Shown one piece after another: positions 1 to 64,000 of a DNA stretch of 64,000 bases. Position 1 is the stretch's first letter. Every line of letters begins with the position of its first letter. The stretch spans positions 7,068,001 through 7,132,000 of the forward strand of contig NZ_CP019082.1 of NCBI RefSeq assembly GCF_001956985.1, in the 5' to 3' direction. The position numbers and the translations under genes are program-made. The notes beneath the pieces were generated by a model that worked only from the letters and a program-made list of their open reading frames with translations, did not search any database and was not told where the DNA came from. The stretch comes from Paludisphaera borealis (GTDB lineage Bacteria; Planctomycetota; Planctomycetia; Isosphaerales; Isosphaeraceae).

Positions 1-624
1 GGCCTGGCCCAGTACCGCGCCCTGGTGGAGCGGGTCCAGCGGCAGGTGGACAATCAGACGAAGGTCGTCGCCACGCTCGAAGCCAAGGTCAAGGCGTTCC
101 TGAACGCCGGCGACCGCGACGGGGCGGCCAAGTTCGCCCTGGACCTTCGCCGCGCCAAGGAAGACATGGCCGAGAACGAGAAGCAGCTCGCCATCCACGA
201 GCAGGCCTATCAGAACAACCTGCTGAAGATCAAGCACGCCGTCGAGAAGCTCGAAGCGGTCAAGCACAAGATCAACAAGTACGACGCCGACCTGAAGATG
301 AGCCGGGCCGAGGCCGAGTTATCGCAGATCGCGACCCAGTTCAACTTCAACGTCACGACCGATTTCGGCCAGGCCGAGCAGATCATTCAGGACCAGATCG
401 ACAAGAACCGGGGCCGGGTCCGCGTGGCCGCCGATCTGTCGGGCGAAGGGGTCGAGGACATCAAGCGCGAGATCTCGATCGAGAAGACGCTCGCCGAGGA
501 CGCGCTCAAGGATTTCGAAAAGGAGCAAGGTCTGGCCACTCCCGAGACCGTCGGCGCAAGGCCCGCACCCAAGCAACTCGGCCCCTCGACCAAGCAGCTC
601 GAACCGCTGCCCGAGATTCCTTGA
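1..624 (+). CDS. pspA: PspA/IM30 family protein (5' end outside window)
   Basis: The reading frame is open from base 1, so the N-terminus is missing; 207 residues are visible. They form long charged coiled-coil helices rich in K, E, A and Q (for example KVKAFLNAGDRDGAAKFALD and KQLAIHEQAYQNNLLKIKHA), as in PspA/IM30/Vipp1. That family coats and remodels stressed membranes and belongs to the ESCRT-III superfamily. A loosely conserved tail rich in P and L ends in EPLPEIP. The AAA ATPase gene starts 73 bases downstream on the same strand, so the two are probably co-transcribed. The family call is firm; a role in envelope stress is inferred. Confidence 0.8.
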   Translation, partial: GLAQYRALVERVQRQVDNQTKVVATLEAKVKAFLNAGDRDGAAKFALDLRRAKEDMAENEKQLAIHEQAYQNNLLKIKHAVEKLEAVKHKINKYDADLKMSRAEAELSQIATQFNFNVTTDFGQAEQIIQDQIDKNRGRVRVAADLSGEGVEDIKREISIEKTLAEDALKDFEKEQGLATPETVGARPAPKQLGPSTKQLEPLPEIP

Positions 625-697
625 TCGAGATCGATCGTGAGTTCGGCGTCGTTTCGCGTTCGGGAATCCCTTGGGCCCCGGCCAGGAGCAGGCTTTC

Positions 698-2482
698 GTG
701 AGCACCGACCAAAGGACCTTGCTCAGCGGGGAGGCGGCGGCATCGGTCCCCGCCTGGTTCCCCAGCTGGGCGCGCGAGTTCGCCGAGCAGTTCTACGCCG
801 GGACGAGTTGCCTGTTCGTCTTCCACGGCAACGTCCATGATCTGGTCCGCCAGTCAAACAAGGAGCCGGTCGTCTATGGCCGCCTCGACGAGTTTTTGGC
901 GATCCAGCTCTTCGCCGACTGGGACCTCGTGATCCGCTACGACCTGAGCAACGGCCCGGACGTGTGCGCGGGCAGCGACCGTGACCGCCGCGACAAGATG
1001 ATCGCCTTGCTCTCCAATCGGATCGGCGAGTTCAAGACTTGGCCGCGCGATCCCGACGCCTTCCTGTCGCTCCTCGATCATCTCATCCAGCGCAACCTGA
1101 TGGAGGAAGACCCCGCCAAGCAACTGAGGATCGCCGTCGTCTTCGATCACGCCCAGTACCTGACCCCCTCAAGCGACCTGGCCCAGCTCACCGGCCCATT
1201 GGGCGCGCGGCTGGTTCGGCTGCTGTCGTGGGCCCAGGACCCGAAGATCAAGAGCTTCAGCATCGCGTTTTGCCTGCTTTCCGACCAGCTCAGCGAGGTC
1301 AACGAGCGGCTCGTGGGGAGTCCGCACGTCGCGACCTTGAACGTGCCCATGCCTACCGGCGACGACCGACGCGGGTTCGCGGACTGGTTCGACGGCCGCG
1401 ACGGCAAGCTCGGAAACCTGACCAACTTCACGCCCGAGCAGCTCGCCGAGCTGACCAGCGGTCTGAATCTGGTGAGCCTCGAACGACTGCTGGCCCTGGC
1501 CGAGCGGTCGCACATCAAGCTCGATTCCGCGAGCCTCAAGAAGCTCAAGAAGGGGCTCATCGAACGTCAGGCGCGGGGGCTGGTCGAGTTCGTCGAGCCG
1601 GTGCAGACGCTCGACGACTTCGTCGGCAACGACGGCGTCAAGCAGCGGCTCGTCGACGACGCGGCCCTGCTCGAAAAGGGCCGGCTCGACGCTTCGCCGA
1701 TGGGCTACCTGATCTGCGGCCCGGTCGGCACCGGCAAGACCTACCTGGCCGAGTGCTTCGCCGGATCGGTCGGCGTCCCGTGCGTCAAGCTCCGCAACTT
1801 CCGCTCGAAGTACGTGGGCGAGACCGAGGGCAACCTCGAACAGCTTCTCACCGTCCTCCGCGCGATGGGGCCGGTGGTGATCGTGATCGACGAGGCCGAC
1901 GCGGCCCTCGGCACGCGCGAGGGAGGCGGCGATTCGGGTACGTCGAGCCGCGTCTTCTCGATGATCGCCAGCCAGATGGGCGACACCCGGTATCGTGGCA
2001 TGCTGATCTGGATGCTCCTGACGAGCCGTCCCGACCTCCTGCCGATCGACCTGAAGCGGCAGGGGAGGGCCGAGGTGCATCTTCCGCTGTTCAACCCGCG
2101 CGACGACGGCGAAGTCAATTTCATGTTCAAGGTCATGGCCAAGAAGAACAAGTTCCAGTTAGACCCCGCGGTGCTGCCCGAGGGACTGTCGAAGCGAGGC
2201 TACAGCGGGGCCGACATCGAGAGCATCGTCCTCTCGGCCAAGCGCCTGGCCCTGACCAAGGGGCGAGACCAGGTCTCGGGCGAGGACGTGACGCAGGCGA
2301 TCGACGATTTCGTCCCCTCGGCCCAGGGGCTTGAGAAAGAGAAGCAAGAGCTGGCCGCCGTGCTCGAATGCACGTCGATGTCGTTCCTCCCCGCCGACTG
2401 GAAGGAACGATTGAGCCATCCCGACGCGCGCGCCAAGGCTCAGGAGCGAATGGCCGCGATCCGAAAACTGATCGAGGAATGA
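698..2482 (+). CDS. AAA+ ATPase, CDC48/Ycf46-like, partner of PspA
   Basis: This 594-residue protein has one canonical AAA module in its C-terminal half: Walker A GPVGTGKT near residue 341, Walker B VVIVIDEADAA near 393, an arginine-rich sensor region, and a C-terminal helical domain (GYSGADIESIVLSAKRLA) of the CDC48/FtsH type. The N-terminal 300 residues look like a degenerate nucleotide-binding domain (VFHGNVHDL, IAVVFDHAQYL) without a usable P-loop, an arrangement like Ycf46. A GTG start at 698 is preferred over the TTG at 671 because AGGAG lies 9 bases upstream. With PspA just before it, an ESCRT-III/Vps4-like pairing is plausible, but the substrate is not shown by the sequence. Confidence 0.8.
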   Translation: MSTDQRTLLSGEAAASVPAWFPSWAREFAEQFYAGTSCLFVFHGNVHDLVRQSNKEPVVYGRLDEFLAIQLFADWDLVIRYDLSNGPDVCAGSDRDRRDKMIALLSNRIGEFKTWPRDPDAFLSLLDHLIQRNLMEEDPAKQLRIAVVFDHAQYLTPSSDLAQLTGPLGARLVRLLSWAQDPKIKSFSIAFCLLSDQLSEVNERLVGSPHVATLNVPMPTGDDRRGFADWFDGRDGKLGNLTNFTPEQLAELTSGLNLVSLERLLALAERSHIKLDSASLKKLKKGLIERQARGLVEFVEPVQTLDDFVGNDGVKQRLVDDAALLEKGRLDASPMGYLICGPVGTGKTYLAECFAGSVGVPCVKLRNFRSKYVGETEGNLEQLLTVLRAMGPVVIVIDEADAALGTREGGGDSGTSSRVFSMIASQMGDTRYRGMLIWMLLTSRPDLLPIDLKRQGRAEVHLPLFNPRDDGEVNFMFKVMAKKNKFQLDPAVLPEGLSKRGYSGADIESIVLSAKRLALTKGRDQVSGEDVTQAIDDFVPSAQGLEKEKQELAAVLECTSMSFLPADWKERLSHPDARAKAQERMAAIRKLIEE

Positions 2483-2496
2483 CCAAGGGAGAACCC

Positions 2497-2826
2497 ATGT
2501 CGAAGCATCACGATCACAAAGGCGAAGAGAAGTCGCGGTTCCGTACGCCCTGGCTCGACGACTCCAGCGAAGCCCCGCTCGTCCATCAGTACGCCGAGAA
2601 GCTGACCACGTTCATGGACGCGATGGCCGACGGCAAGATCGACAAGCATGAGCTGAGGGATCAGGAAGCGCGCGTCGTCGCGCTCATGAAGAAGATCGAG
2701 CCCCAACTCGACCCGGACCTCCACGAGGAAGTGACCCACTTGCTCTGCGAGCTGACCGCCTACAACGTCATGCATACGATCCACGGCATCCTCGACGCCA
2801 CCCCCAAGACGAAGTTCCGAGGCTGA
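2497..2826 (+). CDS. Small charged protein, third gene of the pspA-AAA operon
   Basis: A 109-residue soluble protein with a His/Lys-rich start (MSKHHDHKGEEKSR) followed by amphipathic helices. No known domain was recognised. ATG 2497 has a good GGGAGA ribosome site; an in-frame ATG at 2479 overlaps the ATPase stop (ATGA) and would add six residues. The tight spacing to the ATPase gene indicates translational coupling, so the product may be an adaptor or regulator of the PspA/ATPase pair. That role is inferred from position only. Confidence 0.6.
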   Translation: MSKHHDHKGEEKSRFRTPWLDDSSEAPLVHQYAEKLTTFMDAMADGKIDKHELRDQEARVVALMKKIEPQLDPDLHEEVTHLLCELTAYNVMHTIHGILDATPKTKFRG

Positions 2827-2941
2827 CCGCGACGCCGGAGAAGGGGTGAATCCCATACATACAGCACAGTCTTTTCTTCGAACGCCACGGTGGTCGAACA
2901 CTCCTCATCCGCAATTGCACCGCCGGGTCTCGACTGGGACG

Positions 2942-3034
2942 GAGTTGGGTGGCCCGGGTTCCTACTCGACCCAGGGGAGGCGGGCCGAGGCTTCCTCCCC
3001 TGGGGGCGGAAACCGAACCCAGGCCACCCAACTC
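2942..3034. repeat. Nested 93-bp palindrome
   Basis: Three pairs of inverted arms nest inside one another: GAGTTGGGTGGCC (2942-2954) with 3022-3034, GGGTTC (2956-2961) with GAACCC (3015-3020), and CCCAGGGGAGG (2970-2980) with CCTCCCCTGGG (2994-3004). It could fold as one long hairpin in DNA or RNA. The outer arm reappears as GTTGGGTGGCCCGG at 24421-24434, which suggests a dispersed element rather than a dedicated terminator. Confidence 0.75.
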
Positions 3035-3088
3035 TTTTCATGGAGGGGCTTCCGGGCGCGGCATGACGATTCGATCACGCGGAATCCG

Positions 3089-3253
3089 CCGTCCCGACGC
3101 GAGGAAATTGGCTTCCTTCGTCGCGAAACTCAGGAGTCGCCCCGAATTGGCGGGGCGTCGTTCGCAGCCCCAAACTCTAACTCTGTAATGCTTTCAGGCG
3201 GATGACGGTGCTCATTCCAGCCCTGCCGGATTGGCTTCGATCGCGCGGAATTC
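3089..3253. repeat. Direct repeat, copy 1
   Basis: About 165 bp is repeated with few differences 192 bp further on (3281-3444). Shared blocks include AACTCTAACTCTGTAATGCT and ATTGGCTTCGATCGCGCGG. The substitutions are scattered and follow no coding frame. Confidence 0.85.
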
Positions 3254-3280
3254 CGCCGTTCCTCCCACTTCCCCCCCCCG

Positions 3281-3444
3281 CCGTCCCGAGGCGAGGAAAT
3301 TGGCTTCCTTCGTTGCGAAACTCAGGAGTCGCCTCGAGTTGGCGGGGCGTCGTTCGCTGCCCTAAACTCTAACTCTGTAATGCTTTCGGACGAATGGCGG
3401 TGCTCATTCCAGCCCTGCCGGATTGGCTTCGATCGCGCGGAATT
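3281..3444. repeat. Direct repeat, copy 2
   Basis: Second copy of the 165-bp repeat. Its terminal motif ATTGGCTTCGATCGCGCGG (3422-3440) is followed by a degenerate version (ATTGGCTTGGTTCGCGCGG, 3492-3510). An exact match also occurs in the gap at 53225, some 50 kb away. Confidence 0.85.
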
Positions 3445-4258
3445 CGTTGGTTCTCGACCCCGATTCCGCCGCCCCGGCCGTCTCCTGGCCGATTGGCTTG
3501 GTTCGCGCGGTTTTGGGATGGTTCGACGGCGGCTTCACCTTCACCGATGCCAAATTGCCAACGAGCCCGGACGCTCCGGACGGAGCTTCCCGTATCTAGA
3601 ACATACGACGCGATCGCCCTTTTGATCGTTAGGAAAGGCGGCGGAATCCGCGCGACGTCTCCTACAAACGAATCGGGTTGGAGTTTCACTGGCGTCCCCC
3701 CCCTCGGCGTCCACCACTCTTGATCCAAGCACGATGGCCCTACCGGGCGCTTCCTCTCGCCACGGGCATAGGTATCTACACAACTCACGGACTCAGCGTT
3801 TAAGAAGGTTTAAGCCCTCTGGGAACTCCGCGACACGATCGAGAATCCCAAATCGGCCAGCCGGTGATTTCGACCACGGCGGACACGGAGGAAATCCGGG
3901 GAGGAGGGAGGATCGGGATTCTCTTCTTCCCTCCGCATCCTCCCGTCCTCCGTGGTGAATCGTCCGATCCGGATTTCACGCCGCGAACGCGGACGACGTC
4001 GCCTGGTCGTGTCGATCGCATCGGTCGAGCCCTTCGGGTTGCCTCGTGGTTCTCAACGCGTAATGCCGGACCGTTCGCATTTTGATTCCAGGATTCCGAG
4101 ACGATTCCGGGAAGACAAGGACGGCCCACGCGATTGACGACGCCCCGCCCGCCGTTCATCATGGTCTGCCGGGCCGAGAGCCCGATAGTGGGCGGAACGC
4201 GCGTGCGCCGAAGGTCGTTCGCGCGGCGTTTTCGGGTTATCGAGAAGGTGAGCGAGTC

Positions 4259-5068
4259 ATGTCCGACAGCGAAACGCGGCGGGTCGCCCTCGTGACGGGA
4301 TCGGCGGGGGGCATCGGGCTGGGAATCGCGCGTGCTCTGGGGGCGTCGGGCTTCGCCGTCTGGCTGGCCGACGTGCAGCAGGACCTCGTCCATCAGTCGG
4401 CCGATGAACTCAAAGGGGAGGGGATCGACGCCTCGGGGATCGTCCTGGACGTCACAAAGGCCGCCGACTGGGAAGCGGCGATCGCCGAGGTTTCCAAAGC
4501 GCACCGCGGTCTCGACGTCCTGGTGAACAACGCCGGGATCAGCACCCGCGGGACGATCGAGTCGACCGACGAGGCCATGTGGGACCAGACGCTGAACGTC
4601 AACCTGCGCGGGGCCTGGCTCGGGATCAAGACCGCGTTGCCGCTCTTGCGGACGCGGCGGGGGACGATCGTCAACATCGGCTCGACGCGCGCGACGCAGC
4701 CCTTGCCGGGGCTCTTTCCTTACGTCATCAGCAAGGCGGGCCTCCTGGGCCTGACGCGGCAGGTCGCCGTCGAGTGCATGGGCGAAGGGATCTCCTGCAA
4801 TATGGTCGCGCCGGGCTGGGTCGACACGCCCAACGAGCGTAAAATCCAGGCCCGATACGGCCGTCCCGACTTCCCCACGGGGATCAAGAACCTGACGACG
4901 CCCGACGACATCGGCGCGGCGGTCGTCTATCTGTCGTCGCCGGCCGGACGCAAGACCACCGGCGACATCCTCTACATCGACTCGGGCCTCCACTGCGCCG
5001 ACGACGCGGGAATGGTCTACGTGGCCGATCACACGCCCGCCTACAAGCAGCGGATCGAGAAGAACTGA
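4259..5068 (+). CDS. SDR-family NAD(P)-dependent oxidoreductase
   Basis: This 269-residue protein is a classical short-chain dehydrogenase. It has the TGSAGGIG dinucleotide-binding loop at residues 13-20, the NNAG motif near 94, and YVISK, which supplies the catalytic Tyr and Lys. The acidic WLADVQ after strand 2 suggests NAD rather than NADP. Start 4259 is chosen because AAGGTGAG precedes it; longer in-frame versions begin in the non-coding repeat region. The sugar isomerase-like gene follows 42 bases later, which suggests joint oxidation and isomerisation of a sugar or sugar acid. The substrate is unknown. Confidence 0.88.
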   Translation: MSDSETRRVALVTGSAGGIGLGIARALGASGFAVWLADVQQDLVHQSADELKGEGIDASGIVLDVTKAADWEAAIAEVSKAHRGLDVLVNNAGISTRGTIESTDEAMWDQTLNVNLRGAWLGIKTALPLLRTRRGTIVNIGSTRATQPLPGLFPYVISKAGLLGLTRQVAVECMGEGISCNMVAPGWVDTPNERKIQARYGRPDFPTGIKNLTTPDDIGAAVVYLSSPAGRKTTGDILYIDSGLHCADDAGMVYVADHTPAYKQRIEKN

Positions 5069-5110
5069 ATCGAAGACGCAACCACCGACAGTCCTCAGGG
5101 AGCGATCGCG

Positions 5111-5923
5111 ATGGCTGAGTTTCTCTACTGCCTGAACACGAGCACGATTCAACCCACGCCGCTGCTGGAGAAGGTCCGCGTCGCCGGCGCGGCGGGCTAC
5201 AAGGCGATCGAGCCCTGGAACGACGAGATCGACGAATACCTGGCCAAAGGCGGCTCGCTGAGCGATCTCGGCAAGGCGATCAGCGACGCCGGGCTAGAGG
5301 TCGTAAGCGTCATCGCCCTGCATAGCTGGGCGACGACCGAGGGAGACGAGTACGTCCGGGCGCTCGACGAGTGCCGGCGGCGGATCGATCAGGCGGTGGC
5401 CCTCGGCAGCCCTTACATCGTGGCCAGCCCGCCGCAGGAAGTCGTCGACCTCCCGCACATCACGGCGCGGTTCGTCGAGCTGCTGGCGATCGGCGAGCAG
5501 GCCGGGGTGACGCCGTCGATGGAGTTTCTCGGCTTCGTCGATGGGATCAACAGCGTCTCGAGCGCCTGGGCGATCGCCCAGGGGGCCCGCAACGCGAAGG
5601 CGACGATCGTCGCCGACGTCTTCCACATGATCCGTGGCGGCGGCTCGGTCGACGACTTGCTCAAGATCCCGGGCCACCGGCTGGCGAACTTCCACATCAA
5701 CGACGTCCCCGCGACGCCCGATCCCTTGACCCAGACCGACTACGATCGCGTCATGGTGGGCGACGGGATCGCCGACCTGCCGCGCGTCATCGCCAACCTG
5801 CGAACCATCGGCTACCGCGGCCCGATCTCGTTCGAGATCTTCAACAAGGAACTCTGGACGCACGACCCGTTCGACGTCGCCCGCCGCGGGCTCGACCGGA
5901 TCAAGGCTCTCGTCGAGGCCTGA
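5111..5923 (+). CDS. Sugar phosphate isomerase/epimerase-like TIM barrel
   Basis: A 270-residue protein of the xylose-isomerase-like TIM-barrel (AP endonuclease 2) superfamily. The usual metal ligands appear in order: Glu in PSMEFLGF, Asp/His in VADVFHMIRGG, His/Asp in NFHINDV, and Glu in ISFEIFN. Such enzymes isomerise or epimerise free sugars, inositols or sugar phosphates. It follows the SDR gene closely, and the two probably form an operon. The exact substrate cannot be read from the sequence. Confidence 0.85.
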   Translation: MAEFLYCLNTSTIQPTPLLEKVRVAGAAGYKAIEPWNDEIDEYLAKGGSLSDLGKAISDAGLEVVSVIALHSWATTEGDEYVRALDECRRRIDQAVALGSPYIVASPPQEVVDLPHITARFVELLAIGEQAGVTPSMEFLGFVDGINSVSSAWAIAQGARNAKATIVADVFHMIRGGGSVDDLLKIPGHRLANFHINDVPATPDPLTQTDYDRVMVGDGIADLPRVIANLRTIGYRGPISFEIFNKELWTHDPFDVARRGLDRIKALVEA

Positions 5924-5944
5924 CCCGGTCCGGCCCGGATTCGC

Positions 5945-6742
5945 TCAATATTTGGCCAGGTCTTGCGCCTCGCGGTCGGGATTGGTGCGGCCGACGACGA
6001 CCGCAGCGTCGTCGAGCATCATCTTGAGATCGCTCCCCACGGCGATGAACTGCCAGCCTTCGCCGGCGCGGCGGAGGGCGTCGTCGGCGGTCAGGACGTG
6101 CAGGCCGCAGGGGAGGTTGTTTCGCTTGGCGGCCTCGCGGATGCGGGTGAGCGTGCTCTCGAAGAACTCCTTGGTGGGGAAGGTTCCGTCAGCCGACCGC
6201 ATGGTGAACGTCAGGTCGTTGGGACCGACGAAGACGGCGTCGAGTCCGGGGACGGAATAGATCTCGTCGAGCCGGTCGACGGTGTCGATGTGCTCGGTCT
6301 GGATGATGACGAGGATCTCGTCGTTCGCCTTGCGGTAGTAGTCTTCGGGGGTTGCGGCGAAGTTGATCGCGTGGAACCCGCCGCCGACGGAGCGGTTGCC
6401 CTGGGGGGCGTACTTGCAGGCGGCGACGATGGCGCGGGCCTCGTCGGCATCCATGACCATGGGCGCGACGATCCCCATCGCGCCGCAGTCGAGCGCCATC
6501 TTGATCCATTCATGCTTGCCGGCGGGGACGCGGGCCAGGGGGATGCAGCCGGCGTCGGCGATCGCGCCGAACATCATGGCGGCGGTGTTGATGTCGGTGT
6601 GCGTGTGCTCCATGTCGACGGTCAGCCAGGGGAAGCCTGCCCGGGCCATGTAGCGGGCGGCGGCGACGCTCCCGAGGGACAACCAGGTGCCGATCTGCGG
6701 CTTGCCCGCCTTGAGAGCGCGTTTGACTGGATTGATCTTCAA
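5945..6742 (-). CDS. HpcH/HpaI-family class II aldolase
   Basis: A 265-residue protein of the HpcH/HpaI family, which cleaves 2-keto-3-deoxy acids to pyruvate and an aldehyde with a divalent metal. Visible hallmarks are [11 protein letters not shown] (the catalytic His region), the metal-site Glu in [10 protein letters not shown], and [10 protein letters not shown]. The frame extends upstream without an ATG that fits the family; a TTG at 6742 gives [20 protein letters not shown], the normal N-terminus, so it is preferred. It converges on the TIM-barrel gene (21-base gap) and diverges from icd. With its neighbours it may degrade sugar acids. Confidence 0.85.
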
Positions 6743-6981
6743 CGGTGTCTCTCGATCTGGAGGAGGGGACGAAGCGACGGCGCGTCGAATCGGCTGCTGG
6801 ATTCGGCCGTCGAGTTCCCAGTTTCCCAGGATCGCCCCGGGTCGGCAAGCGTCCAGCCTCAACGCGGGCTCGGCGTTCTCGCGCTTGCCGATGCGCCGGG
6901 AATGTGCCATCATCGATCGGCCGGACGAGCCCGATTCGACTGGCGTCGGACTCTATCAAGACACAATCAGGAGAGAATTTC

Positions 6982-8280
<1,299 letters not shown>

Positions 8281-8312
8281 CAGCCGGCCGCCCGACGCGC
8301 GCCGTTGTGAAC

Positions 8313-8336
8313 GTCCCCGGGGTTTTCCCCGGGGAC
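8313..8336 (+). terminator. Hairpin after icd
   Basis: A perfect 10-bp stem GTCCCCGGGG / CCCCGGGGAC closes a TTTT loop 32 bases after the icd stop. A pyrimidine run (TTCCCCCTTCC) follows in place of a pure U tract. It lies 22 bases before the glycosyltransferase start, so it may limit read-through or shape that leader. Confidence 0.6.
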
Positions 8337-8357
8337 TTCCCCCTTCCGGGACCGAAC

Positions 8358-9515
8358 ATGCGCGTGAGCCTCGTCACGGAAACCTTCGCGCCGCAGGTCA
8401 ACGGCGTGTCGCGCACCCTCGGAGAATTGACCCGCTGCCTGACCGAGCGCGGCGACGTCGTGCAGTTGATCTATCCCGACTACGGCGACGCCGTCGAGCG
8501 CGGCGACGTCTGCCGGGTCAAGGGGGTCAACCTACCGTTCTATCCGGAGCTTCACCTCCCGCTCCCTCCCTTCGGCCGCGTCCATCGCGCGATCGACGCC
8601 TTCCGGCCCGACGTGATCCACGTCGCCACCGAGGCGTTCCTCGGCCTGAGCGTGCTTCGCCACGCGCATCGTCGCAAGATCCCGATCGTCTCCAGCTTCC
8701 ACACCAACTTTGATCAATACAGCGGCCATTACGGCGTTGGCTGGGCCAAGAGCCTGATCTGGCGCTACCTGCGGTGGTTCCACAACGGGACGCGCGAGAC
8801 GTACGTACCGTCCCGGGCCACGATCGCCCAGTTGGAACAACTCGGCTTCGAGCGACTGGCCCTCTGGCCGCGCGGCGTCGACGCCTCGTTCTTCCGCCCT
8901 GATCGACCGGGCCGCGCAGACTTGCGAACCGCCTTCGGCTGGGGGCCCGACGACCCGGTGGTCAGCTACGTGAGCCGGATCGCCCCCGAGAAGAACGTCG
9001 ACTACCTGGCGAAGGCCCTGGAGATCGTCGTCGCCCGGCGGCCCAACGTCCGGCTCTTGCTGGTAGGCGACGGACCGTCTCGCGCCGAACTGCAAGAGCG
9101 CCTGGGACCTTCGGCCAGGTTCGCCGGCTATCGCCTCGGCGACGACCTCGCCGACCATTACGCGGCGGGCGACGTCTTCGCATTCACGAGCCTGACCGAG
9201 ACGTTCGGCAACGTCGTGCTCGAAGCGATGGCCTCGGGAATGCCCGTCGTCGCGCTCCGCGCCGGCGGCGTCGGCGAGATCGTCAAGGATGGCGCTACCG
9301 GCCTGCTCGTCGAGCCGGACTCGTCCCCCGAGACCTTCGCCGAGTCCATCCTCCTACTCATCGACGATCCGGCCCGCCGCACGAGCATGGCACACGCCGC
9401 ACGAGCTTACGCCGAGTCGCAAAGTTGGAGCGCGATCATGGAAGACCTGCGCAACGGCTATCTTCGGGTAGTCGCCGCCCAGGCGGCAGAGCGTCGGCTG
9501 GCCGTCAATACGTGA
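8358..9515 (+). CDS. GT4-family glycosyltransferase
   Basis: This 385-residue protein has the GT-B fold of family GT4. The N-terminal half starts MRVSLVTETFAPQVNGVSRT, typical of the MgtA/PimB/SQD2-like mannosyl- and glucosyltransferase branch. The C-terminal half carries the nucleotide-sugar site (VSRIAPEKNVDYLAKAL, VGDGPSRAEL, and EAMASGMPVVALRAGGVGE with the two conserved Glu). It probably glycosylates a lipid or envelope polymer from a nucleotide-linked sugar. Its last 11 bases overlap the convergent membrane-protein gene. Confidence 0.88.
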   Translation: MRVSLVTETFAPQVNGVSRTLGELTRCLTERGDVVQLIYPDYGDAVERGDVCRVKGVNLPFYPELHLPLPPFGRVHRAIDAFRPDVIHVATEAFLGLSVLRHAHRRKIPIVSSFHTNFDQYSGHYGVGWAKSLIWRYLRWFHNGTRETYVPSRATIAQLEQLGFERLALWPRGVDASFFRPDRPGRADLRTAFGWGPDDPVVSYVSRIAPEKNVDYLAKALEIVVARRPNVRLLLVGDGPSRAELQERLGPSARFAGYRLGDDLADHYAAGDVFAFTSLTETFGNVVLEAMASGMPVVALRAGGVGEIVKDGATGLLVEPDSSPETFAESILLLIDDPARRTSMAHAARAYAESQSWSAIMEDLRNGYLRVVAAQAAERRLAVNT

Positions 9516-11199
9516 ACGAGCCGCTCTGAGGAGCGTGAGCTTGCTCGAACGCCCGGTACTTCGACTTCTCGACCCAGAGCCCGATCCCGCTCTGAGTCTG
9601 GGCCTGCGTCGACGGGAGTGATTTCTCGAAGAACGTGCCGGGGAGGTTAGTCGGCATGTAATTCTCGAACAGGAACGCGCGGAGCGCGGGGAAGGGGGGG
9701 TAGCCCGCGAATATCAACGCCGGGGGATGCGTGCGAAGGTCTCGGAGGATCTCCTCGACACGGGGCTTGATCAGGGGATGATCGCGCTCGGCCTGGTCGC
9801 GGAGCAGGTTGTCGACGAACAGGTGCCGGCTGGCGCCGTCGAGCTTCCCGTAGAAGTGCAAGGGGCTCTGCCAGCCCCAGACGTAGAGCGTCGGATGCTC
9901 CCAGAGCTTCGAGCGCTGCGCTAGTTCGAGACCCAGCCGCCGCAAGAAAACCCACTGCCCGCCACCTTTGTAACGGATCGTCAGTTCTTGCGGCGGGCAG
10001 AGCAAATAATCGCGAACCTGGAGGAACGCCGTCCCTAGAATCGCGGCGAGTACGACGACGACGCCCCCGAGGTCGGCGAACCGGAACCGTTTGCGAACAG
10101 CGGCGAGGCAATCGGTCAGGGTCACGGCGGCGGCGACGGCGATCCCGGGCGTCGGCAGCAGGTAGTAGTGCGCCCAGTAGAGGCCCGGAAGGACGACTTG
10201 AACCCCGGCCGCGACCGTCCAGGCGGCGACCAGCTTGCGTCCGGCCGAGCCGTTCGGGCCGAGCGCCAGATGGGCGATGCAAGGTGCCGCTGCTAGCCAG
10301 AGCGGCCAGCTTCCGGTCGCCCACCAGACGAGATAGTTGGTGTTGCCGAACGGCCAGGGGAGCTTGCCCGTCGGGTCGGCGTTGCCGGTGAGCCAGCGGA
10401 CCCAGGCCGAAGGGGCGCCCGGCTCGGGCAACGTGTCAGTCGCCATCGCCCGGCCGAACCGGAAGATATCGTCATACGCCGATACGCCCGCGCCCTGAGC
10501 GATCAAAACCGCCGCCGCGAGCAGCAGAACCAGCCCGAGCCCGAACGTCAGAGCCGCCAGGTCTTTCGCCCGGCTCTTCGTCGGAATCGCGAGGACCGCC
10601 GCGCCGTAGACGATGATCGGCAAGACGGCGACCTGTTTGACGAGCGTCGCGGCGCCGAGGCAGACTCCGGCCAGGGCGAGAGGCCAGAGCGTCTTCCTGG
10701 TCCAGCCGAGGAGGATCAAGGCCAGCGAGGCGACGGAGAAGAAGTTCATCTGATGTTCGAGGTTCGATCCGTTGCCGTACAGATACGGATCGGTGCTCAC
10801 GATCGCGTACACTGCGGCGGCGATACAACCGGCCGCCGGCCCCGAGAGCTTCAGACCGATCCACCAGAGCAGGGCGATCGTTCCCAGGACGTAGGGGATC
10901 GGGAACAGGCGGATGGCCAGCTCGTTGTAACCGAACAGCGCGATCGGCGTCGCGTACAGCCAGTAGCCGAGCGGTGGCTTGTTCTCGGTCAAATCGCGAT
11001 AGAGGACGTCGCCCGCGAGCAGTCGGCGGCCCATGTGCGCGTAGATCGCCTCGTCGCAGTCGAGCGGCTCCGACGGCCCGACGGTCGCCGGCCACAGGTT
11101 CACTCCAGTGGCCTCGACGACGGTCGGCGCGAACGTGTGGGCGCGATACCATACGTCGAAAACCAGGATCGCGACCAGGACCAGAAACGACCAGCGCAT
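9505..11199 (-). CDS. GT39-like integral membrane glycosyltransferase
   Basis: A 564-residue polytopic protein with an N-terminal membrane segment (FLVLVAILVFDVWYRAHTF) and about ten further hydrophobic helices. The first periplasmic loop contains DEAIYAHMGRRLLAGDVLYR, the acidic motif of GT-C enzymes such as ArnT/PMT/GT39, which use polyprenyl-phosphate sugars. The C-terminal soluble part is unassigned. The next upstream gene on the same strand encodes another GT-C-like protein 12 bases away, so the two are likely co-transcribed. Acceptor and donor are unknown. Confidence 0.8.
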   Translation of the reverse strand: MRWSFLVLVAILVFDVWYRAHTFAPTVVEATGVNLWPATVGPSEPLDCDEAIYAHMGRRLLAGDVLYRDLTENKPPLGYWLYATPIALFGYNELAIRLFPIPYVLGTIALLWWIGLKLSGPAAGCIAAAVYAIVSTDPYLYGNGSNLEHQMNFFSVASLALILLGWTRKTLWPLALAGVCLGAATLVKQVAVLPIIVYGAAVLAIPTKSRAKDLAALTFGLGLVLLLAAAVLIAQGAGVSAYDDIFRFGRAMATDTLPEPGAPSAWVRWLTGNADPTGKLPWPFGNTNYLVWWATGSWPLWLAAAPCIAHLALGPNGSAGRKLVAAWTVAAGVQVVLPGLYWAHYYLLPTPGIAVAAAVTLTDCLAAVRKRFRFADLGGVVVVLAAILGTAFLQVRDYLLCPPQELTIRYKGGGQWVFLRRLGLELAQRSKLWEHPTLYVWGWQSPLHFYGKLDGASRHLFVDNLLRDQAERDHPLIKPRVEEILRDLRTHPPALIFAGYPPFPALRAFLFENYMPTNLPGTFFEKSLPSTQAQTQSGIGLWVEKSKYRAFEQAHAPQSGSFTY

Positions 11200-11211
11200 C
11201 GAAATGGTTTC

Positions 11212-13083
11212 CTAACGGAGTCGATAGAGCCGGACCGGGTAGAACATCTCGCGAGGCGACCGATGCAGCTCCTTGGCCGTGGTCAGCCCGAGCGCGGTCC
11301 GGACCTGTTCGAGATAGGGCCCCCACGTCTCGGGATCGACGTGTTCCTGCGCGTCGAACGAGCCCCAGAGGATGTGCGTCACGTTGTACTGGCGGACGAC
11401 CTCGTCGATCCGGGCGGCGCTGTAGTTGCGAGGCATCAGCACCGTGGTTCGGTCACTCGTCACGCGGATTTCCCAGGGGAACCAGGTCATGACGCGGGCG
11501 TCGGGCGGCACGCGCTCGGGATGCTCCTTGATCCACTCGCCGGCCTCGCGAAGCGCCGGCCAGTGCAACTGGTAGGGATGTGAGAACCACGATGCATCGT
11601 AGGCCCACGTCGGATCGGCCCAGACCAATGCGACGTATGACGCGGCCAGCCAACCGAACGCCCGACGATCGATGCGCAGCTTCTCAAGCCACTGGATCAC
11701 GCCCGCGACGGCCGTCGGGATCATCACGACGTACACCGGCAGGTAGTAACGGCCGAGCTGCGCCACCTGGGTCACGTCGGCGACGCTCTTGATCGTGGCG
11801 GCGACGAAGACGACGAAGATCGTCGCCGTCAAGACGTCGAGGTCCCGCCCCGGGGCGTCCCGATCGCCCTTGCGCAGTCGGTAAAGGTAGCCGGCCGCCA
11901 GCGGCAAGCCGACGATCATCGTCGAATAGACGGCGATGATGATCAGCGACTTGATCTTCGTCCGGACGATCTCGGGGGCGTTGGCCCAGGTGTAGAACTG
12001 CTCGGGCCGGGTGTTGCCCCGGTCGAAGTGGTGGACCGTCCACGAGAAGTTGTATTCGAACAGGCTGGTATACGCATAGAACGGCCTGCCGTACTCGCGC
12101 GTGGTCGCGACCGCCCAGGGGAGGATCGTGAGAGCGACGAGAACTCCCCAGAGCACCAGGAGCAGCGGCCGGCGCCGGAGGCGAACCAGGGCGTTGAGAC
12201 CCGAGGCCGCGACGAGCGCCAGTCCGGTGTTGCGCGCCAGGATCGACAGGCCTCCACAAAGCCCGGCCAGCAGCGTCCAGGCGACGGAGGCCCATCGGCC
12301 GTTGCTGTTCCAGACTTCGACGATCGTCCAGACGGCCAGGATCGACGTCAACGCGACGAGGCTCTCGCGCAGCACGAACCCGGCGTAGATCGCGTGCACC
12401 GGAAGCACGGCGAGCACCGCCATCGACGTCAGTCCCACGACCGGACCGAAGCGTCTTCGAGCGAACCCGTAAAGGGCCGGCAGCGCCAGCAAGTTGATGA
12501 GGAAGCTGCACCCCTTGGCGGCGGCTATCGTGGCGTCGATCGACGCGCCGGGCGCGACGCCGGTCAGTCGGAACGTCGCGGCTCGAACGTAGGCGTCGAG
12601 CGGCGTCGCCCAGTCGTCGAGCACGCCCTGGTTCAGGCGGATGCGCGGGTAGTCGTTGAAGAAACTCTCGACGTAGTGCTTGACCGGCCCCTGGCCGCGA
12701 TAGACCGACGTGGCGACCTCGATGTAATGACTGCTGTCGCCCGGAACGAGCGGGACGTTCCCCCCGCAGATCCAGGCCGTCGCTCGGATCGCGTAACCGA
12801 TCCAGAAGATCGTGAGCGCGATCCGCGCGTGCCGCCCGAGCCACGGCGCGAGCATCAGCCCGCCCGCCGCCATCGCGGCCCAGATTCCCAGATGCCAGCG
12901 CACGAGGACGAGCTGCGAGGGCCGGCGAATCCGTCCCAGCATGGGGATTTCATAGAACTGGTGCGCGACGAAGTCGAAGGCCGGCGTGACCCAGCCGAAA
13001 GCCCAGTCGGCCCAGGCGCCGGCGGCGATCACGGCGGTCAGCCCGAGGGCGAGAACCAGCCATCGCGTTTGTGTGCGGTCCAT
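11212..13083 (-). CDS. GT39-like integral membrane protein
   Basis: A 623-residue protein with more than ten predicted membrane helices (for example WLVLALGLTAVIAAGAWADW, LVGLTSMAVLAVLPVHAIYA). A periplasmic loop after helix 3 contains GDSSHYIEVATSVYRGQGP, resembling the catalytic acidic loop of GT-C glycosyltransferases. The C-terminal 140 residues form a soluble domain (WIKEHPERVPPDARVMTWFP) often seen in bacterial dolichyl-P-mannose-mannosyltransferase-like proteins. It sits immediately upstream of the GT39-like gene. The family is likely, the substrate unknown. Confidence 0.78.
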   Translation of the reverse strand: MDRTQTRWLVLALGLTAVIAAGAWADWAFGWVTPAFDFVAHQFYEIPMLGRIRRPSQLVLVRWHLGIWAAMAAGGLMLAPWLGRHARIALTIFWIGYAIRATAWICGGNVPLVPGDSSHYIEVATSVYRGQGPVKHYVESFFNDYPRIRLNQGVLDDWATPLDAYVRAATFRLTGVAPGASIDATIAAAKGCSFLINLLALPALYGFARRRFGPVVGLTSMAVLAVLPVHAIYAGFVLRESLVALTSILAVWTIVEVWNSNGRWASVAWTLLAGLCGGLSILARNTGLALVAASGLNALVRLRRRPLLLVLWGVLVALTILPWAVATTREYGRPFYAYTSLFEYNFSWTVHHFDRGNTRPEQFYTWANAPEIVRTKIKSLIIIAVYSTMIVGLPLAAGYLYRLRKGDRDAPGRDLDVLTATIFVVFVAATIKSVADVTQVAQLGRYYLPVYVVMIPTAVAGVIQWLEKLRIDRRAFGWLAASYVALVWADPTWAYDASWFSHPYQLHWPALREAGEWIKEHPERVPPDARVMTWFPWEIRVTSDRTTVLMPRNYSAARIDEVVRQYNVTHILWGSFDAQEHVDPETWGPYLEQVRTALGLTTAKELHRSPREMFYPVRLYRLR

Positions 13084-13123
13084 CAGCTCCGCCGCCTCCG
13101 GCCGCCCGTGTTCGAACCGGTCG

Positions 13124-14839
13124 TCATGGCTTGTAAGCCTTGAGCATGGCCTCGCGGCGGGCCCGGAATTCGCTGTCGGACTTCCACTCGGGGAAGGCGT
13201 CCCCTTCGGCGACTCGATAGCCGACTTCGAGCAGCAGCCGCGCGTCCTCGACCGCGCCGGACAGGTCCCAGTCGGGTTTGATCTGGTCGCTGACCTTGTG
13301 GTAGTCCTTCTCGGTGTACTCGTCCTGCTTCTGCTTGCCGTAACCGGCGGGCTTGCCGATCAGGTCGCGGCCCCCTTCGGGATCGAGCGCGGGGACGCCT
13401 CGCTTGGCGAACTCGAAGTGGTCGGAGCGGTAATAGTATCCCTTCTCGGGCTCGGCGTCGGGCTTGACCACGCGGTTCTGCGTCTTGGCGACCTCGATCA
13501 AGAGATCGTCGAGGTTCGACTGCCCCATCCCGATGCTGATGATGTCCTGCGCGCGTCCCCAGGCGTTGACGCCGTCGATGTTGACGTCGGCCAGCGTGCG
13601 TTCGAGCGGGTACAGCGGATGAGCCGCGTAGTACTTCGAGCCCAGCAGCCCTTTCTCCTCGGCGGTGACCAGCAGGAAGAGGAGCGACCGCTTGGGAGGG
13701 GGATTGATCCGGGTGAACCCGCGCGCGATTTCGAGGACCGTCGCCACGCCCGACGCATTATCGATCGCGCCGTTGTAGATCTGATCGCCGGCGAGCTTGG
13801 GGTCGCGTCCCAGGTGGTCCCAGTGGGCCGTGTAAACCACGTGCTCGTCGCGCCGGGTCGGGTCCGCGCCTTCGAGCCGGGCGACGAGGTTGCGCGACTG
13901 GACCTGACGCATCGTGGTGTTGACCGCGAACTCGGCCTTGGTGTTCAACGAGACGGGGCGGAACGCGCGGTCGACGGCGGCTTTCTTGAGCGCCGCGAAA
14001 TCCTGACCGCCCGCCTGCAAGAGCTTGGTCGCGGTTTCCAGGTCGATCCAACCCTCGACGGCGGGGCGCTGGGGCGAGCCTTCCTTGGGGGGCTCGGCGA
14101 TGTCGAAATTCTCGCGGCTCCAACTCCCTTGGACGACCGAGAACGGATAGCCGGCCGGCCCTTCCTCGTGGATCAGGATCGCGGCGGCGGCACCTTTCTC
14201 GGCGGCGATCTCGTACTTGTACGTCCAGCGCCCGTAGTAGGTCATCGCCCGTCCCTTGAACACGGCGGGGTCGAGCTCGCCTGGCGTCTTGGGATCGGGG
14301 ACGGCTGGGTCGTTGACGAGCATGATCAGGGTCTTGCCGCGGACGTCCACCCCTTTGTAGTCGTCCCAACCGTACTCGGGCGCGACCACGCCGTATCCGA
14401 CGAAGACCACGTCCGAATTCTGGACCTTGACCTCCTGCGCCAGCCTCCGCGACAGCGCCACGAAGTTCTTGGGGAATTCGAGCGGAATCGGGCCTCCAGG
14501 CGTCTGGAACGAGGCGTGGACCGCCGTGGCTTGAAATCCGACCAGCGGGACGTTCTGGACGAACGTGCCGTCGGGGTTTCCCGGTTTCAGGCCCAGCGCC
14601 TTGAACTGCTCGGTGAGGTAGGCGGCCGTCTTTTCCTCGCCAGGCGTGCCGGGACCGCGGCCTTCGAAGTCATCGGACGACAGCGCCTGAATGTGCTTGA
14701 GGATCGCATCCGACTGGATCGCCTCGACCGCCGGCTTGAGACGCTCGTCGGCCGCGATTGCGATTGCGGACGCGCCTGCGACCGCGACCAGGCAGGAGGC
14801 CAGCCCGAACGCCGGCCCGCCACGAAAACGGAATCTCAT
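13124..14839 (-). CDS. Exported M28-family zinc aminopeptidase with PA domain
   Basis: This 571-residue protein starts with a signal peptide ([20 protein letters not shown]). A protease-associated domain around residues 130-290 ([20 protein letters not shown]) precedes the M28 catalytic domain. The zinc ligands are visible: His in [11 protein letters not shown], Asp in [10 protein letters not shown], Glu-Glu in [11 protein letters not shown], Asp in NIDGVNAW, and His in [12 protein letters not shown]. It should release N-terminal amino acids outside the cytoplasm. ATG 14839 is chosen because it gives a normal signal peptide; the frame extends upstream without support. Confidence 0.88.
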
Positions 14840-15073
14840 GGGGTGTCTCGCTCCTCGCCCGAACGCCAAAGTGTTTGCGGTCTCAGCCGGCGTGATGTCG
14901 CAAAAGGCCCATGATACGCTCCCTCGGCCGATCGTGCGACAGGCTCGTGACCGCCTCGCGCGATCGGCTCGCGGTCTCACGCGGCTAGGATTTCGATAGA
15001 CTGGATGTTGGTTGAATTCAACCGGAGAGGAACCCGTCCGTAACGACCTGGGCGCCTGGCTCCGACGATCTCA

Positions 15074-16012
15074 ATGGGACGGATGGGTATCCGCATCAGA
15101 AGCCTCTTGCCCGCGGTCTGGATGATTTCAGCGGCGTTCTGCTTTGCGACGATGGGGGCGCTGGCCCATGCGGTGGGCGCTCATTGCGATTGGATGCTGG
15201 TCGCTTTCCTTCGGATCGTCTGCACGTTCGCTTTCTCGGTCGCACTGGCGTGGAGCGGCGGCGCGCGGCTGGTCCTCTGGACGCCGCGGACGCTCTGGAT
15301 GCGCAGCATCGCGGGGACGATCAGCCTGGTCTGCACGTTTTACGCCCTGACGCATCTGCCGATCGCCGACGCCCTGACCCTCACGAACACGTACCCGCTC
15401 TGGATCGTCTTGACCTCGGGCCGACGAGGGGGCAGGGCGGGATGGGGGGCCGATCTCGCCTGCGTCGTCTGCGCCGTTCTCGGAGTCGTCTTCATCCAGA
15501 CGCCCTATCTGTCGGGAACCGGCGACGGGAAGGCGGTACTCGTCGCGCTTCTGGCTTCGTTCGCGACGGCCGTGGCGATGATGGGCCTGCATCGGCTGCG
15601 CGAGGTCGACGCCCGCGCAGTGGTCGCCCACTTCTCGGGGCTGGCGAGCCTCGTTCTGGCCGGCTTGCTCGTTTTCGGAAGGCCGGACGCGGTCGCGGCG
15701 TCGCTCGACCGCGCGTCCGTGTTCTTGCTCGTGGGCGTCGGTCTCTGCGGCACGTTCGGCCAGGTGCTCCTGACCAAGGCGTTCGCCTCCGGCCCCCCGG
15801 CGCGGATTTCCGTACTCAGCTTGACCCAGGTCGTGTTCGGGTTAGGCTACGACCTGATCCTGCAAACCCGGCAACTGACCATTACGACGCTGCTGGGATT
15901 CGTGATGGTGCTTGCACCGACCGCCTGGATCACGCTTCGGGCGGCTCGACGGTCGGAACGGAACAGCCCATCCCACGACGCCGGCCTCCGCGAACGATCG
16001 CTGGCGTCCTGA
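15074..16012 (+). CDS. EamA/DMT-family permease
   Basis: A 312-residue membrane protein with about ten hydrophobic helices in two halves, beginning LLPAVWMISAAFCFATMGAL. Both halves show the EamA pattern (FYALTHLPIADALTLTNTYP in the first, LVGVGLCGTFGQVLLTKAFA in the second). DMT permeases export metabolites or take up small solutes. ATG 15083 is a possible later start. The SirB1-type gene begins 14 bases downstream, so the two may share a transcript although their functions seem unrelated. Confidence 0.85.
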   Translation: MGRMGIRIRSLLPAVWMISAAFCFATMGALAHAVGAHCDWMLVAFLRIVCTFAFSVALAWSGGARLVLWTPRTLWMRSIAGTISLVCTFYALTHLPIADALTLTNTYPLWIVLTSGRRGGRAGWGADLACVVCAVLGVVFIQTPYLSGTGDGKAVLVALLASFATAVAMMGLHRLREVDARAVVAHFSGLASLVLAGLLVFGRPDAVAASLDRASVFLLVGVGLCGTFGQVLLTKAFASGPPARISVLSLTQVVFGLGYDLILQTRQLTITTLLGFVMVLAPTAWITLRAARRSERNSPSHDAGLRERSLAS

Positions 16013-16026
16013 CACGGAGAAGGGAT

Positions 16027-16863
16027 GTGCGGTCCACGTTTCCCCCCAGTCCAGAATTTGAACGGGTCTTGCGAAACGAGCCTCGGCCGAGCCTCGACCG
16101 CGTGGCGCTGGAGATCGCGCGCGACGCCTACCCCGACCTGCGCATCGACGCCTACGTCGAGCACATCGACCGACTCGCCCAGCGAATCCGCGAGCGTTGC
16201 CGACCCGACGCGCCCACGCTCAAGACGCTCCGCCAGATCAACTGGGTGCTGTTCATCGAGGAAGGGTACACGGGGAACCAGGAAAACTACTTCGATCCCC
16301 GGAACAGCTACCTCAACGAAGTCGTCGACCGCAAGACGGGCATCCCGATCAGCCTGTCTGTCCTTTACTGGTCGCTCGCCGATCGGCTGGGCGTCGGACT
16401 GTCGGCCGCGAACCTCCCCGCGCACTTCATGCTTCGCCTCGACGCCGTCGACCGACCGCTTTTCATCGATCCGTTCCACGCCGGCGAGATCCTCGACCTC
16501 GACGCCTGCCAGCGCCGGCTGTCGCAGCTTACCGGCGGCGAGGTGACGCTCTCCGAAGCCCAGATCGCACCGTGCTCGTTCCGGGTCGTCGTCGCCCGGA
16601 TGCTTCGCAATCTCAAGGCCGTCTACCTGGGCGAGGAGGATTATCCCTCCGCCCACCAGATCCAGCGACGGCTCGCGGCCATGGCCGGCGACGATCCCAT
16701 CGAACAGCGCGATCTCGGCATGATCTGCCTCCAGCTCGACCTTCCCAGCGAGGCCATCGACCCCCTGGCGGCTTACCTGCGGTCGCGCCCCGAGGCGTCC
16801 GACTCCCCGACCGTGCGCGATCTGCTGACCACCGCCAAGGGGCTCGTCGCTCGCTGGAACTGA
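16027..16863 (+). CDS. SirB1/transglutaminase-like protein with TPR tail
   Basis: This 278-residue protein carries the SirB1 N-terminal (transglutaminase-like) domain: INWVLFIEEGYTGNQENYFD, YLNEVVDRKTGIPISLSVLY and ANLPAHFMLRL are the typical blocks, followed by a helical tail. The usual Cys of true transglutaminases is replaced by the SirB1-type pattern, so catalysis is uncertain. A GTG start at 16027 is supported by GGAG seven bases upstream; earlier in-frame starts lie inside the permease gene. The biological role of the family is unclear. Confidence 0.8.
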   Translation: MRSTFPPSPEFERVLRNEPRPSLDRVALEIARDAYPDLRIDAYVEHIDRLAQRIRERCRPDAPTLKTLRQINWVLFIEEGYTGNQENYFDPRNSYLNEVVDRKTGIPISLSVLYWSLADRLGVGLSAANLPAHFMLRLDAVDRPLFIDPFHAGEILDLDACQRRLSQLTGGEVTLSEAQIAPCSFRVVVARMLRNLKAVYLGEEDYPSAHQIQRRLAAMAGDDPIEQRDLGMICLQLDLPSEAIDPLAAYLRSRPEASDSPTVRDLLTTAKGLVARWN

Positions 16864-17121
16864 ACGCACGATCCCACGCACGCTGAATTCGACGGTCCAG
16901 CGGACGAACCCATCAGAAACCGTAAAGTCCCCGACGACCTCGACCGATACCTGAAAGGAGAGAACGGCACTCGCCGGCGGCGAGCGCGCCAAGATTGACA
17001 CCATTGCGAATAACGGCCACGACGCGCAAAAGCTCCCAGGGGATCAGGACGATCACCCTGCCAGCAAATCCCCCAGTTCGCCTCGCCCAGCCGTTTTATC
17101 CAGGAGGAGGGCTTCGACCCC

Positions 17122-19077
17122 ATGCGCTTCCCGAGAGTCACGCCTGGACTTCTACTCCTGATGTCGGGATTGTGCGGATGCTCTCAGACTGGAGCCCTGC
17201 GCCCGACGGAGCCCGACAACATCAGGACGACCGCCTCGGTCGGCGACAAGGCGCTGCCGGTCGTCGCGGGGGCTCCCGGTGGGTCGTTGCGGGCCGACAC
17301 GGCTGACCCCGAACTTCCGCGCACAGCGAAGGGGCGGATCTCGGGGCGGGTTTACGACGAAGAGGGGCGTCCCGCCTCCAACGCCATGGTGCGCCTGGCG
17401 GTCGGCGCTGATCCGGGGGGTAAGGCGGTCTTCGCGAAGACCGATCGATCGGGTGCCTTCACGCTCGGCGGCCTTCGGCCCGGCTCGGCCTACACGGTGA
17501 TCGCCGAGTATCAGGGCGAGCAGGGGATGATGAGCGGACGCGCCGACGCCGACGCGCCGGACACTAACGTGCGGATCGGCCTGCATCTGCGAGACGCTGG
17601 GATCGGTAGCGGCGGCGACGTTCGCTCGGCGGCCCGACCGGATCGGTCGAACGTCAAATCGATCTCCAGGATCGAGGACATCGACGACGAAGAGGAGCCG
17701 CGGGACGATACGGCTGCGGTGAATCGAGAGGACCTCGCGCCGCCGGCCTCCGACGCCGCCGTCGCGCTGAGCCGCGGCGAACCGCGTCTGTCGCGCGTCT
17801 CGAAGACCGCTGATCCCGACCTCGATCTCGATCGCGTCGAACCTCGGCGCGGCTGGTCTTCGGGGGCGCGATCGTCGAAGCCGCCTCGGGCTGAGAAACC
17901 GGCCGATCCCGTCTTCGAAGACGACGGGGAATCGGAAGAGATCAATCCGCTGCCGCCGGCGATCGAGGTCGACAAGGTCAGCGATCGCCGCGAGCAACCT
18001 CCCGTCCGCACGGCCGCCCGGTCGCGAGCCCGGAGGCCGTCTCAGGTCGCCGAGGAGTCGCCGCTGGCCGCCGAGGCCGATTCGATCTCGGACGAGGAGG
18101 CTTCGGGCGCCGTCGCCGACGCTCCGCGACCGCTGCCCGATGGATTTGACAAAGGCAGTCGCACGGTCCGGTCGCAGGCCTTCGCTCCGCTCTTGCTCGA
18201 CGAACCCGACGCGGCCCCGCCCAAGACGGCGTCTCCCGCGCGTTCCAGACAGCGCCCGCGGCCTCGCTCGGTCGAGGTCCCCGACGCGCCCGAGGACGGC
18301 GATCCCCAGGCCTTCCAGGCGAAGCGGCCGACATGGTCGGAACTTGCGCTCCAGGCGGGGGCGATTCCACTCGACGAGGCCATCGAGAAGACCGCCGCTC
18401 GTAGCGTGGCGACGACGGCGGCGAGAATCCAGCCCGTCGAGACGTCCGTGAACCGCCCGGCGCGGCGGACCGAGGGGGACGCCTCGCTCACGGCGGCGCC
18501 GCGCTCGTTTGGTCGGAAGTCGCTGGCGCCGTCGCTCCTTCCTCAGAGCAAGAACAGCCCGTTCTGCGAGTTCGACGCCAGCGAGCAGCGGCTCATCGAC
18601 TTCGCCCTCCCCGACGTCAGCGGGCGCATGGTCTCGATCCGCAGCCTCGACGCCGACCTGATCTTGCTCGATTTCTGGGGAACCTGGTGCGACAAGTGCC
18701 TTACGTCGATTCCGCACCTGAAGGAGCTTCAGTCGACGCTGGGCGGCAAGCGCCTACAAGTCGTGGGCGTCGCTTGCGAGCAGAAGCCGGCGAACGAGCG
18801 CGCGGCGATCGTGTCCAAGGTGGCCAAGAAGCTGGACATCAACTACACGGTGCTGACCACCGCCATGGACGGTACTTGCCAGGTTCAGGACGCGTTCCAG
18901 ATCCGCGTCTATCCCACGATGATCTTGCTCGATCGCGACGGTCGGATTCTCTGCCGCCAGGAAGGCGCGACCGCCGCGACGTTGGCCAAGATCGACAGCT
19001 ACATCGCGAAGAACCTGGACCGCGAACCCGCCGCGTCCGCGGTCGCCATCGGAGCCAAGCCCGCCGTCCGCCGCTGA
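17122..19077 (+). CDS. Lipoprotein with carboxypeptidase-like domain and TlpA thioredoxin domain
   Basis: A 651-residue exported protein. It begins with a lipoprotein signal (LLLLMSGLCGC), then a carboxypeptidase-regulatory-like beta domain (GRISGRVYDEEGRPASNAMV, about residues 70-150). A 300-residue linker follows that is rich in Asp, Glu, Arg, Pro and Ser and probably disordered. The C-terminus is a TlpA/ResA thioredoxin domain with the redox motif WGTWCDKC and the cis-Pro region YPTMILLD. AGGAGGAG lies upstream of ATG 17122. It probably works as a membrane-anchored thiol-disulfide oxidoreductase. Its partner is unknown. Confidence 0.82.
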   Translation: MRFPRVTPGLLLLMSGLCGCSQTGALRPTEPDNIRTTASVGDKALPVVAGAPGGSLRADTADPELPRTAKGRISGRVYDEEGRPASNAMVRLAVGADPGGKAVFAKTDRSGAFTLGGLRPGSAYTVIAEYQGEQGMMSGRADADAPDTNVRIGLHLRDAGIGSGGDVRSAARPDRSNVKSISRIEDIDDEEEPRDDTAAVNREDLAPPASDAAVALSRGEPRLSRVSKTADPDLDLDRVEPRRGWSSGARSSKPPRAEKPADPVFEDDGESEEINPLPPAIEVDKVSDRREQPPVRTAARSRARRPSQVAEESPLAAEADSISDEEASGAVADAPRPLPDGFDKGSRTVRSQAFAPLLLDEPDAAPPKTASPARSRQRPRPRSVEVPDAPEDGDPQAFQAKRPTWSELALQAGAIPLDEAIEKTAARSVATTAARIQPVETSVNRPARRTEGDASLTAAPRSFGRKSLAPSLLPQSKNSPFCEFDASEQRLIDFALPDVSGRMVSIRSLDADLILLDFWGTWCDKCLTSIPHLKELQSTLGGKRLQVVGVACEQKPANERAAIVSKVAKKLDINYTVLTTAMDGTCQVQDAFQIRVYPTMILLDRDGRILCRQEGATAATLAKIDSYIAKNLDREPAASAVAIGAKPAVRR

Positions 19078-19114
19078 CGAGCGTCGGCGGGTCGCGGCGA
19101 TCGATCGTTCGGCT

Positions 19115-19504
19115 TCAGCCGCCTGTCACAACGATCGTGGTGGATTCTTCTTTCGTCTTCGAGCTCTTGGCGGGCTTCGACTTGGAGTCGTCCTTGCCCG
19201 TCTTGAACAGAATCACCTTGCTCATGCCGCCGTCGTAGATCTTGTTGTCCTTGACGTAGGCGTGAAGTGAAGCGAGCGCCTCGCCGACGGTTTTCGAGTT
19301 CGCCCCGAGCATCACGTTGGGCTCGATGGAGGATTCGAGGGTCACTCCCGGAGGCAGGGCGGCGGCGAGCTTCTCCTTATCCTCCGCCTGGATCGGCGGC
19401 GGCGCCGTGGGATCGGCGGCCGGGCCGCATCCCAGCCACGAGAAGCTGACGAGCAGGCACAGCACCAAGGCGATGCGACTCTTTCGTGCACGGATCGACG
19501 TCAT
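19115..19504 (-). CDS. Small lipoprotein of unknown function
   Basis: A 129-residue protein with a clear lipoprotein signal (IALVLCLLVSFSWLGCG). The mature part is small and mixed, with a TLESSIEPNVMLGANSKTVG segment and a Lys/Ser-rich region near the end (KDDSKSKPAKSSKTKEES). No domain was recognised. ATG 19504 is preferred over an upstream start because it puts the lipobox near residue 26. It converges on the TlpA-like gene with a 37-base gap. Confidence 0.65.
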   Translation of the reverse strand: MTSIRARKSRIALVLCLLVSFSWLGCGPAADPTAPPPIQAEDKEKLAAALPPGVTLESSIEPNVMLGANSKTVGEALASLHAYVKDNKIYDGGMSKVILFKTGKDDSKSKPAKSSKTKEESTTIVVTGG

Positions 19505-19706
19505 CGTTGAGATTCCTCGCGCGCCGCTGCCGTCGCGGCGAAGCCGGTTGGGACCCTGGATCGAATTGTCGTTGTGAAGTTGTCGTCTGGGACAGGCCGG
19601 GTCCGCCGCGGTTCGGCGGCGGGATCCGGGTGCTGTCACTCAGTCTGCATCGCGGCGTGCGGGAAATCAAGCCCGCCCGCTGGCGGACGTCGTCCTCCGG
19701 CCACAC

Positions 19707-21359
19707 TCAGGTCAGGCCGATGATGTTTCCCTCGGCGTCGACGTCGATCCGCTCGGCGGCGGGACGCAGGGGCAGACCGGGCATCCGCATGATCTCGCCG
19801 GTCAGGGCGACGAGGAAGCCCGCGCCGGCGGCGATCTCGACGTCGCGGACGTTGAGGGTGAAGCCCTGCGGTCGGCCTCGCAGCTTGGGATTGTCGGAGA
19901 GCGAGTCCTGCGTCTTGGCCATGCAGATCGGCAACTGGCCGTAGCCGAGCTGGGTCGCCTTGCGGAGCTTCTGTTCGGCGGCCTGCTGGATGACGACGCC
20001 CGCCGCGCCGTACATCGCCTTGGCGATCCGCTCGATCTTGCGTTCGGCCGGCCAGTCGAGCGGGTAGAGCGCCTGAAAAGGGGTTTCTGGGACGGACGCG
20101 GCGGCGACGACCTTCTCGGCCAGGTCGGTCGTTCCCGCTCCTCCCTTACCGAAGACGTTGGCCGTCGAGCAAGGGACGTTCCGCGACTTGCAGAAGGCGT
20201 GGACCAGTTCCAGCTCTTCGGGCGTATCGGCCGCGAACTGGTTGATCGCCACGAGGGTCGGCTTGCCGAAGTTCGCGGCGCTGTCGAGATGGGCCGCCAG
20301 GTTCACCAGCCCGCGCTCGACGGCCGCCGGATCGGGCTTGGTGATCTCCGAGAGGGCCACGCCGCCGTGCATCTTGAGGGCGCGGATGGTGGCGACGATG
20401 ACCACGGCCGCCGGGTTGAGGCCCGCCGAGCGGCACTTCAGGTCGAAGAACTTCTCGCCGCCGAGGTCGAAGGCGAAGCCGGCCTCGGTCACCGCGTAGT
20501 CGGCGGACGCGAGCGCCATGCGGGTCGCCAGGACCGAATTGCAACCGTGGGCGATGTTCGCGAACGGGCCGCCGTGGACGAACGCGGGCGTCGACTCGGT
20601 CGTCTGGACGAGGTTGGGGAGGATCGCCTCCTTGAGGATCGCCGTCATCGCCCCCGTCACGCCGAGCCGGCCGGCCAGCACGGACGAGCCGTCGCCGCCG
20701 AAGCCCACGAGGATGCGGTCGATCCGCTGGCGGAGGTCGGCGAGCGACTCGGAGAGGCAGAGGATCGCCATCACCTCGCTGGCCGCCGTGATGTCGAACC
20801 CGCTTTCTCGCGGGACGCCCTGGGAGTGGCCGCCGAGGCCGATGACGATCTTCCGCAACGACCGGTCGTTCATGTCGAGCGCCCGCTTCCAGAGGATGCG
20901 GGTCGGGTCGAGATCGAGGTCGCGGAAGTAAAGGCGGTTGTCGATGGCGGCGGACAGCAGGTTGTTCGCGGCGGTGATCGCGTGGAAGTCGCCGGTGAAC
21001 TGGAGGTTGATTTTGTTCGACGGCTCGACCTTGCTGAGGCCGCCTCCGGTCGCCCCTCCCTTACGGCCGAAGACCGGCCCCATCGAAGGCTGGCGCAAGG
21101 CCAGGGCCGCTCGCCGGCCGATCCTCCACATCCCCTGGGCCAGGCCGATCGACGTCGTCGTCTTGCCCTCGCCGGCCGGGGTCGGCGTGATCGCCGAGAC
21201 CAGGATCAGCTTGCCCGCCGGCCGCCCGCTCGCGGTCAAGGCGTCGAGGTGCACCTTGGCCTGGTCGCGCCCGTAGGGCTCCAGGAACTCGGGTGCGATG
21301 TCGAGGTCGCGGGCCACGTCGACGATTGGTCGCAAGCCGCCTCCATTGGTTCCAGCCAT
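19707..21359 (-). CDS. fhs: Formate-tetrahydrofolate ligase
   Basis: A 550-residue enzyme that makes 10-formyl-THF from formate, THF and ATP in one-carbon metabolism. Diagnostic features are the P-loop TPAGEGKTTTSIGL near residue 60, LRQPSMGPVFGRKGGATGGG, FTGDFHAITAANNLL, and GFAFDLGGEKFFDLKCR. Length and order match the family. The DUF983 gene ends 6 bases upstream on the same strand, so they are co-transcribed. Confidence 0.95.
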   Translation of the reverse strand: MAGTNGGGLRPIVDVARDLDIAPEFLEPYGRDQAKVHLDALTASGRPAGKLILVSAITPTPAGEGKTTTSIGLAQGMWRIGRRAALALRQPSMGPVFGRKGGATGGGLSKVEPSNKINLQFTGDFHAITAANNLLSAAIDNRLYFRDLDLDPTRILWKRALDMNDRSLRKIVIGLGGHSQGVPRESGFDITAASEVMAILCLSESLADLRQRIDRILVGFGGDGSSVLAGRLGVTGAMTAILKEAILPNLVQTTESTPAFVHGGPFANIAHGCNSVLATRMALASADYAVTEAGFAFDLGGEKFFDLKCRSAGLNPAAVVIVATIRALKMHGGVALSEITKPDPAAVERGLVNLAAHLDSAANFGKPTLVAINQFAADTPEELELVHAFCKSRNVPCSTANVFGKGGAGTTDLAEKVVAAASVPETPFQALYPLDWPAERKIERIAKAMYGAAGVVIQQAAEQKLRKATQLGYGQLPICMAKTQDSLSDNPKLRGRPQGFTLNVRDVEIAAGAGFLVALTGEIMRMPGLPLRPAAERIDVDAEGNIIGLT

Positions 21360-21365
21360 TGCGGT

Positions 21366-21752
21366 CTAATCCTCAGTCAACGAATGAGTTTCCCCGCGGT
21401 CGTCCCGCAAGGGGTCGATCCACTGATCGAAATGAACCCAGATTACCCGTGAATATTGCCAGATCCAGGGAACGAACGGCAAGCACAGTCCCCATGCCAG
21501 CAACACGAGGCGAAACAAAGACCAACTCGGGATCAGCAAATGCAAGATCAACGTCAGCAGCGCGATGATCGGGATGCCGGCCCCGTAGCTCACGTACATC
21601 GCCCCGGTGAAGTACCCCGGATCGCCGCGGTCGAAGTCGAGCCCGCACCCCGGGCAGTCGTCGTACATCGAGAGCGGCGAACGGAACATCGCGTGTCCGC
21701 ACTGGGGGCAGCCGCGGCTAACCATTACCGACGGGGAGAAGCGGTACTTCAT
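21366..21752 (-). CDS. DUF983 family membrane protein
   Basis: A 128-residue protein with an N-terminal zinc-ribbon-like part (CPQCGHAMFRSP...CPGCGLDFDRGDPGY) and two membrane helices (IPIIALLTLILHLLIPSW, LFRLVLLAWGLCLPFVPWIW). This is the DUF983 layout; the function of the family is not known. It precedes fhs by 6 bases on the same strand. Confidence 0.82.
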   Translation of the reverse strand: MKYRFSPSVMVSRGCPQCGHAMFRSPLSMYDDCPGCGLDFDRGDPGYFTGAMYVSYGAGIPIIALLTLILHLLIPSWSLFRLVLLAWGLCLPFVPWIWQYSRVIWVHFDQWIDPLRDDRGETHSLTED

Positions 21753-21772
21753 GGCACCTCGAAATCAGGAAT

Positions 21773-22174
21773 TCAAGACGACGGCTTTGACGACCCGACG
21801 CCGGTCAGCTCGACCGTCGAGGCACCGAGATGGACTATGCGATGTTCGTCCGTCAACCGCCATCGATTCAGGCCGGGTGGAGTCTGCCAGGCGATGAATG
21901 CTACCAAAGCCGAGATGATCGGGCCGGAGATTTCGATGGGAACGTTCCAATTCGCGAAGCCGATCGCGGCGGTCGCAGAGGCCAGAATCATAATGCCCGG
22001 GGCTACGAAGACGACGTCGTAGGCGGGGATGATCCACCTCCCGGTCATGAAGCGCCCCGGCAGGCTCAATGGAGGGTGATATCCGAGTAAATACAAGCCG
22101 CCGTGGCGGAATAGCGAAATCGCGAACACACCCGCCGTGCAAATGTTCGTGAACCCGACGGCGTCGGCTCGCAC
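21773..22174 (-). CDS. Small hypothetical membrane protein
   Basis: A 133-residue frame with several hydrophobic stretches (ICTAGVFAISLFRHGGLYLL, VVFVAPGIMILASATAAIGF, GPIISALVAFIAWQ). No family was recognised. It lies 20 bases upstream of the DUF983 gene on the same strand, which supports co-transcription. The GTG start at 22174 has no clear ribosome site, so the N-terminus is uncertain. Confidence 0.5.
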   Translation of the reverse strand: MRADAVGFTNICTAGVFAISLFRHGGLYLLGYHPPLSLPGRFMTGRWIIPAYDVVFVAPGIMILASATAAIGFANWNVPIEISGPIISALVAFIAWQTPPGLNRWRLTDEHRIVHLGASTVELTGVGSSKPSS

Positions 22175-22372
22175 GGTGAATCGTGACGCGAGGCAAGCGA
22201 GAGCGAACTTCGAGCTGATCCCTTGTTCCGTTTCGCTTGGGTGTGGACCGATTCCGCGGCAAGGATGGTCATATCCGCTTGCCCTGATCGCCGTGAAGCC
22301 AATCCTGGCCGTGTCTGGGTGCCGGGCCGGATCCGCCGGCGGGCTCGGGGGATGCCTCGGAGCGGTCTCGAG

Positions 22373-23197
22373 TCAGCCTTCCAGCCAGGAGAACCGGCTC
22401 CCCCAACCCCGTCGGATCCAGCGGGCCAGCAGCTCCGTGCGGCTGGATACGCCGAAATGCCGGAAGATCAACTTGACGTACTGATTCACGGTGTGCGGGC
22501 TCAACCGCAGCCGGGCCGCGGCCTGCTTGTCGCCGTCGCCCTCGAGCAGGCAGGCCAGGACCTGCCGCGCGCGGGGCGGCAGGTCGCGCGGCGACGGGTC
22601 GGTGAACCGCGCCAGCGGACCGCCGACTAGCGGTGCGAGCACCGCGGCCGTCTCGCGCACCAGCCGGAGTTCGCGGGCGTCGAAGTCGCGACGCCTCCTG
22701 CCACGGAAGATGACCAATCCGAAGTTGTTATCCGACGCGTGCGGGATCGGGCGGAAGCACCACAGGATGTGGTCCGCGCCGAAAGAGGTCATGGTCCTCT
22801 GGTACTCGGCCGAGGTGTACCACGGGCGGTCGGCCCGGAGGTCGGTCCGGCGCAGGCAAAAGCCCTCGGCGGGATCGAAGTATCGGAAGCCCTCGACCAT
22901 GGTCGGCATGTAGGTGTCGGGCTCGCGGTTGAAAGCCTCGAAGTGGGCGTCGAACGCGCGACGCGGGACGAAGCCGGCCTGCCAGCCGAGGGTGACCGTC
23001 CCCAGGTCGCGCGGCCTACCGGAGCGGCAGCCCGCCATCTCGCCGAGGATGCCGAGTTCGGCGTCGATCAGGCGCGCCAGGCCCGACAGGGCGTGCTCGC
23101 GCCAGGCGTGGCGGTCGTCCCCCAGGTCGCGGCAGTCGCCGAGGAGCCCCGAGATCGCCCTGCAATCCTCAGCCCTGATGCGCGCGGACTTCGCCAT
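22373..23197 (-). CDS. LuxR-type transcriptional regulator
   Basis: A 274-residue protein whose last 65 residues form a GerE/LuxR helix-turn-helix (LPPRARQVLACLLEGDGDKQ, then LSPHTVNQYVKLIFRHFGVS). The N-terminal 200 residues look like a GAF/PAS-like sensor domain rather than a receiver; no phosphoacceptor Asp motif was seen. It is divergent from the PEP-CTERM gene across a 181-bp spacer, so that gene is a candidate target. Confidence 0.82.
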   Translation of the reverse strand: MAKSARIRAEDCRAISGLLGDCRDLGDDRHAWREHALSGLARLIDAELGILGEMAGCRSGRPRDLGTVTLGWQAGFVPRRAFDAHFEAFNREPDTYMPTMVEGFRYFDPAEGFCLRRTDLRADRPWYTSAEYQRTMTSFGADHILWCFRPIPHASDNNFGLVIFRGRRRRDFDARELRLVRETAAVLAPLVGGPLARFTDPSPRDLPPRARQVLACLLEGDGDKQAAARLRLSPHTVNQYVKLIFRHFGVSSRTELLARWIRRGWGSRFSWLEG

Positions 23198-23378
23198 CGG
23201 AAGAAGACCTCTTTTGCCAGTCGATTCTCACGGCGACTCCCTGATTCTAGGGAATGGCCGGCGCGGAGAGAAACTGTAAGCTCCCTTCAGGCCGCACGGA
23301 GCGCCGTGCCGCACACAAGAGTAGGTCACCCGCACGGGCGAACCCTCGCCGTCGCGCACAGAAGGGAGAGGCACGAGG

Positions 23379-24377
23379 ATGTTGCGTCGAAGAATCTCCA
23401 CTCCCGCCGCGGGCGGGCCGATCCGGGGACTGGTGTGCCGGATCGCCCTGGCGGCGATCGCCGTGGCCGGCCCATCCGCCCGGGCGGGTTTCATCGAAAA
23501 CCACGCCTCCACACGCGCCACGGCCGGGCATCATCCCGGGTCGGTCTCGGACGACATGGATTCGGGCCAGTTTAGCGCCACTTCCTCCGCCTCGGACAAC
23601 GGGGGCGGGTACTCTTCGGGTTCGATCGTCGGCACTTCCAGTTCGGCGACAGCGGAAGGCTCCTCCCATGGGTTCAGCCTTCGCGTCGAAGCCAATTACA
23701 AATTCGTGGGTCTCGATGTCGAGGGAGGCGCCTCGGCAAATGCGTCGTGGGAAGACCTTCTCTTCCTGAGCACCTACCACCCGGACATCGTCGGTAACAC
23801 GATCCGACTCAACTTCCGCGCGCAAGGGGAGGTTTTCCGCTCAGGCGATTCTCTCGGCGGGGGGGGATCGAGTGTTGGGCTGAACCTGGCGGGATCGAGC
23901 TACGACGTATCCTGGATGACAACCAGTGCTGCATATGTGAATCGCACCGGGAACGGGCTGGTTCATAGTGGGTGGGATTCATTTTCCGGTGGGGCGGCTG
24001 CCTTCGATGGGTGGACACACATCGACATCCCAATTCTCTTTGGTGTGGGAGGTCCGGGCACGGGATACTTGGGGACGGGTGGAGTTTACTTCAGCGTCAA
24101 CCTGGGCGCTCAGACCGGCGGTCGGGCCAGCTCGGGCCCCCTCGGCGCCGACCTTCATGCCTGGGACCCATTTCAGTTCGTCTCCGTCACCCTCCCGGAC
24201 GTGGGCAACGTGACCCCCGAGTCCTTGGGCGTCGGCATCACCTTCGATTCGGGGATCTCCTCTCCGAACCTGGCGACCGTTCCCGAGCCGTCGAGCCTCG
24301 TCCTGTGCGGCACTGGCGCCCTCGGATTCTGTTGCTTCCTGCGTCGCGGACGGAAGCCCCGGGAAACTCGGCGATGA
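23379..24377 (+). CDS. PEP-CTERM sorting-domain exported protein
   Basis: A 332-residue protein with a signal peptide (about residues 1-36) and a C-terminal sorting signal: VPEPSSLVLCGTGALGFCC, then a basic tail RRGRKPRETRR. The mature part is Gly/Ser-rich beta-type sequence with no recognised domain. PEP-CTERM proteins are processed by exosortases, and none is encoded in this window. A strong GGGAGAGG site precedes ATG 23379. Confidence 0.85.
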   Translation: MLRRRISTPAAGGPIRGLVCRIALAAIAVAGPSARAGFIENHASTRATAGHHPGSVSDDMDSGQFSATSSASDNGGGYSSGSIVGTSSSATAEGSSHGFSLRVEANYKFVGLDVEGGASANASWEDLLFLSTYHPDIVGNTIRLNFRAQGEVFRSGDSLGGGGSSVGLNLAGSSYDVSWMTTSAAYVNRTGNGLVHSGWDSFSGGAAAFDGWTHIDIPILFGVGGPGTGYLGTGGVYFSVNLGAQTGGRASSGPLGADLHAWDPFQFVSVTLPDVGNVTPESLGVGITFDSGISSPNLATVPEPSSLVLCGTGALGFCCFLRRGRKPRETRR

Positions 24378-24390
24378 TGTAGGCGGGCGG

Positions 24391-24411
24391 CCCAGGTTGG
24401 AACAACCTGGG
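24391..24411. terminator. Hairpin after the PEP-CTERM gene
   Basis: A perfect 9-bp stem CCCAGGTTG / CAACCTGGG with a GAA loop lies 14 bases after the stop codon. No U tract follows. The bases just after it (24421-24434) match the arm of the palindrome at 2942, so it may belong to a dispersed element. Confidence 0.5.
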
Positions 24412-24477
24412 TCGCGGAGCGTTGGGTGGCCCGGTAAGCACCCGTCAGGGCGAAGATCGTTGTTTTTTGCTCCGTTG

Positions 24478-24720
24478 CTATCGGATCCCTAATATCGCCC
24501 CGATCTCCTCGGCGAGATCGGACGCTTGCGCCACCATCTTGCCGACCGCCAGCGCGCCGGCCCCGTCGACCGCCGCCGCCCATACGCCACGGCTGAGCGA
24601 CGACGTCTGATTGATCTTGTCGCCTAGCGCCCCGATGCTCGCCGACGCATCCATAGTGCCCCTCTTGAGGCCCGATGCGTCGGTCGTCATTCTGATCGCG
24701 ATCTTTCCGATAAGTGCCAT
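24478..24720 (-). CDS. Short protein like the N-terminus of a phage tape-measure protein
   Basis: An 80-residue frame beginning MALIGKIAIRMTTDASGLKR and continuing with alternating Ala/Gly and helical sequence (VWAAAVDGAGALAVGKMVAQ). The opening resembles the start of tail tape-measure proteins, which are normally many hundreds of residues long. The frame stops soon after, so this is probably a remnant or a short relative. No other phage gene lies nearby and the ribosome site is weak. Confidence 0.4.
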   Translation of the reverse strand: MALIGKIAIRMTTDASGLKRGTMDASASIGALGDKINQTSSLSRGVWAAAVDGAGALAVGKMVAQASDLAEEIGAILGIR

Positions 24721-24863
24721 GTCGATTCTTGCTCGTACGTACTGGACGGCCTTCCGGGATGAGCGCCGAACAGAGAGCGACTTCTTCTTCTGACCGGCCG
24801 AATAGCCTCGGATCGGACTCCCGCCATGACGCCGATCCGAGTCCTCCCACGACCGCCGCGCTG

Positions 24864-26900
24864 TTATTTCAAATACTTCGCGAGCCAGTCGTGAATCTCA
24901 CGCCACCAGACGATGCGATTGGGCGGCTTGGCGATCCAGTGGCCCTCGTCGGGGAACCAGACGTAACGGCTGGGGACGCCCCGGCGCTGGAGGCTGGTGA
25001 ACATGCCGAGTCCCTGGGCGTCGGGGACGCGAAAGTCGAGTGCGCCGTGGATCACCAGGGTCGGCGTCTTGAACTGGCCGGCGAAGAAGCTGGGCGAGCG
25101 CTCGCGGTAGTGCTCGAATTTCTCCCAGGGCGGTCCGCCGTACTCCCAGTCGGGGAACCACAGTTCCTCGGTCGTCCCGTACATGCTCACCAGGTCGAAG
25201 ACCCCGGCGTGGCTGACGAGCGCCTTGAAGCGGTCGGTGTGGCCGCAGATCCAGTTGACCATGAACCCGCCGTACGACCCGCCGGCCGCCGCGATCTTCG
25301 TCTTGTCGAGGAACGGGTACGCCTCAAGCGCGTGGTCAAGCCCCTTCATGAGGTCGTCGTAGACTTTGCCCGTCCAGTCGAGGCTGATCTGGTCGGTGAA
25401 CTTCTGACCGAACCCGGTCGACCCACGGGGGTTGATCGCCACCACCGCGTAACCGGGCGCGGCGAACAGCGAGTAGTTCCACCGCCCGTGCCATTCGTCG
25501 TGCCAGGCGCCTTGCGGGCCGCCGTGGATCAGGAAGAGGACCGGATACTTCTTCTGGGGATCGAAGCCCGGCGGCTTGAGCAGCCAACCCTGGACCTTGT
25601 CGCCGTCGGCCCCGTCGAACGTGAACGACTCCAGCGGCGAGAGCGAAACCTGCGCGAGCAGGGGGGCGTTGTGCGAGGTCAGGACGGTCGGCTTCGGAGA
25701 GCCTTCCTTCAACACGTGGACCTCGGCCGGCCGATCGGCCGCGTGGTGGAGGAAGGCGATGCTCTTGCCTCCCGGCCCCATCGAGATCGACGTGTTGACG
25801 CCGCCGGTCGCCAGCCGCTCGGGCGCCTCGGCGCTCTTGGGGACGCGAAGGGTCACGATCGGCTCGGTCCCGTGGTCGTCGATGACGGCGGCGAGGGTGT
25901 CGGCCGTCTTCCACGCGAACTCCTGGACCGGTCGGTCGAGATGCGAGCTGACGTCGATCGTCTCGCCCGTTTCGAGATTCCGAACGCGGAGGCCCCAGAG
26001 GTCCGACTCGAAGCCGGGCTTCGACTGCGACACATAAGCGAGGTGCTTGCCGTCGGGCGAATACGACGGCTGGCCGTCGGCCGCGGGATTCGACTCGGTC
26101 AGGTTCTTCGCCTCGCCTCCCGTTGCGGGGACGGTCCAGATGTCGGTGTTCGTGGACCAGGCGGCATCCTTAAGCGGCTCGGCGACGAACGCGAGGCTGG
26201 CGCCGTCGTGCGCCCAGGCGTAGTCGCCCGATCCGCCGAACGGGGCCGGGGGGGTGTTCACTTCGAGCTTGGGCGTCAGGTCGACGGCCTGGCCGGTGGC
26301 GACGTCGGCGACGAACAGGTGGCTCTTCTTGCCCTCGTTCCAGGCGTTCCAGTGACGGATCATCAGGTGATCGTAGGTGCGAACCTTGCTCTTCTCGGCT
26401 TCCTTCTCCTTGTCCTTCGCGGCGGTCTCCTCGGGGGTCTTGCCCGGGTAGACCTCGGCGGCGAAGGCGATCTTGTCCCCCTTGGGCGACCAGATCGGAC
26501 CGTTGACGTCGATCGGCAGCTTGGTGACCTGGCGGGCCTCGCCGCCGTCGATCGGCAGGAGCCAGACCTGCGACGACCCGCTCCGGCTGGAGACGAACGC
26601 GACGCTCTTGCCGTCGGGGCTCCAGCGCGGGTGGTTGTTCACGCCCGTCGCGGTCGTCAGCCGCTTGGGCTCGCCGCCGTCCGAGGAAACCAGCCAGAGG
26701 CTGCTGTTCGTCTTGTCGGTCGAGCGGTCCAGCTCGGAGACGACGTAGACGATCGAACGGCCGTCGGGCGCGAGCTGAGGGTCGCCGACCGCCTTCACGG
26801 ACAGCAGGTCGTCGACCGTCATCGGCCGGTCGGCCGCCTCAAGACTGGCGCTAGCGGCGATCGAAACCACGAAGAGTGCTCCTGTCATCCAGCGTTTCAC
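24864..26900 (-). CDS. Exported S9-family (prolyl oligopeptidase-like) peptidase
   Basis: A 678-residue protein with a signal peptide (WMTGALFVVSIAASASLEAA), an N-terminal beta-propeller of WD40-like/TolB repeats (WSPDGKSVAFVSSRSG, YSPDGKHLAYVSQS), and a C-terminal alpha/beta-hydrolase domain. The nucleophile serine is in AAGGSYGGFMVNW near residue 545, the Asp in GALDFRVPDAQ, and the His in PDEGHWI. This is the S9C/DPP-V-like layout. It probably cleaves oligopeptides in the periplasm. The POT peptide transporter gene is 26 bases upstream, so peptide degradation and uptake are likely linked. Confidence 0.9.
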   Translation of the reverse strand: MKRWMTGALFVVSIAASASLEAADRPMTVDDLLSVKAVGDPQLAPDGRSIVYVVSELDRSTDKTNSSLWLVSSDGGEPKRLTTATGVNNHPRWSPDGKSVAFVSSRSGSSQVWLLPIDGGEARQVTKLPIDVNGPIWSPKGDKIAFAAEVYPGKTPEETAAKDKEKEAEKSKVRTYDHLMIRHWNAWNEGKKSHLFVADVATGQAVDLTPKLEVNTPPAPFGGSGDYAWAHDGASLAFVAEPLKDAAWSTNTDIWTVPATGGEAKNLTESNPAADGQPSYSPDGKHLAYVSQSKPGFESDLWGLRVRNLETGETIDVSSHLDRPVQEFAWKTADTLAAVIDDHGTEPIVTLRVPKSAEAPERLATGGVNTSISMGPGGKSIAFLHHAADRPAEVHVLKEGSPKPTVLTSHNAPLLAQVSLSPLESFTFDGADGDKVQGWLLKPPGFDPQKKYPVLFLIHGGPQGAWHDEWHGRWNYSLFAAPGYAVVAINPRGSTGFGQKFTDQISLDWTGKVYDDLMKGLDHALEAYPFLDKTKIAAAGGSYGGFMVNWICGHTDRFKALVSHAGVFDLVSMYGTTEELWFPDWEYGGPPWEKFEHYRERSPSFFAGQFKTPTLVIHGALDFRVPDAQGLGMFTSLQRRGVPSRYVWFPDEGHWIAKPPNRIVWWREIHDWLAKYLK

Positions 26901-26926
26901 GATTCCATTCCTCCGTCATGCGACTC

Positions 26927-28444
26927 TCAAACGCGCCCGTGCGACATCTTCACCAGAACCGGCGTCAGCGCCAGCATCATCACCCCGGGGACGAACGCCA
27001 TGGCGCCCAGGAAGGCCCAGAGGTTGAGATGATACGGCTCCAGCGTATGCTCCATGATCCCCGCCAGGTAGTTCGCCGCGGCCGTGCACAGGAACCAGAA
27101 CGCCATCATCAACGAGGCGATCCGCGGGTGGGCGAGCCTGTTGACCAGCGAGAGACCGATCGGCGAGACGAACAGTTCGGCCACCGTGAAAATGAGATAG
27201 ACCGAGAGCAGCCACAACGGCGAGATCAGCCCCTGTTTCGATTGCTTGTCGGCGAAGTACATCACGGCGAAAGCCGAGGACAGAAGCACCAGGCCGAGCC
27301 CCTGCTTCGCGACCGACGGCAGCGGGAAGTTCCGCCGCGCCAGCGCCGTCCAGAGGATCGCGAAGAGGGGGGCGAGCGTGACGATGAAGATGGGATTGGC
27401 CGACTGGAAGACCGAGGTCGGCACCGTCCAGCCGAAGATGCTTCGGTCCGTCTTCTCGTCGGCGAACAGGTTGAGCGTTCCGCCCGATTGTTCGAAGCCC
27501 ATCCAGAAGACGACCGAGAACAGGCTGATGGTCACGATCACGCCGAGGCGCTGCCAGTCGGCCCGAGTGAACGGCTCGTGCAGCTCGTTCATCTCAGCCT
27601 TGGCGCGGGGCTCGGTGGCCAAGATGAACAGGAGCAAGCCGCCCAGCAGGATCGTCCCGCGATAAAGGAAAGAGAGCGCCGCCGTCGACGCCCAGGCCGG
27701 CGACCAGTACGGCTGAAGCGAGGGCCAGGCCCGGATCAGACCGAACACTCCGAGGGCCACGACGCCCGAGATCACGCCGATCTCGACCCAGTCCGCCGGC
27801 CTCAGCTTCGGTTCAGCCCCGGCGTCGCGCCAGGGAGGCAGCCCCGCGCTCTGGAGCAGCCTCTGGGTGAAGACGAACGTCAACAACCCGAGGATCATGC
27901 CGACGCCCGCGCTCGCGAAACCGTAAGGCCATCCCACCCACTCGCCGAGCGGGCCGCTGACCAGGGGAGCCAGGAGCGCTCCCAGGTTGATTCCCATGTA
28001 AAACAGCGTGTAGGCGCCGTCGAGCCTGTGATCGCCCTTCGGGTAGAGCGACCCGACCATCACGGAGATGTTCGGTTTGAAGAAGCCGTTGCCGACGATC
28101 ATCAGGCCGAGGCCCAGCGGGAGCAGCTCGCGCTGGGTGAGCGCGAACTGGCCGAGCGCCATCAGGGTTCCGCCGATGAACACCGCTTTCCGCTGTCCCA
28201 GATACAGGTCCGCCAGCCGGCCGCCGATGAGCGGGGTCAGGTAGACCAGGCCGGTGTAAATCGCGTAGACGTTCAAGGCGTCGCCGCGCGAGTAGCCCAT
28301 CGCCTTGGTCAGATAGAGGACCAAAAGCGCCCGCATCCCGTAGAAGCTGAACCGCTCCCACATCTCGGTGGTGAACAGGGCGTAGAGGCCGGGGGGATGC
28401 GATTCGAGCTTGGCGGGTGGAACGGTTTCGACGGTTTGCGACAT
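26927..28444 (-). CDS. POT-family proton-dependent peptide transporter
   Basis: A 505-residue membrane protein of the POT/PTR2 family. The N-terminal signature EMWERFSFYGMRALLVLYL carries the conserved ExxER-type motif for proton-coupled uptake. GMILGLLTFVF and VGNGFFKPNISVMVGSLY are further family blocks, and about 12-14 helices are visible. It would import di- and tripeptides. It lies directly upstream of the S9 peptidase gene on the same strand. Confidence 0.9.
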   Translation of the reverse strand: MSQTVETVPPAKLESHPPGLYALFTTEMWERFSFYGMRALLVLYLTKAMGYSRGDALNVYAIYTGLVYLTPLIGGRLADLYLGQRKAVFIGGTLMALGQFALTQRELLPLGLGLMIVGNGFFKPNISVMVGSLYPKGDHRLDGAYTLFYMGINLGALLAPLVSGPLGEWVGWPYGFASAGVGMILGLLTFVFTQRLLQSAGLPPWRDAGAEPKLRPADWVEIGVISGVVALGVFGLIRAWPSLQPYWSPAWASTAALSFLYRGTILLGGLLLFILATEPRAKAEMNELHEPFTRADWQRLGVIVTISLFSVVFWMGFEQSGGTLNLFADEKTDRSIFGWTVPTSVFQSANPIFIVTLAPLFAILWTALARRNFPLPSVAKQGLGLVLLSSAFAVMYFADKQSKQGLISPLWLLSVYLIFTVAELFVSPIGLSLVNRLAHPRIASLMMAFWFLCTAAANYLAGIMEHTLEPYHLNLWAFLGAMAFVPGVMMLALTPVLVKMSHGRV

Positions 28445-28548
28445 GAGCTTGGGTTCCTCGACCGAATGGTGCGCGCGTCCGCGACCGGCTTCTCCCTGGG
28501 CCTGATCAGAGTAATCGAAGCCGGACGGAAACCCAAGAGCTTACACGC

Positions 28549-29850
28549 CTACCGCCCACCGAGCCCGCCGCGAGCGCGATCGGCCTTCATCCATTCCAGG
28601 ATCTGCGGCATCGACACGACGGGCCCCGGATCGGCGAACAAGAGGGGGGCGCGAATCAGCTCGGCGTGGTTGGCGTGGAGGACGACGGGCTCGGGCGCGC
28701 CGGGGAGCCGGGTTCGGGCCAGGGCGACGCAGCCGTCGCCGGCGCCGTCGGTCAACTCGTCGAGCACCGGCCCGAGTTCGCCGGTCGCCAGCCTCGTCAG
28801 CGAACCGAACACCCCCGCGTTGCGGTGCACGATCTCGACCTGCGCCTCGACCTGTTTCCGGCCGTCTTCGCTGAGGACGCCCCGGTCGCCGGCCAGGATG
28901 TGGTAGGCGACCGCCTCGTTGGGCGGGTTCCGGTTGATCCGCTTCAAGAACGGACTCCCCGGCAGCAGGTCCTCGGCCGACTGGCTGACCCCTTCGGACA
29001 GCTCGGCCAGGGCTTGAGCCGTCCGCTTGCCCTGAACGGCGCGCATCCCCGAGATCATCTGAAGGACCGGTTGAAGCCGGGCGATGTGGGCACCCTGATT
29101 CACCGGCGCAATAAGGATCAGCGAATCGACGTCGCCGGCGTCACGACCCGCACCCTCGACGTAACTGCGAGCGACGAGCGCCCCCATCGAGTGGGCCAGG
29201 ATCGTCCACGGGCGGGTCTCGCCGGCCTGATTGCGGAACGCCAGCCAGTCGGCCTGGAACTGGGCGCAGGAGTCGTCGAGCTTCTGGTTGAACGGGTAAT
29301 CGTAGACCACGATCCCGTAGCCGGCCTCTTCGAGCGGCGGAATGAAGTGGACGAAGCCGCCCGACGACGAGTTGACCCCGTGGACCAGGCAGATCGTCGG
29401 CCGGTCGGGATCGTTCGGCCGGTAGGATTCGCGGGCACGCATGATATGGCGCTGCTGCCGGCTCGCCGCCTCCTCGGTCCGGGCCGAGAGCCGTTCGAGA
29501 CGTTCCTTCCACAGCGCCCGGCCGTCGCTCTCGACCAGAGTTTCGGGGACGACGAAGACGACTGACTTCGGGCCGATCGTGATCGCGACCTCGTCGCCCA
29601 GGCAGTCGGCCAGGAGCGCCCGGCCCAGGGCGCCCGGAAGCCCGCGCACCGGCAAAGTCACGTCGGCCGGCGGCGGCTTGACCGTCTGGCCCGTCGCCTC
29701 GGCCAAGGCCGAGACGACCTCCGACACGGCCAAGCTCCCGGCGTCGTTGAGCGCCACCTCGACCCGCCGTTCGGCGCCCTGGCCGGTTCCGAGCAACATC
29801 AACCCGAGCCCAACCAGAGCCTGAGCCATACCAACCGAGAGGTTCGTCAT
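28549..29850 (-). CDS. Exported lipase-like alpha/beta hydrolase
   Basis: This 433-residue protein has an N-terminal hydrophobic segment (GMAQALVGLGLMLLGTGQGA). The hydrolase domain shows the oxyanion region CLVHGVNSSSGGF and the nucleophile elbow LAHSMGALVARSY. The catalytic His may be in VVLHANHAELIRAP near the C-terminus. It resembles secreted lipases/esterases. ATG 29850 is preferred over the GTG at 29868 because AGGA lies about nine bases upstream. Confidence 0.75.
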   Translation of the reverse strand: MTNLSVGMAQALVGLGLMLLGTGQGAERRVEVALNDAGSLAVSEVVSALAEATGQTVKPPPADVTLPVRGLPGALGRALLADCLGDEVAITIGPKSVVFVVPETLVESDGRALWKERLERLSARTEEAASRQQRHIMRARESYRPNDPDRPTICLVHGVNSSSGGFVHFIPPLEEAGYGIVVYDYPFNQKLDDSCAQFQADWLAFRNQAGETRPWTILAHSMGALVARSYVEGAGRDAGDVDSLILIAPVNQGAHIARLQPVLQMISGMRAVQGKRTAQALAELSEGVSQSAEDLLPGSPFLKRINRNPPNEAVAYHILAGDRGVLSEDGRKQVEAQVEIVHRNAGVFGSLTRLATGELGPVLDELTDGAGDGCVALARTRLPGAPEPVVLHANHAELIRAPLLFADPGPVVSMPQILEWMKADRARGGLGGR

Positions 29851-30119
29851 GCGTCTGCGTCCTGTCACAACCGATTCAGCGAAACCCGCTCAACGGATAG
29901 AATCAGCATGACGCAGACTTTTGAAACCCTCAAGGGCCGTCGTCGCCACGCCTGGCGCTGGCTTCGCGACCGGCAGGGTCCGGTGGGGCTGGGGTTTCTG
30001 TCCCCAGGCCTGGGTCTGATAATGGGCCTTATGTTCGTTTCGAACGTCAGAACAGCTTCGCTGGCGGGCACGGCCTTCCGAAGCGGCCGACTCGCCTCAA
30101 TCCTCTTTGGAAGCGCTTC

Positions 30120-30539
30120 ATGATCCACCAGAAAACTCTCGCACTCCAGACTCGCGGCCGTGGGACGGTCGAGATCACAGGCGAGGTCGAGCGGATCGTC
30201 TCGGCTTCGGGCGTCCGGACGGGTCTTTGCAACGTCTTCATCCGACACACGAGCGCATCGTTGATCGTCTGCGAGAACGCCGACCCGAGCGTTCGCGAGG
30301 ATCTCGAACGCTTCGCCGCGCGGCTGGCCCCGGACGGCGATCCGCTGTTCGGCCACACCCTCGAAGGGCCTGACGACATGCCGGCGCACATCCGGGCGAT
30401 CCTGACCCAGACGGCCCTCACCATCCCGGTCTTTCAGGGCTCGTTGGCCCTGGGGACCTGGCAAGGCGTCTTCCTCTGGGAGCACCGCACTCATCCGCAC
30501 AGACGATCCATGCTTGTGACCGTCATGGGCGAGGATTGA
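30120..30539 (+). CDS. yjbQ: YjbQ (UPF0047) family protein
   Basis: A 139-residue protein of the YjbQ family: VCENADPSVREDLERF, GHTLEGPDDMPAHIRAILTQ, and LGTWQGVFLWEHRTHPHRRS are the diagnostic blocks with conserved His and Asp. Some members have secondary thiamine-phosphate synthase activity, but the physiological role is not settled. It stands alone on its strand and is followed by a strong terminator. Confidence 0.88.
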   Translation: MIHQKTLALQTRGRGTVEITGEVERIVSASGVRTGLCNVFIRHTSASLIVCENADPSVREDLERFAARLAPDGDPLFGHTLEGPDDMPAHIRAILTQTALTIPVFQGSLALGTWQGVFLWEHRTHPHRRSMLVTVMGED

Positions 30540-30584
30540 AGAAATCCGGCGTGCGTGCACTCTGGCGTGTCTGTTAAACGAAAT

Positions 30585-30620
30585 CACCCCGCCGGCTATC
30601 CCCAGATAGCCGGCGGGGTG
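30585..30620. terminator. Bidirectional terminator hairpin
   Basis: A perfect 16-bp inverted repeat (CACCCCGCCGGCTATC at 30585-30600, complement at 30605-30620) with a 4-base loop, between the convergent yjbQ and CAP-protein genes. It can serve both strands. Confidence 0.8.
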
Positions 30621-30679
30621 AATCTCGGCTGACCCGATTGACTCGGATCAGGGTTCCACTCTGTACGGGGCGTCCGCTG

Positions 30680-31894
30680 TCAGACCGACTTGGCTTTCCA
30701 GGTCGTCCAGTTGGCGAGCGCGGGCTGGTAGCTGACGGTGGGCGTGACGGTCGTCGGGGCGAGCTTGGCGGCCTGAACGGTCGGGGTCCCGCTCACCGGG
30801 CCCTTCCAGTCGCTGGGGGCGAAGAACGCGAAGTTCGGGGCGGCCGTCGTGGAGGCGGCGGTAGTCGTGGGCGTTGAGGCGGGCGCGGCCGTCGGGACGG
30901 CTACGGCCTTCGGGGCGACGGCGGCGGCGGCGGCGACGGTCCTGACGGCCGCGGGAGCGGCCGACGTGAGCGAGCGGCCGTTCCACGGGTTGCTCAGAAC
31001 GAAATCTTGCTCGACGTTGACCGTGCCGATCGTCACGTTGACGTCCTGGATGACGACGTTGTTCTGGCTGGCGGTGACCTTATAGCGGCCGGGGGCCAGG
31101 GGGAGTTCGTAGCCGCCGGAATCCCAGGTCGTGGTCGAGGCGGTCGAGCCGTTGTCGAGGTTGACGGCGTCGATCCGGACGTTCCCCGCCCCTTCGCCGG
31201 GCGTGTAGAACTGCGAGCCGTCGTTGTCGCTGTAGGCGACGCCGACGAGCTGGGCCTGGGCGTTCGGCTGGGACCCGAAGTCCTGGGTCACGATCACGGG
31301 GCCGATCTTGCCGGTCGCAAGCTTGCCGCCGGTGTTGACGATGCCGATCCCCACGTCGCGAAACGAGTCGTTGGCCGAGACGCCGGGCTGGAGCAGGTTC
31401 CGCCTGTGGCCGGCGTCGGAAACGCCCCAGTCGTAAAGGAACGCCTCCATGGCGTTGTCGACGCTGCCGGCGTAGGCGTAGGCGTTCTCGCCGCTGGAGT
31501 TGGCGTTGGTGTAACCCGCGCTCTTGATCCGGTCGTCGGAGGAAGATCCGTCGGAGCCGGTGTGCGACTGGTACTGGTTGTCGGCCATGTCCTGGCTGTG
31601 GCCCTGGGCCGCCGAGGCGAGGTTGCTGTTCCAGGCGACGGGAGGAAGCGGGTTGCTGTTGGCGATCGTCTGCTTCACCGCGTTGACGTCGACGTTGTAA
31701 TGCTTGAGCGTGCTGGTGACTTCCGGCGTCACATTGTTCGAGACCCACTGGGCCGCGGCTTGCGGGTTGGTGCGGGCCATGTTGATGAGCTGCAGCATGT
31801 ACTGCGCCTGGCTGCTCGGTCCGCCTGACGAAAGCATCTGGCGATCTTCAAGGTTCTCGAAGCGAAGCGATCGTCGTGACGTCGGCCGAGCCAT
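30680..31894 (-). CDS. Exported CAP (SCP/PR-1)-domain protein with planctomycete LEDR motif
   Basis: A 404-residue protein starting SRRSLRFENLEDRQMLS, the N-terminal motif (FExLExRxxL) of many large exported planctomycete proteins, with no classical signal peptide. Residues 35-190 form a CAP domain (WNSNLASAAQGHSQDMADNQ, YAGSVDNAMEAFLYDWGVSD, and GHRRNLLQPG with the conserved His). A beta-rich segment like SdrD B-type repeats (YSDNDGSQFYTPGEGAGNVR) follows, then an Ala/Thr/Pro-rich tail. Probably a cell-surface protein; the CAP activity is unknown. Confidence 0.82.
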   Translation of the reverse strand: MARPTSRRSLRFENLEDRQMLSSGGPSSQAQYMLQLINMARTNPQAAAQWVSNNVTPEVTSTLKHYNVDVNAVKQTIANSNPLPPVAWNSNLASAAQGHSQDMADNQYQSHTGSDGSSSDDRIKSAGYTNANSSGENAYAYAGSVDNAMEAFLYDWGVSDAGHRRNLLQPGVSANDSFRDVGIGIVNTGGKLATGKIGPVIVTQDFGSQPNAQAQLVGVAYSDNDGSQFYTPGEGAGNVRIDAVNLDNGSTASTTTWDSGGYELPLAPGRYKVTASQNNVVIQDVNVTIGTVNVEQDFVLSNPWNGRSLTSAAPAAVRTVAAAAAVAPKAVAVPTAAPASTPTTTAASTTAAPNFAFFAPSDWKGPVSGTPTVQAAKLAPTTVTPTVSYQPALANWTTWKAKSV

Positions 31895-32460
31895 ACTGAC
31901 CTCCCTGTCTATCGGCTAGCGACCGGGCCTGATAGGCCGCGGCCGGTGTCGGCGATCTTCCGTGTCCGCCCCATTCATCGTGTCGAACGACCCTGACGAC
32001 TTTAGGAAAAATTCCTGCCGTGGCGGTTGTCGTCTTGGGTTCGACGTCGAGTGTATAGAGCAGGTGGCGTGCCAAAGCCCTGGCGAGACCGAAGCCGCGT
32101 CGAGGCGCGCGACGTAAGTTCCTTGTTCGCAAAGGATTGAAATTTCCGCGTGAGATTCGCCCGGCGAAACTCGGCCGTCACAGGCTGCAAAACCCTCTAA
32201 GTTCGCCGTTTGGGTTGTCAAGACGAATTTACAAACGGCCTCTTTTTACAAGGCTGCGGAGCCCCTTGGCTCGCCGAAACTTTCGCTAAAGATTCAAGTT
32301 ACATCGACCGAGAGCGGCCGACCGAGGGACCGCGACGGCTCGGGTCGAAGGGCGGGGGACGGCCCGCCCGCTTGTCGCTTTCGGGGTTTCTGATTAGCTT
32401 TGAAGCGACCGCCTGATCCGCCGATCAGGCCTGGATTCAGCTCCGTGGAGTCGTCGCCTT
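31895..32460. other. 566-bp gene-free region between divergent genes
   Basis: Intergenic region between the CAP gene (minus) and the phosphohexomutase gene (plus). No frame is convincing. An A/T-richer patch at about 32215-32255 (TTGTCAAGACGAATTTACAA) could hold promoter elements. A perfect hairpin at 32411 lies in the leader of the mutase gene. Confidence 0.5.
32411..32430 (+). promoter_or_regulatory. Leader hairpin upstream of the mutase gene
   Basis: A perfect 8-bp stem GCCTGATC / GATCAGGC with a CGCC loop lies 30 bases before the mutase start. It could affect translation or mRNA stability. The function is not shown. Confidence 0.35.
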
Positions 32461-34287
32461 ATGATCACCGTCGAAGCAGCGCTTTCGAAAGTCCAGGACG
32501 CCGCGGGAGAGGGCCGACTCACCGCCTCGTCGGCCGCGGCCGTCACGCGATGGTTGTTGGAGGCCCCGTTCGGCAAGTACCGGCCGAGGTTGCTGCAGGA
32601 CGTCGCCGACGGCCGCTGGAAGCAGCTCGACGACGCCTTCTTCGCGGTCCTCGAATTCGGCACCGGAGGCCGGCGCGGGGTCATGTACCCGGTCGGGACC
32701 AACGTCCTCAACGAGCGGACCATCGCCGAGAGCGCGCGGGGGCTGGCCGACTACATCAACGGCAAGAAAGCCCCCGGAACGACCTGCTCGTGCGTGATCG
32801 CCCGCGACACCCGCCACAACTCGCCCGAGTTCGCCGAGCTGTGCGCGCGGGTCCTCGCCGCGGCCGGCGTGAAGGTCCACCTGTTTGACGAGCCGCGATC
32901 GACTCCCCTGCTCTCGTTCGCCGTCCGGCACCTGCGCTGCGACGCGGGGATCATGATCACGGCGTCGCACAATCCGCCGTCGGACAACGGCTTCAAGTGC
33001 TACGCCGCGACCGGCGGCCAGGTCGTCCCTCCCGACGACTCCGGAATCATCGAATGCGTCAAGGCCGCCTCGGACCGCGAGATCCCCGAGACGAGCCTGG
33101 AGGACGGTCGCAAGAACGGCTCGATCGTCTCGGCCGGGGCCGACGTCGACACGGCGTACATCGAGGCGGTCGTCGGCGAATCGGTCAGCCACGCGCGGGG
33201 GATCTCGATCGTCTACACCCCGCTGCACGGCGTCGGCGAGACGTCGGTCGCGGCGGCGCTCACGGCCGACGGCTTCGCCAAGGTCAACATCCTGGCCTCC
33301 CAGCGCTCGCCCGACGGCGATTTCCCCAACGTGCCGGGCCACGTGTCCAACCCCGAGAATCCAGCGACGCTCGAAGCGGCGATCGCCGAGGCCAAGGCCA
33401 CCGGAGCCGACCTTGTCCTGGCCAGCGACCCCGACGCCGACCGCATCGGCGTGGGGCTCCCCGTCACCGGCGACCCGGCCGGCGAATGGACCACGCTCGA
33501 CGGCAACCAGATCGGCGTCCTGCTCGCCGCCTTCGTGATGAAGCAGTACGGCGACCTCGGCAAACTGCGATCCGACCACTATCTGGTCACCACGTTGGTG
33601 TCGACGCAGATGGCCAAGGCCCTCGCCCGCCGCGAGGGGGTCCGCACCGAGGACGACCTCCTCGTGGGCTTCAAGTGGATCGCCCAGCGGATCGACCAGG
33701 AGGGCCCCGCCGGCTTCCTGTTCGGCTTCGAGGAGTCGCACGGCTACCTCAAAGGGACCTACGCCCGCGACAAGGACGCCTCCGTCGCCTCGATGCTCTT
33801 CGCCGAGCTGGCGGCGACCGTCAAGGACCGCAAGCAGACCGTCGTCGAGTACCTGGACGACCTCTACATCGACGTCGGCCACTACGGCGAGCGGCTCGTC
33901 AACAAGACCTACAAGGGCCGCGAGGGGCTCGACACGATCCGGTCGCTCATGAAGGCGTTCCGGACCAATCCCCCGCGCACGATCGCCGGGCTCGCCGTCA
34001 CCGAGGTTCTGGACTACAAGACCCACGAGGTCCGCGACCTGCTTCAGCCCGGGAAAGTCGGCCCCCTGCCCGAGCCGTCCGGCGACGTCCTGATCTTCCA
34101 CACCGAGCGCGACGGCGTCCGGTTCGCCGCCCGGCCCTCGGGGACCGAGCCCAAGATCAAGTTCTATCTGTTCGCCCGCAGCCACGTCGACGGCCCCGAT
34201 TCGCTCCCCGCCGCCAAGGCTGAAACCGCCCGACGACTTGACCAGATGGTCGCCGACATCGAAAAATATGTTGAGGGCGTCGTTTGA
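32461..34287 (+). CDS. Phosphoglucomutase/phosphomannomutase
   Basis: A 608-residue alpha-D-phosphohexomutase that moves phosphate between C6 and C1 of a hexose phosphate. The four diagnostic sites are present: the catalytic serine in ITASHNPPSDNGFKCY, the metal loop ASDPDADRIGVG, the substrate loop GFEESHGYLKG, and the phosphate-binding RPSGTEPKIKFY. It is longer than the usual 450-570 residues and resembles the PgcA/Pgm2 type. ATG 32461 lies about 12 bases after GGAG. Provides sugar-1-phosphate for polysaccharide or nucleotide-sugar synthesis. Confidence 0.9.
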   Translation: MITVEAALSKVQDAAGEGRLTASSAAAVTRWLLEAPFGKYRPRLLQDVADGRWKQLDDAFFAVLEFGTGGRRGVMYPVGTNVLNERTIAESARGLADYINGKKAPGTTCSCVIARDTRHNSPEFAELCARVLAAAGVKVHLFDEPRSTPLLSFAVRHLRCDAGIMITASHNPPSDNGFKCYAATGGQVVPPDDSGIIECVKAASDREIPETSLEDGRKNGSIVSAGADVDTAYIEAVVGESVSHARGISIVYTPLHGVGETSVAAALTADGFAKVNILASQRSPDGDFPNVPGHVSNPENPATLEAAIAEAKATGADLVLASDPDADRIGVGLPVTGDPAGEWTTLDGNQIGVLLAAFVMKQYGDLGKLRSDHYLVTTLVSTQMAKALARREGVRTEDDLLVGFKWIAQRIDQEGPAGFLFGFEESHGYLKGTYARDKDASVASMLFAELAATVKDRKQTVVEYLDDLYIDVGHYGERLVNKTYKGREGLDTIRSLMKAFRTNPPRTIAGLAVTEVLDYKTHEVRDLLQPGKVGPLPEPSGDVLIFHTERDGVRFAARPSGTEPKIKFYLFARSHVDGPDSLPAAKAETARRLDQMVADIEKYVEGVV

Positions 34288-34324
34288 TCCGCGGTTCAGG
34301 GAGTCTTGTCCCTCGGAAACGACC

Positions 34325-34374
34325 GTCGCGAGCAGGCCTTCTCTCCGCGTGCGGGGAGAAGGTATGCTTGCGAC
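34325..34374. repeat. Collapsed copy of the CCTTCTCCCC repeat
   Basis: A 50-bp palindrome: GTCGCGAGCA (34325-34334) with TGCTTGCGAC (34365-34374), and CCTTCTCTCC (34337-34346) with GGGGAGAAGG (34353-34362). The left arm is nearly the same as the ends of the larger elements at 41609 and 63042, as if both ends had been joined without the middle. Confidence 0.65.
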
Positions 34375-34435
34375 ATCCTGCTTTGATCGATGTATGTAGC
34401 CCATAGCGAACCGCCGAGTGAGTTGCGGAGCTGGC

Positions 34436-35773
34436 ATGTCTGAACCTGAGCCCGAGATCGAAAACCCGATCGCACCGGGTGAAAAGGTGAAAACCTTTCC
34501 GACGACGCCGGGGGTTTACCTGATGAAGGACGCCCAAGGGCGGGTGGTCTACATCGGCAAGGCGAAGAACCTCCGCGCGCGGGCGGGGTCGTACTTCCAC
34601 AAGACGGCCGCTCAGGATCGGCGGATCTGCGACTGGATCGGCGAGGTGGCCGACATCGACCATCTGCCGGCCGACAGCGAGGTCGACGCCCTGCTGATGG
34701 AGGCGCGGCTGGTCAAGGACATCCAGCCTCGGCACAACCACGACCTCAAGGACGACAAGAGCTTCCCGTACCTCCAGATCACGACCGGCGAGGACTTCCC
34801 CCGGGTCAACTTCACCCGAGAGCCGCTCGACTCGGGGGTCAAGCTCTACGGCCCCTTCCCCCGGGCCAAGAGCCTGCGGGGGGCGATCCAGGTCCTCCAG
34901 CGGATCTTCAAGTTCCGCACCTGCTCGCTGGACATCGACGAGGACGACCCGCGCTGGCGATGGTTCCGGCCCTGCCTGCTGGCGTCGATCGACCAGTGTA
35001 CGGCCCCCTGCAACCTGCGGATCGATCGCGAGACCTACCGCCGCGACATCCACCGGCTCAAGCTGTTCCTCGACGGCAAGAAGGACGTCCTCTTCAAGGA
35101 GATGAACGAGGAGATGCGCGAGGCCAGCAAGGCCCTCCAGTTCGAGAAGGCGGCCCGGCTCCGCGACGAGATCAAGGCCCTTGAGAACATCAACCTCCGG
35201 GGCGATCTCGCCAAGCACGCCCAGCCCGAGGTCTTCTACGTCGACCCGCGCAAGGGGCTGAAGGGGCTCAAGCAGGTCCTCAAGCTCGACGCCCTGCCCC
35301 GGACGATCACCGGCGTCGACATCGCCCACCTGGGGGGGACCGAGACCGTCGGCTCGCTGGTCACGTTCGTCGACGGCCTGCCGTTCAAGCCGGGGTATCG
35401 GCGGTACCGGATCAAGACCGTGGCGGGCGTCGACGACTTCGCCTCGATCCGCGAGGTCGTCTCCCGGCGGATCGACGGCCTGCTCGAACGCGAGGAGCCG
35501 TTCCCCGACATCTTCCTGATCGACGGCGGCAAGGGCCAGCTCAGCGCGGCGCTCGACGCCTTCAAGGCCAAGGGGATCGCCCCGCCGACCCTGATCTCGC
35601 TCGCCAAGCGCGAGGAGGAAATCTACGTCCCCGGCCGGTCCGACCCGATCCTCCTCCGCCGCCGTTCGTTCGCCCTGCGGCTCCTCCAGTACGTCCGCGA
35701 CGAGGCCCACCGGTTCGCCCAGCACTACCACCACATGCTCCGCAAGAAGCGCGTGCTCGGCGAGGACGAATGA
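34436..35773 (+). CDS. uvrC: Short UvrC-type excinuclease subunit without C-terminal HhH
   Basis: A 445-residue UvrC homologue. It has the GIY-YIG domain (GVYLMKDAQGRVVYIGKAKN), a UVR motif (FEKAARLRDEIKALENI, near residue 240), and an RNase H-like nuclease domain whose likely catalytic residues are GVDIAH (Asp), IDGGKGQL (Asp) and RDEAHRFA (His). E. coli-type UvrC is about 600 residues. Here the region between UVR and RNase H is compressed and the helix-hairpin-helix end is absent; the protein stops right after RKKRVLGEDE. ATG 34436 has GGAG five bases upstream. Both cuts of UvrABC repair may be affected. Confidence 0.85.
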   Translation: MSEPEPEIENPIAPGEKVKTFPTTPGVYLMKDAQGRVVYIGKAKNLRARAGSYFHKTAAQDRRICDWIGEVADIDHLPADSEVDALLMEARLVKDIQPRHNHDLKDDKSFPYLQITTGEDFPRVNFTREPLDSGVKLYGPFPRAKSLRGAIQVLQRIFKFRTCSLDIDEDDPRWRWFRPCLLASIDQCTAPCNLRIDRETYRRDIHRLKLFLDGKKDVLFKEMNEEMREASKALQFEKAARLRDEIKALENINLRGDLAKHAQPEVFYVDPRKGLKGLKQVLKLDALPRTITGVDIAHLGGTETVGSLVTFVDGLPFKPGYRRYRIKTVAGVDDFASIREVVSRRIDGLLEREEPFPDIFLIDGGKGQLSAALDAFKAKGIAPPTLISLAKREEEIYVPGRSDPILLRRRSFALRLLQYVRDEAHRFAQHYHHMLRKKRVLGEDE

Positions 35774-35776
35774 CCC

Positions 35777-35843
35777 GGACAGGGCGGTATGGCGAAAAGG
35801 GTATGAGCCCCCTCCCCCCCTTTTTCGCCATACCGCCCTGTCC
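35777..35843. repeat. GGACAGGGCGGTA hairpin element, copy 1
   Basis: Arms of 22 bp (35777-35798 and 35822-35843) pair perfectly. It begins 3 bases after the uvrC stop and probably also acts as its terminator, with a TTTTT run on the far arm. Two relatives lie at 41452 and 41851. Confidence 0.85.
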
Positions 35844-35854
35844 GTCGCCGAGAA

Positions 35855-38293
35855 TCAATTGCCCTCGTCGATCCACCGCGCGAGGCGATCGGCCGGCGGG
35901 GCCTCGGTCGCAATTCGGAATTGGGCCTTGGCGTCGGCGAGGTCGTAGGCGGCCTCGGGCCAGGCTTTCGCGAACTTCGGGCCGGGGCGGACGATCCAGA
36001 GCGGAGCGGGGGCGCTCAGGGCCGCCGCCGTGCGGAGGCCGCCGAACTGGAAGAGGCCCGGCAGGTCGATCTCGGCCGGCAGGTCGCCCGAACCGTCGGT
36101 GTCTTCGGCCCCGTTCAGGTCGACGGCCGTCCGGGCGAGGCCGCCAAGCAACGGCCGGGCGATCAGCGCCTGAAAACCGGCGAGCCCTCGGGCTGCCAGG
36201 CTGACCTCGCGGACGTCCGGCTGCGAACCGGCCCAGCTCACGACGGTCGCCAGGTCTTGCATCTGGTCGGCGGCGACGGAGGGGTTGTACGTGTGGAAGT
36301 GGTCGACCACCGGCCGATGGGTGATCGGCTTGGCCGGGTCGATCGATTCACCGACGAAAAGAGGATCGAAGCCGACGACGCTCTGCCCGCGCGCCAGAAG
36401 GGCTCTGGCCAGCTCGGAGACCTCGCCGGCCGGCGTGGCGAGGGCCGATTTGCCCTGGTCGTCGGCGATGACGGTGAGCCGGCCGTTCGAGTGCGTCGGG
36501 ATCAACCGGACGACCGGGATCGCCTCGCCGTTCGCGCGCCGGCCGATCTGGGAATGGACGATGCGGAAGCCCTCACGGTCGACGCGCCGGACTTCACGCT
36601 GGGCGAGCGCTTCGGGACTGGGCGTTTCGAGGCCGACGCGGACGCTCAGGCTCGTTTTCAGGAACCGTTTCGCCGCCTGCCAGTTCGTCGCGTCGTGGGC
36701 GGGGGAGAGGGCTTCAAGCTGATCGCCCAGCGTCTTGATGAGCGCGGCTTCAAGCTGCTCGGGCGTCTTGCGGTCGGCCGGCGCGGGGTGCTTGGCCTCG
36801 AAGGTGAGGATCGCCTCGGGCTTCTCGGGCGTCTGGTCCCCCTCGCGGGTGCTCGCCGAATCCTCGATGCCCAGCAGCCAGCGGCCCATGAAGGCGTAGA
36901 CGGCGTTGCGGCTGGTCTGGTTGTAGTTGTGCGGGAAGTCGAAGACCTGGGCCTCGATCCGGTCGACCGAGCCGACGAGCGAATACACGCCGCGAATGGC
37001 CGGAAACGCGAGGCTCATCGTCTTGGCGGTCCAGTCGCCCGACGCGCCGACCAGGATCATCGGCCGGGGCGCGCAAAGCGCCGCGAACTCGATGTTGTCG
37101 GTGTGATGTCGAAGCCCGGCCGCGTTCTCGCAGACGCAGCCCCCCTGAAACCAGTCGGAGACCATCACGACCGGCGCGGAAACCTTGATGCGATCGTCGA
37201 GGGCCGTGAGGATGAAGGTCTGCGTCCCGCCCCCCGACTCGCCAGTGCAGCCGATCCGCGCGGGGTCGACGTCGGGCAGGGTCGACAGCCAGTCGAGCGC
37301 CCGGATGCTGTTCCAGGTCTGGAGGCCGAACAGGCTGAGCCCCCATCGCCGCAGGCGGTCGTTGAGAAACGCGTGCGTGAACGGCTTGGAATCGTTGTAG
37401 CCGACCATGTCGTACATGAAGACGACCGCGCCGAGTTTCGCCCAGCGGATGCAGCGCGCCTGGACGTCTTCCTGAACCCGTCCCACCTCCCAATGGCCGT
37501 GCGGGCAGAGGATCGCCGGTGCCTTGCCGGAAACGGGCTTCTTCGACGGTCGATACAGATTGCCGCTGAGCGTGAACCCGGGCAGGGTTTCGAGCACGAC
37601 CTTCTCGATCGTGTAGCCGTCGCGTTCGAGGACGTCGTAGACCTGGGGGTTCAAGGGCGTCTTGGGAGGCGCGGGCCAGAGGCCGAGCGCCACCCGCATC
37701 TGGTCCCGAACGTGGGCCGAGCGATCGCGCCAGGCGGCGGCCGTCGCGGGGGCGTGGAAGTCGTTCCCCTCGCGGTTGGTGCGGGCCTGCTCGCGGCGAC
37801 GGTCGGCGGCGGGCTCGGTGGAATCGACCCGGCCGCGCGCGAAGTCAAGCAATCGTCGGGGGTCGTGCTCGGGGTCGGAATCGAGGACGAGCAGCGCCGG
37901 GGCAGCGGGGGGCGCGGAGGCTTCCTTATTGTCGGCTTTCGCGTCGGCCTTGGGCGGCTCGGCGATCTGAATCTTGAGAGTGCCGTGAGCGGCGACGGCG
38001 AGCTTTCCGAGATCTTGCCAGCGCGGGGTTGAGTCGCCGGGCGAGGACGCGGCGCGAAGCGTGACGACGTCGCCTTCGCGCGTGAGCGTCCACGACTGGT
38101 TCGAGGGGGACCAGACCCGGACGGTCCGCTCGCCGGCGTTGGCGAACGCAACGCCGCGCGCCAGCTTGGGGAGGTCGCTGGGCGTGAAGATCGCCGCCGT
38201 CGGATCACTCGGCTGATCGCCGCGAGCCGACGCAGCGGCCAGCCCGACCGCGAGGCATAGAAAGAACACGGAATCGCCAGGCCGCGGCTTCAT
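35855..38293 (-). CDS. Exported acetylxylan-esterase-like alpha/beta hydrolase
   Basis: An 812-residue protein with a signal peptide (SVFFLCLAVGLAAASARGDQ). The central alpha/beta-hydrolase domain has a nucleophile elbow CTGESGGGTQTFI, an oxyanion strand APAILCPHGHWEVG, and an Asn/Asp-rich MYDMVGYNDSKPF. It belongs with acetylxylan esterase/Abhydrolase_7-type proteins common in planctomycetes. A second, weakly conserved C-terminal half may be a degenerate repeat of the domain. Start 38293 is the ATG that gives a signal peptide. Likely removes acetyl or other ester groups from polysaccharides; the substrate is not shown. Confidence 0.75.
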   Translation of the reverse strand: MKPRPGDSVFFLCLAVGLAAASARGDQPSDPTAAIFTPSDLPKLARGVAFANAGERTVRVWSPSNQSWTLTREGDVVTLRAASSPGDSTPRWQDLGKLAVAAHGTLKIQIAEPPKADAKADNKEASAPPAAPALLVLDSDPEHDPRRLLDFARGRVDSTEPAADRRREQARTNREGNDFHAPATAAAWRDRSAHVRDQMRVALGLWPAPPKTPLNPQVYDVLERDGYTIEKVVLETLPGFTLSGNLYRPSKKPVSGKAPAILCPHGHWEVGRVQEDVQARCIRWAKLGAVVFMYDMVGYNDSKPFTHAFLNDRLRRWGLSLFGLQTWNSIRALDWLSTLPDVDPARIGCTGESGGGTQTFILTALDDRIKVSAPVVMVSDWFQGGCVCENAAGLRHHTDNIEFAALCAPRPMILVGASGDWTAKTMSLAFPAIRGVYSLVGSVDRIEAQVFDFPHNYNQTSRNAVYAFMGRWLLGIEDSASTREGDQTPEKPEAILTFEAKHPAPADRKTPEQLEAALIKTLGDQLEALSPAHDATNWQAAKRFLKTSLSVRVGLETPSPEALAQREVRRVDREGFRIVHSQIGRRANGEAIPVVRLIPTHSNGRLTVIADDQGKSALATPAGEVSELARALLARGQSVVGFDPLFVGESIDPAKPITHRPVVDHFHTYNPSVAADQMQDLATVVSWAGSQPDVREVSLAARGLAGFQALIARPLLGGLARTAVDLNGAEDTDGSGDLPAEIDLPGLFQFGGLRTAAALSAPAPLWIVRPGPKFAKAWPEAAYDLADAKAQFRIATEAPPADRLARWIDEGN

Positions 38294-38419
38294 TGAGTCG
38301 TCTCCGTGCGGGCGGGAGGGATCGGGCGGGATGCGGACCGGGCCGCTTCGCCGAAGCCCCCATCCTATCGGCCCGGCCGGCCGACTCAAGCCTCTGGCCG
38401 TCGGAATCGCCGAACGCGG

Positions 38420-39286
38420 TCAGGACGCGGAGAGCACGTTCATGACCTTCACGGAGCTCACGAGCGACTCGATCGTCGCCGGCTCCTTGGCCGAGAAGCG
38501 GCAGTAGGTGGGATAGGGGTTGGTGCCGTCGATGATGAGCTGGCGGTGGTTGGCTTGGCGATAGCCTTCCTCGCACGGCTGGTGGCCGGTCACGAACAGG
38601 TCGGCGTCGACCATTGCGGCGAACCGGTCGATGGTCTCGGTCGCGGTGTCGCGTCCCCAGGTGATGGCGTAGACGGCCCCGCCGCGCTTCATCGACTCGG
38701 GCGGCCAATCGTCGGCGGCCAGGACGCTGAGGTCCAGGTCGTCGAGGTAGCGACCGTCGGGGATCGAGTGGCACATGAACACGCGGTTCGGCGTGCGGAC
38801 CGCCAGGGGCAAGGCGGAGAAGAGGCCGAGATAGGCCTGGAAAATCTCGTCGCACGCTTCGCCGTACGAGAGCTGCATCCCCTTGCGGAACCGCAAGTTG
38901 AGCGCCTGGCCGTCCTTGCCGATGATCCGCCCGGTCACTTCCGACAGCTCGTGGTTCCCCAGGATCAGGTGGACTCGATCGGGATACTGGCACTTGAGGG
39001 CCGAGACCAGGTCGACGAGCCGATGCGAGAGGTCGGGCCGATCGTCCTGGTTCTTGTTGATCTCGTGAACGAGTTCCTGGAGGACCAGGTGCCGCCCTGG
39101 GTGCCGGTCGAGGGCCGCTTCGGTCAGCACCCAGCGGAACGCCGACAGGTTCCCGTGCAAGTCACCGACGACCATGACCTCATCGGCGGCGTCGAGGCTG
39201 ACGACCGAGCCGGACCGCCCGGGCGTCCGCCGCGTCAATTCGGTGGCCTTGCTCACGGTGGCGAGGACTTTCCGTGGGTCGGGCAT
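38420..39286 (-). CDS. Calcineurin-like metallophosphoesterase
   Basis: A 288-residue protein with the metallophosphatase motifs: VVGDLHGNLSAF (GDxHG), LILGNHELSE (GNHE), and FVTGHQPCEEGY (GHxx). The product is similar in layout to Ser/Thr or diadenosine-polyphosphate phosphatases; the substrate is unknown. ATG 39286 has GAAGG upstream, and a TTG at 39337 would add 17 residues. The gene follows the ABC-F gene on the same strand. Confidence 0.82.
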   Translation of the reverse strand: MPDPRKVLATVSKATELTRRTPGRSGSVVSLDAADEVMVVGDLHGNLSAFRWVLTEAALDRHPGRHLVLQELVHEINKNQDDRPDLSHRLVDLVSALKCQYPDRVHLILGNHELSEVTGRIIGKDGQALNLRFRKGMQLSYGEACDEIFQAYLGLFSALPLAVRTPNRVFMCHSIPDGRYLDDLDLSVLAADDWPPESMKRGGAVYAITWGRDTATETIDRFAAMVDADLFVTGHQPCEEGYRQANHRQLIIDGTNPYPTYCRFSAKEPATIESLVSSVKVMNVLSAS

Positions 39287-39364
39287 GGGGGCCTTCAGCG
39301 GTTGAAAGGGAACGAATCGATTGCGCCGGACGGACAATCCAAAGTTAGCACATCATTTTCACTG

Positions 39365-41281
39365 TCACCATTCGGATTCGACGGCGAACTCCCAGTGCTC
39401 AAACAGCGTCTCCAGCTTGGCTTTCAGTTCTTTGTGGCGGTCCTGGGCGCGGACCGCCTTGCCCTGGTCGCGCCAGGTCGCGGGCTGGGCGAGCAGGTCT
39501 TCGACCTCGACGATCTCGGCCTCGACCACGGCGATGTCGCTTTCGAGTTCCGTCGCCTTGCGGTAGGGGAATTTCTTCTTCGTCGCATCGCCGTTGCGGC
39601 CGGTCGACCGCGCGGGGGCCGCGTCGTGGGCGGGGGCCGGCTTGGCCTTCGCCTTGCCGGCGGCCTCCTGCTTCTCTTTCTGCATCAGCCGCTGGAAGGC
39701 TTCGTAGTCCCCCTCGACCACCCGCGCGAGTCCGTCGGCGACGTAGATGATGCGGTCGGCGACCTTGTTGAGGAAGTAGCGGTCGTGGCTGACGACCAGG
39801 ACGGTCCCCTCGAACTCGCGGATCGAGCGTTCGAGGGACTCGCACGACCAGATGTCGAGGTGGTTGGTCGGCTCGTCCATGACCAGCAGGTTGGCCGACG
39901 TCGCGCACAGTCGAGCCAGGGCGGCCTTGGCTTTCTCGCCGCCGGAGAGCTGGCCGACCTTCTGGAACGCCTGGTCGCCGGTTAGTCCGAACCGGGCGAG
40001 CAGGGCGCGGAGGTCTCCCTCGACCCAGTCGGCGTCGTCTTCCGGCCACACGGCGCGGACGACCGTGGTGTCGTACGACAGCGACTGCAAGCCCTGGTCG
40101 TGATAGCCGACCACGACCTTGTGGCCCAGCTTGACCTCGCCCGAGTCGGCCTTCTCCTGGCCGATCAGGGTCTTGATCAGGGTCGTCTTGCCCGCCCCGT
40201 TCGGCCCCAGAACCCCGACGCACTGGCCCCGGAGGACCGCGACGTTCAGGTCGTCGAACAGCTGTTTGTCGAACGACTTCGAGAGCTTCCGGGCCTCGAT
40301 CACGATGTCGCCCGAACGGTCGACTTCCTCGAAGCCCATTCGCGGGCCGATGATCTCGCGGATCGTCTCGACCTGGGTTGCCTTGTGCTTTTCCAGCTTG
40401 CGCTCGCGATCGTGCGCCTGGGTGGACCGCTGGCCCGCGCCGTACTTGCGGATGTAGGCTTCGAGCTTCTCGGTCTTCTCCTCGAACCGCTCGGCCTGGC
40501 GTTCGAGGAGCTTGGCGCGCTCGCAACGCAGCCGCCAGTACTGGGAATAGTTGCCGGGGTAGACTTCCAGCTTGCCCTCGTTCAGCTCCCAGGTCTTGTT
40601 GGCGACCTTGTCGAGGAAGTAGCGGTCGTGGCTGACCACGATCATCGCCACCGGCTGGCGGCTGAGGTAGCTCTCAAGCCACTCGGTGGTCTCGATGTCC
40701 AGGTGGTTCGACGGCTCGTCCAGGAGCATCACGTCGGGGCTTTCGAGCAGCAGCTTGGCAAGCATCAGCCGCGACTGCTGGCCGCCCGAGAAGGTCGACG
40801 CCGGGCGGTCGAACTCGGCCTCGATGAAGCCCAGACCCGAGAGGATCTCCTCGACCCGGTGCTCGATCGAGTACGCGTCCTGGTGCAACACCTGCTCGTG
40901 CAGCTCGTCGTACCGGCGGCCCGCGCGCTCACGGTCGCGGTCGTCCTCGGCCTCGGCCATCTCCTGGGCGGCTTCTTCCAGCTCGCGCTGGAGGTCCAGC
41001 AGCGAGGCCAGGCCCGTGCGAGCCACGTCCATCAGGGTCTGGCCCGGCTCGAAGTCGGGCTGCTGCCTGAGCAGGCTGACGCGGACGCCCGGCCGGATGT
41101 AAACCTTGCCGTACTCGGGCTTTTCGGTGCCGTCGAGCAGCTTCATGAGCGTCGTCTTGCCCGCGCCGTTGGGACCGACGAGGCCGATCCGCTCGCCGGC
41201 CCGGACCTCGAACGCAAGATCGGTGAAAATCGGATCGCCCGCGTACTGTCGACCCAGGTCCTGGGCGGTGATCAAGATCAT
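39365..41281 (-). CDS. ABC-F family ATPase
   Basis: A 638-residue soluble protein with two ABC cassettes and no membrane helices. Walker A is GPNGAGKTT in both halves, the signatures are FSGGQQSR and LSGGEKAK, and the Walker B regions are MLLDEPSNHLDI and LVMDEPTNHLDI. The linker between cassettes and a coiled-coil C-terminal tail (TELESDIAVVEAEIVEVEDL) fit the Uup/YheS branch. Such proteins bind ribosomes or nucleic acid; the precise role cannot be assigned. The C-terminal domain is fused by a Lys/Ala/Pro-rich hinge. Confidence 0.88.
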   Translation of the reverse strand: MILITAQDLGRQYAGDPIFTDLAFEVRAGERIGLVGPNGAGKTTLMKLLDGTEKPEYGKVYIRPGVRVSLLRQQPDFEPGQTLMDVARTGLASLLDLQRELEEAAQEMAEAEDDRDRERAGRRYDELHEQVLHQDAYSIEHRVEEILSGLGFIEAEFDRPASTFSGGQQSRLMLAKLLLESPDVMLLDEPSNHLDIETTEWLESYLSRQPVAMIVVSHDRYFLDKVANKTWELNEGKLEVYPGNYSQYWRLRCERAKLLERQAERFEEKTEKLEAYIRKYGAGQRSTQAHDRERKLEKHKATQVETIREIIGPRMGFEEVDRSGDIVIEARKLSKSFDKQLFDDLNVAVLRGQCVGVLGPNGAGKTTLIKTLIGQEKADSGEVKLGHKVVVGYHDQGLQSLSYDTTVVRAVWPEDDADWVEGDLRALLARFGLTGDQAFQKVGQLSGGEKAKAALARLCATSANLLVMDEPTNHLDIWSCESLERSIREFEGTVLVVSHDRYFLNKVADRIIYVADGLARVVEGDYEAFQRLMQKEKQEAAGKAKAKPAPAHDAAPARSTGRNGDATKKKFPYRKATELESDIAVVEAEIVEVEDLLAQPATWRDQGKAVRAQDRHKELKAKLETLFEHWEFAVESEW

Positions 41282-41451
41282 GGCGTCAATTGCATCTTAA
41301 AAATTGTTGGGGCCGGAGTCTGTGACCCCGCGACGCTGGCCGTGGGACCGGCCCTTTCGATGATAACCCGCCGGGGTCGAAACGGGATAGCCTCGTTAGG
41401 ACGGCCCCCAAGAGGCCGGGCCGGGAACGCCTCATCCCGGAAAACCTGATC

Positions 41452-41522
41452 GACGGACAGGGCGGTAAGGCGAAAAGGGAGGGAGGACTGATCACCATTT
41501 TCGCCTTACCGCCCTGTCCGTC
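41452..41522. repeat. GGACAGGGCGGTA hairpin element, copy 2
   Basis: Perfect 25-bp arms: 41452-41476 (GACGGACAGGGCGGTAAGGC and onward) and 41498-41522. The loop differs from the other copies, while the arms are nearly unchanged. Bases just upstream (TGATCGACGGACAG) also match copy 3. Confidence 0.88.
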
Positions 41523-41608
41523 ACGGAATTCGACCGCGGAAGCTCGAAGCCGATCGCGCGCCTTGGAGGGGGTTGCATTCGGGTTGCATGAATCAACCCA
41601 AGCATGCT

Positions 41609-41756
41609 GTCGCGAGCATGCCTTCTCCCCTTGGGGGAGAAGGTGGCCGGAACGGCCGGATGAGGAGGGGGCCTAGGAATTCCTCGGGCGCCAAGGCGAT
41701 CGAAGAACCCCTCATCCGCCCCTGCGGGGCACCTTCTCCCGCAAGGGGAGAAGGGA
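41609..41756. repeat. CCTTCTCCCC/GGGGAGAAGG element, full copy 1
   Basis: About 148 bp beginning GTCGCGAGCATGCCTTCTCC and ending in GGGGAGAAGGGAA. Internal blocks CCGGAACGGCCGGATGAGG and CCTCATCCGCCCC form an inverted arrangement. It aligns along its length with the copy at 63042, with substitutions. No protein is encoded, so it looks like a non-autonomous dispersed repeat. Confidence 0.85.
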
Positions 41757-41850
41757 AGAATGCAAACCGCGCCAGGATCGACCTCACCGACGCCGGCTCC
41801 AAACCATGTGGGCCGATCGGTGGGCGATGCCCGCCCTGCGAAACTTGATC

Positions 41851-41914
41851 GACGGACAGGGCGGTAAGGCGAAAAGAGGGGCGAGGAGGGCTCACCCTTT
41901 TCGCCTTACCGCCC
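41851..41914. repeat. GGACAGGGCGGTA hairpin element, copy 3
   Basis: The left arm (41851-41875) matches copy 2 exactly; the right arm (41898-41914) is shortened to 17 bp and then diverges (CCCATGG). Confidence 0.8.
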
Positions 41915-41974
41915 ATGGTATCCGTCTCGGCATTCGTCCCGAGGTCACAGACCTCGACTACAAACTTTATGCCC

Positions 41975-42640
41975 TCAGAGCGCCCCTCGGCGCTCCAGGG
42001 CCTTGTAGTGGAAGAACGAGTAAACGACGGGGATCAGCGCCGAGGCGATCAGAACGCCGAAGGCCAATGGCAACGGCAGGCCGGTCAGGACGATGACAAA
42101 CCCGACGACGCTGCCGAGCACCATCAGCCAGGCGGCCAGTCGGTGGGTGTCGTTCCAGACGCGGTCGCTGGCGAGCGTCCAGGGAACCCGGATGCCGATG
42201 TAGAAGTTCTTCCGCACCTTCCCCATCACGTTGCCCATGAGGCCGAAGAAAACAAACATGCCGCCTACCAGCGCGCGGCCGAGGTCAAGCCATTTGTCGC
42301 CGCCGCGCACCTCCTGCCACGTCGCCAGCAGGATCATCATTTGCAGATAGACGAACAGTCCGACGACGATCACAAGGATGAACAGGTAGGTCGAGCGGAA
42401 CGAGTCGACCTCGAACTGCTTGGGCGACAACGCGGGGAGGAACCTGAAGAGGACCAGCGTCGCCGTCGTCCCCAGCGGCATCAGGAACAAGGCCCAACGC
42501 TTGTCGCCGTAGCCGTCGACCTTGCCGTGGATGTTCCAGTGGGTCGGAATCGACTGCGGCAGGCCCGGGTAGAACCACGCCGAGACTCCCCATGTGAAGG
42601 CCGTCAGCACGATGGCGATGATCCAGTACGAGCGGTTCAT
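41975..42640 (-). CDS. SdpI/YhfL-like membrane protein
   Basis: A 221-residue membrane protein with a DUF1648-type start (WIIAIVLTAFTWGVSAWFYP, then LPQSIPTHWNIHGKVDGYGD) and an SdpI-type C-terminal half (GNVMGKVRKNFYIGIRVPWT and WNDTHRLAAWLMVLGSVVGF). In Bacillus, SdpI gives immunity to the SDP toxin and sequesters SdpR. Here the start codon overlaps the stop of the ArsR-family gene (ATGA at 42637-42640), as in the sdpRI pair. No toxin gene was seen nearby. Confidence 0.85.
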   Translation of the reverse strand: MNRSYWIIAIVLTAFTWGVSAWFYPGLPQSIPTHWNIHGKVDGYGDKRWALFLMPLGTTATLVLFRFLPALSPKQFEVDSFRSTYLFILVIVVGLFVYLQMMILLATWQEVRGGDKWLDLGRALVGGMFVFFGLMGNVMGKVRKNFYIGIRVPWTLASDRVWNDTHRLAAWLMVLGSVVGFVIVLTGLPLPLAFGVLIASALIPVVYSFFHYKALERRGAL

Positions 42641-42921
42641 GTGTCGGAACGTCCTTTTGATTCAGCGCCGCCGAACAGGTCCCAGATCCGCGCCAGGACG
42701 TCTTCCATCACCGTCGTGTTGAGGGCGTAGAAGATCTGCTGCCCCTCGCGCCGGCTGACGATCAACCCGGCCTCCTTGAGCACCGCGAAATGGTGCGACA
42801 TCGAGGGCTTGGTCATGTCGAACGATGCGGCGAGTTCGCCCGCCGTCCGCTCGCCGTGGCCTAGCAACTGGATGATCCGCCGCCGCGTGGGGTCGGATAA
42901 CGCCTTGAAAACCTCGTTCAT
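42637..42921 (-). CDS. ArsR/SdpR-type autorepressor
   Basis: A 94-residue winged-helix repressor: FKALSDPTRRRIIQLL, then the recognition region DMTKPSMSHHFAVLKEAGLI and RREGQQIFYALN. No metal-binding Cys motif (CVC) is present, which fits SdpR-type rather than metal-sensing ArsR proteins. It is translationally coupled to the SdpI-like gene. A TTAGA-N6-TCTAA inverted repeat 40 bases upstream is a candidate operator for autoregulation. Confidence 0.88.
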   Translation of the reverse strand: MNEVFKALSDPTRRRIIQLLGHGERTAGELAASFDMTKPSMSHHFAVLKEAGLIVSRREGQQIFYALNTTVMEDVLARIWDLFGGAESKGRSDT

Positions 42922-42961
42922 CGCATCCCTGACCGTCTCTTCGCCCGTCGATTGCGATTAT

Positions 42962-42977
42962 TTAGATCATTGTCTAA
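42962..42977. promoter_or_regulatory. Candidate SdpR-like operator
   Basis: Inverted repeat TTAGA (42962-42966) and TCTAA (42973-42977) with a 6-base spacer in an A/T-rich patch of otherwise GC-rich DNA, 40 bases upstream of the ArsR/SdpR start. Position, symmetry and composition fit a winged-helix dimer site. Confidence 0.5.
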
Positions 42978-43021
42978 TTCTCTCGCGAACGGACCGGCTC
43001 GTCAAGCCGTCGGGCCGAGGC

Positions 43022-43615
43022 TCAGGCTTCGTCGAGCCTGATCTTGCGGGGGACGGCGGGGGGTGGGATGTAGGCGAGGAGTTCGCCGATGAGGTTCTCG
43101 GGATTGTCGGAGGTGATCAACGGGGCGAGGAACTCGCTCCGGATGAAGCCTTGTTCGGCCCCGAATTCGAGCAGGGCGAGGAGCGGGTCGAAGTAGCCCT
43201 CGATATTGAGCAGGCCGATCGGCTTGCGGTGGATTCCGAGGGCCGCCCAGCTCAGGATCTCGAAGAACTCCTCGTAGGTGCCGACGCCCCCCGGCATGGT
43301 CAGGAAGGCGATCGACTTCTGCGACATGAGCGCCTTGCGCTCGTGCATTCCGGGGACGACGTGCAGTTCGGTGAGGCCGTGGTGGGCGATCTCGCGGGTC
43401 GCCAGCGGGTCGGGGATGACCCCGACGACGCGACCGTCGCCGGCCAGGGCGGCGTCGGCCGTGACCCCCATCAACCCGACCCGGCCGCCGCCGTAGACCA
43501 GGCCGACGCCGCGCCGCGCGAGTTCGGCTCCGACCCGGGCCGCGTTCTCCCGGAAGGCCGGCGAAACGCCGAACGACGACCCGCAGAAAACGCAAATGTG
43601 TGGACGATGAGGCAT
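43022..43615 (-). CDS. LOG-family nucleotide phosphoribohydrolase
   Basis: A 197-residue protein of the LOG/TIGR00730 family, which releases a base from nucleoside 5'-monophosphates (the plant-type members activate cytokinins). The motifs GGGRVGLMG and MPGGVGTYEEFFE are intact, and the MHERKALM segment supplies the paired Arg-Lys. The cellular substrate is unknown in most bacteria. Rossmann-type N-terminus HICVFCGSSFG. Confidence 0.88.
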   Translation of the reverse strand: MPHRPHICVFCGSSFGVSPAFRENAARVGAELARRGVGLVYGGGRVGLMGVTADAALAGDGRVVGVIPDPLATREIAHHGLTELHVVPGMHERKALMSQKSIAFLTMPGGVGTYEEFFEILSWAALGIHRKPIGLLNIEGYFDPLLALLEFGAEQGFIRSEFLAPLITSDNPENLIGELLAYIPPPAVPRKIRLDEA

Positions 43616-43645
43616 ACGAGTCGATTCGCTCCCGGCTTCACCTCG

Positions 43646-44491
43646 TCAGGATCGGGCCGCGTTCATCTTGGCCTCGGTCGTGTGGCGAAGGATCGTCGTG
43701 TAGTAGAGGGCCAGCAGACCGATGATGTAGAGCAAAGTCACAGCAATCCCCGCGCCGAGCGGCGCGGCGACGTCGAAACCCCCTTCTCCGGGATTCAAAC
43801 GATCCGGCGACGGAACGCTCGCGCCGGCCGCCGCAACGCCGCCGAGGCCGATGTCGGGCTCGCCCTGGCTGAAGAAGCTGTAGACGATCATGGCCGTCGC
43901 CAGGCCCGCCGAGGCGCCGCCGAGCACGACGACCAGCAAATGCATGATGTAAAAAATCGAGAGCGGGTTCACCCGTTCGACCCGTTTGGTGTGAATCCCG
44001 AGCAGGGCGTTGAGCTTGGCGACCTCGTAGATCAGGCCGATCCGTGCCCGGATCAGGAGGAAGCTGATGAAGATCGCAAGCACCGCCAGCGTGGCGAACG
44101 TGACCGGCAGGCACCAGTACTGGACGACCCGCAGCGGGATGATCGGCGCGACCTCGGGCTTGACGTTCAAGAGCCCGGTCGCCGCGGCCACCAGGATTGA
44201 GGCGACGGCCAGGAAGATCCCCACCGAGCGGTTGCGGTCGGTCACGAGCTGGTGGATCGTCCGCGAGACGTGGAGGAACCGGACGTCGGCCGCGATCGGC
44301 GGATGCGCGTCGGGCTTCCAGCCGGCCGCCGCCTCCTCGCCGAGCATCTCGATCTCGGCGAGCCGCCGGTCGAGCGCCTCGTCGCCTCCTACTTCGTTCT
44401 TGAGGCCATCGAGCGTCTCGCGGATCGTGCCGTCGATCGGCTTGATCGGCGCCGCGGGGCCGGTCTCGGGTGCATCGGAAGACGCGCTCAT
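43646..44491 (-). CDS. Hypothetical membrane protein with four helices
   Basis: A 281-residue protein. The N-terminal 100 residues are soluble (IRETLDGLKNEVGGDEALDR), followed by hydrophobic segments VGIFLAVASILVAAATGLL, LPVTFATLAVLAIFISFLLI, LSIFYIMHLLVVVLGGASAG and GAGIAVTLLYIIGLLALYY. No family was recognised. ATG 44491 is chosen; longer in-frame starts add an unsupported leader. It lies 30 bases upstream of the LOG gene on the same strand. Confidence 0.6.
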   Translation of the reverse strand: MSASSDAPETGPAAPIKPIDGTIRETLDGLKNEVGGDEALDRRLAEIEMLGEEAAAGWKPDAHPPIAADVRFLHVSRTIHQLVTDRNRSVGIFLAVASILVAAATGLLNVKPEVAPIIPLRVVQYWCLPVTFATLAVLAIFISFLLIRARIGLIYEVAKLNALLGIHTKRVERVNPLSIFYIMHLLVVVLGGASAGLATAMIVYSFFSQGEPDIGLGGVAAAGASVPSPDRLNPGEGGFDVAAPLGAGIAVTLLYIIGLLALYYTTILRHTTEAKMNAARS

Positions 44492-44697
44492 GCCGACAGC
44501 CTCGAATGGAGGAAACTCGGAACGCCTCGGGGAGACCGCGACGCTATCATGAACCACGAAGCCTCGCGATCGCAAGAGAGGCTCTGGCGGCGCGTTGCTC
44601 GCGAGTGCGGGCACGGGATTCTACCGGCTCTTTGCGACCGGTATGATGAGAAGCCTATTCGGCGTAGAGACCGACGACGATTCGAGGACGACCGCTC

Positions 44698-45693
44698 ATG
44701 CGCGCAGCATACATCGAAGAAACCGGGACTCCCGACGTCATCAAGGTCGGCGACCTGCCGACGCCCCAGCCGGGGCCGGGCCAGGTTCTCGTCCGGGTCC
44801 GCGCCGCGGCGCTCAATCCGATCGACCTTTACATCCGGTCGGGCCTTGTGGCGATGCCGCTCGCATTCCCGTACGTGATCGCGAGCGACTTCGCGGGGAC
44901 CATCGACAAGGTCGGCGAGGGGGTCAAGAGCCATCGCGCCGGCGACCGCGTCTGGGGGTCGAACCAGGGCCTCCTGGGACGGCCCGGCGTCGCCTCGGAG
45001 TACGCGGTCGTCGACGAGGAATGGCTTCATCCGACGCCCGCGCTGCTCCCCGACGTCGACGCGGCGGCCATGGCCATGGTCGGGATCACCGCCCACCTCG
45101 GCCTGTTCCGCACGGGGAAACTCCAGAAGGGTGAGACGGTCTACGTTCCCGGCGGGAGCGGCGGCGTCGGCTCGATGGTCGTCCAGATGGCCAAGGCCGC
45201 CGGGGCGCGGGTGGCGACGTCCGCCGGCCATCCCGACCGCGTCGAGCTTTGTCGCAAGCTCGGCGCCGACCTGGCCCTCGACTACAAGACCGACGACATA
45301 CCCGCTCGACTCCGCGAGTTCGCCCCCGACGGGATCGACGTCTGGTACGAGACCCAGCGCGATCCGAATCTGGAGGTCACCGTCCCCTTGCTCCGCAAGC
45401 GAGGCCGGATGATCTTGATGGCGGGTCGGGCCGCCAAGCCCCCCCTGCCCCTCGGCTCATTCTACCCGCGCGACTGCTCGCTGCTCGGCTTCGCGGTCTT
45501 CAACTCGACGGCCGAGGAGCAACGCCCCTGCGCCTTCGACATGAACCGCTGGATCGAGGAAGGCCGCCTCAAGCCGCTCGTCGGCCGTGCCTTCCCGCTC
45601 GAAGCCGCCGCCGAAGCCCACCGGTTCCTCGAAGCCAACACCCTGCACGCCGCGGGCTCGCTGACCGGCAAGGTCGTGCTCACGGTGGATTGA
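44698..45693 (+). CDS. Zinc-independent quinone oxidoreductase (MDR family)
   Basis: A 331-residue medium-chain reductase of the NADPH:quinone oxidoreductase type. It has the GroES-like N-terminal domain (VRVRAAALNPIDLYIRSGLV) and a Rossmann fold VYVPGGSGGVGSMVVQMAKA. No structural or catalytic zinc ligands are visible. Quinones or enones are the usual substrates. The NagB-like gene begins 105 bases downstream. Confidence 0.88.
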   Translation: MRAAYIEETGTPDVIKVGDLPTPQPGPGQVLVRVRAAALNPIDLYIRSGLVAMPLAFPYVIASDFAGTIDKVGEGVKSHRAGDRVWGSNQGLLGRPGVASEYAVVDEEWLHPTPALLPDVDAAAMAMVGITAHLGLFRTGKLQKGETVYVPGGSGGVGSMVVQMAKAAGARVATSAGHPDRVELCRKLGADLALDYKTDDIPARLREFAPDGIDVWYETQRDPNLEVTVPLLRKRGRMILMAGRAAKPPLPLGSFYPRDCSLLGFAVFNSTAEEQRPCAFDMNRWIEEGRLKPLVGRAFPLEAAAEAHRFLEANTLHAAGSLTGKVVLTVD

Positions 45694-45798
45694 CGCATCG
45701 ATCGAATCCGCATATTGACGAGTCTCCGAAAGCTCCCTGTCCGCGAGTCGAACCCTCCCCGCCGGCTCGCCGACGCCCTTGAAAGGCGACCCTGACCG

Positions 45799-46749
45799 AT
45801 GAATCTCCTGACGACCCTCGAAGGCTCGATGATGGAGGGGTTCCTGCCGGCCGGCTGGGACCTCGCGAAAATCGACGCGTGCTGTTCCCACCCCGCCGCC
45901 GCGATCGACGAGCGCCAGCCGTGGTGGAACCCCGATTTCGAGCTGGTCCGGTGCGGCGACACGGCCGACTTCGACGTCATGATGGGGCACGAGATCGCCT
46001 CGGCCATCCGCCGCACCCGCGACCAGGGGCGGCCCGCCGCGATGATCCTCCCGGTCGGACCGATGGGCATGTACCGCTGGGCCGTCTACTTCCTCAAAGA
46101 ATGGAACGTATCGTGTGATCACGTGCACGGTTTCAATATGGATGAATGGAGCGACCGCCACGGCGCGACGCTCCCCGCCGACAACCCCGGGGCCTTTCAG
46201 CACGCGATGGAGGGTGCCTTCTACGGCGCTTTGGGCTCGCGGACCGTCCCCGCCGCCCAGCGCTGGTTCGCCACGCCCGACCGCCTGCCCCACTACGCCG
46301 AGCGGATCGGCGAGCTGAAGGCGAAGGGCGCCGAGTTGATCGTGATCTTCGGCATCGGCCGCGTCTGCCACATCGCCTTCTGGGAGCCGCACTTCGCCGC
46401 CGAGTACAAGAGCGTCGACGAGTGGAAGGCCGCGACCCACCGGCTGGGGGCGAAGCTGCACCCGCTGACCATCGAGCAGAACGCGCTGACGAGCTTCAAG
46501 AGCCGGACGACGCTGGTCCCGGCGTTCGCCAACACGATCGGCCCGGGGTTGTTCCTCCAGGCCGACCGGATCATCGGCGGCGCCGACGGGATCTTCGACC
46601 GAGGCATGCAGTGGCAAGGGGCGAGCCTCTGGACGACGCTTCGGTACGGCCCCGACCCGTGGATCCCCAGCTCGTTCATGCCCACGCTCGCGGGCCGGCT
46701 GTTCTACCACCACGCCCTCGCCGGCCCCCTCGCGCCGGAGCTGAACTGA
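45799..46749 (+). CDS. NagB-like (glucosamine-6-phosphate deaminase family) protein
   Basis: A 316-residue protein with the NagB fold: [36 protein letters not shown] (matching the NMDEY region), and [16 protein letters not shown], equivalent to GxGxDGHIAFNEP. In E. coli NagB this last motif supplies catalytic Asp141, His143 and Glu148. Here the Asp position reads V (GRVCHIAF), while His and Glu remain. The protein may therefore have altered or no deaminase activity. N- and C-termini are longer than usual (about 266 residues in E. coli). Confidence 0.75.
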
Positions 46750-46759
46750 ACCGAGGTTC

Positions 46760-46788
46760 GGGGCCGTCTCTTCGCGGGAGACGGCCCC
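46760..46788. terminator. Bidirectional terminator hairpin
   Basis: An 11-bp stem GGGGCCGTCTC / GAGACGGCCCC with a 7-base loop between the convergent NagB-like and redoxin-fusion genes. No T run is needed for it to block both directions weakly. Confidence 0.7.
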
Positions 46789-46795
46789 TGCCCCA

Positions 46796-48718
46796 CTACT
46801 TGGCCTTCGGCTTGCGCTTGTCGCGGGCCATCTGTTCGGCCTTCTGACGGTACTCCTCGTTCTGGGCGCGGAAGATCTCGTTGAGATCGTCCTTCTCGCC
46901 GGGCTTGGTGAGGTCCTGGCCCTTCTTCGTGAGAGCGATGAAGCCGATGCACATCTCGTCGGTCGTCGCCTCGCCCCAGGTGACGAGCTGGGGCGCGTCG
47001 CGATTGGGATTGCGCGAGTTCGACGACGAGTTGTCGAAGTGGGCCGTGACGTTCAGCACGGTCCCCTTGGGGATTTCGATGGGCTGTTCCAGGTAATACT
47101 GGTACTGCCACTTGAAATCCCAATCGTTGATCTTGATCAGGTCCTGAGTGCGACCGTCCGGGAAGGTGAGCGTCATCAGCATGTCCTTGCCCAGCAGGTG
47201 CATGTGCGGGGCCACGGCATAGGCCGTGAGGTCGACCGGCGCCGTCCACGTCGCCTTGACCTCCACGTTCGACTCGCCGGGAGGGAGCTTCAGGTCGGGG
47301 TTGCGCGCGGCGTTCCAGTGGAGCGTCTGGCGCACCGGCTTGCGGGCGAATCGCAGGCCGACGCGGGTGCGGTCGACCTCGGCCTTGCCGTTGGGATGGT
47401 AGTGGACCTGGACGACCACGTCGGCGTTCTTCGGCAGCGACCGACCGACGCCGTCGGGCAGGATGCTCGGCCTGCATCCCGGCGCCCAACCGCCGAGGTC
47501 GCCGTTGACCGGAACCCCGGGGCCGGAGAACGAGGTATAACCGGGACCAGGCTCCTCGGCGTCCCGCTTGCGAGCCAACCCCTTGGTTTCGACGTACCCC
47601 AGCAGGTGGTGGACGACCCGACTGTTGCCGGGCGCGTACTCGATCCCCGAGACGTACACGTCCTCGGGAAGGTTCGTGGGGATGACGAAGCAGCGGTAGA
47701 TGTCGTCGCCCGTGGCGGGGACCTCGAAGTCCACGCCGATGTCGACGATCAGGTCCGGCCCCCCTTCCATCGTCCAGTCGTGGGGGAACGCGCGGGGGGG
47801 CGGGAGGTCGGCGGGGTCGCCTTCGGGGGCGCCGGCTTCGGCCCAGGCGGCGATCGTCTGGACGTCGTGATCGGAGAGCGACCGGTCGTGCTGGAACTTC
47901 GGTCCGACGTTCGGGGCCGCCTTCCAGGGGGGCATCGACCGATCCTCGACCACCGAGGCGAGGTCGACGGCGCGCTTGCGGGCCTGCTCGTAGGTCTCCA
48001 GGGCGAAGGGCCCGACCTGCCCTTTGCGGTGGCACTCCTGGCAGTTCTGCTGGAGCACGCGGGCGACGTCCTTGCTGTAGGTCGGCGCCGCGTCCTTGGC
48101 GGGAACCGGGATCGGGCAGCCCACCGGCTTCACGTATTCGACCTTCACCGGGCTTCCGGACAGCACCGCGCCGAGCGCGTCTTTCAGCTCACTGCCGGGG
48201 GCGGCCGCGGCGGCGTTGCGGACTCCACGGGCGGCGAACTGATCGTCGATCCGGCCGTGATACCGGACCTTGCCCTGGCCGTCGATCACGTACGCCTCGG
48301 GCGTCATCGTCGCGCCGAGCTTGCGGGCGACGGCGCCGCGACGGTCGAGCACGACGTCGAGCTTGAGCCCGAAATCACGGGCGTGGGCTGTGACGTCGGC
48401 CTCGCTCAGGTCGGGGTCGACGCAGACGCCGAACCACTTGACGCGCGGCGGGGGGAAGGCGTCGAAAAGCTGGTTGAGCGTCGGGCTGTAGGCGTTCGAG
48501 ATCGGGCATTCCGAGGAGTAGAAGACCACGACCGCGGCGCCGTCGGCCGGGGGCGCGGCTTTGAGAGTCTTCCCGTTCAGTCCGCGCAGCGGGCCGAGAT
48601 CGCGAAAAACCCCGGCGTCGTCGGCCAGGGCCCGCAGGGAGGCGGTGCCGACGGCCAGGGTCAGGATCAAGGCGAGGCCCCGGAGCGGACCTCGAAGCGG
48701 CTTCCATGAGGCTTTCAC
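46796..48718 (-). CDS. Redoxin / cytochrome c / copper monooxygenase fusion, exported
   Basis: A 640-residue protein with a signal peptide (LRGLALILTLAVGTASLRAL). Domains in order: an AhpC/TSA-like redoxin (VVVFYSSECPISNAYSPTLN, about residues 30-170), a c-type heme domain with one CQECH motif near residue 232, and a C-terminal copper type II ascorbate-dependent monooxygenase-like domain with HHLLGYVE, APHMHLLGKDM and DEMCIGFIAL as probable copper ligands. The redoxin has one Cys in place of a CxxC pair. Likely a periplasmic oxidoreductase; the substrate is unknown. Confidence 0.82.
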   Translation of the reverse strand: MKASWKPLRGPLRGLALILTLAVGTASLRALADDAGVFRDLGPLRGLNGKTLKAAPPADGAAVVVFYSSECPISNAYSPTLNQLFDAFPPPRVKWFGVCVDPDLSEADVTAHARDFGLKLDVVLDRRGAVARKLGATMTPEAYVIDGQGKVRYHGRIDDQFAARGVRNAAAAAPGSELKDALGAVLSGSPVKVEYVKPVGCPIPVPAKDAAPTYSKDVARVLQQNCQECHRKGQVGPFALETYEQARKRAVDLASVVEDRSMPPWKAAPNVGPKFQHDRSLSDHDVQTIAAWAEAGAPEGDPADLPPPRAFPHDWTMEGGPDLIVDIGVDFEVPATGDDIYRCFVIPTNLPEDVYVSGIEYAPGNSRVVHHLLGYVETKGLARKRDAEEPGPGYTSFSGPGVPVNGDLGGWAPGCRPSILPDGVGRSLPKNADVVVQVHYHPNGKAEVDRTRVGLRFARKPVRQTLHWNAARNPDLKLPPGESNVEVKATWTAPVDLTAYAVAPHMHLLGKDMLMTLTFPDGRTQDLIKINDWDFKWQYQYYLEQPIEIPKGTVLNVTAHFDNSSSNSRNPNRDAPQLVTWGEATTDEMCIGFIALTKKGQDLTKPGEKDDLNEIFRAQNEEYRQKAEQMARDKRKPKAK

Positions 48719-48855
48719 GCGAACACTCCCTGGTGCACCATTCTAAGTTGATAATGCTAACTTCTACACTAAATCCGGGCGTCCCGGTTGGCAAGGTCTC
48801 GATCGCCGCAGGCGTGCTTGAGCGATCGAATCCAGCCTGGGACGCCCGGCGGCGG

Positions 48856-50592
48856 TCAGAAGAACAACTGCATGCGAGCCAGGAACAGGTCGTTCGTCTT
48901 GTTCCTTTCTCCTACGTTGCTGAAGACCGGTTGGCCGAACTCGGCGTGCTCCCACTCGAACATGAATTTGAGGTACTGGTTGATGTGCCAGTTGAAGCCC
49001 AACTCGGTCATGTACAAGCTGTTGGTCCAGAGGTTCGGATCGGCCAGGCCGTTCGTGAAGACCTCCTTGCCGATGTTCATCTGTTGGTAGCGTCCGGTGA
49101 GTTCCCAGGCGCCGAACCCCATTTCCCCGTTCTTCATGCCCAACGGGTGCAACGGCTTGACGATGCCGATGCCGCTGCGGGTCTCGCCGGTCAGCATATA
49201 CCCCGCCAGGACGTAGAACGACTGGACCGGGAGATGCGTCCGAGAGGCCAGGGCGCTGCTCTGCGCGTAGTCCTGAAACCCGCTGCCCCACTCCGCGTTG
49301 ACGGCGAGTTGCTTGTAGTACCAGGCCGTGTGAAGGTCCCAGAAGGTCATCGGACCTATTTCGCGGACGTTGTTGTTGAAGGCCAGGAACGGCACGCCGG
49401 CGACCGAGTTGCCCGCGGTCGGGACGATCGTCCGCAAGGTCTGGGGGAACGGGGCGTTGTTGTTGTTGCCGCCGAAGACCGAGCCGCCGACGTTGAAGTT
49501 CTCGAGGAGCGAGCCCTCGTTGTTGTTGAACGGCTTCCAATTGAGGAACGCCGAAACGAACTTGGAGTCGGTGTTCGCGACGTAGCCGTTGCGCGACCCG
49601 TTGAAGATGCCGGCCGCGTAGTCGAGGGTGTTGCTGAACAGCCGTCCGAAGCCCATCACGCCCAGGTCGCGGTTCTGACCGAAGTTGTTGAAGAAGACCG
49701 ACCGCTCGGGGAGGATCAGGCCCTGAATCGGGTCGACGAAGAATTCATACGTGAATGGGGTCTTCATGCGTCCGCCGCGGACCCGGAATCGCGGGTCGAA
49801 GTCGAAGTCGAGAAAGACGTCGAGCATGCTGACCGTGTCGAAGCCGTTGGCGAGCGAGACGAAGTAGCCGATCGGCTTGGTGATTCGACCGCTGAACATC
49901 CACCACTGCCGGGGGATCAGGAAGCTGTCTTTTTCGGTCGCGTGGTTGCCTTGCTGGTATCCTCGATACTCGAACTGCGTCAGGTTGTGGAACTGGAGGA
50001 TGTACTCGTCGTCGTCGGTCCGAAGCTCGAAGCCAGGGCCGAACTTGACGTTGGCTCTCTTGCTTTCGAGGGTCGCGGGGATGTTGAATCGTGCGTTGGG
50101 GGGAGGATTCGGCGGCATCGATTGGCCCGGCGCGCCGACGCCGCCCGCGGCCGACGGCTCAGCTACGGTCGCCGGCACGCCGACGTCCAGCGGCGCCGTT
50201 CCCGGCGCCGATCCCGCGGCTCCGGGAGCCCCCGGAGTCGTCTGGGCCCCCATCGCCCCGGCCGCCACGGGGGGCGACGTCGAAATCGTCTGCATCTGGC
50301 CCGACAACTGGTTGACCATCGCTTCAAGCTGGCGAACCCTGTCCTCAAGCGCGGCCTCGCGCGGAGTCGTGGCCGCGTCGGTTGCGACCTCGGGGGTGCT
50401 CGGTCCCGGTAGACTAGGCGTCGCCGGCGAAGCTTCCTCCAGCGCGCCCTGGGTAGGCGCCGCCGGCTCCTGGGCTCGAAGACCCCTGTCGGCCCCTGCG
50501 CCGAGCCAAACCAGGGCGATCAAGAGCCATCTCCGTTTTGGACCCGCAATAGGATTGGGCATCTTCGTCTTCCCCGCCATCCTGGATTTCAT
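48856..50592 (-). CDS. OprO/OprP-type porin
   Basis: A large outer-membrane-type protein. After a signal peptide (WLLIALVWLGAGADRGLRAQ) there is a Pro/Ala-rich segment and a coiled coil (EDRVRQLEAMVNQLSGQMQ), then a long run of beta strands ending in Phe (LFLARMQLFF), typical of outer-membrane barrels. The FGPGFELRTDDDEYILQFHN and MKTPFTYEFFVDPIQGLILP blocks fit phosphate-selective porins O/P. The start is one of three ATGs (50592, 50580, 50562); 50592 has GAGG upstream, and 50562 gives the most standard signal. Confidence 0.78.
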   Translation of the reverse strand: MKSRMAGKTKMPNPIAGPKRRWLLIALVWLGAGADRGLRAQEPAAPTQGALEEASPATPSLPGPSTPEVATDAATTPREAALEDRVRQLEAMVNQLSGQMQTISTSPPVAAGAMGAQTTPGAPGAAGSAPGTAPLDVGVPATVAEPSAAGGVGAPGQSMPPNPPPNARFNIPATLESKRANVKFGPGFELRTDDDEYILQFHNLTQFEYRGYQQGNHATEKDSFLIPRQWWMFSGRITKPIGYFVSLANGFDTVSMLDVFLDFDFDPRFRVRGGRMKTPFTYEFFVDPIQGLILPERSVFFNNFGQNRDLGVMGFGRLFSNTLDYAAGIFNGSRNGYVANTDSKFVSAFLNWKPFNNNEGSLLENFNVGGSVFGGNNNNAPFPQTLRTIVPTAGNSVAGVPFLAFNNNVREIGPMTFWDLHTAWYYKQLAVNAEWGSGFQDYAQSSALASRTHLPVQSFYVLAGYMLTGETRSGIGIVKPLHPLGMKNGEMGFGAWELTGRYQQMNIGKEVFTNGLADPNLWTNSLYMTELGFNWHINQYLKFMFEWEHAEFGQPVFSNVGERNKTNDLFLARMQLFF

Positions 50593-50783
50593 CCGGCCTC
50601 GACTCGAAATAGGCGAAGCTCGTATCTCATATCCAAAGTGATCGGAAAACGGTCGGGGTGACTGTAGCGGTAATTCCGGAGATTCCGAGTCGGCTGGCCA
50701 CAAGAGCTTTGTCGACCGGGCCTTCTGGGGATGGGTCGGGCTTAAGAATGATGACGATTTTTTAATATCGCCCCTGCTTGATC

Positions 50784-51095
50784 CTAGGGCGAGGCGATCC
50801 GTCCACTCGAAGACGTCGTTTCGACGGCCGCGTCCTGCCGACCGTCGACGCCTTGCGGCGGGGCGACGGCGGGCCGACGGGAATCGACGAGATCGACGCC
50901 CAGGCCGGTCGCCGGGATCACGCGGCCGGCCGGCATCGCTTTCAGGTTGCGGCCGATCGTCGCCCCCTCGGCCCCCATCGGTCCGCCGACGCCCCTACCA
51001 CGCCCGAACCGCCTCGACGAGTCGCGCGAGGCGCAACCGGCGAGAGCCGAGACGATCGGCAGGGCGAGTAAGACTAGGCATTTTCTTCTACGCAT
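50784..51095 (-). CDS. Small lipoprotein of unknown function
   Basis: A 103-residue protein with a lipoprotein signal (CLVLLALPIVSALAGCASRD). The mature part is Gly/Arg/Ser-rich (RRFGRGRGVGGPMGAEGATI) without a known domain. ATG 51095 is preferred because it places the basic residues next to the hydrophobic core. Confidence 0.62.
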   Translation of the reverse strand: MRRRKCLVLLALPIVSALAGCASRDSSRRFGRGRGVGGPMGAEGATIGRNLKAMPAGRVIPATGLGVDLVDSRRPAVAPPQGVDGRQDAAVETTSSSGRIASP

Positions 51096-51272
51096 GACGC
51101 CCACTTTCCTGACATTGGCCCGCATACTAGGGAACCGAGTCGCGAAGCCGCAGGTCGACGACCGCCGACGCCGAGAGCGCGGACGAGCGAACCAGCGGCC
51201 ATCGTGAGTGAATCGGCGGGGCGTCGGGTCGGCCTTGAGCCATGAATCGGACGAGGCCGGCGGGTCGGCGGC

Positions 51273-52121
51273 TTAGAGAGCCGATTCGACGAATTCAATG
51301 GCCGAGGTTCCGACCATCAAGAAGAAGCCCGCCAGCAGGGCGACCGAGAGCTTGAAGCGGTCATGCGAGTGGAACTGAAGCTCGGGGAGCAGGTCGCTGA
51401 GGGCGATGCAGAGGAACGTCCCGGCGGAGAACGAGAGCGCGACGGCCGTGAGCGCCGAAGTGCTGTGAGGTGAAAGGTTTCCGACGCCCACGAAGAACAG
51501 GGCGGCTCCCAGCGGGATCATCAGGGCGAAACCGAGGTTGACCAGATGCGCCAGCCGGCTTGAAACCCCCGAGCGAAGCATCAGGGCGACAATCGTCATG
51601 GCGTCGGCCGGCTTGTGCAGCAGGGTTGCCAGGAATACGCCTAAACCGGTTGCCCCTAACGCCTTGCGGTCGGCGAAATCGGCCGCCACGGCGCTTGCGA
51701 GAGCCACGCCGCCGACCAGCGAGTGGATGCCCAGCCCGAACGCGGCGGTACCCCACGAGAGCGCCCGGCCGGCCGTCTCGCCATGTTCATGGCCGTGACC
51801 CACATGATCATGATCGTGATCGTGATCGTCGGTCGACTTGGGGTCGGTCGACTCGTGATGGTGGAACGAGAAGAACCGCTCAAGGAAGAACAGGGACAGC
51901 AGTCCCACGGCGGACCAGCGGACGGTCCCCGGCGAGCCCATGCGGACGGCCTCGGGGAGCATGTGGAAAAAAGCCGCGCCGAGCATGGTGCCGGCGGAGA
52001 AGCTCAGGTAGATCTGCAACCGGGTGTGGTTGAGCACCAGGGCCAGCGGCGTCACGCCCCCCAGCAGGCTGACGGCGACGATCAGCGTGCAGAACAGGGA
52101 CAGAATGACGAGCATGGCCAT
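51273..52121 (-). CDS. ZIP-family metal transporter
   Basis: A 282-residue protein with about eight membrane helices and a His/Asp-rich cytoplasmic loop (TDDHDHDHDHVGHGHEHGET) between helices 3 and 4. Helix 4 HSLVGGVALASAVAADFAD and helix 5 LHKPADAMTIVAL carry the metal-site His residues. It takes up zinc or other divalent metals. It is divergent from the pterin dehydratase gene. Confidence 0.88.
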   Translation of the reverse strand: MAMLVILSLFCTLIVAVSLLGGVTPLALVLNHTRLQIYLSFSAGTMLGAAFFHMLPEAVRMGSPGTVRWSAVGLLSLFFLERFFSFHHHESTDPKSTDDHDHDHDHVGHGHEHGETAGRALSWGTAAFGLGIHSLVGGVALASAVAADFADRKALGATGLGVFLATLLHKPADAMTIVALMLRSGVSSRLAHLVNLGFALMIPLGAALFFVGVGNLSPHSTSALTAVALSFSAGTFLCIALSDLLPELQFHSHDRFKLSVALLAGFFLMVGTSAIEFVESAL

Positions 52122-52280
52122 CGCGCGTCTCGGAATCCTTGGGGAATCGACCCTTGTTCAGACGAGCAAGGGCCGTGATAATTGCACGTGTTACGCAGGT
52201 GATCGTGATCGCTCGCGGGCGGTACGAACCGCACCCGGCGGCAGGCCGTCCGCGACAAAGCCTCGTGCGGGGGGAACGCC

Positions 52281-52568
52281 ATGTCGAAGCTCAGCGAAGT
52301 GCAGATCCTCGACAAGCTGCCGGCCGCGCCGGGGTGGCAGCGGCACGGAGACATGCTGGTGCGAACCTGGCAATTTCCTTCATTCCGTCGCGCGATCGAG
52401 TTCGTCAACCAGGTCGCCGGAATGATGGAAAAAAGCGATCACTACCCCGATCTCGTCATCACCTTTCGCAACGTCCGGGTGGAGATGTCCACCCACGACG
52501 TCGGCGGCCTTACGGAACACGATTTCGCGCTGATCCAGGAGATCAACGCGATCCCAGTCGACCGTTGA
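52281..52568 (+). CDS. phhB: Pterin-4a-carbinolamine dehydratase
   Basis: A 95-residue protein that dehydrates 4a-hydroxytetrahydrobiopterin to regenerate the pterin cofactor of aromatic amino acid hydroxylases. The active-site region FVNQVAGMMEKSDHYPDLVI matches the family EKxxHHP pattern with His-Tyr in place of His-His, and VRVEMSTHDVGGLTEHDFAL is the second block. No hydroxylase gene is nearby. Confidence 0.88.
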   Translation: MSKLSEVQILDKLPAAPGWQRHGDMLVRTWQFPSFRRAIEFVNQVAGMMEKSDHYPDLVITFRNVRVEMSTHDVGGLTEHDFALIQEINAIPVDR

Positions 52569-52594
52569 GTCAGCCCCACGCCGACCCAAGTAAA

Positions 52595-52618
52595 ATCCCC
52601 GACCACGGGGCCGGGGAT
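52595..52618. terminator. Weak hairpin between phhB and the small basic protein gene
   Basis: A 7-bp stem ATCCCCG / CGGGGAT lies between two convergent genes, 27 bases after the phhB stop. On the minus strand it is followed by TTTTAC. Confidence 0.45.
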
Positions 52619-52689
52619 CGATTACCTTCGACGCGACGGAAAACCCCGACGCGGCACCGGCTTGCGCCGCGCGGAATGGGTCGAGTCGA

Positions 52690-52890
52690 TTACTTCGCCG
52701 CTACGGGGCGCTTCGGACCCGACTGACCGGGGGCCAGCCGCCGGTATTTCGTCTTGGGGAGGTTGTAGACCCCCGCCTCCGGCTTCCACTTCTCGTCTTC
52801 CTGAAGCACGGCCAGGCGCTCCGCACGCGTCAGCACGTTCCGCGCCCGGCCCATTCCACTAGCCTTCTTGAGACTCTTGTCCAGCGACAT
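52690..52890 (-). CDS. Small basic protein, PVC-superphylum type
   Basis: A 66-residue protein, MSLDKSLKKASGMGRARNVL followed by TRAERLAVLQEDEKW and a Pro/Lys-rich tail. It matches the pattern of the small basic protein described as a signature of the planctomycete-verrucomicrobia-chlamydia group, including the RNVLTRAERL block. Its function is not established; a nucleic-acid or ribosome-linked role has been suggested for the family. ATG 52890 gives the standard N-terminus. Confidence 0.8.
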   Translation of the reverse strand: MSLDKSLKKASGMGRARNVLTRAERLAVLQEDEKWKPEAGVYNLPKTKYRRLAPGQSGPKRPVAAK

Positions 52891-53490
52891 TCGATCAACT
52901 CCAGACCAGTTCCGTCCCGGCGTTCTCGTTTCGGGATTTTGAACCTGAGATCTTACCCGGTCGATCCCGACGACGCAAGCAAAGCTCGGCCGCCTTTCAC
53001 CCTCCACTTCACTTTCCCTCTCGTCCAGGAAATGGGTTCGTTCGCGCCGAAAACCAACCCGCCCCGCCCTGCGTCGACCTCGCTTCTTCCCGATTCCAGG
53101 CCCCTGGGGCGGCCTTTCTCCGATCGCCCGACCGTCGCGGCGATTGGCTTCGTTCGGCGCGGCCCATTTCTCCAGGAATCAGCTCTAAAGCCTTTTGTGG
53201 GAAGAATTTCGGCTTGATACGAAAATTGGCTTCGATCGCGCGGAAACTCGCTCCCTTTGTCCGCTTCGGCGGTTCCCCGTCGGCTCGGCGGTCGAGCGTT
53301 TCGGTTCCGCATCCGCTCGCCCGGTCGTTGTGGCGGCCTCTCGGGACGTTGGGTTCGTTTGCCCCTTTTTTTGATGTTCGGCCGCCGAGCGATTCCGTCT
53401 TCCCGCGTCCGGATTATCAAAGATCGGCGACGGTGCAGTACGGCGTCTACCCTGAATGTACTACCCGCCGACACGTTTTGATCGCCGATT
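52891..53490. other. 600-bp gene-free region with dispersed motif
   Basis: Between the small basic protein and the APC permease genes. It contains ATTGGCTTCGATCGCGCGG (53225-53243), the same motif as in the repeats near 3230 and 3422, plus looser forms near 53033 and 53143. No convincing frame. Confidence 0.6.
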
Positions 53491-54870
53491 TCAACGCTCC
53501 GGCTCGGCTCGCCGGGGGGTGAGTCGGTCCCAGATGAGGAACGCGGCGACCCCCAGGGCCAGGGTGCCTATTCCGTAGCCGAGGACCAGCCATTGCGAGG
53601 TCCCGAAGACGAACAGCCAGCCGACCAGGGCGACGACGGCCGGGATGGGATAGAAGGGCATTCGGAACTTCAGCCTGGCCATGATCTCGGGACGGCGACG
53701 GATCGCGAACACCGTGAAGATCTGCCCCACGAACTGGATCAAGATCCGCGACGTCAAGAGCGCCGTGATCACCGTCGTGAGATCGGCCAGGCAGGCGAGC
53801 ATCCCCAGTCCACCGATAAGCAGCAGCGAACGGTGGGGGAAGTCGCCCTTGGGGTGGGTCGCCGCGAAGTACCGGAAGAAATGACCGGCCTTGGCCGAGG
53901 CGTAGGGGACCCGGCTGTATCCCAGGATGATCGCAAACGTCGACGCCAGCGCCGTCCAGATGATCATGAGCGTCAGGAAGCCCGCCGCGCGCGGGCCGGC
54001 GATCCGCTCCATCATGTCGCTGGCGACGTTCGACGACTTCATCGCCTCGCGCCAGGGGACCACCCCGATGATGCTGATGTTCATCGTCAAGTACGTCAGA
54101 GCGATGGCCACGACCGAGATCAAGATCGCGCGTGGGATCGTCCGCGACGCGTCGTCCACCTCGTCGCCCAGGTAACAAATCTGGTAGTACCCGAGAAAGT
54201 CGTACATCGCGATCGCCAGCGCCATGCCGAGACCCATCGAGTTGACGGAGTTGATCTCCCAGGCGCCCTCGGGGAAATCAAAGGCCAACCGGGAATCGAA
54301 GTTCAAGAGGCCGGCCACGATGACCCAGGCGACCGTGGCGAGCATGCCGACCCACAGGACGACCACGAGCCGACCCGCCATCTCGATCCGCCGGTAGGCC
54401 ATCAAGGTGACGATCCCCATCACCCCCAAGGCCAGGAGATGAAATCGGGGGACGGGCGAATTCAAGCCGGGGAAGACTGAGCCCCAGTTCCACATCGGTG
54501 TTCTCAAGGCCGGCGCGAAATAGCTGGCGTATTGGGCCAGCCCGATCGCGCCGGTGGCGATCTCCAGAGGGCCGCTGAACAGAAACTGCCAGACGAACAG
54601 GAACTTAAGAGCCCTTCCGACGGTTGATTCGCCGTAAGCCGCGTCGAAGAAATGGTAGGTCCCCCCCGATCCCGGAAAGGCCGCCCCCAGCTCGCACCAG
54701 ACCAGGCCGTCGGCCAGCGCGACGATCGCCCCGAGAACCCACCCGACCATCGCCTGGGGACCGCCCATGGTGGTGAGGATCGCCGGGATCGTGATGAACG
54801 GCCCGATCCCCACCATCATCGACATGTTCAGGCTGACCGCCTGGAGCAACCTCAACCGACGCTGCAACAT
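53491..54870 (-). CDS. APC-family amino acid permease
   Basis: A 459-residue membrane protein with 12 hydrophobic helices. Helix 1 holds SLNMSMMVGIGPFITIPAIL, the unwound substrate-binding helix of the APC superfamily, and LGAAFPGSGGTYHFFDAAYG is the conserved second block. It probably imports an amino acid or polyamine. It diverges from the tyrosine phosphatase gene. Confidence 0.88.
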   Translation of the reverse strand: MLQRRLRLLQAVSLNMSMMVGIGPFITIPAILTTMGGPQAMVGWVLGAIVALADGLVWCELGAAFPGSGGTYHFFDAAYGESTVGRALKFLFVWQFLFSGPLEIATGAIGLAQYASYFAPALRTPMWNWGSVFPGLNSPVPRFHLLALGVMGIVTLMAYRRIEMAGRLVVVLWVGMLATVAWVIVAGLLNFDSRLAFDFPEGAWEINSVNSMGLGMALAIAMYDFLGYYQICYLGDEVDDASRTIPRAILISVVAIALTYLTMNISIIGVVPWREAMKSSNVASDMMERIAGPRAAGFLTLMIIWTALASTFAIILGYSRVPYASAKAGHFFRYFAATHPKGDFPHRSLLLIGGLGMLACLADLTTVITALLTSRILIQFVGQIFTVFAIRRRPEIMARLKFRMPFYPIPAVVALVGWLFVFGTSQWLVLGYGIGTLALGVAAFLIWDRLTPRRAEPER

Positions 54871-55074
54871 CCGACGCTCCCCATCGTTCCCTGGATCCGC
54901 TTCGAGCCGGAATTGAGAGGCTCCTATCCTAGCGACCGCCTGGGACGGCCATCAGGGGGGCGCGGCAACCTTGGATTGACCTCCGAGGCGACTCGGAACA
55001 AGATGGCGGCGAATGGACGTGTCGGGCCCGACCGGCCTTTTTCGACATAGGGCGAGCGGAGAGGGGAACAGGCC

Positions 55075-55821
55075 GTGAACGATCAGCCGGACGCGATGAA
55101 CGAGCCTGCTCCGCCGTCGCGCAGGCGGCGCATCCGCCGGAATTTCGTGCGGTCGGCGGCGGGGGTCAGCCTGGTCGCGTCGATCGCCGTCGGCTCGTTC
55201 TTGCTCAAGCCGTACTACGGCAGCAATCTCGGGATCGTGGACCCGGGCCGCGTGATCCGCTCGGCCCAGCCGACGTCCGGCCTCAAGGACATGATCCGCG
55301 ACCACAAGCTCGCCTCGATCCTCAGCCTCCGGGGCGGTTCGCTTCGCGACTGGTATTATTCGAACGAGGTCGGCGTCGCGAAGGAAGCGGGGGTCGACTT
55401 CTACGACCTCTCCATGAGCGCCACGAAACGCCCCAAGCGTTCCGACCTGCTGCGGTTGATTGACGTGATGAACCGCTGCAAGTATCCCCTGCTGATCCAC
55501 TGCAAGGCGGGGGCCGACCGGACGGGGCTGGCGAGCGCGATCTACCGGATGGTCGTCCTCAAGGAGCCTCCCGAAACGGCTGTCGAGGCGTTCACGATCT
55601 ACCACAGCCACGTCCCGCTGTTCGGCACCCAGCAGCTCCACGAACCGATCGACGAGTACGCCGCGTGGCTCGCTCAGAACGCCCTGCCCCACACCCCCGA
55701 GCGATTCCGCGACTGGGTCATGAACACCTATCGGGCCGACGACCCGGCCGTCGAGCCGCCCCCCGTCCTCCCCGGCCCGCGGCATGCGCTGCAAGCGGAA
55801 ATCGGCGGTCATTCCGGGTAG
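55075..55821 (+). CDS. Membrane-anchored dual-specificity/tyrosine phosphatase
   Basis: A 248-residue protein. The N-terminus is charged, then a hydrophobic anchor (AAGVSLVASIAVGSFLL), then a DSP/PTP-like domain (SAQPTSGLKDMIRDHKLASI, LLIHCKAGADRTGLASAIY). The P-loop HCKAGADRT matches the catalytic CxxxxxR. It may act on proteins or phosphoinositide-like lipids. Its last 13 bases overlap the convergent beta-lactamase/NamZ gene. Confidence 0.85.
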   Translation: MNDQPDAMNEPAPPSRRRRIRRNFVRSAAGVSLVASIAVGSFLLKPYYGSNLGIVDPGRVIRSAQPTSGLKDMIRDHKLASILSLRGGSLRDWYYSNEVGVAKEAGVDFYDLSMSATKRPKRSDLLRLIDVMNRCKYPLLIHCKAGADRTGLASAIYRMVVLKEPPETAVEAFTIYHSHVPLFGTQQLHEPIDEYAAWLAQNALPHTPERFRDWVMNTYRADDPAVEPPPVLPGPRHALQAEIGGHSG

Positions 55822-58226
55822 ATCAAATAACGGTCGCGGACCTCGGCGAAGTCGGCGAGTTCTTGCACCCAGAGGCCCTCGATCCGCCCGGCGGTCTTAC
55901 CGTCAAGGATGGCCTGGTAGGTGGCGTGGTCGGCGAGCATGGGCTGAAGGCGGTCCGGCTTCCACTGGTCTTTGTAGCCCTTGCGCAGGGTCGAGGCGAG
56001 GCCGAGACCCAGCTTGATCGGGTCGAACGTCGACCAGTCGACGACCAGGATCTGCACGCCTCCGCAGCGCTCGCCCTTGTATTGCCGCTCGCTGGGGACG
56101 AACTCGATCGGCACGAACCGCGAGCCGGGGATCGAGGCGTCGTTGAGGGCCTTGGCCCACTCCGCCGGCTTGATCCAGGGGGCGCCGACGCGTTCGAACG
56201 GGGTGTCGGTGCCGCGTCCGGTCGCCAGGTTGGTCGCCTCCAGCCAGCCGACGCCGGGATAGAGCAAGGCTTCGGTGAGGCTCCGCATGTTCGGCGACGG
56301 ATTGACCCAGCGCAGGCCGGTGCGGTCGTAGGTCGCGTCCCGCGTCCAGCCCTCGCACGGGACGACTTCGAGGTCGGCCTCGATCTTTCGTTCGGTGTTG
56401 TAGAGCTTGGCCAGCTCGCCGACGGTCATCCCGTGGCGGATCGGGATCGAGTGGTAGGCGATGAACGATTCCTGGTCGTCGTCCCGCACCGGCCCCCCCA
56501 CGCCGAGCCCGCCGATCGGGTTGGGGCGGTCGAGCACGACCACCTTCTTCCCGGCGCTCTTGGCGGCTTCGAGCACGAGCCCGAGAGTCGATATGTACGT
56601 GTAATAGCGGACGCCGATGTCCTGGATGTCGTAGACGAGGACGTCGAGGTCGGCCAGGTCATCGGTGCTGGGCTTGCGCTTCTTGCCTTCGTAGAGGCTG
56701 ACGATCGGCAGCTTGGTCGCTTCGTCGACGTCGTTGGCGATCTTCTCGACGTCCAGCGCGCCTCGGACGCCGTGCTCGGGGCTGAACAGCCGGACGAGCT
56801 TGACCTCGGGGGCGTGGAATAGCACGTCGATCGTCGATCGGCCGTCGGCCGCCTGCCCCGTGTGGTTCGTGATCAGCCCGACCCGGCGGCCGCGCAGCGG
56901 GGCGAAATCCCGGCTCGCGAGGACGTCGATCCCGCACTTGACCGACAGGATCGGCGCGCGGCGAGCGGCCAAAACCGGCGGCGCGGGCTTGGGGGCGGGG
57001 GCCGGGAGATCGGTCACGGCGGCGGCGGCCAGCGTGGCGACCATCCTGCGCAGCGGGGTCGTCGAGCCGGCCTTGTTGTCGGGGTGGAGCCGGCTCGTGA
57101 GGATGATGACGTAGGCGCGGGTCTCGGGGTCGATCCAGATGCTGGTGCCGGTGAACCCGGTGTGGCCGAAGCTGGACGGGCCGAACAGCTCGCCGCGCGG
57201 GCTGCTGAAATCGGTCTCGACGTCCCAGCCCAGCCCCCGGCGCTGGCTGGGCGGCGTGTCGCCTGTGTCGAGCATCATCCGCACCGCGAGCGGGCTCAAA
57301 ATCCGCTTGCCGGACGGCGCGACTCCCTTGTTGAGCAGCGTCCGGGCGAGGGCGGACAGGTCGTCGGCCGTCGCGAACAGGCCCGCGTGACCGGCCACGC
57401 CGCCGAGCGCCCGGGATCGCGGGTCGTGAACCGCCCCTCGGAGCACGGGCTGGCCCGGCTCGGCGGGCTCGGTGGGGGCGATCCGGTCGACGTTCGGCCA
57501 TTTCGAGGCGTCGCCGGCCGTGGGGCGGAAATGGGCGTCGGTCATTCCGGCCGGCTGGTAGATCCGCTCGCGGGCGAACTGGTCGAGCGTCTGGCCCGAG
57601 ACCTTCTCGACCAACCGGCCGAGGATCTCGAAACCGACGTCGGAGTAGACGAACCGCTCGCCCGGCCGGAAGTCGAGGCTCAGCGCGGCGAGCTTCTTCC
57701 AGGCTTCTTCCGGTCCGTCCTTGTAGTCGCCGATCGCGTTGTCGGGCATGAGGCCGGCGCGGTGGCGCAACAGGTGCTCGATCGTGATCTGGCCCTTGCC
57801 GTGGTTGTCGAATTCGGGGAGGAACTTGATGAGCCGGTCGGAGAGCCGGATCTTGCCCTCGTCGATCAGGATCATGACCGACGTCGCCGTGGCGACCGGT
57901 TTGGTGAGCGAGGCCATGTCGAAGATCGTGTCGCGCGTCATCGGCTGTTCGGCCGGCTGGACGGCCCGGCGGCCGAACGCCTTGACGTAGCCGATCCGGT
58001 CGCCTCGGCCGACGAGGACCACCGCGCCAGGGAGCTTGGCCTGGGCCAGAGCGGCCTCAACGGCCGCGTCGAGGCGATGGAGACGGTCGGCGTCGAAGCC
58101 GATACCGCCCGCGTCGGCCGTCGGAGTCGCGGCGGGAGCGTCCTGAGCGCGGGCCTCGCCGAGGCCGAGAACCCCAAGCCCCACGAACAACCATGTTGCA
58201 AACGGTCCGGCTGCCGATGGTTTCAC
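55809..58226 (-). CDS. Serine hydrolase / DUF1343 (NamZ) fusion, exported
   Basis: An 805-residue protein. After a signal peptide (FATWLFVGLGVLGLGEARAQ), residues 35-420 are a class C beta-lactamase-like serine hydrolase with the catalytic SLTK motif in DMASLTKPVATATSVM and YSDVGFEILG as the second motif. Residues 430-800 are a DUF1343/NamZ domain (GLITNHTGQAADGRSTIDVL, FSPEHGVRGALDVEKI, VLDRPNPIGGLGVGGPVRDD). NamZ enzymes are exo-N-acetylmuramidases, so the pair may act on peptidoglycan fragments. The GTG at 58226 is preferred over ATG 58283 because it has AGGA upstream and a standard signal peptide. Confidence 0.82.
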   Translation of the reverse strand: MKPSAAGPFATWLFVGLGVLGLGEARAQDAPAATPTADAGGIGFDADRLHRLDAAVEAALAQAKLPGAVVLVGRGDRIGYVKAFGRRAVQPAEQPMTRDTIFDMASLTKPVATATSVMILIDEGKIRLSDRLIKFLPEFDNHGKGQITIEHLLRHRAGLMPDNAIGDYKDGPEEAWKKLAALSLDFRPGERFVYSDVGFEILGRLVEKVSGQTLDQFARERIYQPAGMTDAHFRPTAGDASKWPNVDRIAPTEPAEPGQPVLRGAVHDPRSRALGGVAGHAGLFATADDLSALARTLLNKGVAPSGKRILSPLAVRMMLDTGDTPPSQRRGLGWDVETDFSSPRGELFGPSSFGHTGFTGTSIWIDPETRAYVIILTSRLHPDNKAGSTTPLRRMVATLAAAAVTDLPAPAPKPAPPVLAARRAPILSVKCGIDVLASRDFAPLRGRRVGLITNHTGQAADGRSTIDVLFHAPEVKLVRLFSPEHGVRGALDVEKIANDVDEATKLPIVSLYEGKKRKPSTDDLADLDVLVYDIQDIGVRYYTYISTLGLVLEAAKSAGKKVVVLDRPNPIGGLGVGGPVRDDDQESFIAYHSIPIRHGMTVGELAKLYNTERKIEADLEVVPCEGWTRDATYDRTGLRWVNPSPNMRSLTEALLYPGVGWLEATNLATGRGTDTPFERVGAPWIKPAEWAKALNDASIPGSRFVPIEFVPSERQYKGERCGGVQILVVDWSTFDPIKLGLGLASTLRKGYKDQWKPDRLQPMLADHATYQAILDGKTAGRIEGLWVQELADFAEVRDRYLIYPE

Positions 58227-58403
58227 GATCGTGACGTCCTGACTGAACGGCTGAGGAAGGGACACGATGCACGACGCGACCATTCTAGCGTGGCCGGCAG
58301 GCGCTCGCCGCGCCCTGGCCGCCGAAGCCGGGGCGCGCGAAAGCGGCGAGGGCCGTCGAGGGGACCTCGCCGCTTGGCGAGCACGTCGCTTGGAAGCGGG
58401 GGA

Positions 58404-58624
58404 TCAGATTTCGGGGGCGGGCCGCGGGCCGGGGGCTTCGCTGCGGTTCTTGCGCTTGCTCTGAGGGAGAGTCTTGGGCACCGTCCCCGAGGAAGCGGTC
58501 GAAGCGTCGACGGCGCCGACCTTGGTTTTCGCGGAGACGGCCTCCACCCCCCTGAATCGCATCCGGTCAGGCAGAAGCAGAAGGCGACGGGGACGGCCGC
58601 CAGGACGAGGGATCGAATCTTCAT
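58404..58624 (-). pseudogene. Small lipoprotein gene with frameshift in a G6 run
   Basis: From ATG 58624 the frame starts MKIRSLVLAAVPVAFCFCLT then GCDSGG, a good lipoprotein signal. At a run of six G (minus strand; 58547-58552) the sensible frame changes. The other frame continues VEAVSAKTKVGAVDASTASS and TVPKTLPQSKRKNRSE, ending at a TGA at 58404-58406, while the original frame turns into arginine/proline-rich noise. One extra G would restore a lipoprotein of about 73 residues. It may be a sequencing error or a true mutation. It follows the DUF1559 gene, as small lipoproteins often do in planctomycetes. Confidence 0.55.
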
Positions 58625-58685
58625 ACTCTTAATGGCTCCATCTCGAGGACCGGCGATCGCCGGGTGCAGGAGGAGTTCACCGGGG

Positions 58686-59759
58686 TCAATAGGCGTCCGA
58701 GCTGACGATTTCGCCCCGCCCACGGGTGGCGAGCTTGCGATAGACGCCCGCGGTGAGCTGGCCGTTCGAGGGATTCGGGGCCCCGACGACCTCGATCGAG
58801 TCCTTGATGAAGTGGACGCTGCCGTCGCCGAACAGGAAGTTCACCCCGCCCGGATGCATGCTCCGGAAACCCCACTGCCCCATGTTCTGGAGCTGGAGGG
58901 CGGGGTTCAGGTCCCAATCGGCGTAATAGGTGGAATCGCCGCCCGGCTCGGGGATCAGCACCTGGGAGTTGGGCTTGGCCACCGTGGTGGCGAAGGCGAA
59001 GATCCGGCTGACGCCGGGGCCGACGTTCGAGCCGTACCAGGCGTCTTGAGTCCACTGGTAGAACCAATCGCCGTCGGCGTCGTTCTTGAATTTGGAGGTC
59101 TCACCGACGAACAGCGTGTTGCTCAGGCCGTCCGTCACGGCCGAGACGGGGTAGTTGTAATCGGCGTTGAACATGCCGTCGGACTCGATGGTGGGGGAGC
59201 CGGAAGTGGGACAGCCGTTCCACCAGTGCATGACGTCCTTGTTGCCCAGCGATCCACCATAAGAGGACTGGGAGCGACCGGCGACGTTCTTGGGATAGGA
59301 TCGCGACAGCCCGTCCGACGGGCAGATGTAGGAGCTCACGGCCGAATTGTAGGCCGTGCTGTTCATCGCCGCGCCGTTCGCCGACCCGACGCCGTAGGGG
59401 GACGCGGAGTCGAGCGAGGGGACCATGAAGTTGATGGCGTTGTAGATGGAGGCCTGCTCCATCTGCGGCAGGATGAAGGCGAAGAACGTGTGGCGGCGGG
59501 GCACGGCGCAATCCTGGCTGGCACCGCCGCCGTTGCGGATCGAGCCCGGCGGGTAGGTCCCCTGGGCGCTCTCGTAGTTGGCCAGGCCCAGGCCGATCTG
59601 CTTGAGGTTGTTCGTGCACTGAGCGCGACGGGCGGCCTCGCGGGCCGATTGCACGGCCGGAAGCAAGAGGGCGATCAAGACGGCGATGATGGCGATGACG
59701 ACCAGAAGCTCAATCAGCGTGAAGGCTTTTCGTTTGGACGAATGCAAGCATGAGAACAT
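58686..59759 (-). CDS. DUF1559 prepilin-like protein
   Basis: A 357-residue protein with a type IV prepilin-like N-terminus: KRKAFTLIELLVVIAIIAVL then LIALLLPAVQSAREAARR. The C-terminus carries the H-x9-DG box as HPGGVNFLFGDGSVHFIKDS. DUF1559 proteins are expanded in planctomycetes; their function is unknown. GAGG precedes ATG 59759 by about 11 bases, just downstream of a run of eight T on the minus strand (59775-59782). Confidence 0.9.
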   Translation of the reverse strand: MFSCLHSSKRKAFTLIELLVVIAIIAVLIALLLPAVQSAREAARRAQCTNNLKQIGLGLANYESAQGTYPPGSIRNGGGASQDCAVPRRHTFFAFILPQMEQASIYNAINFMVPSLDSASPYGVGSANGAAMNSTAYNSAVSSYICPSDGLSRSYPKNVAGRSQSSYGGSLGNKDVMHWWNGCPTSGSPTIESDGMFNADYNYPVSAVTDGLSNTLFVGETSKFKNDADGDWFYQWTQDAWYGSNVGPGVSRIFAFATTVAKPNSQVLIPEPGGDSTYYADWDLNPALQLQNMGQWGFRSMHPGGVNFLFGDGSVHFIKDSIEVVGAPNPSNGQLTAGVYRKLATRGRGEIVSSDAY

Positions 59760-59882
59760 TTTGAATACATCCTCAAAAAAAAGAGCGGCGGACTGCGGCG
59801 CGGCGGGAGCCTCGACGCGGGTCGGGGAATGGATTCAATCGGGCGATCCAAGGGAAAGGAGAGAGTCGGCTGGCGAGGCGGA

Positions 59883-60074
59883 TCAGTGGGCGGGCTTCAT
59901 GATCTCGACCTTCGACTTCTCGGGAGCGGGAAGGGAGCCGAGTTCGTCCCCCTTCGTGCTGAAAGCGACGACCGGAGGCGGCTCGCCGCCGTAGCGGGCC
60001 AGGGGAAGACTCGTGAGGCCGAGCGTGAAGACCAGCAGCCTGGACCGGGCTCGCGAGTGTGTGTGCATCGTCAT
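59883..60074 (-). CDS. Small possible exported peptide upstream of DUF1559
   Basis: A 63-residue frame (MTMHTHSRARSRLLVFTLGL then TSLPLARYGG) that looks like a short signal-like N-terminus with a charged tail. AAGGGC precedes ATG 60074 by a few bases. No family was recognised. It lies 123 bases upstream of the DUF1559 gene on the same strand; a run of eight T in between could act as an attenuator. Confidence 0.45.
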   Translation of the reverse strand: MTMHTHSRARSRLLVFTLGLTSLPLARYGGEPPPVVAFSTKGDELGSLPAPEKSKVEIMKPAH

Positions 60075-60157
60075 GGTGCCCTTGTGCTTGAACAGAAAAA
60101 CAGAATGGAATCGAGCACGGGCGCAGCGCCGCGGAGGGCGGGAACGTAGTGGGCTCG

Positions 60158-60190
60158 ATAGATTATTAATGAATTAGTTAATGAGTGCGT
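60158..60190. promoter_or_regulatory. A/T-rich candidate promoter patch
   Basis: GATTATTAATGAATTAGTTA and nearby bases stand out in GC-rich DNA. On the minus strand it lies about 85 bases upstream of the start at 60074 and could hold a promoter for the DUF1559 group; on the plus strand it lies just before the stem-loop array. Confidence 0.4.
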
Positions 60191-60304
60191 GGAAACAGCT
60201 GGGCGATGTTCAGTGATTGCGTGCCAGGTTCGCTCGGTCGGTTGGGGACCGACGTCGTTTCGGTCGGAGCAAGGGCCGCCGTGTCGCCTCGGCTGAGCGA
60301 GGAT

Positions 60305-60930
60305 GAAAAAGACCGGCCAGCGAGCCGGCTCGTCGCGACCACCTCTCCGTTAGTCGGTCAGAAACAAGATCACTGGCCGGTGCGCTCAGGGTTCGAGGAT
60401 TCGACGGAACGGTCGAATCGGAACCCACGTAAAAAACCGGTCAAAGAACCGACTCCTGACGACTACCTCTCCCTTAGTCGTCAGAAACCGGATCAATGAC
60501 CGGTTAGCTCGGGGATCGGCGACCCGACGTCGCCGTCGGGCCGAAACCAACTTGGAAAAAACCGGTCAGAGAGCCGATTCCCCACGACTACCTCTCCCTT
60601 AGTCGTCGGAAACCGATTCAACCAACCGGTTGGCTCTTGGCTCGACGATCCGACGCCTTTCGCCGGATCGGAACCGCTTGGAAAAAACCGGTCAGAGAGC
60701 CGATTCCCCACGACTACCTCTCCCTTAGTCGTGAAAAACCGATTCAACTAACCGGTTGGCTCTTGGCTCGACGCTCCGACGCCTTTCGTCGGATCGGAAC
60801 CGCTTGGAAAAAACCGGTCAGAGAGCCGATCCCTGACGACTACCTCTCCCTTAGTCGTCAGAAACCGATTCAACTAACCGGTTGGCTTCGAGGCTCGACG
60901 ATCCGACGCCTTTCGTCGGATCGGAACCTG
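60305..60930. repeat. Five-unit tandem array of covarying stem-loops
   Basis: Unit starts are at 60305, 60431, 60556, 60682 and 60808, giving periods of 126, 125, 126 and 126. Each unit has an outer stem (ACCGGTCA type), an inner stem (up to CTGACGACTA / TAGTCGTCAG) with a 9-base loop CCTCTCCCT, and a separate hairpin (GATCCGACG / CGTCGGATC in copy 5). Stem bases change in pairs between copies: outer C60317-G60376 in copy 1 is T60441-A60499 in copy 2; inner G-C in copies 2 and 5 is C60709-G60733 in copy 4; hairpin T60401-A60416 in copy 1 is C60903-G60919 in copy 5. On the minus strand each outer stem is followed by five or six T. Confidence 0.85.
60431..60557 (-). ncRNA. Candidate structured RNA unit (best example, copy 2)
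   Basis: Copy 2 has all three stems perfect: outer AACCGGTCA / TGACCGGTT (60435-60443, 60497-60505), inner CTGACGACTA / TAGTCGTCAG (60456-60465, 60475-60484), and hairpin CCCGACG / CGTCGGG (60523-60529, 60534-60540). Read on the minus strand, the loop is AGGGAGAGG and the outer stem ends in six T, the form of an intrinsic terminator. Strand and expression are inferred. Confidence 0.45.
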
Positions 60931-60936
60931 TGTGAG

Positions 60937-61011
60937 AAAGGGCGAGCGGGGGGTCGTGCGAGGCATCCCGCCCGCCCTTTGGCGGGGCAATCGCTTTCAC
61001 GATTGTCGCCA
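60937..61011. repeat. Two hairpins after the array
   Basis: AAAGGGCGAGCGGG (60937-60950) pairs with CCCGCCCGCCCTTT (60967-60980) with one G-T wobble. Just after it, TGGCG and CAATCG (60980-60993) pair with CGATTG and CGCCA (61000-61011). They differ in sequence from the array units. Confidence 0.6.
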
Positions 61012-61411
61012 GTGGGGTGGCTTCTTATAAGTTAGTGAGGGGCTGTTGTCGGCCCTCGTGATCTCGTCGTTTGCGTCTCTCTCGTTTTCACCGCGTCTCG
61101 TCGTTCAGGACGCTGGGGGTAAAAAGCAAAGGCAGTGCCAGAACTCCGGCGCGGCGGCGAGAACTGGGCATTTGGGGGCTTCAAGAATCCCGCGCCGATT
61201 GCCGATTTCTTGAGAAGTCAAAAGGTTACGGCGAGCGAAAAGTTTCGGCGAGGCAGCCGAAAAAAGGGATGTCGGACCGAGGTTCAACATTCTGAGAAGG
61301 GCTTGAAGGGCGTTGGTGCACAAAATTCAGGCAGGGGCTGCTCGGATCTGCATCGGCCTGCCAGGGACATTGATTGAGTGAGCCGACGGCTCGGATGGGA
61401 CCGACCGATTT

Positions 61412-62689
61412 ATGGGTGCCGAGGAACGCAAAGCACAGCGGACAGCCTTCTCGGGGCTACTCAAGGCGTTCGAGGCCTGGGGCGGCGAGGGCGATGCGGA
61501 TTTGCTGGTCGACTGGCTGGCGAACGAACTGGACGTCGACGGTGCGCCGGTTCGGCTGGCGATCGCCGACTGGGCGCCGGCGCTCGACCTGCTGGCGCGC
61601 GCTCGCGAAGCTCGTCCCGGCTTGCCGGAATCGATCGACGAGCGGCTGCTGGCGTTCTTTCGGATGCTGTTGAGGTTTTCCAAGCCTGACGGCCGCCCGG
61701 CGACGCTTACCGCCGACCTGGAGCCGGCGGACGCGGTGCGCGAGCGGCTGGCGCGGCTCGGCGACGCCTTCCCCGAGTCCGACGCCGCGCGGGTGCTCGG
61801 CTGGTGGTATCCGAGCCGTGAAGTCGAGCCGATCCCGCCCCCCCTGCCCGCCTGGTCGAGTCCCGACCGGGTGCTGGGCGTCTTGCGGGCGGACTGGACG
61901 TCGCGCGGCGACCTCGTCGTCTTCGATCACCGCAAGGCCGGCGGCCCGACGCGGCTGGAGGTCTTCGGCGCGGGCCAGTCCTGGCTGGGCGATTCCTGGC
62001 AAGCGCTGGGGGCCGGGGACGTCAAGACGAGCGTCGGCAAGCCGTTGAGCTGGACGACCAGCTCGAACGCCGACGTCGCCGAGTGGACGTTTCGCGCGGG
62101 GACGCTGCGCGTCACTCGCACGGCCGTGATGCTGCGAGGCCGCAAGATCGCGATCCTCGCCGACATGGTCGAGGGGATCAAACCGCCGACGAGCCTGGAA
62201 ACGCGCTGGGAGTTGCCGCCGGGGAGGATCGCCGAGCCGATCGCCGACTCGCGGGCGTTGCTGCTGCGGACCGGAGTGGCCGGGGCGTCGGCCCAGGCGA
62301 TCCCGTTGGCCTTGCCATCGCTGCCGTACCAGACCGATCGCGGGCGGTTCGGCTTCGAGCCGGCCACGCGGGAACTCGTGCTTTCGCAGGCCGCGACCGG
62401 GGCGCGGGCGTGGCTGCCGCTGCTGCTCTCGTGGGACCACGCTCGACACCGCAAGCGGTTGCAATGGCGGGTCTTGACGGTCTCGGAGAATTCCCAGGTC
62501 TGTCCGCCCGAGACCGCCTGGGCGGCCCGGGTAAGCTGGGGACGAACCGAGACCTTCGTCGTCTACCGCAGCCTCGGGCCGACGGCCCGGAGGTCGTTCC
62601 TCGGCTGCTCGACGTCCGCCCGGCTGTTTGTAGGTCGATTCACGCCCGAGGGGGACGTCGAGCCGATCGTCGCGATCAAGGAATCATGA
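61412..62689 (+). CDS. Hypothetical protein, possibly heparinase-like C-terminal half
   Basis: A 425-residue soluble protein with an alpha-helical N-terminal third (LLVDWLANELDVDGAPVRLA, SIDERLLAFFRMLLRFSKPD) and a beta-rich C-terminal two-thirds (RAGTLRVTRTAVMLRGRKIA). The beta part loosely resembles the C-terminal sandwich of heparinase II/III-type proteins, but no catalytic residues can be assigned. No signal peptide. The gene has the same high GC as its neighbours. Confidence 0.6.
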   Translation: MGAEERKAQRTAFSGLLKAFEAWGGEGDADLLVDWLANELDVDGAPVRLAIADWAPALDLLARAREARPGLPESIDERLLAFFRMLLRFSKPDGRPATLTADLEPADAVRERLARLGDAFPESDAARVLGWWYPSREVEPIPPPLPAWSSPDRVLGVLRADWTSRGDLVVFDHRKAGGPTRLEVFGAGQSWLGDSWQALGAGDVKTSVGKPLSWTTSSNADVAEWTFRAGTLRVTRTAVMLRGRKIAILADMVEGIKPPTSLETRWELPPGRIAEPIADSRALLLRTGVAGASAQAIPLALPSLPYQTDRGRFGFEPATRELVLSQAATGARAWLPLLLSWDHARHRKRLQWRVLTVSENSQVCPPETAWAARVSWGRTETFVVYRSLGPTARRSFLGCSTSARLFVGRFTPEGDVEPIVAIKES

Positions 62690-62710
62690 CGATCGGCTCC
62701 GAAGTGTGAT

Positions 62711-62914
62711 TCAGGAGACGCGGCGGGGCTTCGAGAGGATGGCGGTCAGCGAGAGCGCGATGTAGACGAGCGTGACGACGGCCATCGTGGTGCCGAGGTG
62801 GAAGTGGCTCTTGGCGAGGCTCGCCTGACCGCTCCGAATCCAGAGGCCCAGGACGACCTGGAGCACGATCAGGAACGCCGACAAGGTTCCGAGTATGATA
62901 AGAAGCGGCTTCAT
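62711..62914 (-). CDS. Small two-helix membrane protein
   Basis: A 67-residue protein with two hydrophobic helices, LLIILGTLSAFLIVLQVVLG and HLGTTMAVVTLVYIALSLTA. No family was recognised. It converges on the uncharacterised gene at 61412 with a 21-base gap. Confidence 0.65.
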   Translation of the reverse strand: MKPLLIILGTLSAFLIVLQVVLGLWIRSGQASLAKSHFHLGTTMAVVTLVYIALSLTAILSKPRRVS

Positions 62915-63283
62915 CGTGGTATAACACCTGAATCCAAAAAGAGAGCGAAAAGGCCCAGCGCGAATCCTCTTTCAACAAGATACCCGATGGGCCGACGTCC
63001 GTCATCCGGTGGGCGGTCCCACGGCAACCGCCCGGCGGGCCGTCGCGAGCATGCCTTCTCCCCTTTGCGGGAGTAGGTGGCCGGAACAGCCGGATGAGGG
63101 GGGAATCACGGGGGGGCTTTCGAAGGCTGAGGCGATCGAAGACCCCTCATCCGCCCCTTCGGGGCACCTTCTTCCCGCATGCGGGGAGAAGGGAATTAAT
63201 GCCTCCGCCCCGTGCGCAACCCAATGGCAAACCGCGCGAACTCAGTGATTCGTCGTCCCCCTCGTGAGCGTGCAGCGACTTCA
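62915..63283. other. 369-bp gene-free region containing a repeat element
   Basis: Between the small membrane protein and yggS. About half of it is the CCTTCTCCCC element (63042-63196). Nothing else was recognised. Confidence 0.7.
63042..63196. repeat. CCTTCTCCCC/GGGGAGAAGG element, full copy 2
   Basis: About 155 bp aligning with the element at 41609: shared start GTCGCGAGCATGCCTTCTCC, middle CCGGAACAGCCGGATGAGG, GGCGATCGAAGA, CCTCATCCGCCCC, and end GGGGAGAAGGGAA. Substitutions are spread along it. Confidence 0.85.
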
Positions 63284-63985
63284 ATGAACAGCGATCGGAT
63301 TCGCGACAACCTTCTCTCTGTCCACGACCGCATCGCCGTAGCGGCCCGGCGCGTCGGCCGGCGCCCGGAATCGGTTTCGCTGGTGGCGGTCACCAAGAAG
63401 TGGCCCGTCGAGCTGATCCGTCCCTTGATCGAGGCGGGCGCCCGCGACCTCGGCGAGAACTACCCCCAGGAACTCTGGCGGAAGGTCGAGGCCCTCGCCG
63501 ACGCCCCCGGGCCGCTCCGATGGCACCTGATCGGCCACCTTCAGGGCAACAAGGCCAGGCGAACCCTGCCGCTCGTGCGTGCGATTCATGCGGTCGATTC
63601 GCTCAAGCTGCTGCGGACGCTCGACGAGCTGGCGGCCGAGTTTTCCGACCCGCCGGTCGTCTGCCTCCAGGTCAACACCTCGGGCGAGGAGGCCAAGCAC
63701 GGTTGGTCGGACGACGCGATCCTGGCCGACGCCGAGGCGATCGCCGCATGTCAGCGGATTCGGGTCGTCGGCCTGATGACCATGGCCGCGTGGGGGACGG
63801 ACGCCGAGTCGGCCCGGCCCTCGTTCGTCCGGCTCCGAGCCGTTCGCGACGCCCTCGCGATCCGTTCCGGCCTCGCCTTGCCCGAACTTTCGATGGGGAT
63901 GTCGAACGACTTCGAGACGGCCGTCGAGGAAGGCGCGACGCTGGTCCGCGTCGGCTCGGCGCTGCTGGAAGGGGTCGACGCATGA
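63284..63985 (+). CDS. yggS: YggS/PROSC-family pyridoxal-phosphate protein
   Basis: A 233-residue PLP-binding protein that keeps vitamin B6 and amino acid pools balanced. It has the lysine of VSLVAVTKKWPVELIRPLIE, LGENYPQELWRKVE, RWHLIGHLQGNKAR and LSMGMSNDFETAVEEGATLVR. No catalytic activity is known for the family. ATG 63284 is chosen over longer in-frame options because it gives the family N-terminus. The next gene overlaps its stop. Confidence 0.9.
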   Translation: MNSDRIRDNLLSVHDRIAVAARRVGRRPESVSLVAVTKKWPVELIRPLIEAGARDLGENYPQELWRKVEALADAPGPLRWHLIGHLQGNKARRTLPLVRAIHAVDSLKLLRTLDELAAEFSDPPVVCLQVNTSGEEAKHGWSDDAILADAEAIAACQRIRVVGLMTMAAWGTDAESARPSFVRLRAVRDALAIRSGLALPELSMGMSNDFETAVEEGATLVRVGSALLEGVDA

Positions 63986-64000
63986 TCGAGTTGACGCAGG
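63982..64000 (+). CDS. Start of the next gene (cut by window edge)
   Basis: An ATG at 63982 overlaps the yggS stop (ATGA) and opens a frame reading MIELTQ. Only six codons are visible. In many genomes yggS is followed by a DUF167 (YggU-like) or proC gene; neither can be confirmed here. Confidence 0.4.

Follow-up and report, generated by a model that had tools for sequence, protein, structure and literature searches.

The window analysed here is a stretch of 64,000 nucleotides from Paludisphaera borealis (contig NZ_CP019082.1, positions 7,068,001 to 7,132,000), and it contains at 60305-60935 a tandem array of five units of about 126 bp, with a mean column identity of 85% in the unit alignment. 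Tandem Repeats Finder reports the same period (126 bp, 4.1 copies, 87% matches) for 60412-60928. Divergently oriented from the array, which is read on the minus strand (see below), lies c0 (61412..62689, plus strand), encoding a 425-aa protein with a heparinase-III-like predicted fold. On the other side, a 62-codon ORF (59889-60074) and a DUF1559 prepilin-like gene (58686-59759) are found on the minus strand, and a beta-lactamase/NamZ fusion gene (55809-58283) lies beyond these two, as seen from the array.

The units had been described in the initial annotation as stem-loops in which bases change while pairing is kept, and this is confirmed on reading the bases of all three stems concerned. 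The outer-stem pair C60317-G60376 is replaced by T60441-A60499, the inner stem contains C60709-G60733 with a C-C combination in copy 3, and in the second hairpin T60401-A60416 gives way to C60903-G60919. Across the five units, double changes occur at 5 pairs, compared with 1.6 in shuffled controls (none of 500 shuffles reached 5), and 94% of cells are paired, a value that falls to 25-48% once the partner strand is slid. Further pair types are no more numerous than in shuffles (19 versus 18.4). Covariation within the five window units alone is modest and real.

Homologous loci were collected with three models. The first (R1), a covariance model built from the five window units alone to represent the larger hairpin, P4, gave matches in each of the six genomes sampled from the window's genus and in several further Isosphaeraceae genera. 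On reading these loci, a second conserved block, consisting of hairpins P1 and P2, was found upstream of the array. Model R2 was built from 23 P1-P2 sequences, and model R3 from 37 P4 hairpins that were picked by loop motif, so that R3 matches lean towards that loop. The R2 search returned 87 matches, of which 49 (forward strand, at least 68 bits) were kept and correspond to 46 loci when one domain is counted per locus; the 38 rows dropped were on the opposite strand or weak (at most 37.5 bits). Among the weak matches, L206 (minus strand), L210 (plus strand), L211 and L230 have neither the P2 loop core nor a P4. R3 returned 75 matches, and removal of three on the opposite strand left 72.

By the R2 search, the RNA is present in 39 of the 45 Isosphaeraceae genomes, and in 24 of the 26 of good quality. 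It was not found in any of the four g6 genomes, nor in two that are incomplete (68% and 81%). The class sample comprised 397 genomes including these 45, and outside the family 13 of the 352 others matched R2 weakly, with E-values of 1.6e-7 or worse. The best three of these 13 matches were rejected as simple GC-rich hairpins that have neither the loops nor the promoter element described below. Three genomes of genus g17 have two RNA loci each (G021, including L167; G046, with L217 and L218; G047, with L219 and L220). The RNA of L167 has as its neighbour, in place of c0, a 468-aa ORF that groups with none of the genes flanking the RNA elsewhere.

The strand on which the molecule is read can be deduced from wobble pairs and folding. 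When the 37 homologous P4 hairpins are read on the minus strand, 72 G-U cells are seen against 14 A-C cells, and the five window units fold better on this strand (z-scores relative to shuffles of -3.29, -7.14, -5.13, -5.25 and -7.46) than on the plus strand (-2.46, -5.56, -2.23, -2.92 and -3.40). Both the wobble asymmetry and the fold scores indicate an RNA read leftward and rule out one read from the plus strand. In homologues, covariation extends well beyond that of the window. The 37 P4 sequences show double changes in 17 of 19 pairs, with 132 double-change cells versus 43.8 in shuffles, and 90% of cells are paired (21-45% when slid). For the 23 P1-P2 sequences, double changes occur in 8 of 18 pairs (13 cells versus 1.9 shuffled), with 99.8% of cells paired, and in the whole RNA, taken once per locus (19 sequences), in 32 of 47 predicted pairs. 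The locus thus almost certainly encodes a structured RNA. That selection acts on a folded molecule, as had been proposed, is borne out by these alignments of relatives from other genomes of the family. The accompanying claim that recent copying is not involved does not hold to the same extent: mean P4 likeness is 0.835 within the window's genome and 0.683 between different congeners, which points to copying or homogenisation besides structural selection.

These results also bear on simpler readings of the array as a coding repeat, a mobile repeat of the REP/BIME type or a cluster of DNA-binding sites. In favour of coding, the period of 126 is divisible by three and ORFs of 84, 104 and 132 aa extend into the array. 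Of the 33 loop-to-loop distances in ten arrays, however, 19 are not divisible by three, and neither are two of the window's four. Against a mobile repeat, P4 is confined to a single locus in its own genome, the next best match having an E-value of 5, and the excess of G-U over A-C means selection on RNA and not on DNA. We regard all of these readings as scarcely credible.

A longer conserved RNA contains the array as its 3' part; it should start near 61114 and, judging from the promoter position, would be roughly 0.8 kb in length. All of its parts lie on the minus strand. A poorly conserved leader of about 90 nt (61026..61114; little conservation outside the genus), its start placed by the promoter element, separates that element from the conserved 5' domain P1-P2 (60928..61025; R2 E-value 7.8e-27, with covariation and a predicted fold). 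This domain consists of P1 (about 60980-61011), the 13-bp hairpin P2 (about 60938-60979), whose loop core CCTCGCACGACC lies at 60952-60963, and an unpaired CCACCCC. There follow, in transcription order, five units each composed of a hairpin P3 and a P4. Unit 1 (60808..60935), which has a run of six U, unit 2 (60682..60807), unit 3 (60556..60681) and unit 4 (60431..60555) all have the P4 loop GGGAGAGG, at 60843-60850, 60717-60724, 60591-60598 and 60466-60473, respectively. Unit 5 (60305..60430), the last and most diverged, carries the loop CGGAGAGG at 60342-60349 and a CTTTTT tail, and is likely to serve as the transcript terminator. In eight of ten arrays, a run of five or more T follows the final P4.

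Upstream of the leader, at 61126..61140, is a perfect copy (10/10 consensus bases) of TGGCAC-N5-TTGC, which we take to be the -24/-12 element of sigma-54. At least nine of the ten consensus bases are present in 44 of the 46 loci, and eight in the other two; the same threshold is reached in 15 of 4600 shuffles and on none of the 46 opposite strands. The element starts 80-134 nt before the P1-P2 match, and GGCA and the final GC are invariant in all 46 copies. Transcription is expected to begin about 12 nt past the element, which corresponds to the start near 61114, and control of the RNA by sigma-54 is very probable.

Sites for an enhancer-binding protein were sought in the upstream regions. No dyad common to more than three of the 44 regions was found in a dyad search, and a k-mer search returned a few A-rich 6-mers slightly above shuffles; neither search gave a convincing site. 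An imperfect inverted repeat, GGCAGG-N-CCTGCC, is seen at about 61328-61345 in the window and at the same place in L151-L153, some 190 bp upstream of the sigma-54 element in the window's genus; it was not recovered as a shared dyad in other genera. This repeat may represent an enhancer site, or else belong to the promoter of c0.

The genes surrounding the RNA were compared across 23 loci. In 21 of these the RNA stands head-to-head with c0. Within the family, c0 occurs in 35 of 45 genomes, always together with the RNA; the other ten comprise four genomes of genus g9 with the RNA alone and six genomes with neither. Relatives of c0 were found in 192 of 297 class genomes, 35 of them in the family, and of those outside it most of the matches listed sit within longer open frames. 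Where c0 relatives occur outside the family, the RNA model gave nothing credible. The c0 protein has no Pfam or NCBIfam match. Its predicted structure (mean pLDDT 91) matches heparinase III-type polysaccharide lyases in Foldseek, with E-values of 1.1e-13 for HepC and 3.3e-13 for BT4657, query-normalised TM-scores of 0.62-0.64 and 13-14% identity. The pairing of RNA and c0 suggests a link to polysaccharide turnover; the two lie on opposite strands, and the RNA also occurs without c0.

Past the 3' end of the RNA, the genes differ between genera, which indicates a stand-alone RNA gene and not an attenuator. The initial annotation had considered an attenuator array, that is, a cis-acting leader for a downstream gene, and the window units do end in terminator-like runs of five or six U. 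This proposal is contradicted by the 23 loci, among which no conserved regulated gene is found; in addition, several internal units in congeners have no U-run, and the window array faces an ORF pair that begins about 230 nt beyond it and is absent from that place in congeners. In four of five congeners, no large gene comes between the RNA and a homologue of the NamZ fusion (cluster c4), so that the DUF1559 gene and the 62-codon ORF look like an insertion in this genome. An association with DUF1559 was rejected: among 80 loci found through the DUF1559 protein, no R1 match was better than E 0.09, and the gene therefore looks like an unrelated neighbour. A cis-acting role is accordingly very improbable.

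The number of modules varies widely among the 46 RNAs. P4 is not recognisable in five, single in 31 and present in two or more copies in ten, up to a maximum of seven; these totals include the single P4 of L171, which lies outside the distance limit of the motif scan. Arrays of three to seven are found in six genomes of the window's genus, and of four in each of two g7 genomes, while G006 and G012 have two P4 each. The description of the locus as a tandem RNA is thus accurate for the window and too narrow for the family, where P4 is single in most relatives and the constant elements are the upstream domain and the sigma-54 promoter element. P1-P2 is itself doubled at three loci (L171, L204 and L207). 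Arrays of P4 and separate doublings of P1-P2 indicate that the modules multiply independently, and since P4 has multiplied in several genera, additional docking sites would seem to be tolerated or favoured. In the ten arrays, loop-to-loop spacing is 77-135 nt (for L154, the full copy series was used, including P4 copies missed by R3).

Three loci have an arrangement of their own. At L204 (G014) and L207 (G055), two P1-P2 domains stand in tandem after the sigma-54 element and P4 is not recognisable, and both genomes have a further RNA locus (L205 and L208) near c0, with one P4 and a variant P2 loop. L171 (G024) lies beside c0 and has two P2 hairpins and one P4.

Stems and loops of P4 have evolved very differently: the stems vary freely and the loops are almost fixed. 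The loop reads NGGGAGAGG in 71 of the 72 forward matches of R3, a model trained on hairpins with this motif, and the single exception, ACGGAGAGG, is the window's own last unit. Matches of the window-only R1 in other genera that have P1-P2 show the same P4 loop. In relatives, P2 has a stem of 12-13 bp and a loop containing CCUCGCACGACC. The core of this loop is conserved at all 46 loci, also at the five in which no P4 is recognised, and is spelled differently at two loci from a single genus. That the loops hardly change while the stems vary freely suggests that a partner recognises the loops.

One possible partner for each loop is the other loop. P2 and P4 loops are partly complementary in sequence (CCUC...CCC with GGG-A-GAGG) and might kiss, giving a compact tertiary structure or dimers. 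Neither loop varies enough for covariation, P2 is kept without a recognisable P4 in five of 46 loci, and arrays have up to seven P4 per single P2. Kissing as an obligatory feature is ruled out by the five loci, and we consider kissing in general improbable.

Our preferred explanation is that the locus encodes a sigma-54-driven, trans-acting decoy RNA. When some enhancer-binding protein is active, the sigma-54 promoter would fire leftward and produce a stand-alone non-coding RNA of about 0.8 kb, which would fold into the constant P1-P2 domain followed by a series of P3 and P4 units and end at the last P4, with its stem and U-run. Acting in trans, the RNA would present the apical loop GGGAGAGG on each P4 as a docking site, and more P4 would give more docking sites per transcript, making it a dose-adjustable decoy that pulls a partner off its other targets. 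Of these steps, action in trans is likely. Titration of a partner is the simplest mechanism and may well be correct, yet we hold it tentatively, at nearly as good a chance of holding as of failing; the decoy explanation as a whole carries the same tentative standing. Since 31 of the 46 RNAs have one P4 and five have none that is recognisable, multi-site titration cannot be the sole function, and P1-P2 must do something of its own.

The main rival to titration is a sigma-54-driven base-pairing sRNA, in which the P2 loop (CCUCGCACGACC), the unpaired CCACCCC and the P4 loop would be seeds for mRNAs and the array several copies of one seed. Long conserved unpaired runs are typical of seeds. Near-invariant loops on varying stems fit such a role, as does the retention of the P2 loop core at every locus, whether or not P4 is present. 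Sigma-54-dependent sRNAs are also known, CrcZ and CrcY being described as such (PMC6292655). The absence of Hfq speaks against base pairing: none was found in 40 genomes, by a search that was positive in five of 14 control genomes. A further point, of little weight, is that a 16-base P2-loop pattern occurs only once on either strand of its own genome, within the RNA itself, with no extended complement. Base pairing appears possible, as the lesser of the two prospects.

If the RNA is a decoy, a CsrA paralogue is the leading candidate for its partner. Copies of CsrA are numerous in the class: all 40 genomes sampled have the protein, in 2 to 17 copies, each of 25 family genomes has 4-13, and the window's own genome has 10. 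In that genome, one csrA copy (1867002-1867157) lies about 200 bases from fliW (1867365-1867715). CsrA is reported to bind GGA in hairpin loops (PMC7652899), and GGA is present in the loop of all 72 forward P4 matches of R3, itself trained on motif-picked hairpins. Tight binding of RsmE is reported for AGGGA pentaloops (PMC4005645). CsrA copies and P4 copies are weakly correlated (Spearman 0.44, p 0.03, 24 genomes, uncorrected for ancestry; 0.38, p 0.11, in the 18 genomes outside the window's genus).

Several observations argue against CsrA. The P4 loop, at 9 nt, is longer than the preferred hexaloop, and extra loop bases are reported to weaken RsmE binding (PMC4005645). ANGGA is found in only 42 of 72 P4 loops, and the near-invariance of eight loop bases is more than CsrA needs. 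Loops 77-135 nt apart are too distant for the bridging by a CsrA dimer reported for sites 10-63 nt apart (PMC7652899). Moreover, 24 of 25 family genomes encode FliW, which also antagonises CsrA. We consider it doubtful that CsrA is the partner, leading candidate as it is. The fullest version of the decoy explanation is slightly more doubtful again: a sigma-54-controlled decoy of the family's own, with P4 as a plug-in module and tandem duplication as the means of tuning its copy number (0-7), titrating one or more CsrA paralogues or a new hairpin-loop-binding protein in hosts without Hfq.

Comparison with known systems places the RNA close to several of them. CsrB/CsrC and RsmX/Y/Z, which sequester CsrA/RsmA, are likewise stand-alone RNAs with GGA in hairpin loops and, in some members, repeated sites, and Rsm RNAs are also reported to duplicate, as in rsmX-2 (PMC7911923). 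The present family differs from them in its sigma-54 promoter element, its rigid 8-nt loop and its separate conserved P1-P2; most of its members have a single GGA hairpin, and only the 42 of 72 loops already mentioned have ANGGA. The Qrr sRNAs of Vibrio are sigma-54-driven, present as multiplied copies in separate genes, and act by Hfq-dependent base pairing. Sigma-54 and multiplication are shared with Qrr, but here the repeated hairpins would lie on one transcript. CrcZ and CrcY of Pseudomonadaceae have an RpoN-dependent promoter and a similar decoy logic, and CrcZ is described as antagonising Hfq-Crc (PMC6292655), whereas here Hfq was found in none of the 40 genomes searched and the RNA has no Rfam match. 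In working, then, the RNA resembles known sigma-54-driven or multi-site decoy RNAs, but it departs from CsrB/RsmZ in one tested feature, ANGGA, and likewise from the RNAs linked to Hfq.

No named family accounts for the RNA, in agreement with the initial annotation. Searches of Rfam 15 gave no match above the gathering threshold in the window or in 18 homologous loci, and at E-values up to 5 the region 60200-61420 matched four eukaryotic families at chance level. The structured RNA candidate Rhodopirellula-1 is also from Planctomycetes (PMC2864571). As described there, it occurs in Proteobacteria as well, and the table of that report lists it with no Rfam accession; this description sets it apart from the present RNA, with which it could nonetheless be identical. 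A full-text literature search found no described trans-acting RNA of Isosphaeraceae, and there was none among the matches listed for a broader search.

The finding places a strongly structured RNA in 39 of 45 genomes of a family for which the literature searched describes no trans-acting RNA. With its promoter class, its neighbour gene and a natural series of zero to seven modules, it makes the copy number of a putative decoy, and the evolution of that number, directly testable. It further prompts one to ask how so large a set of CsrA paralogues, 4-13 in each of 25 family genomes, is controlled where Hfq is missing.
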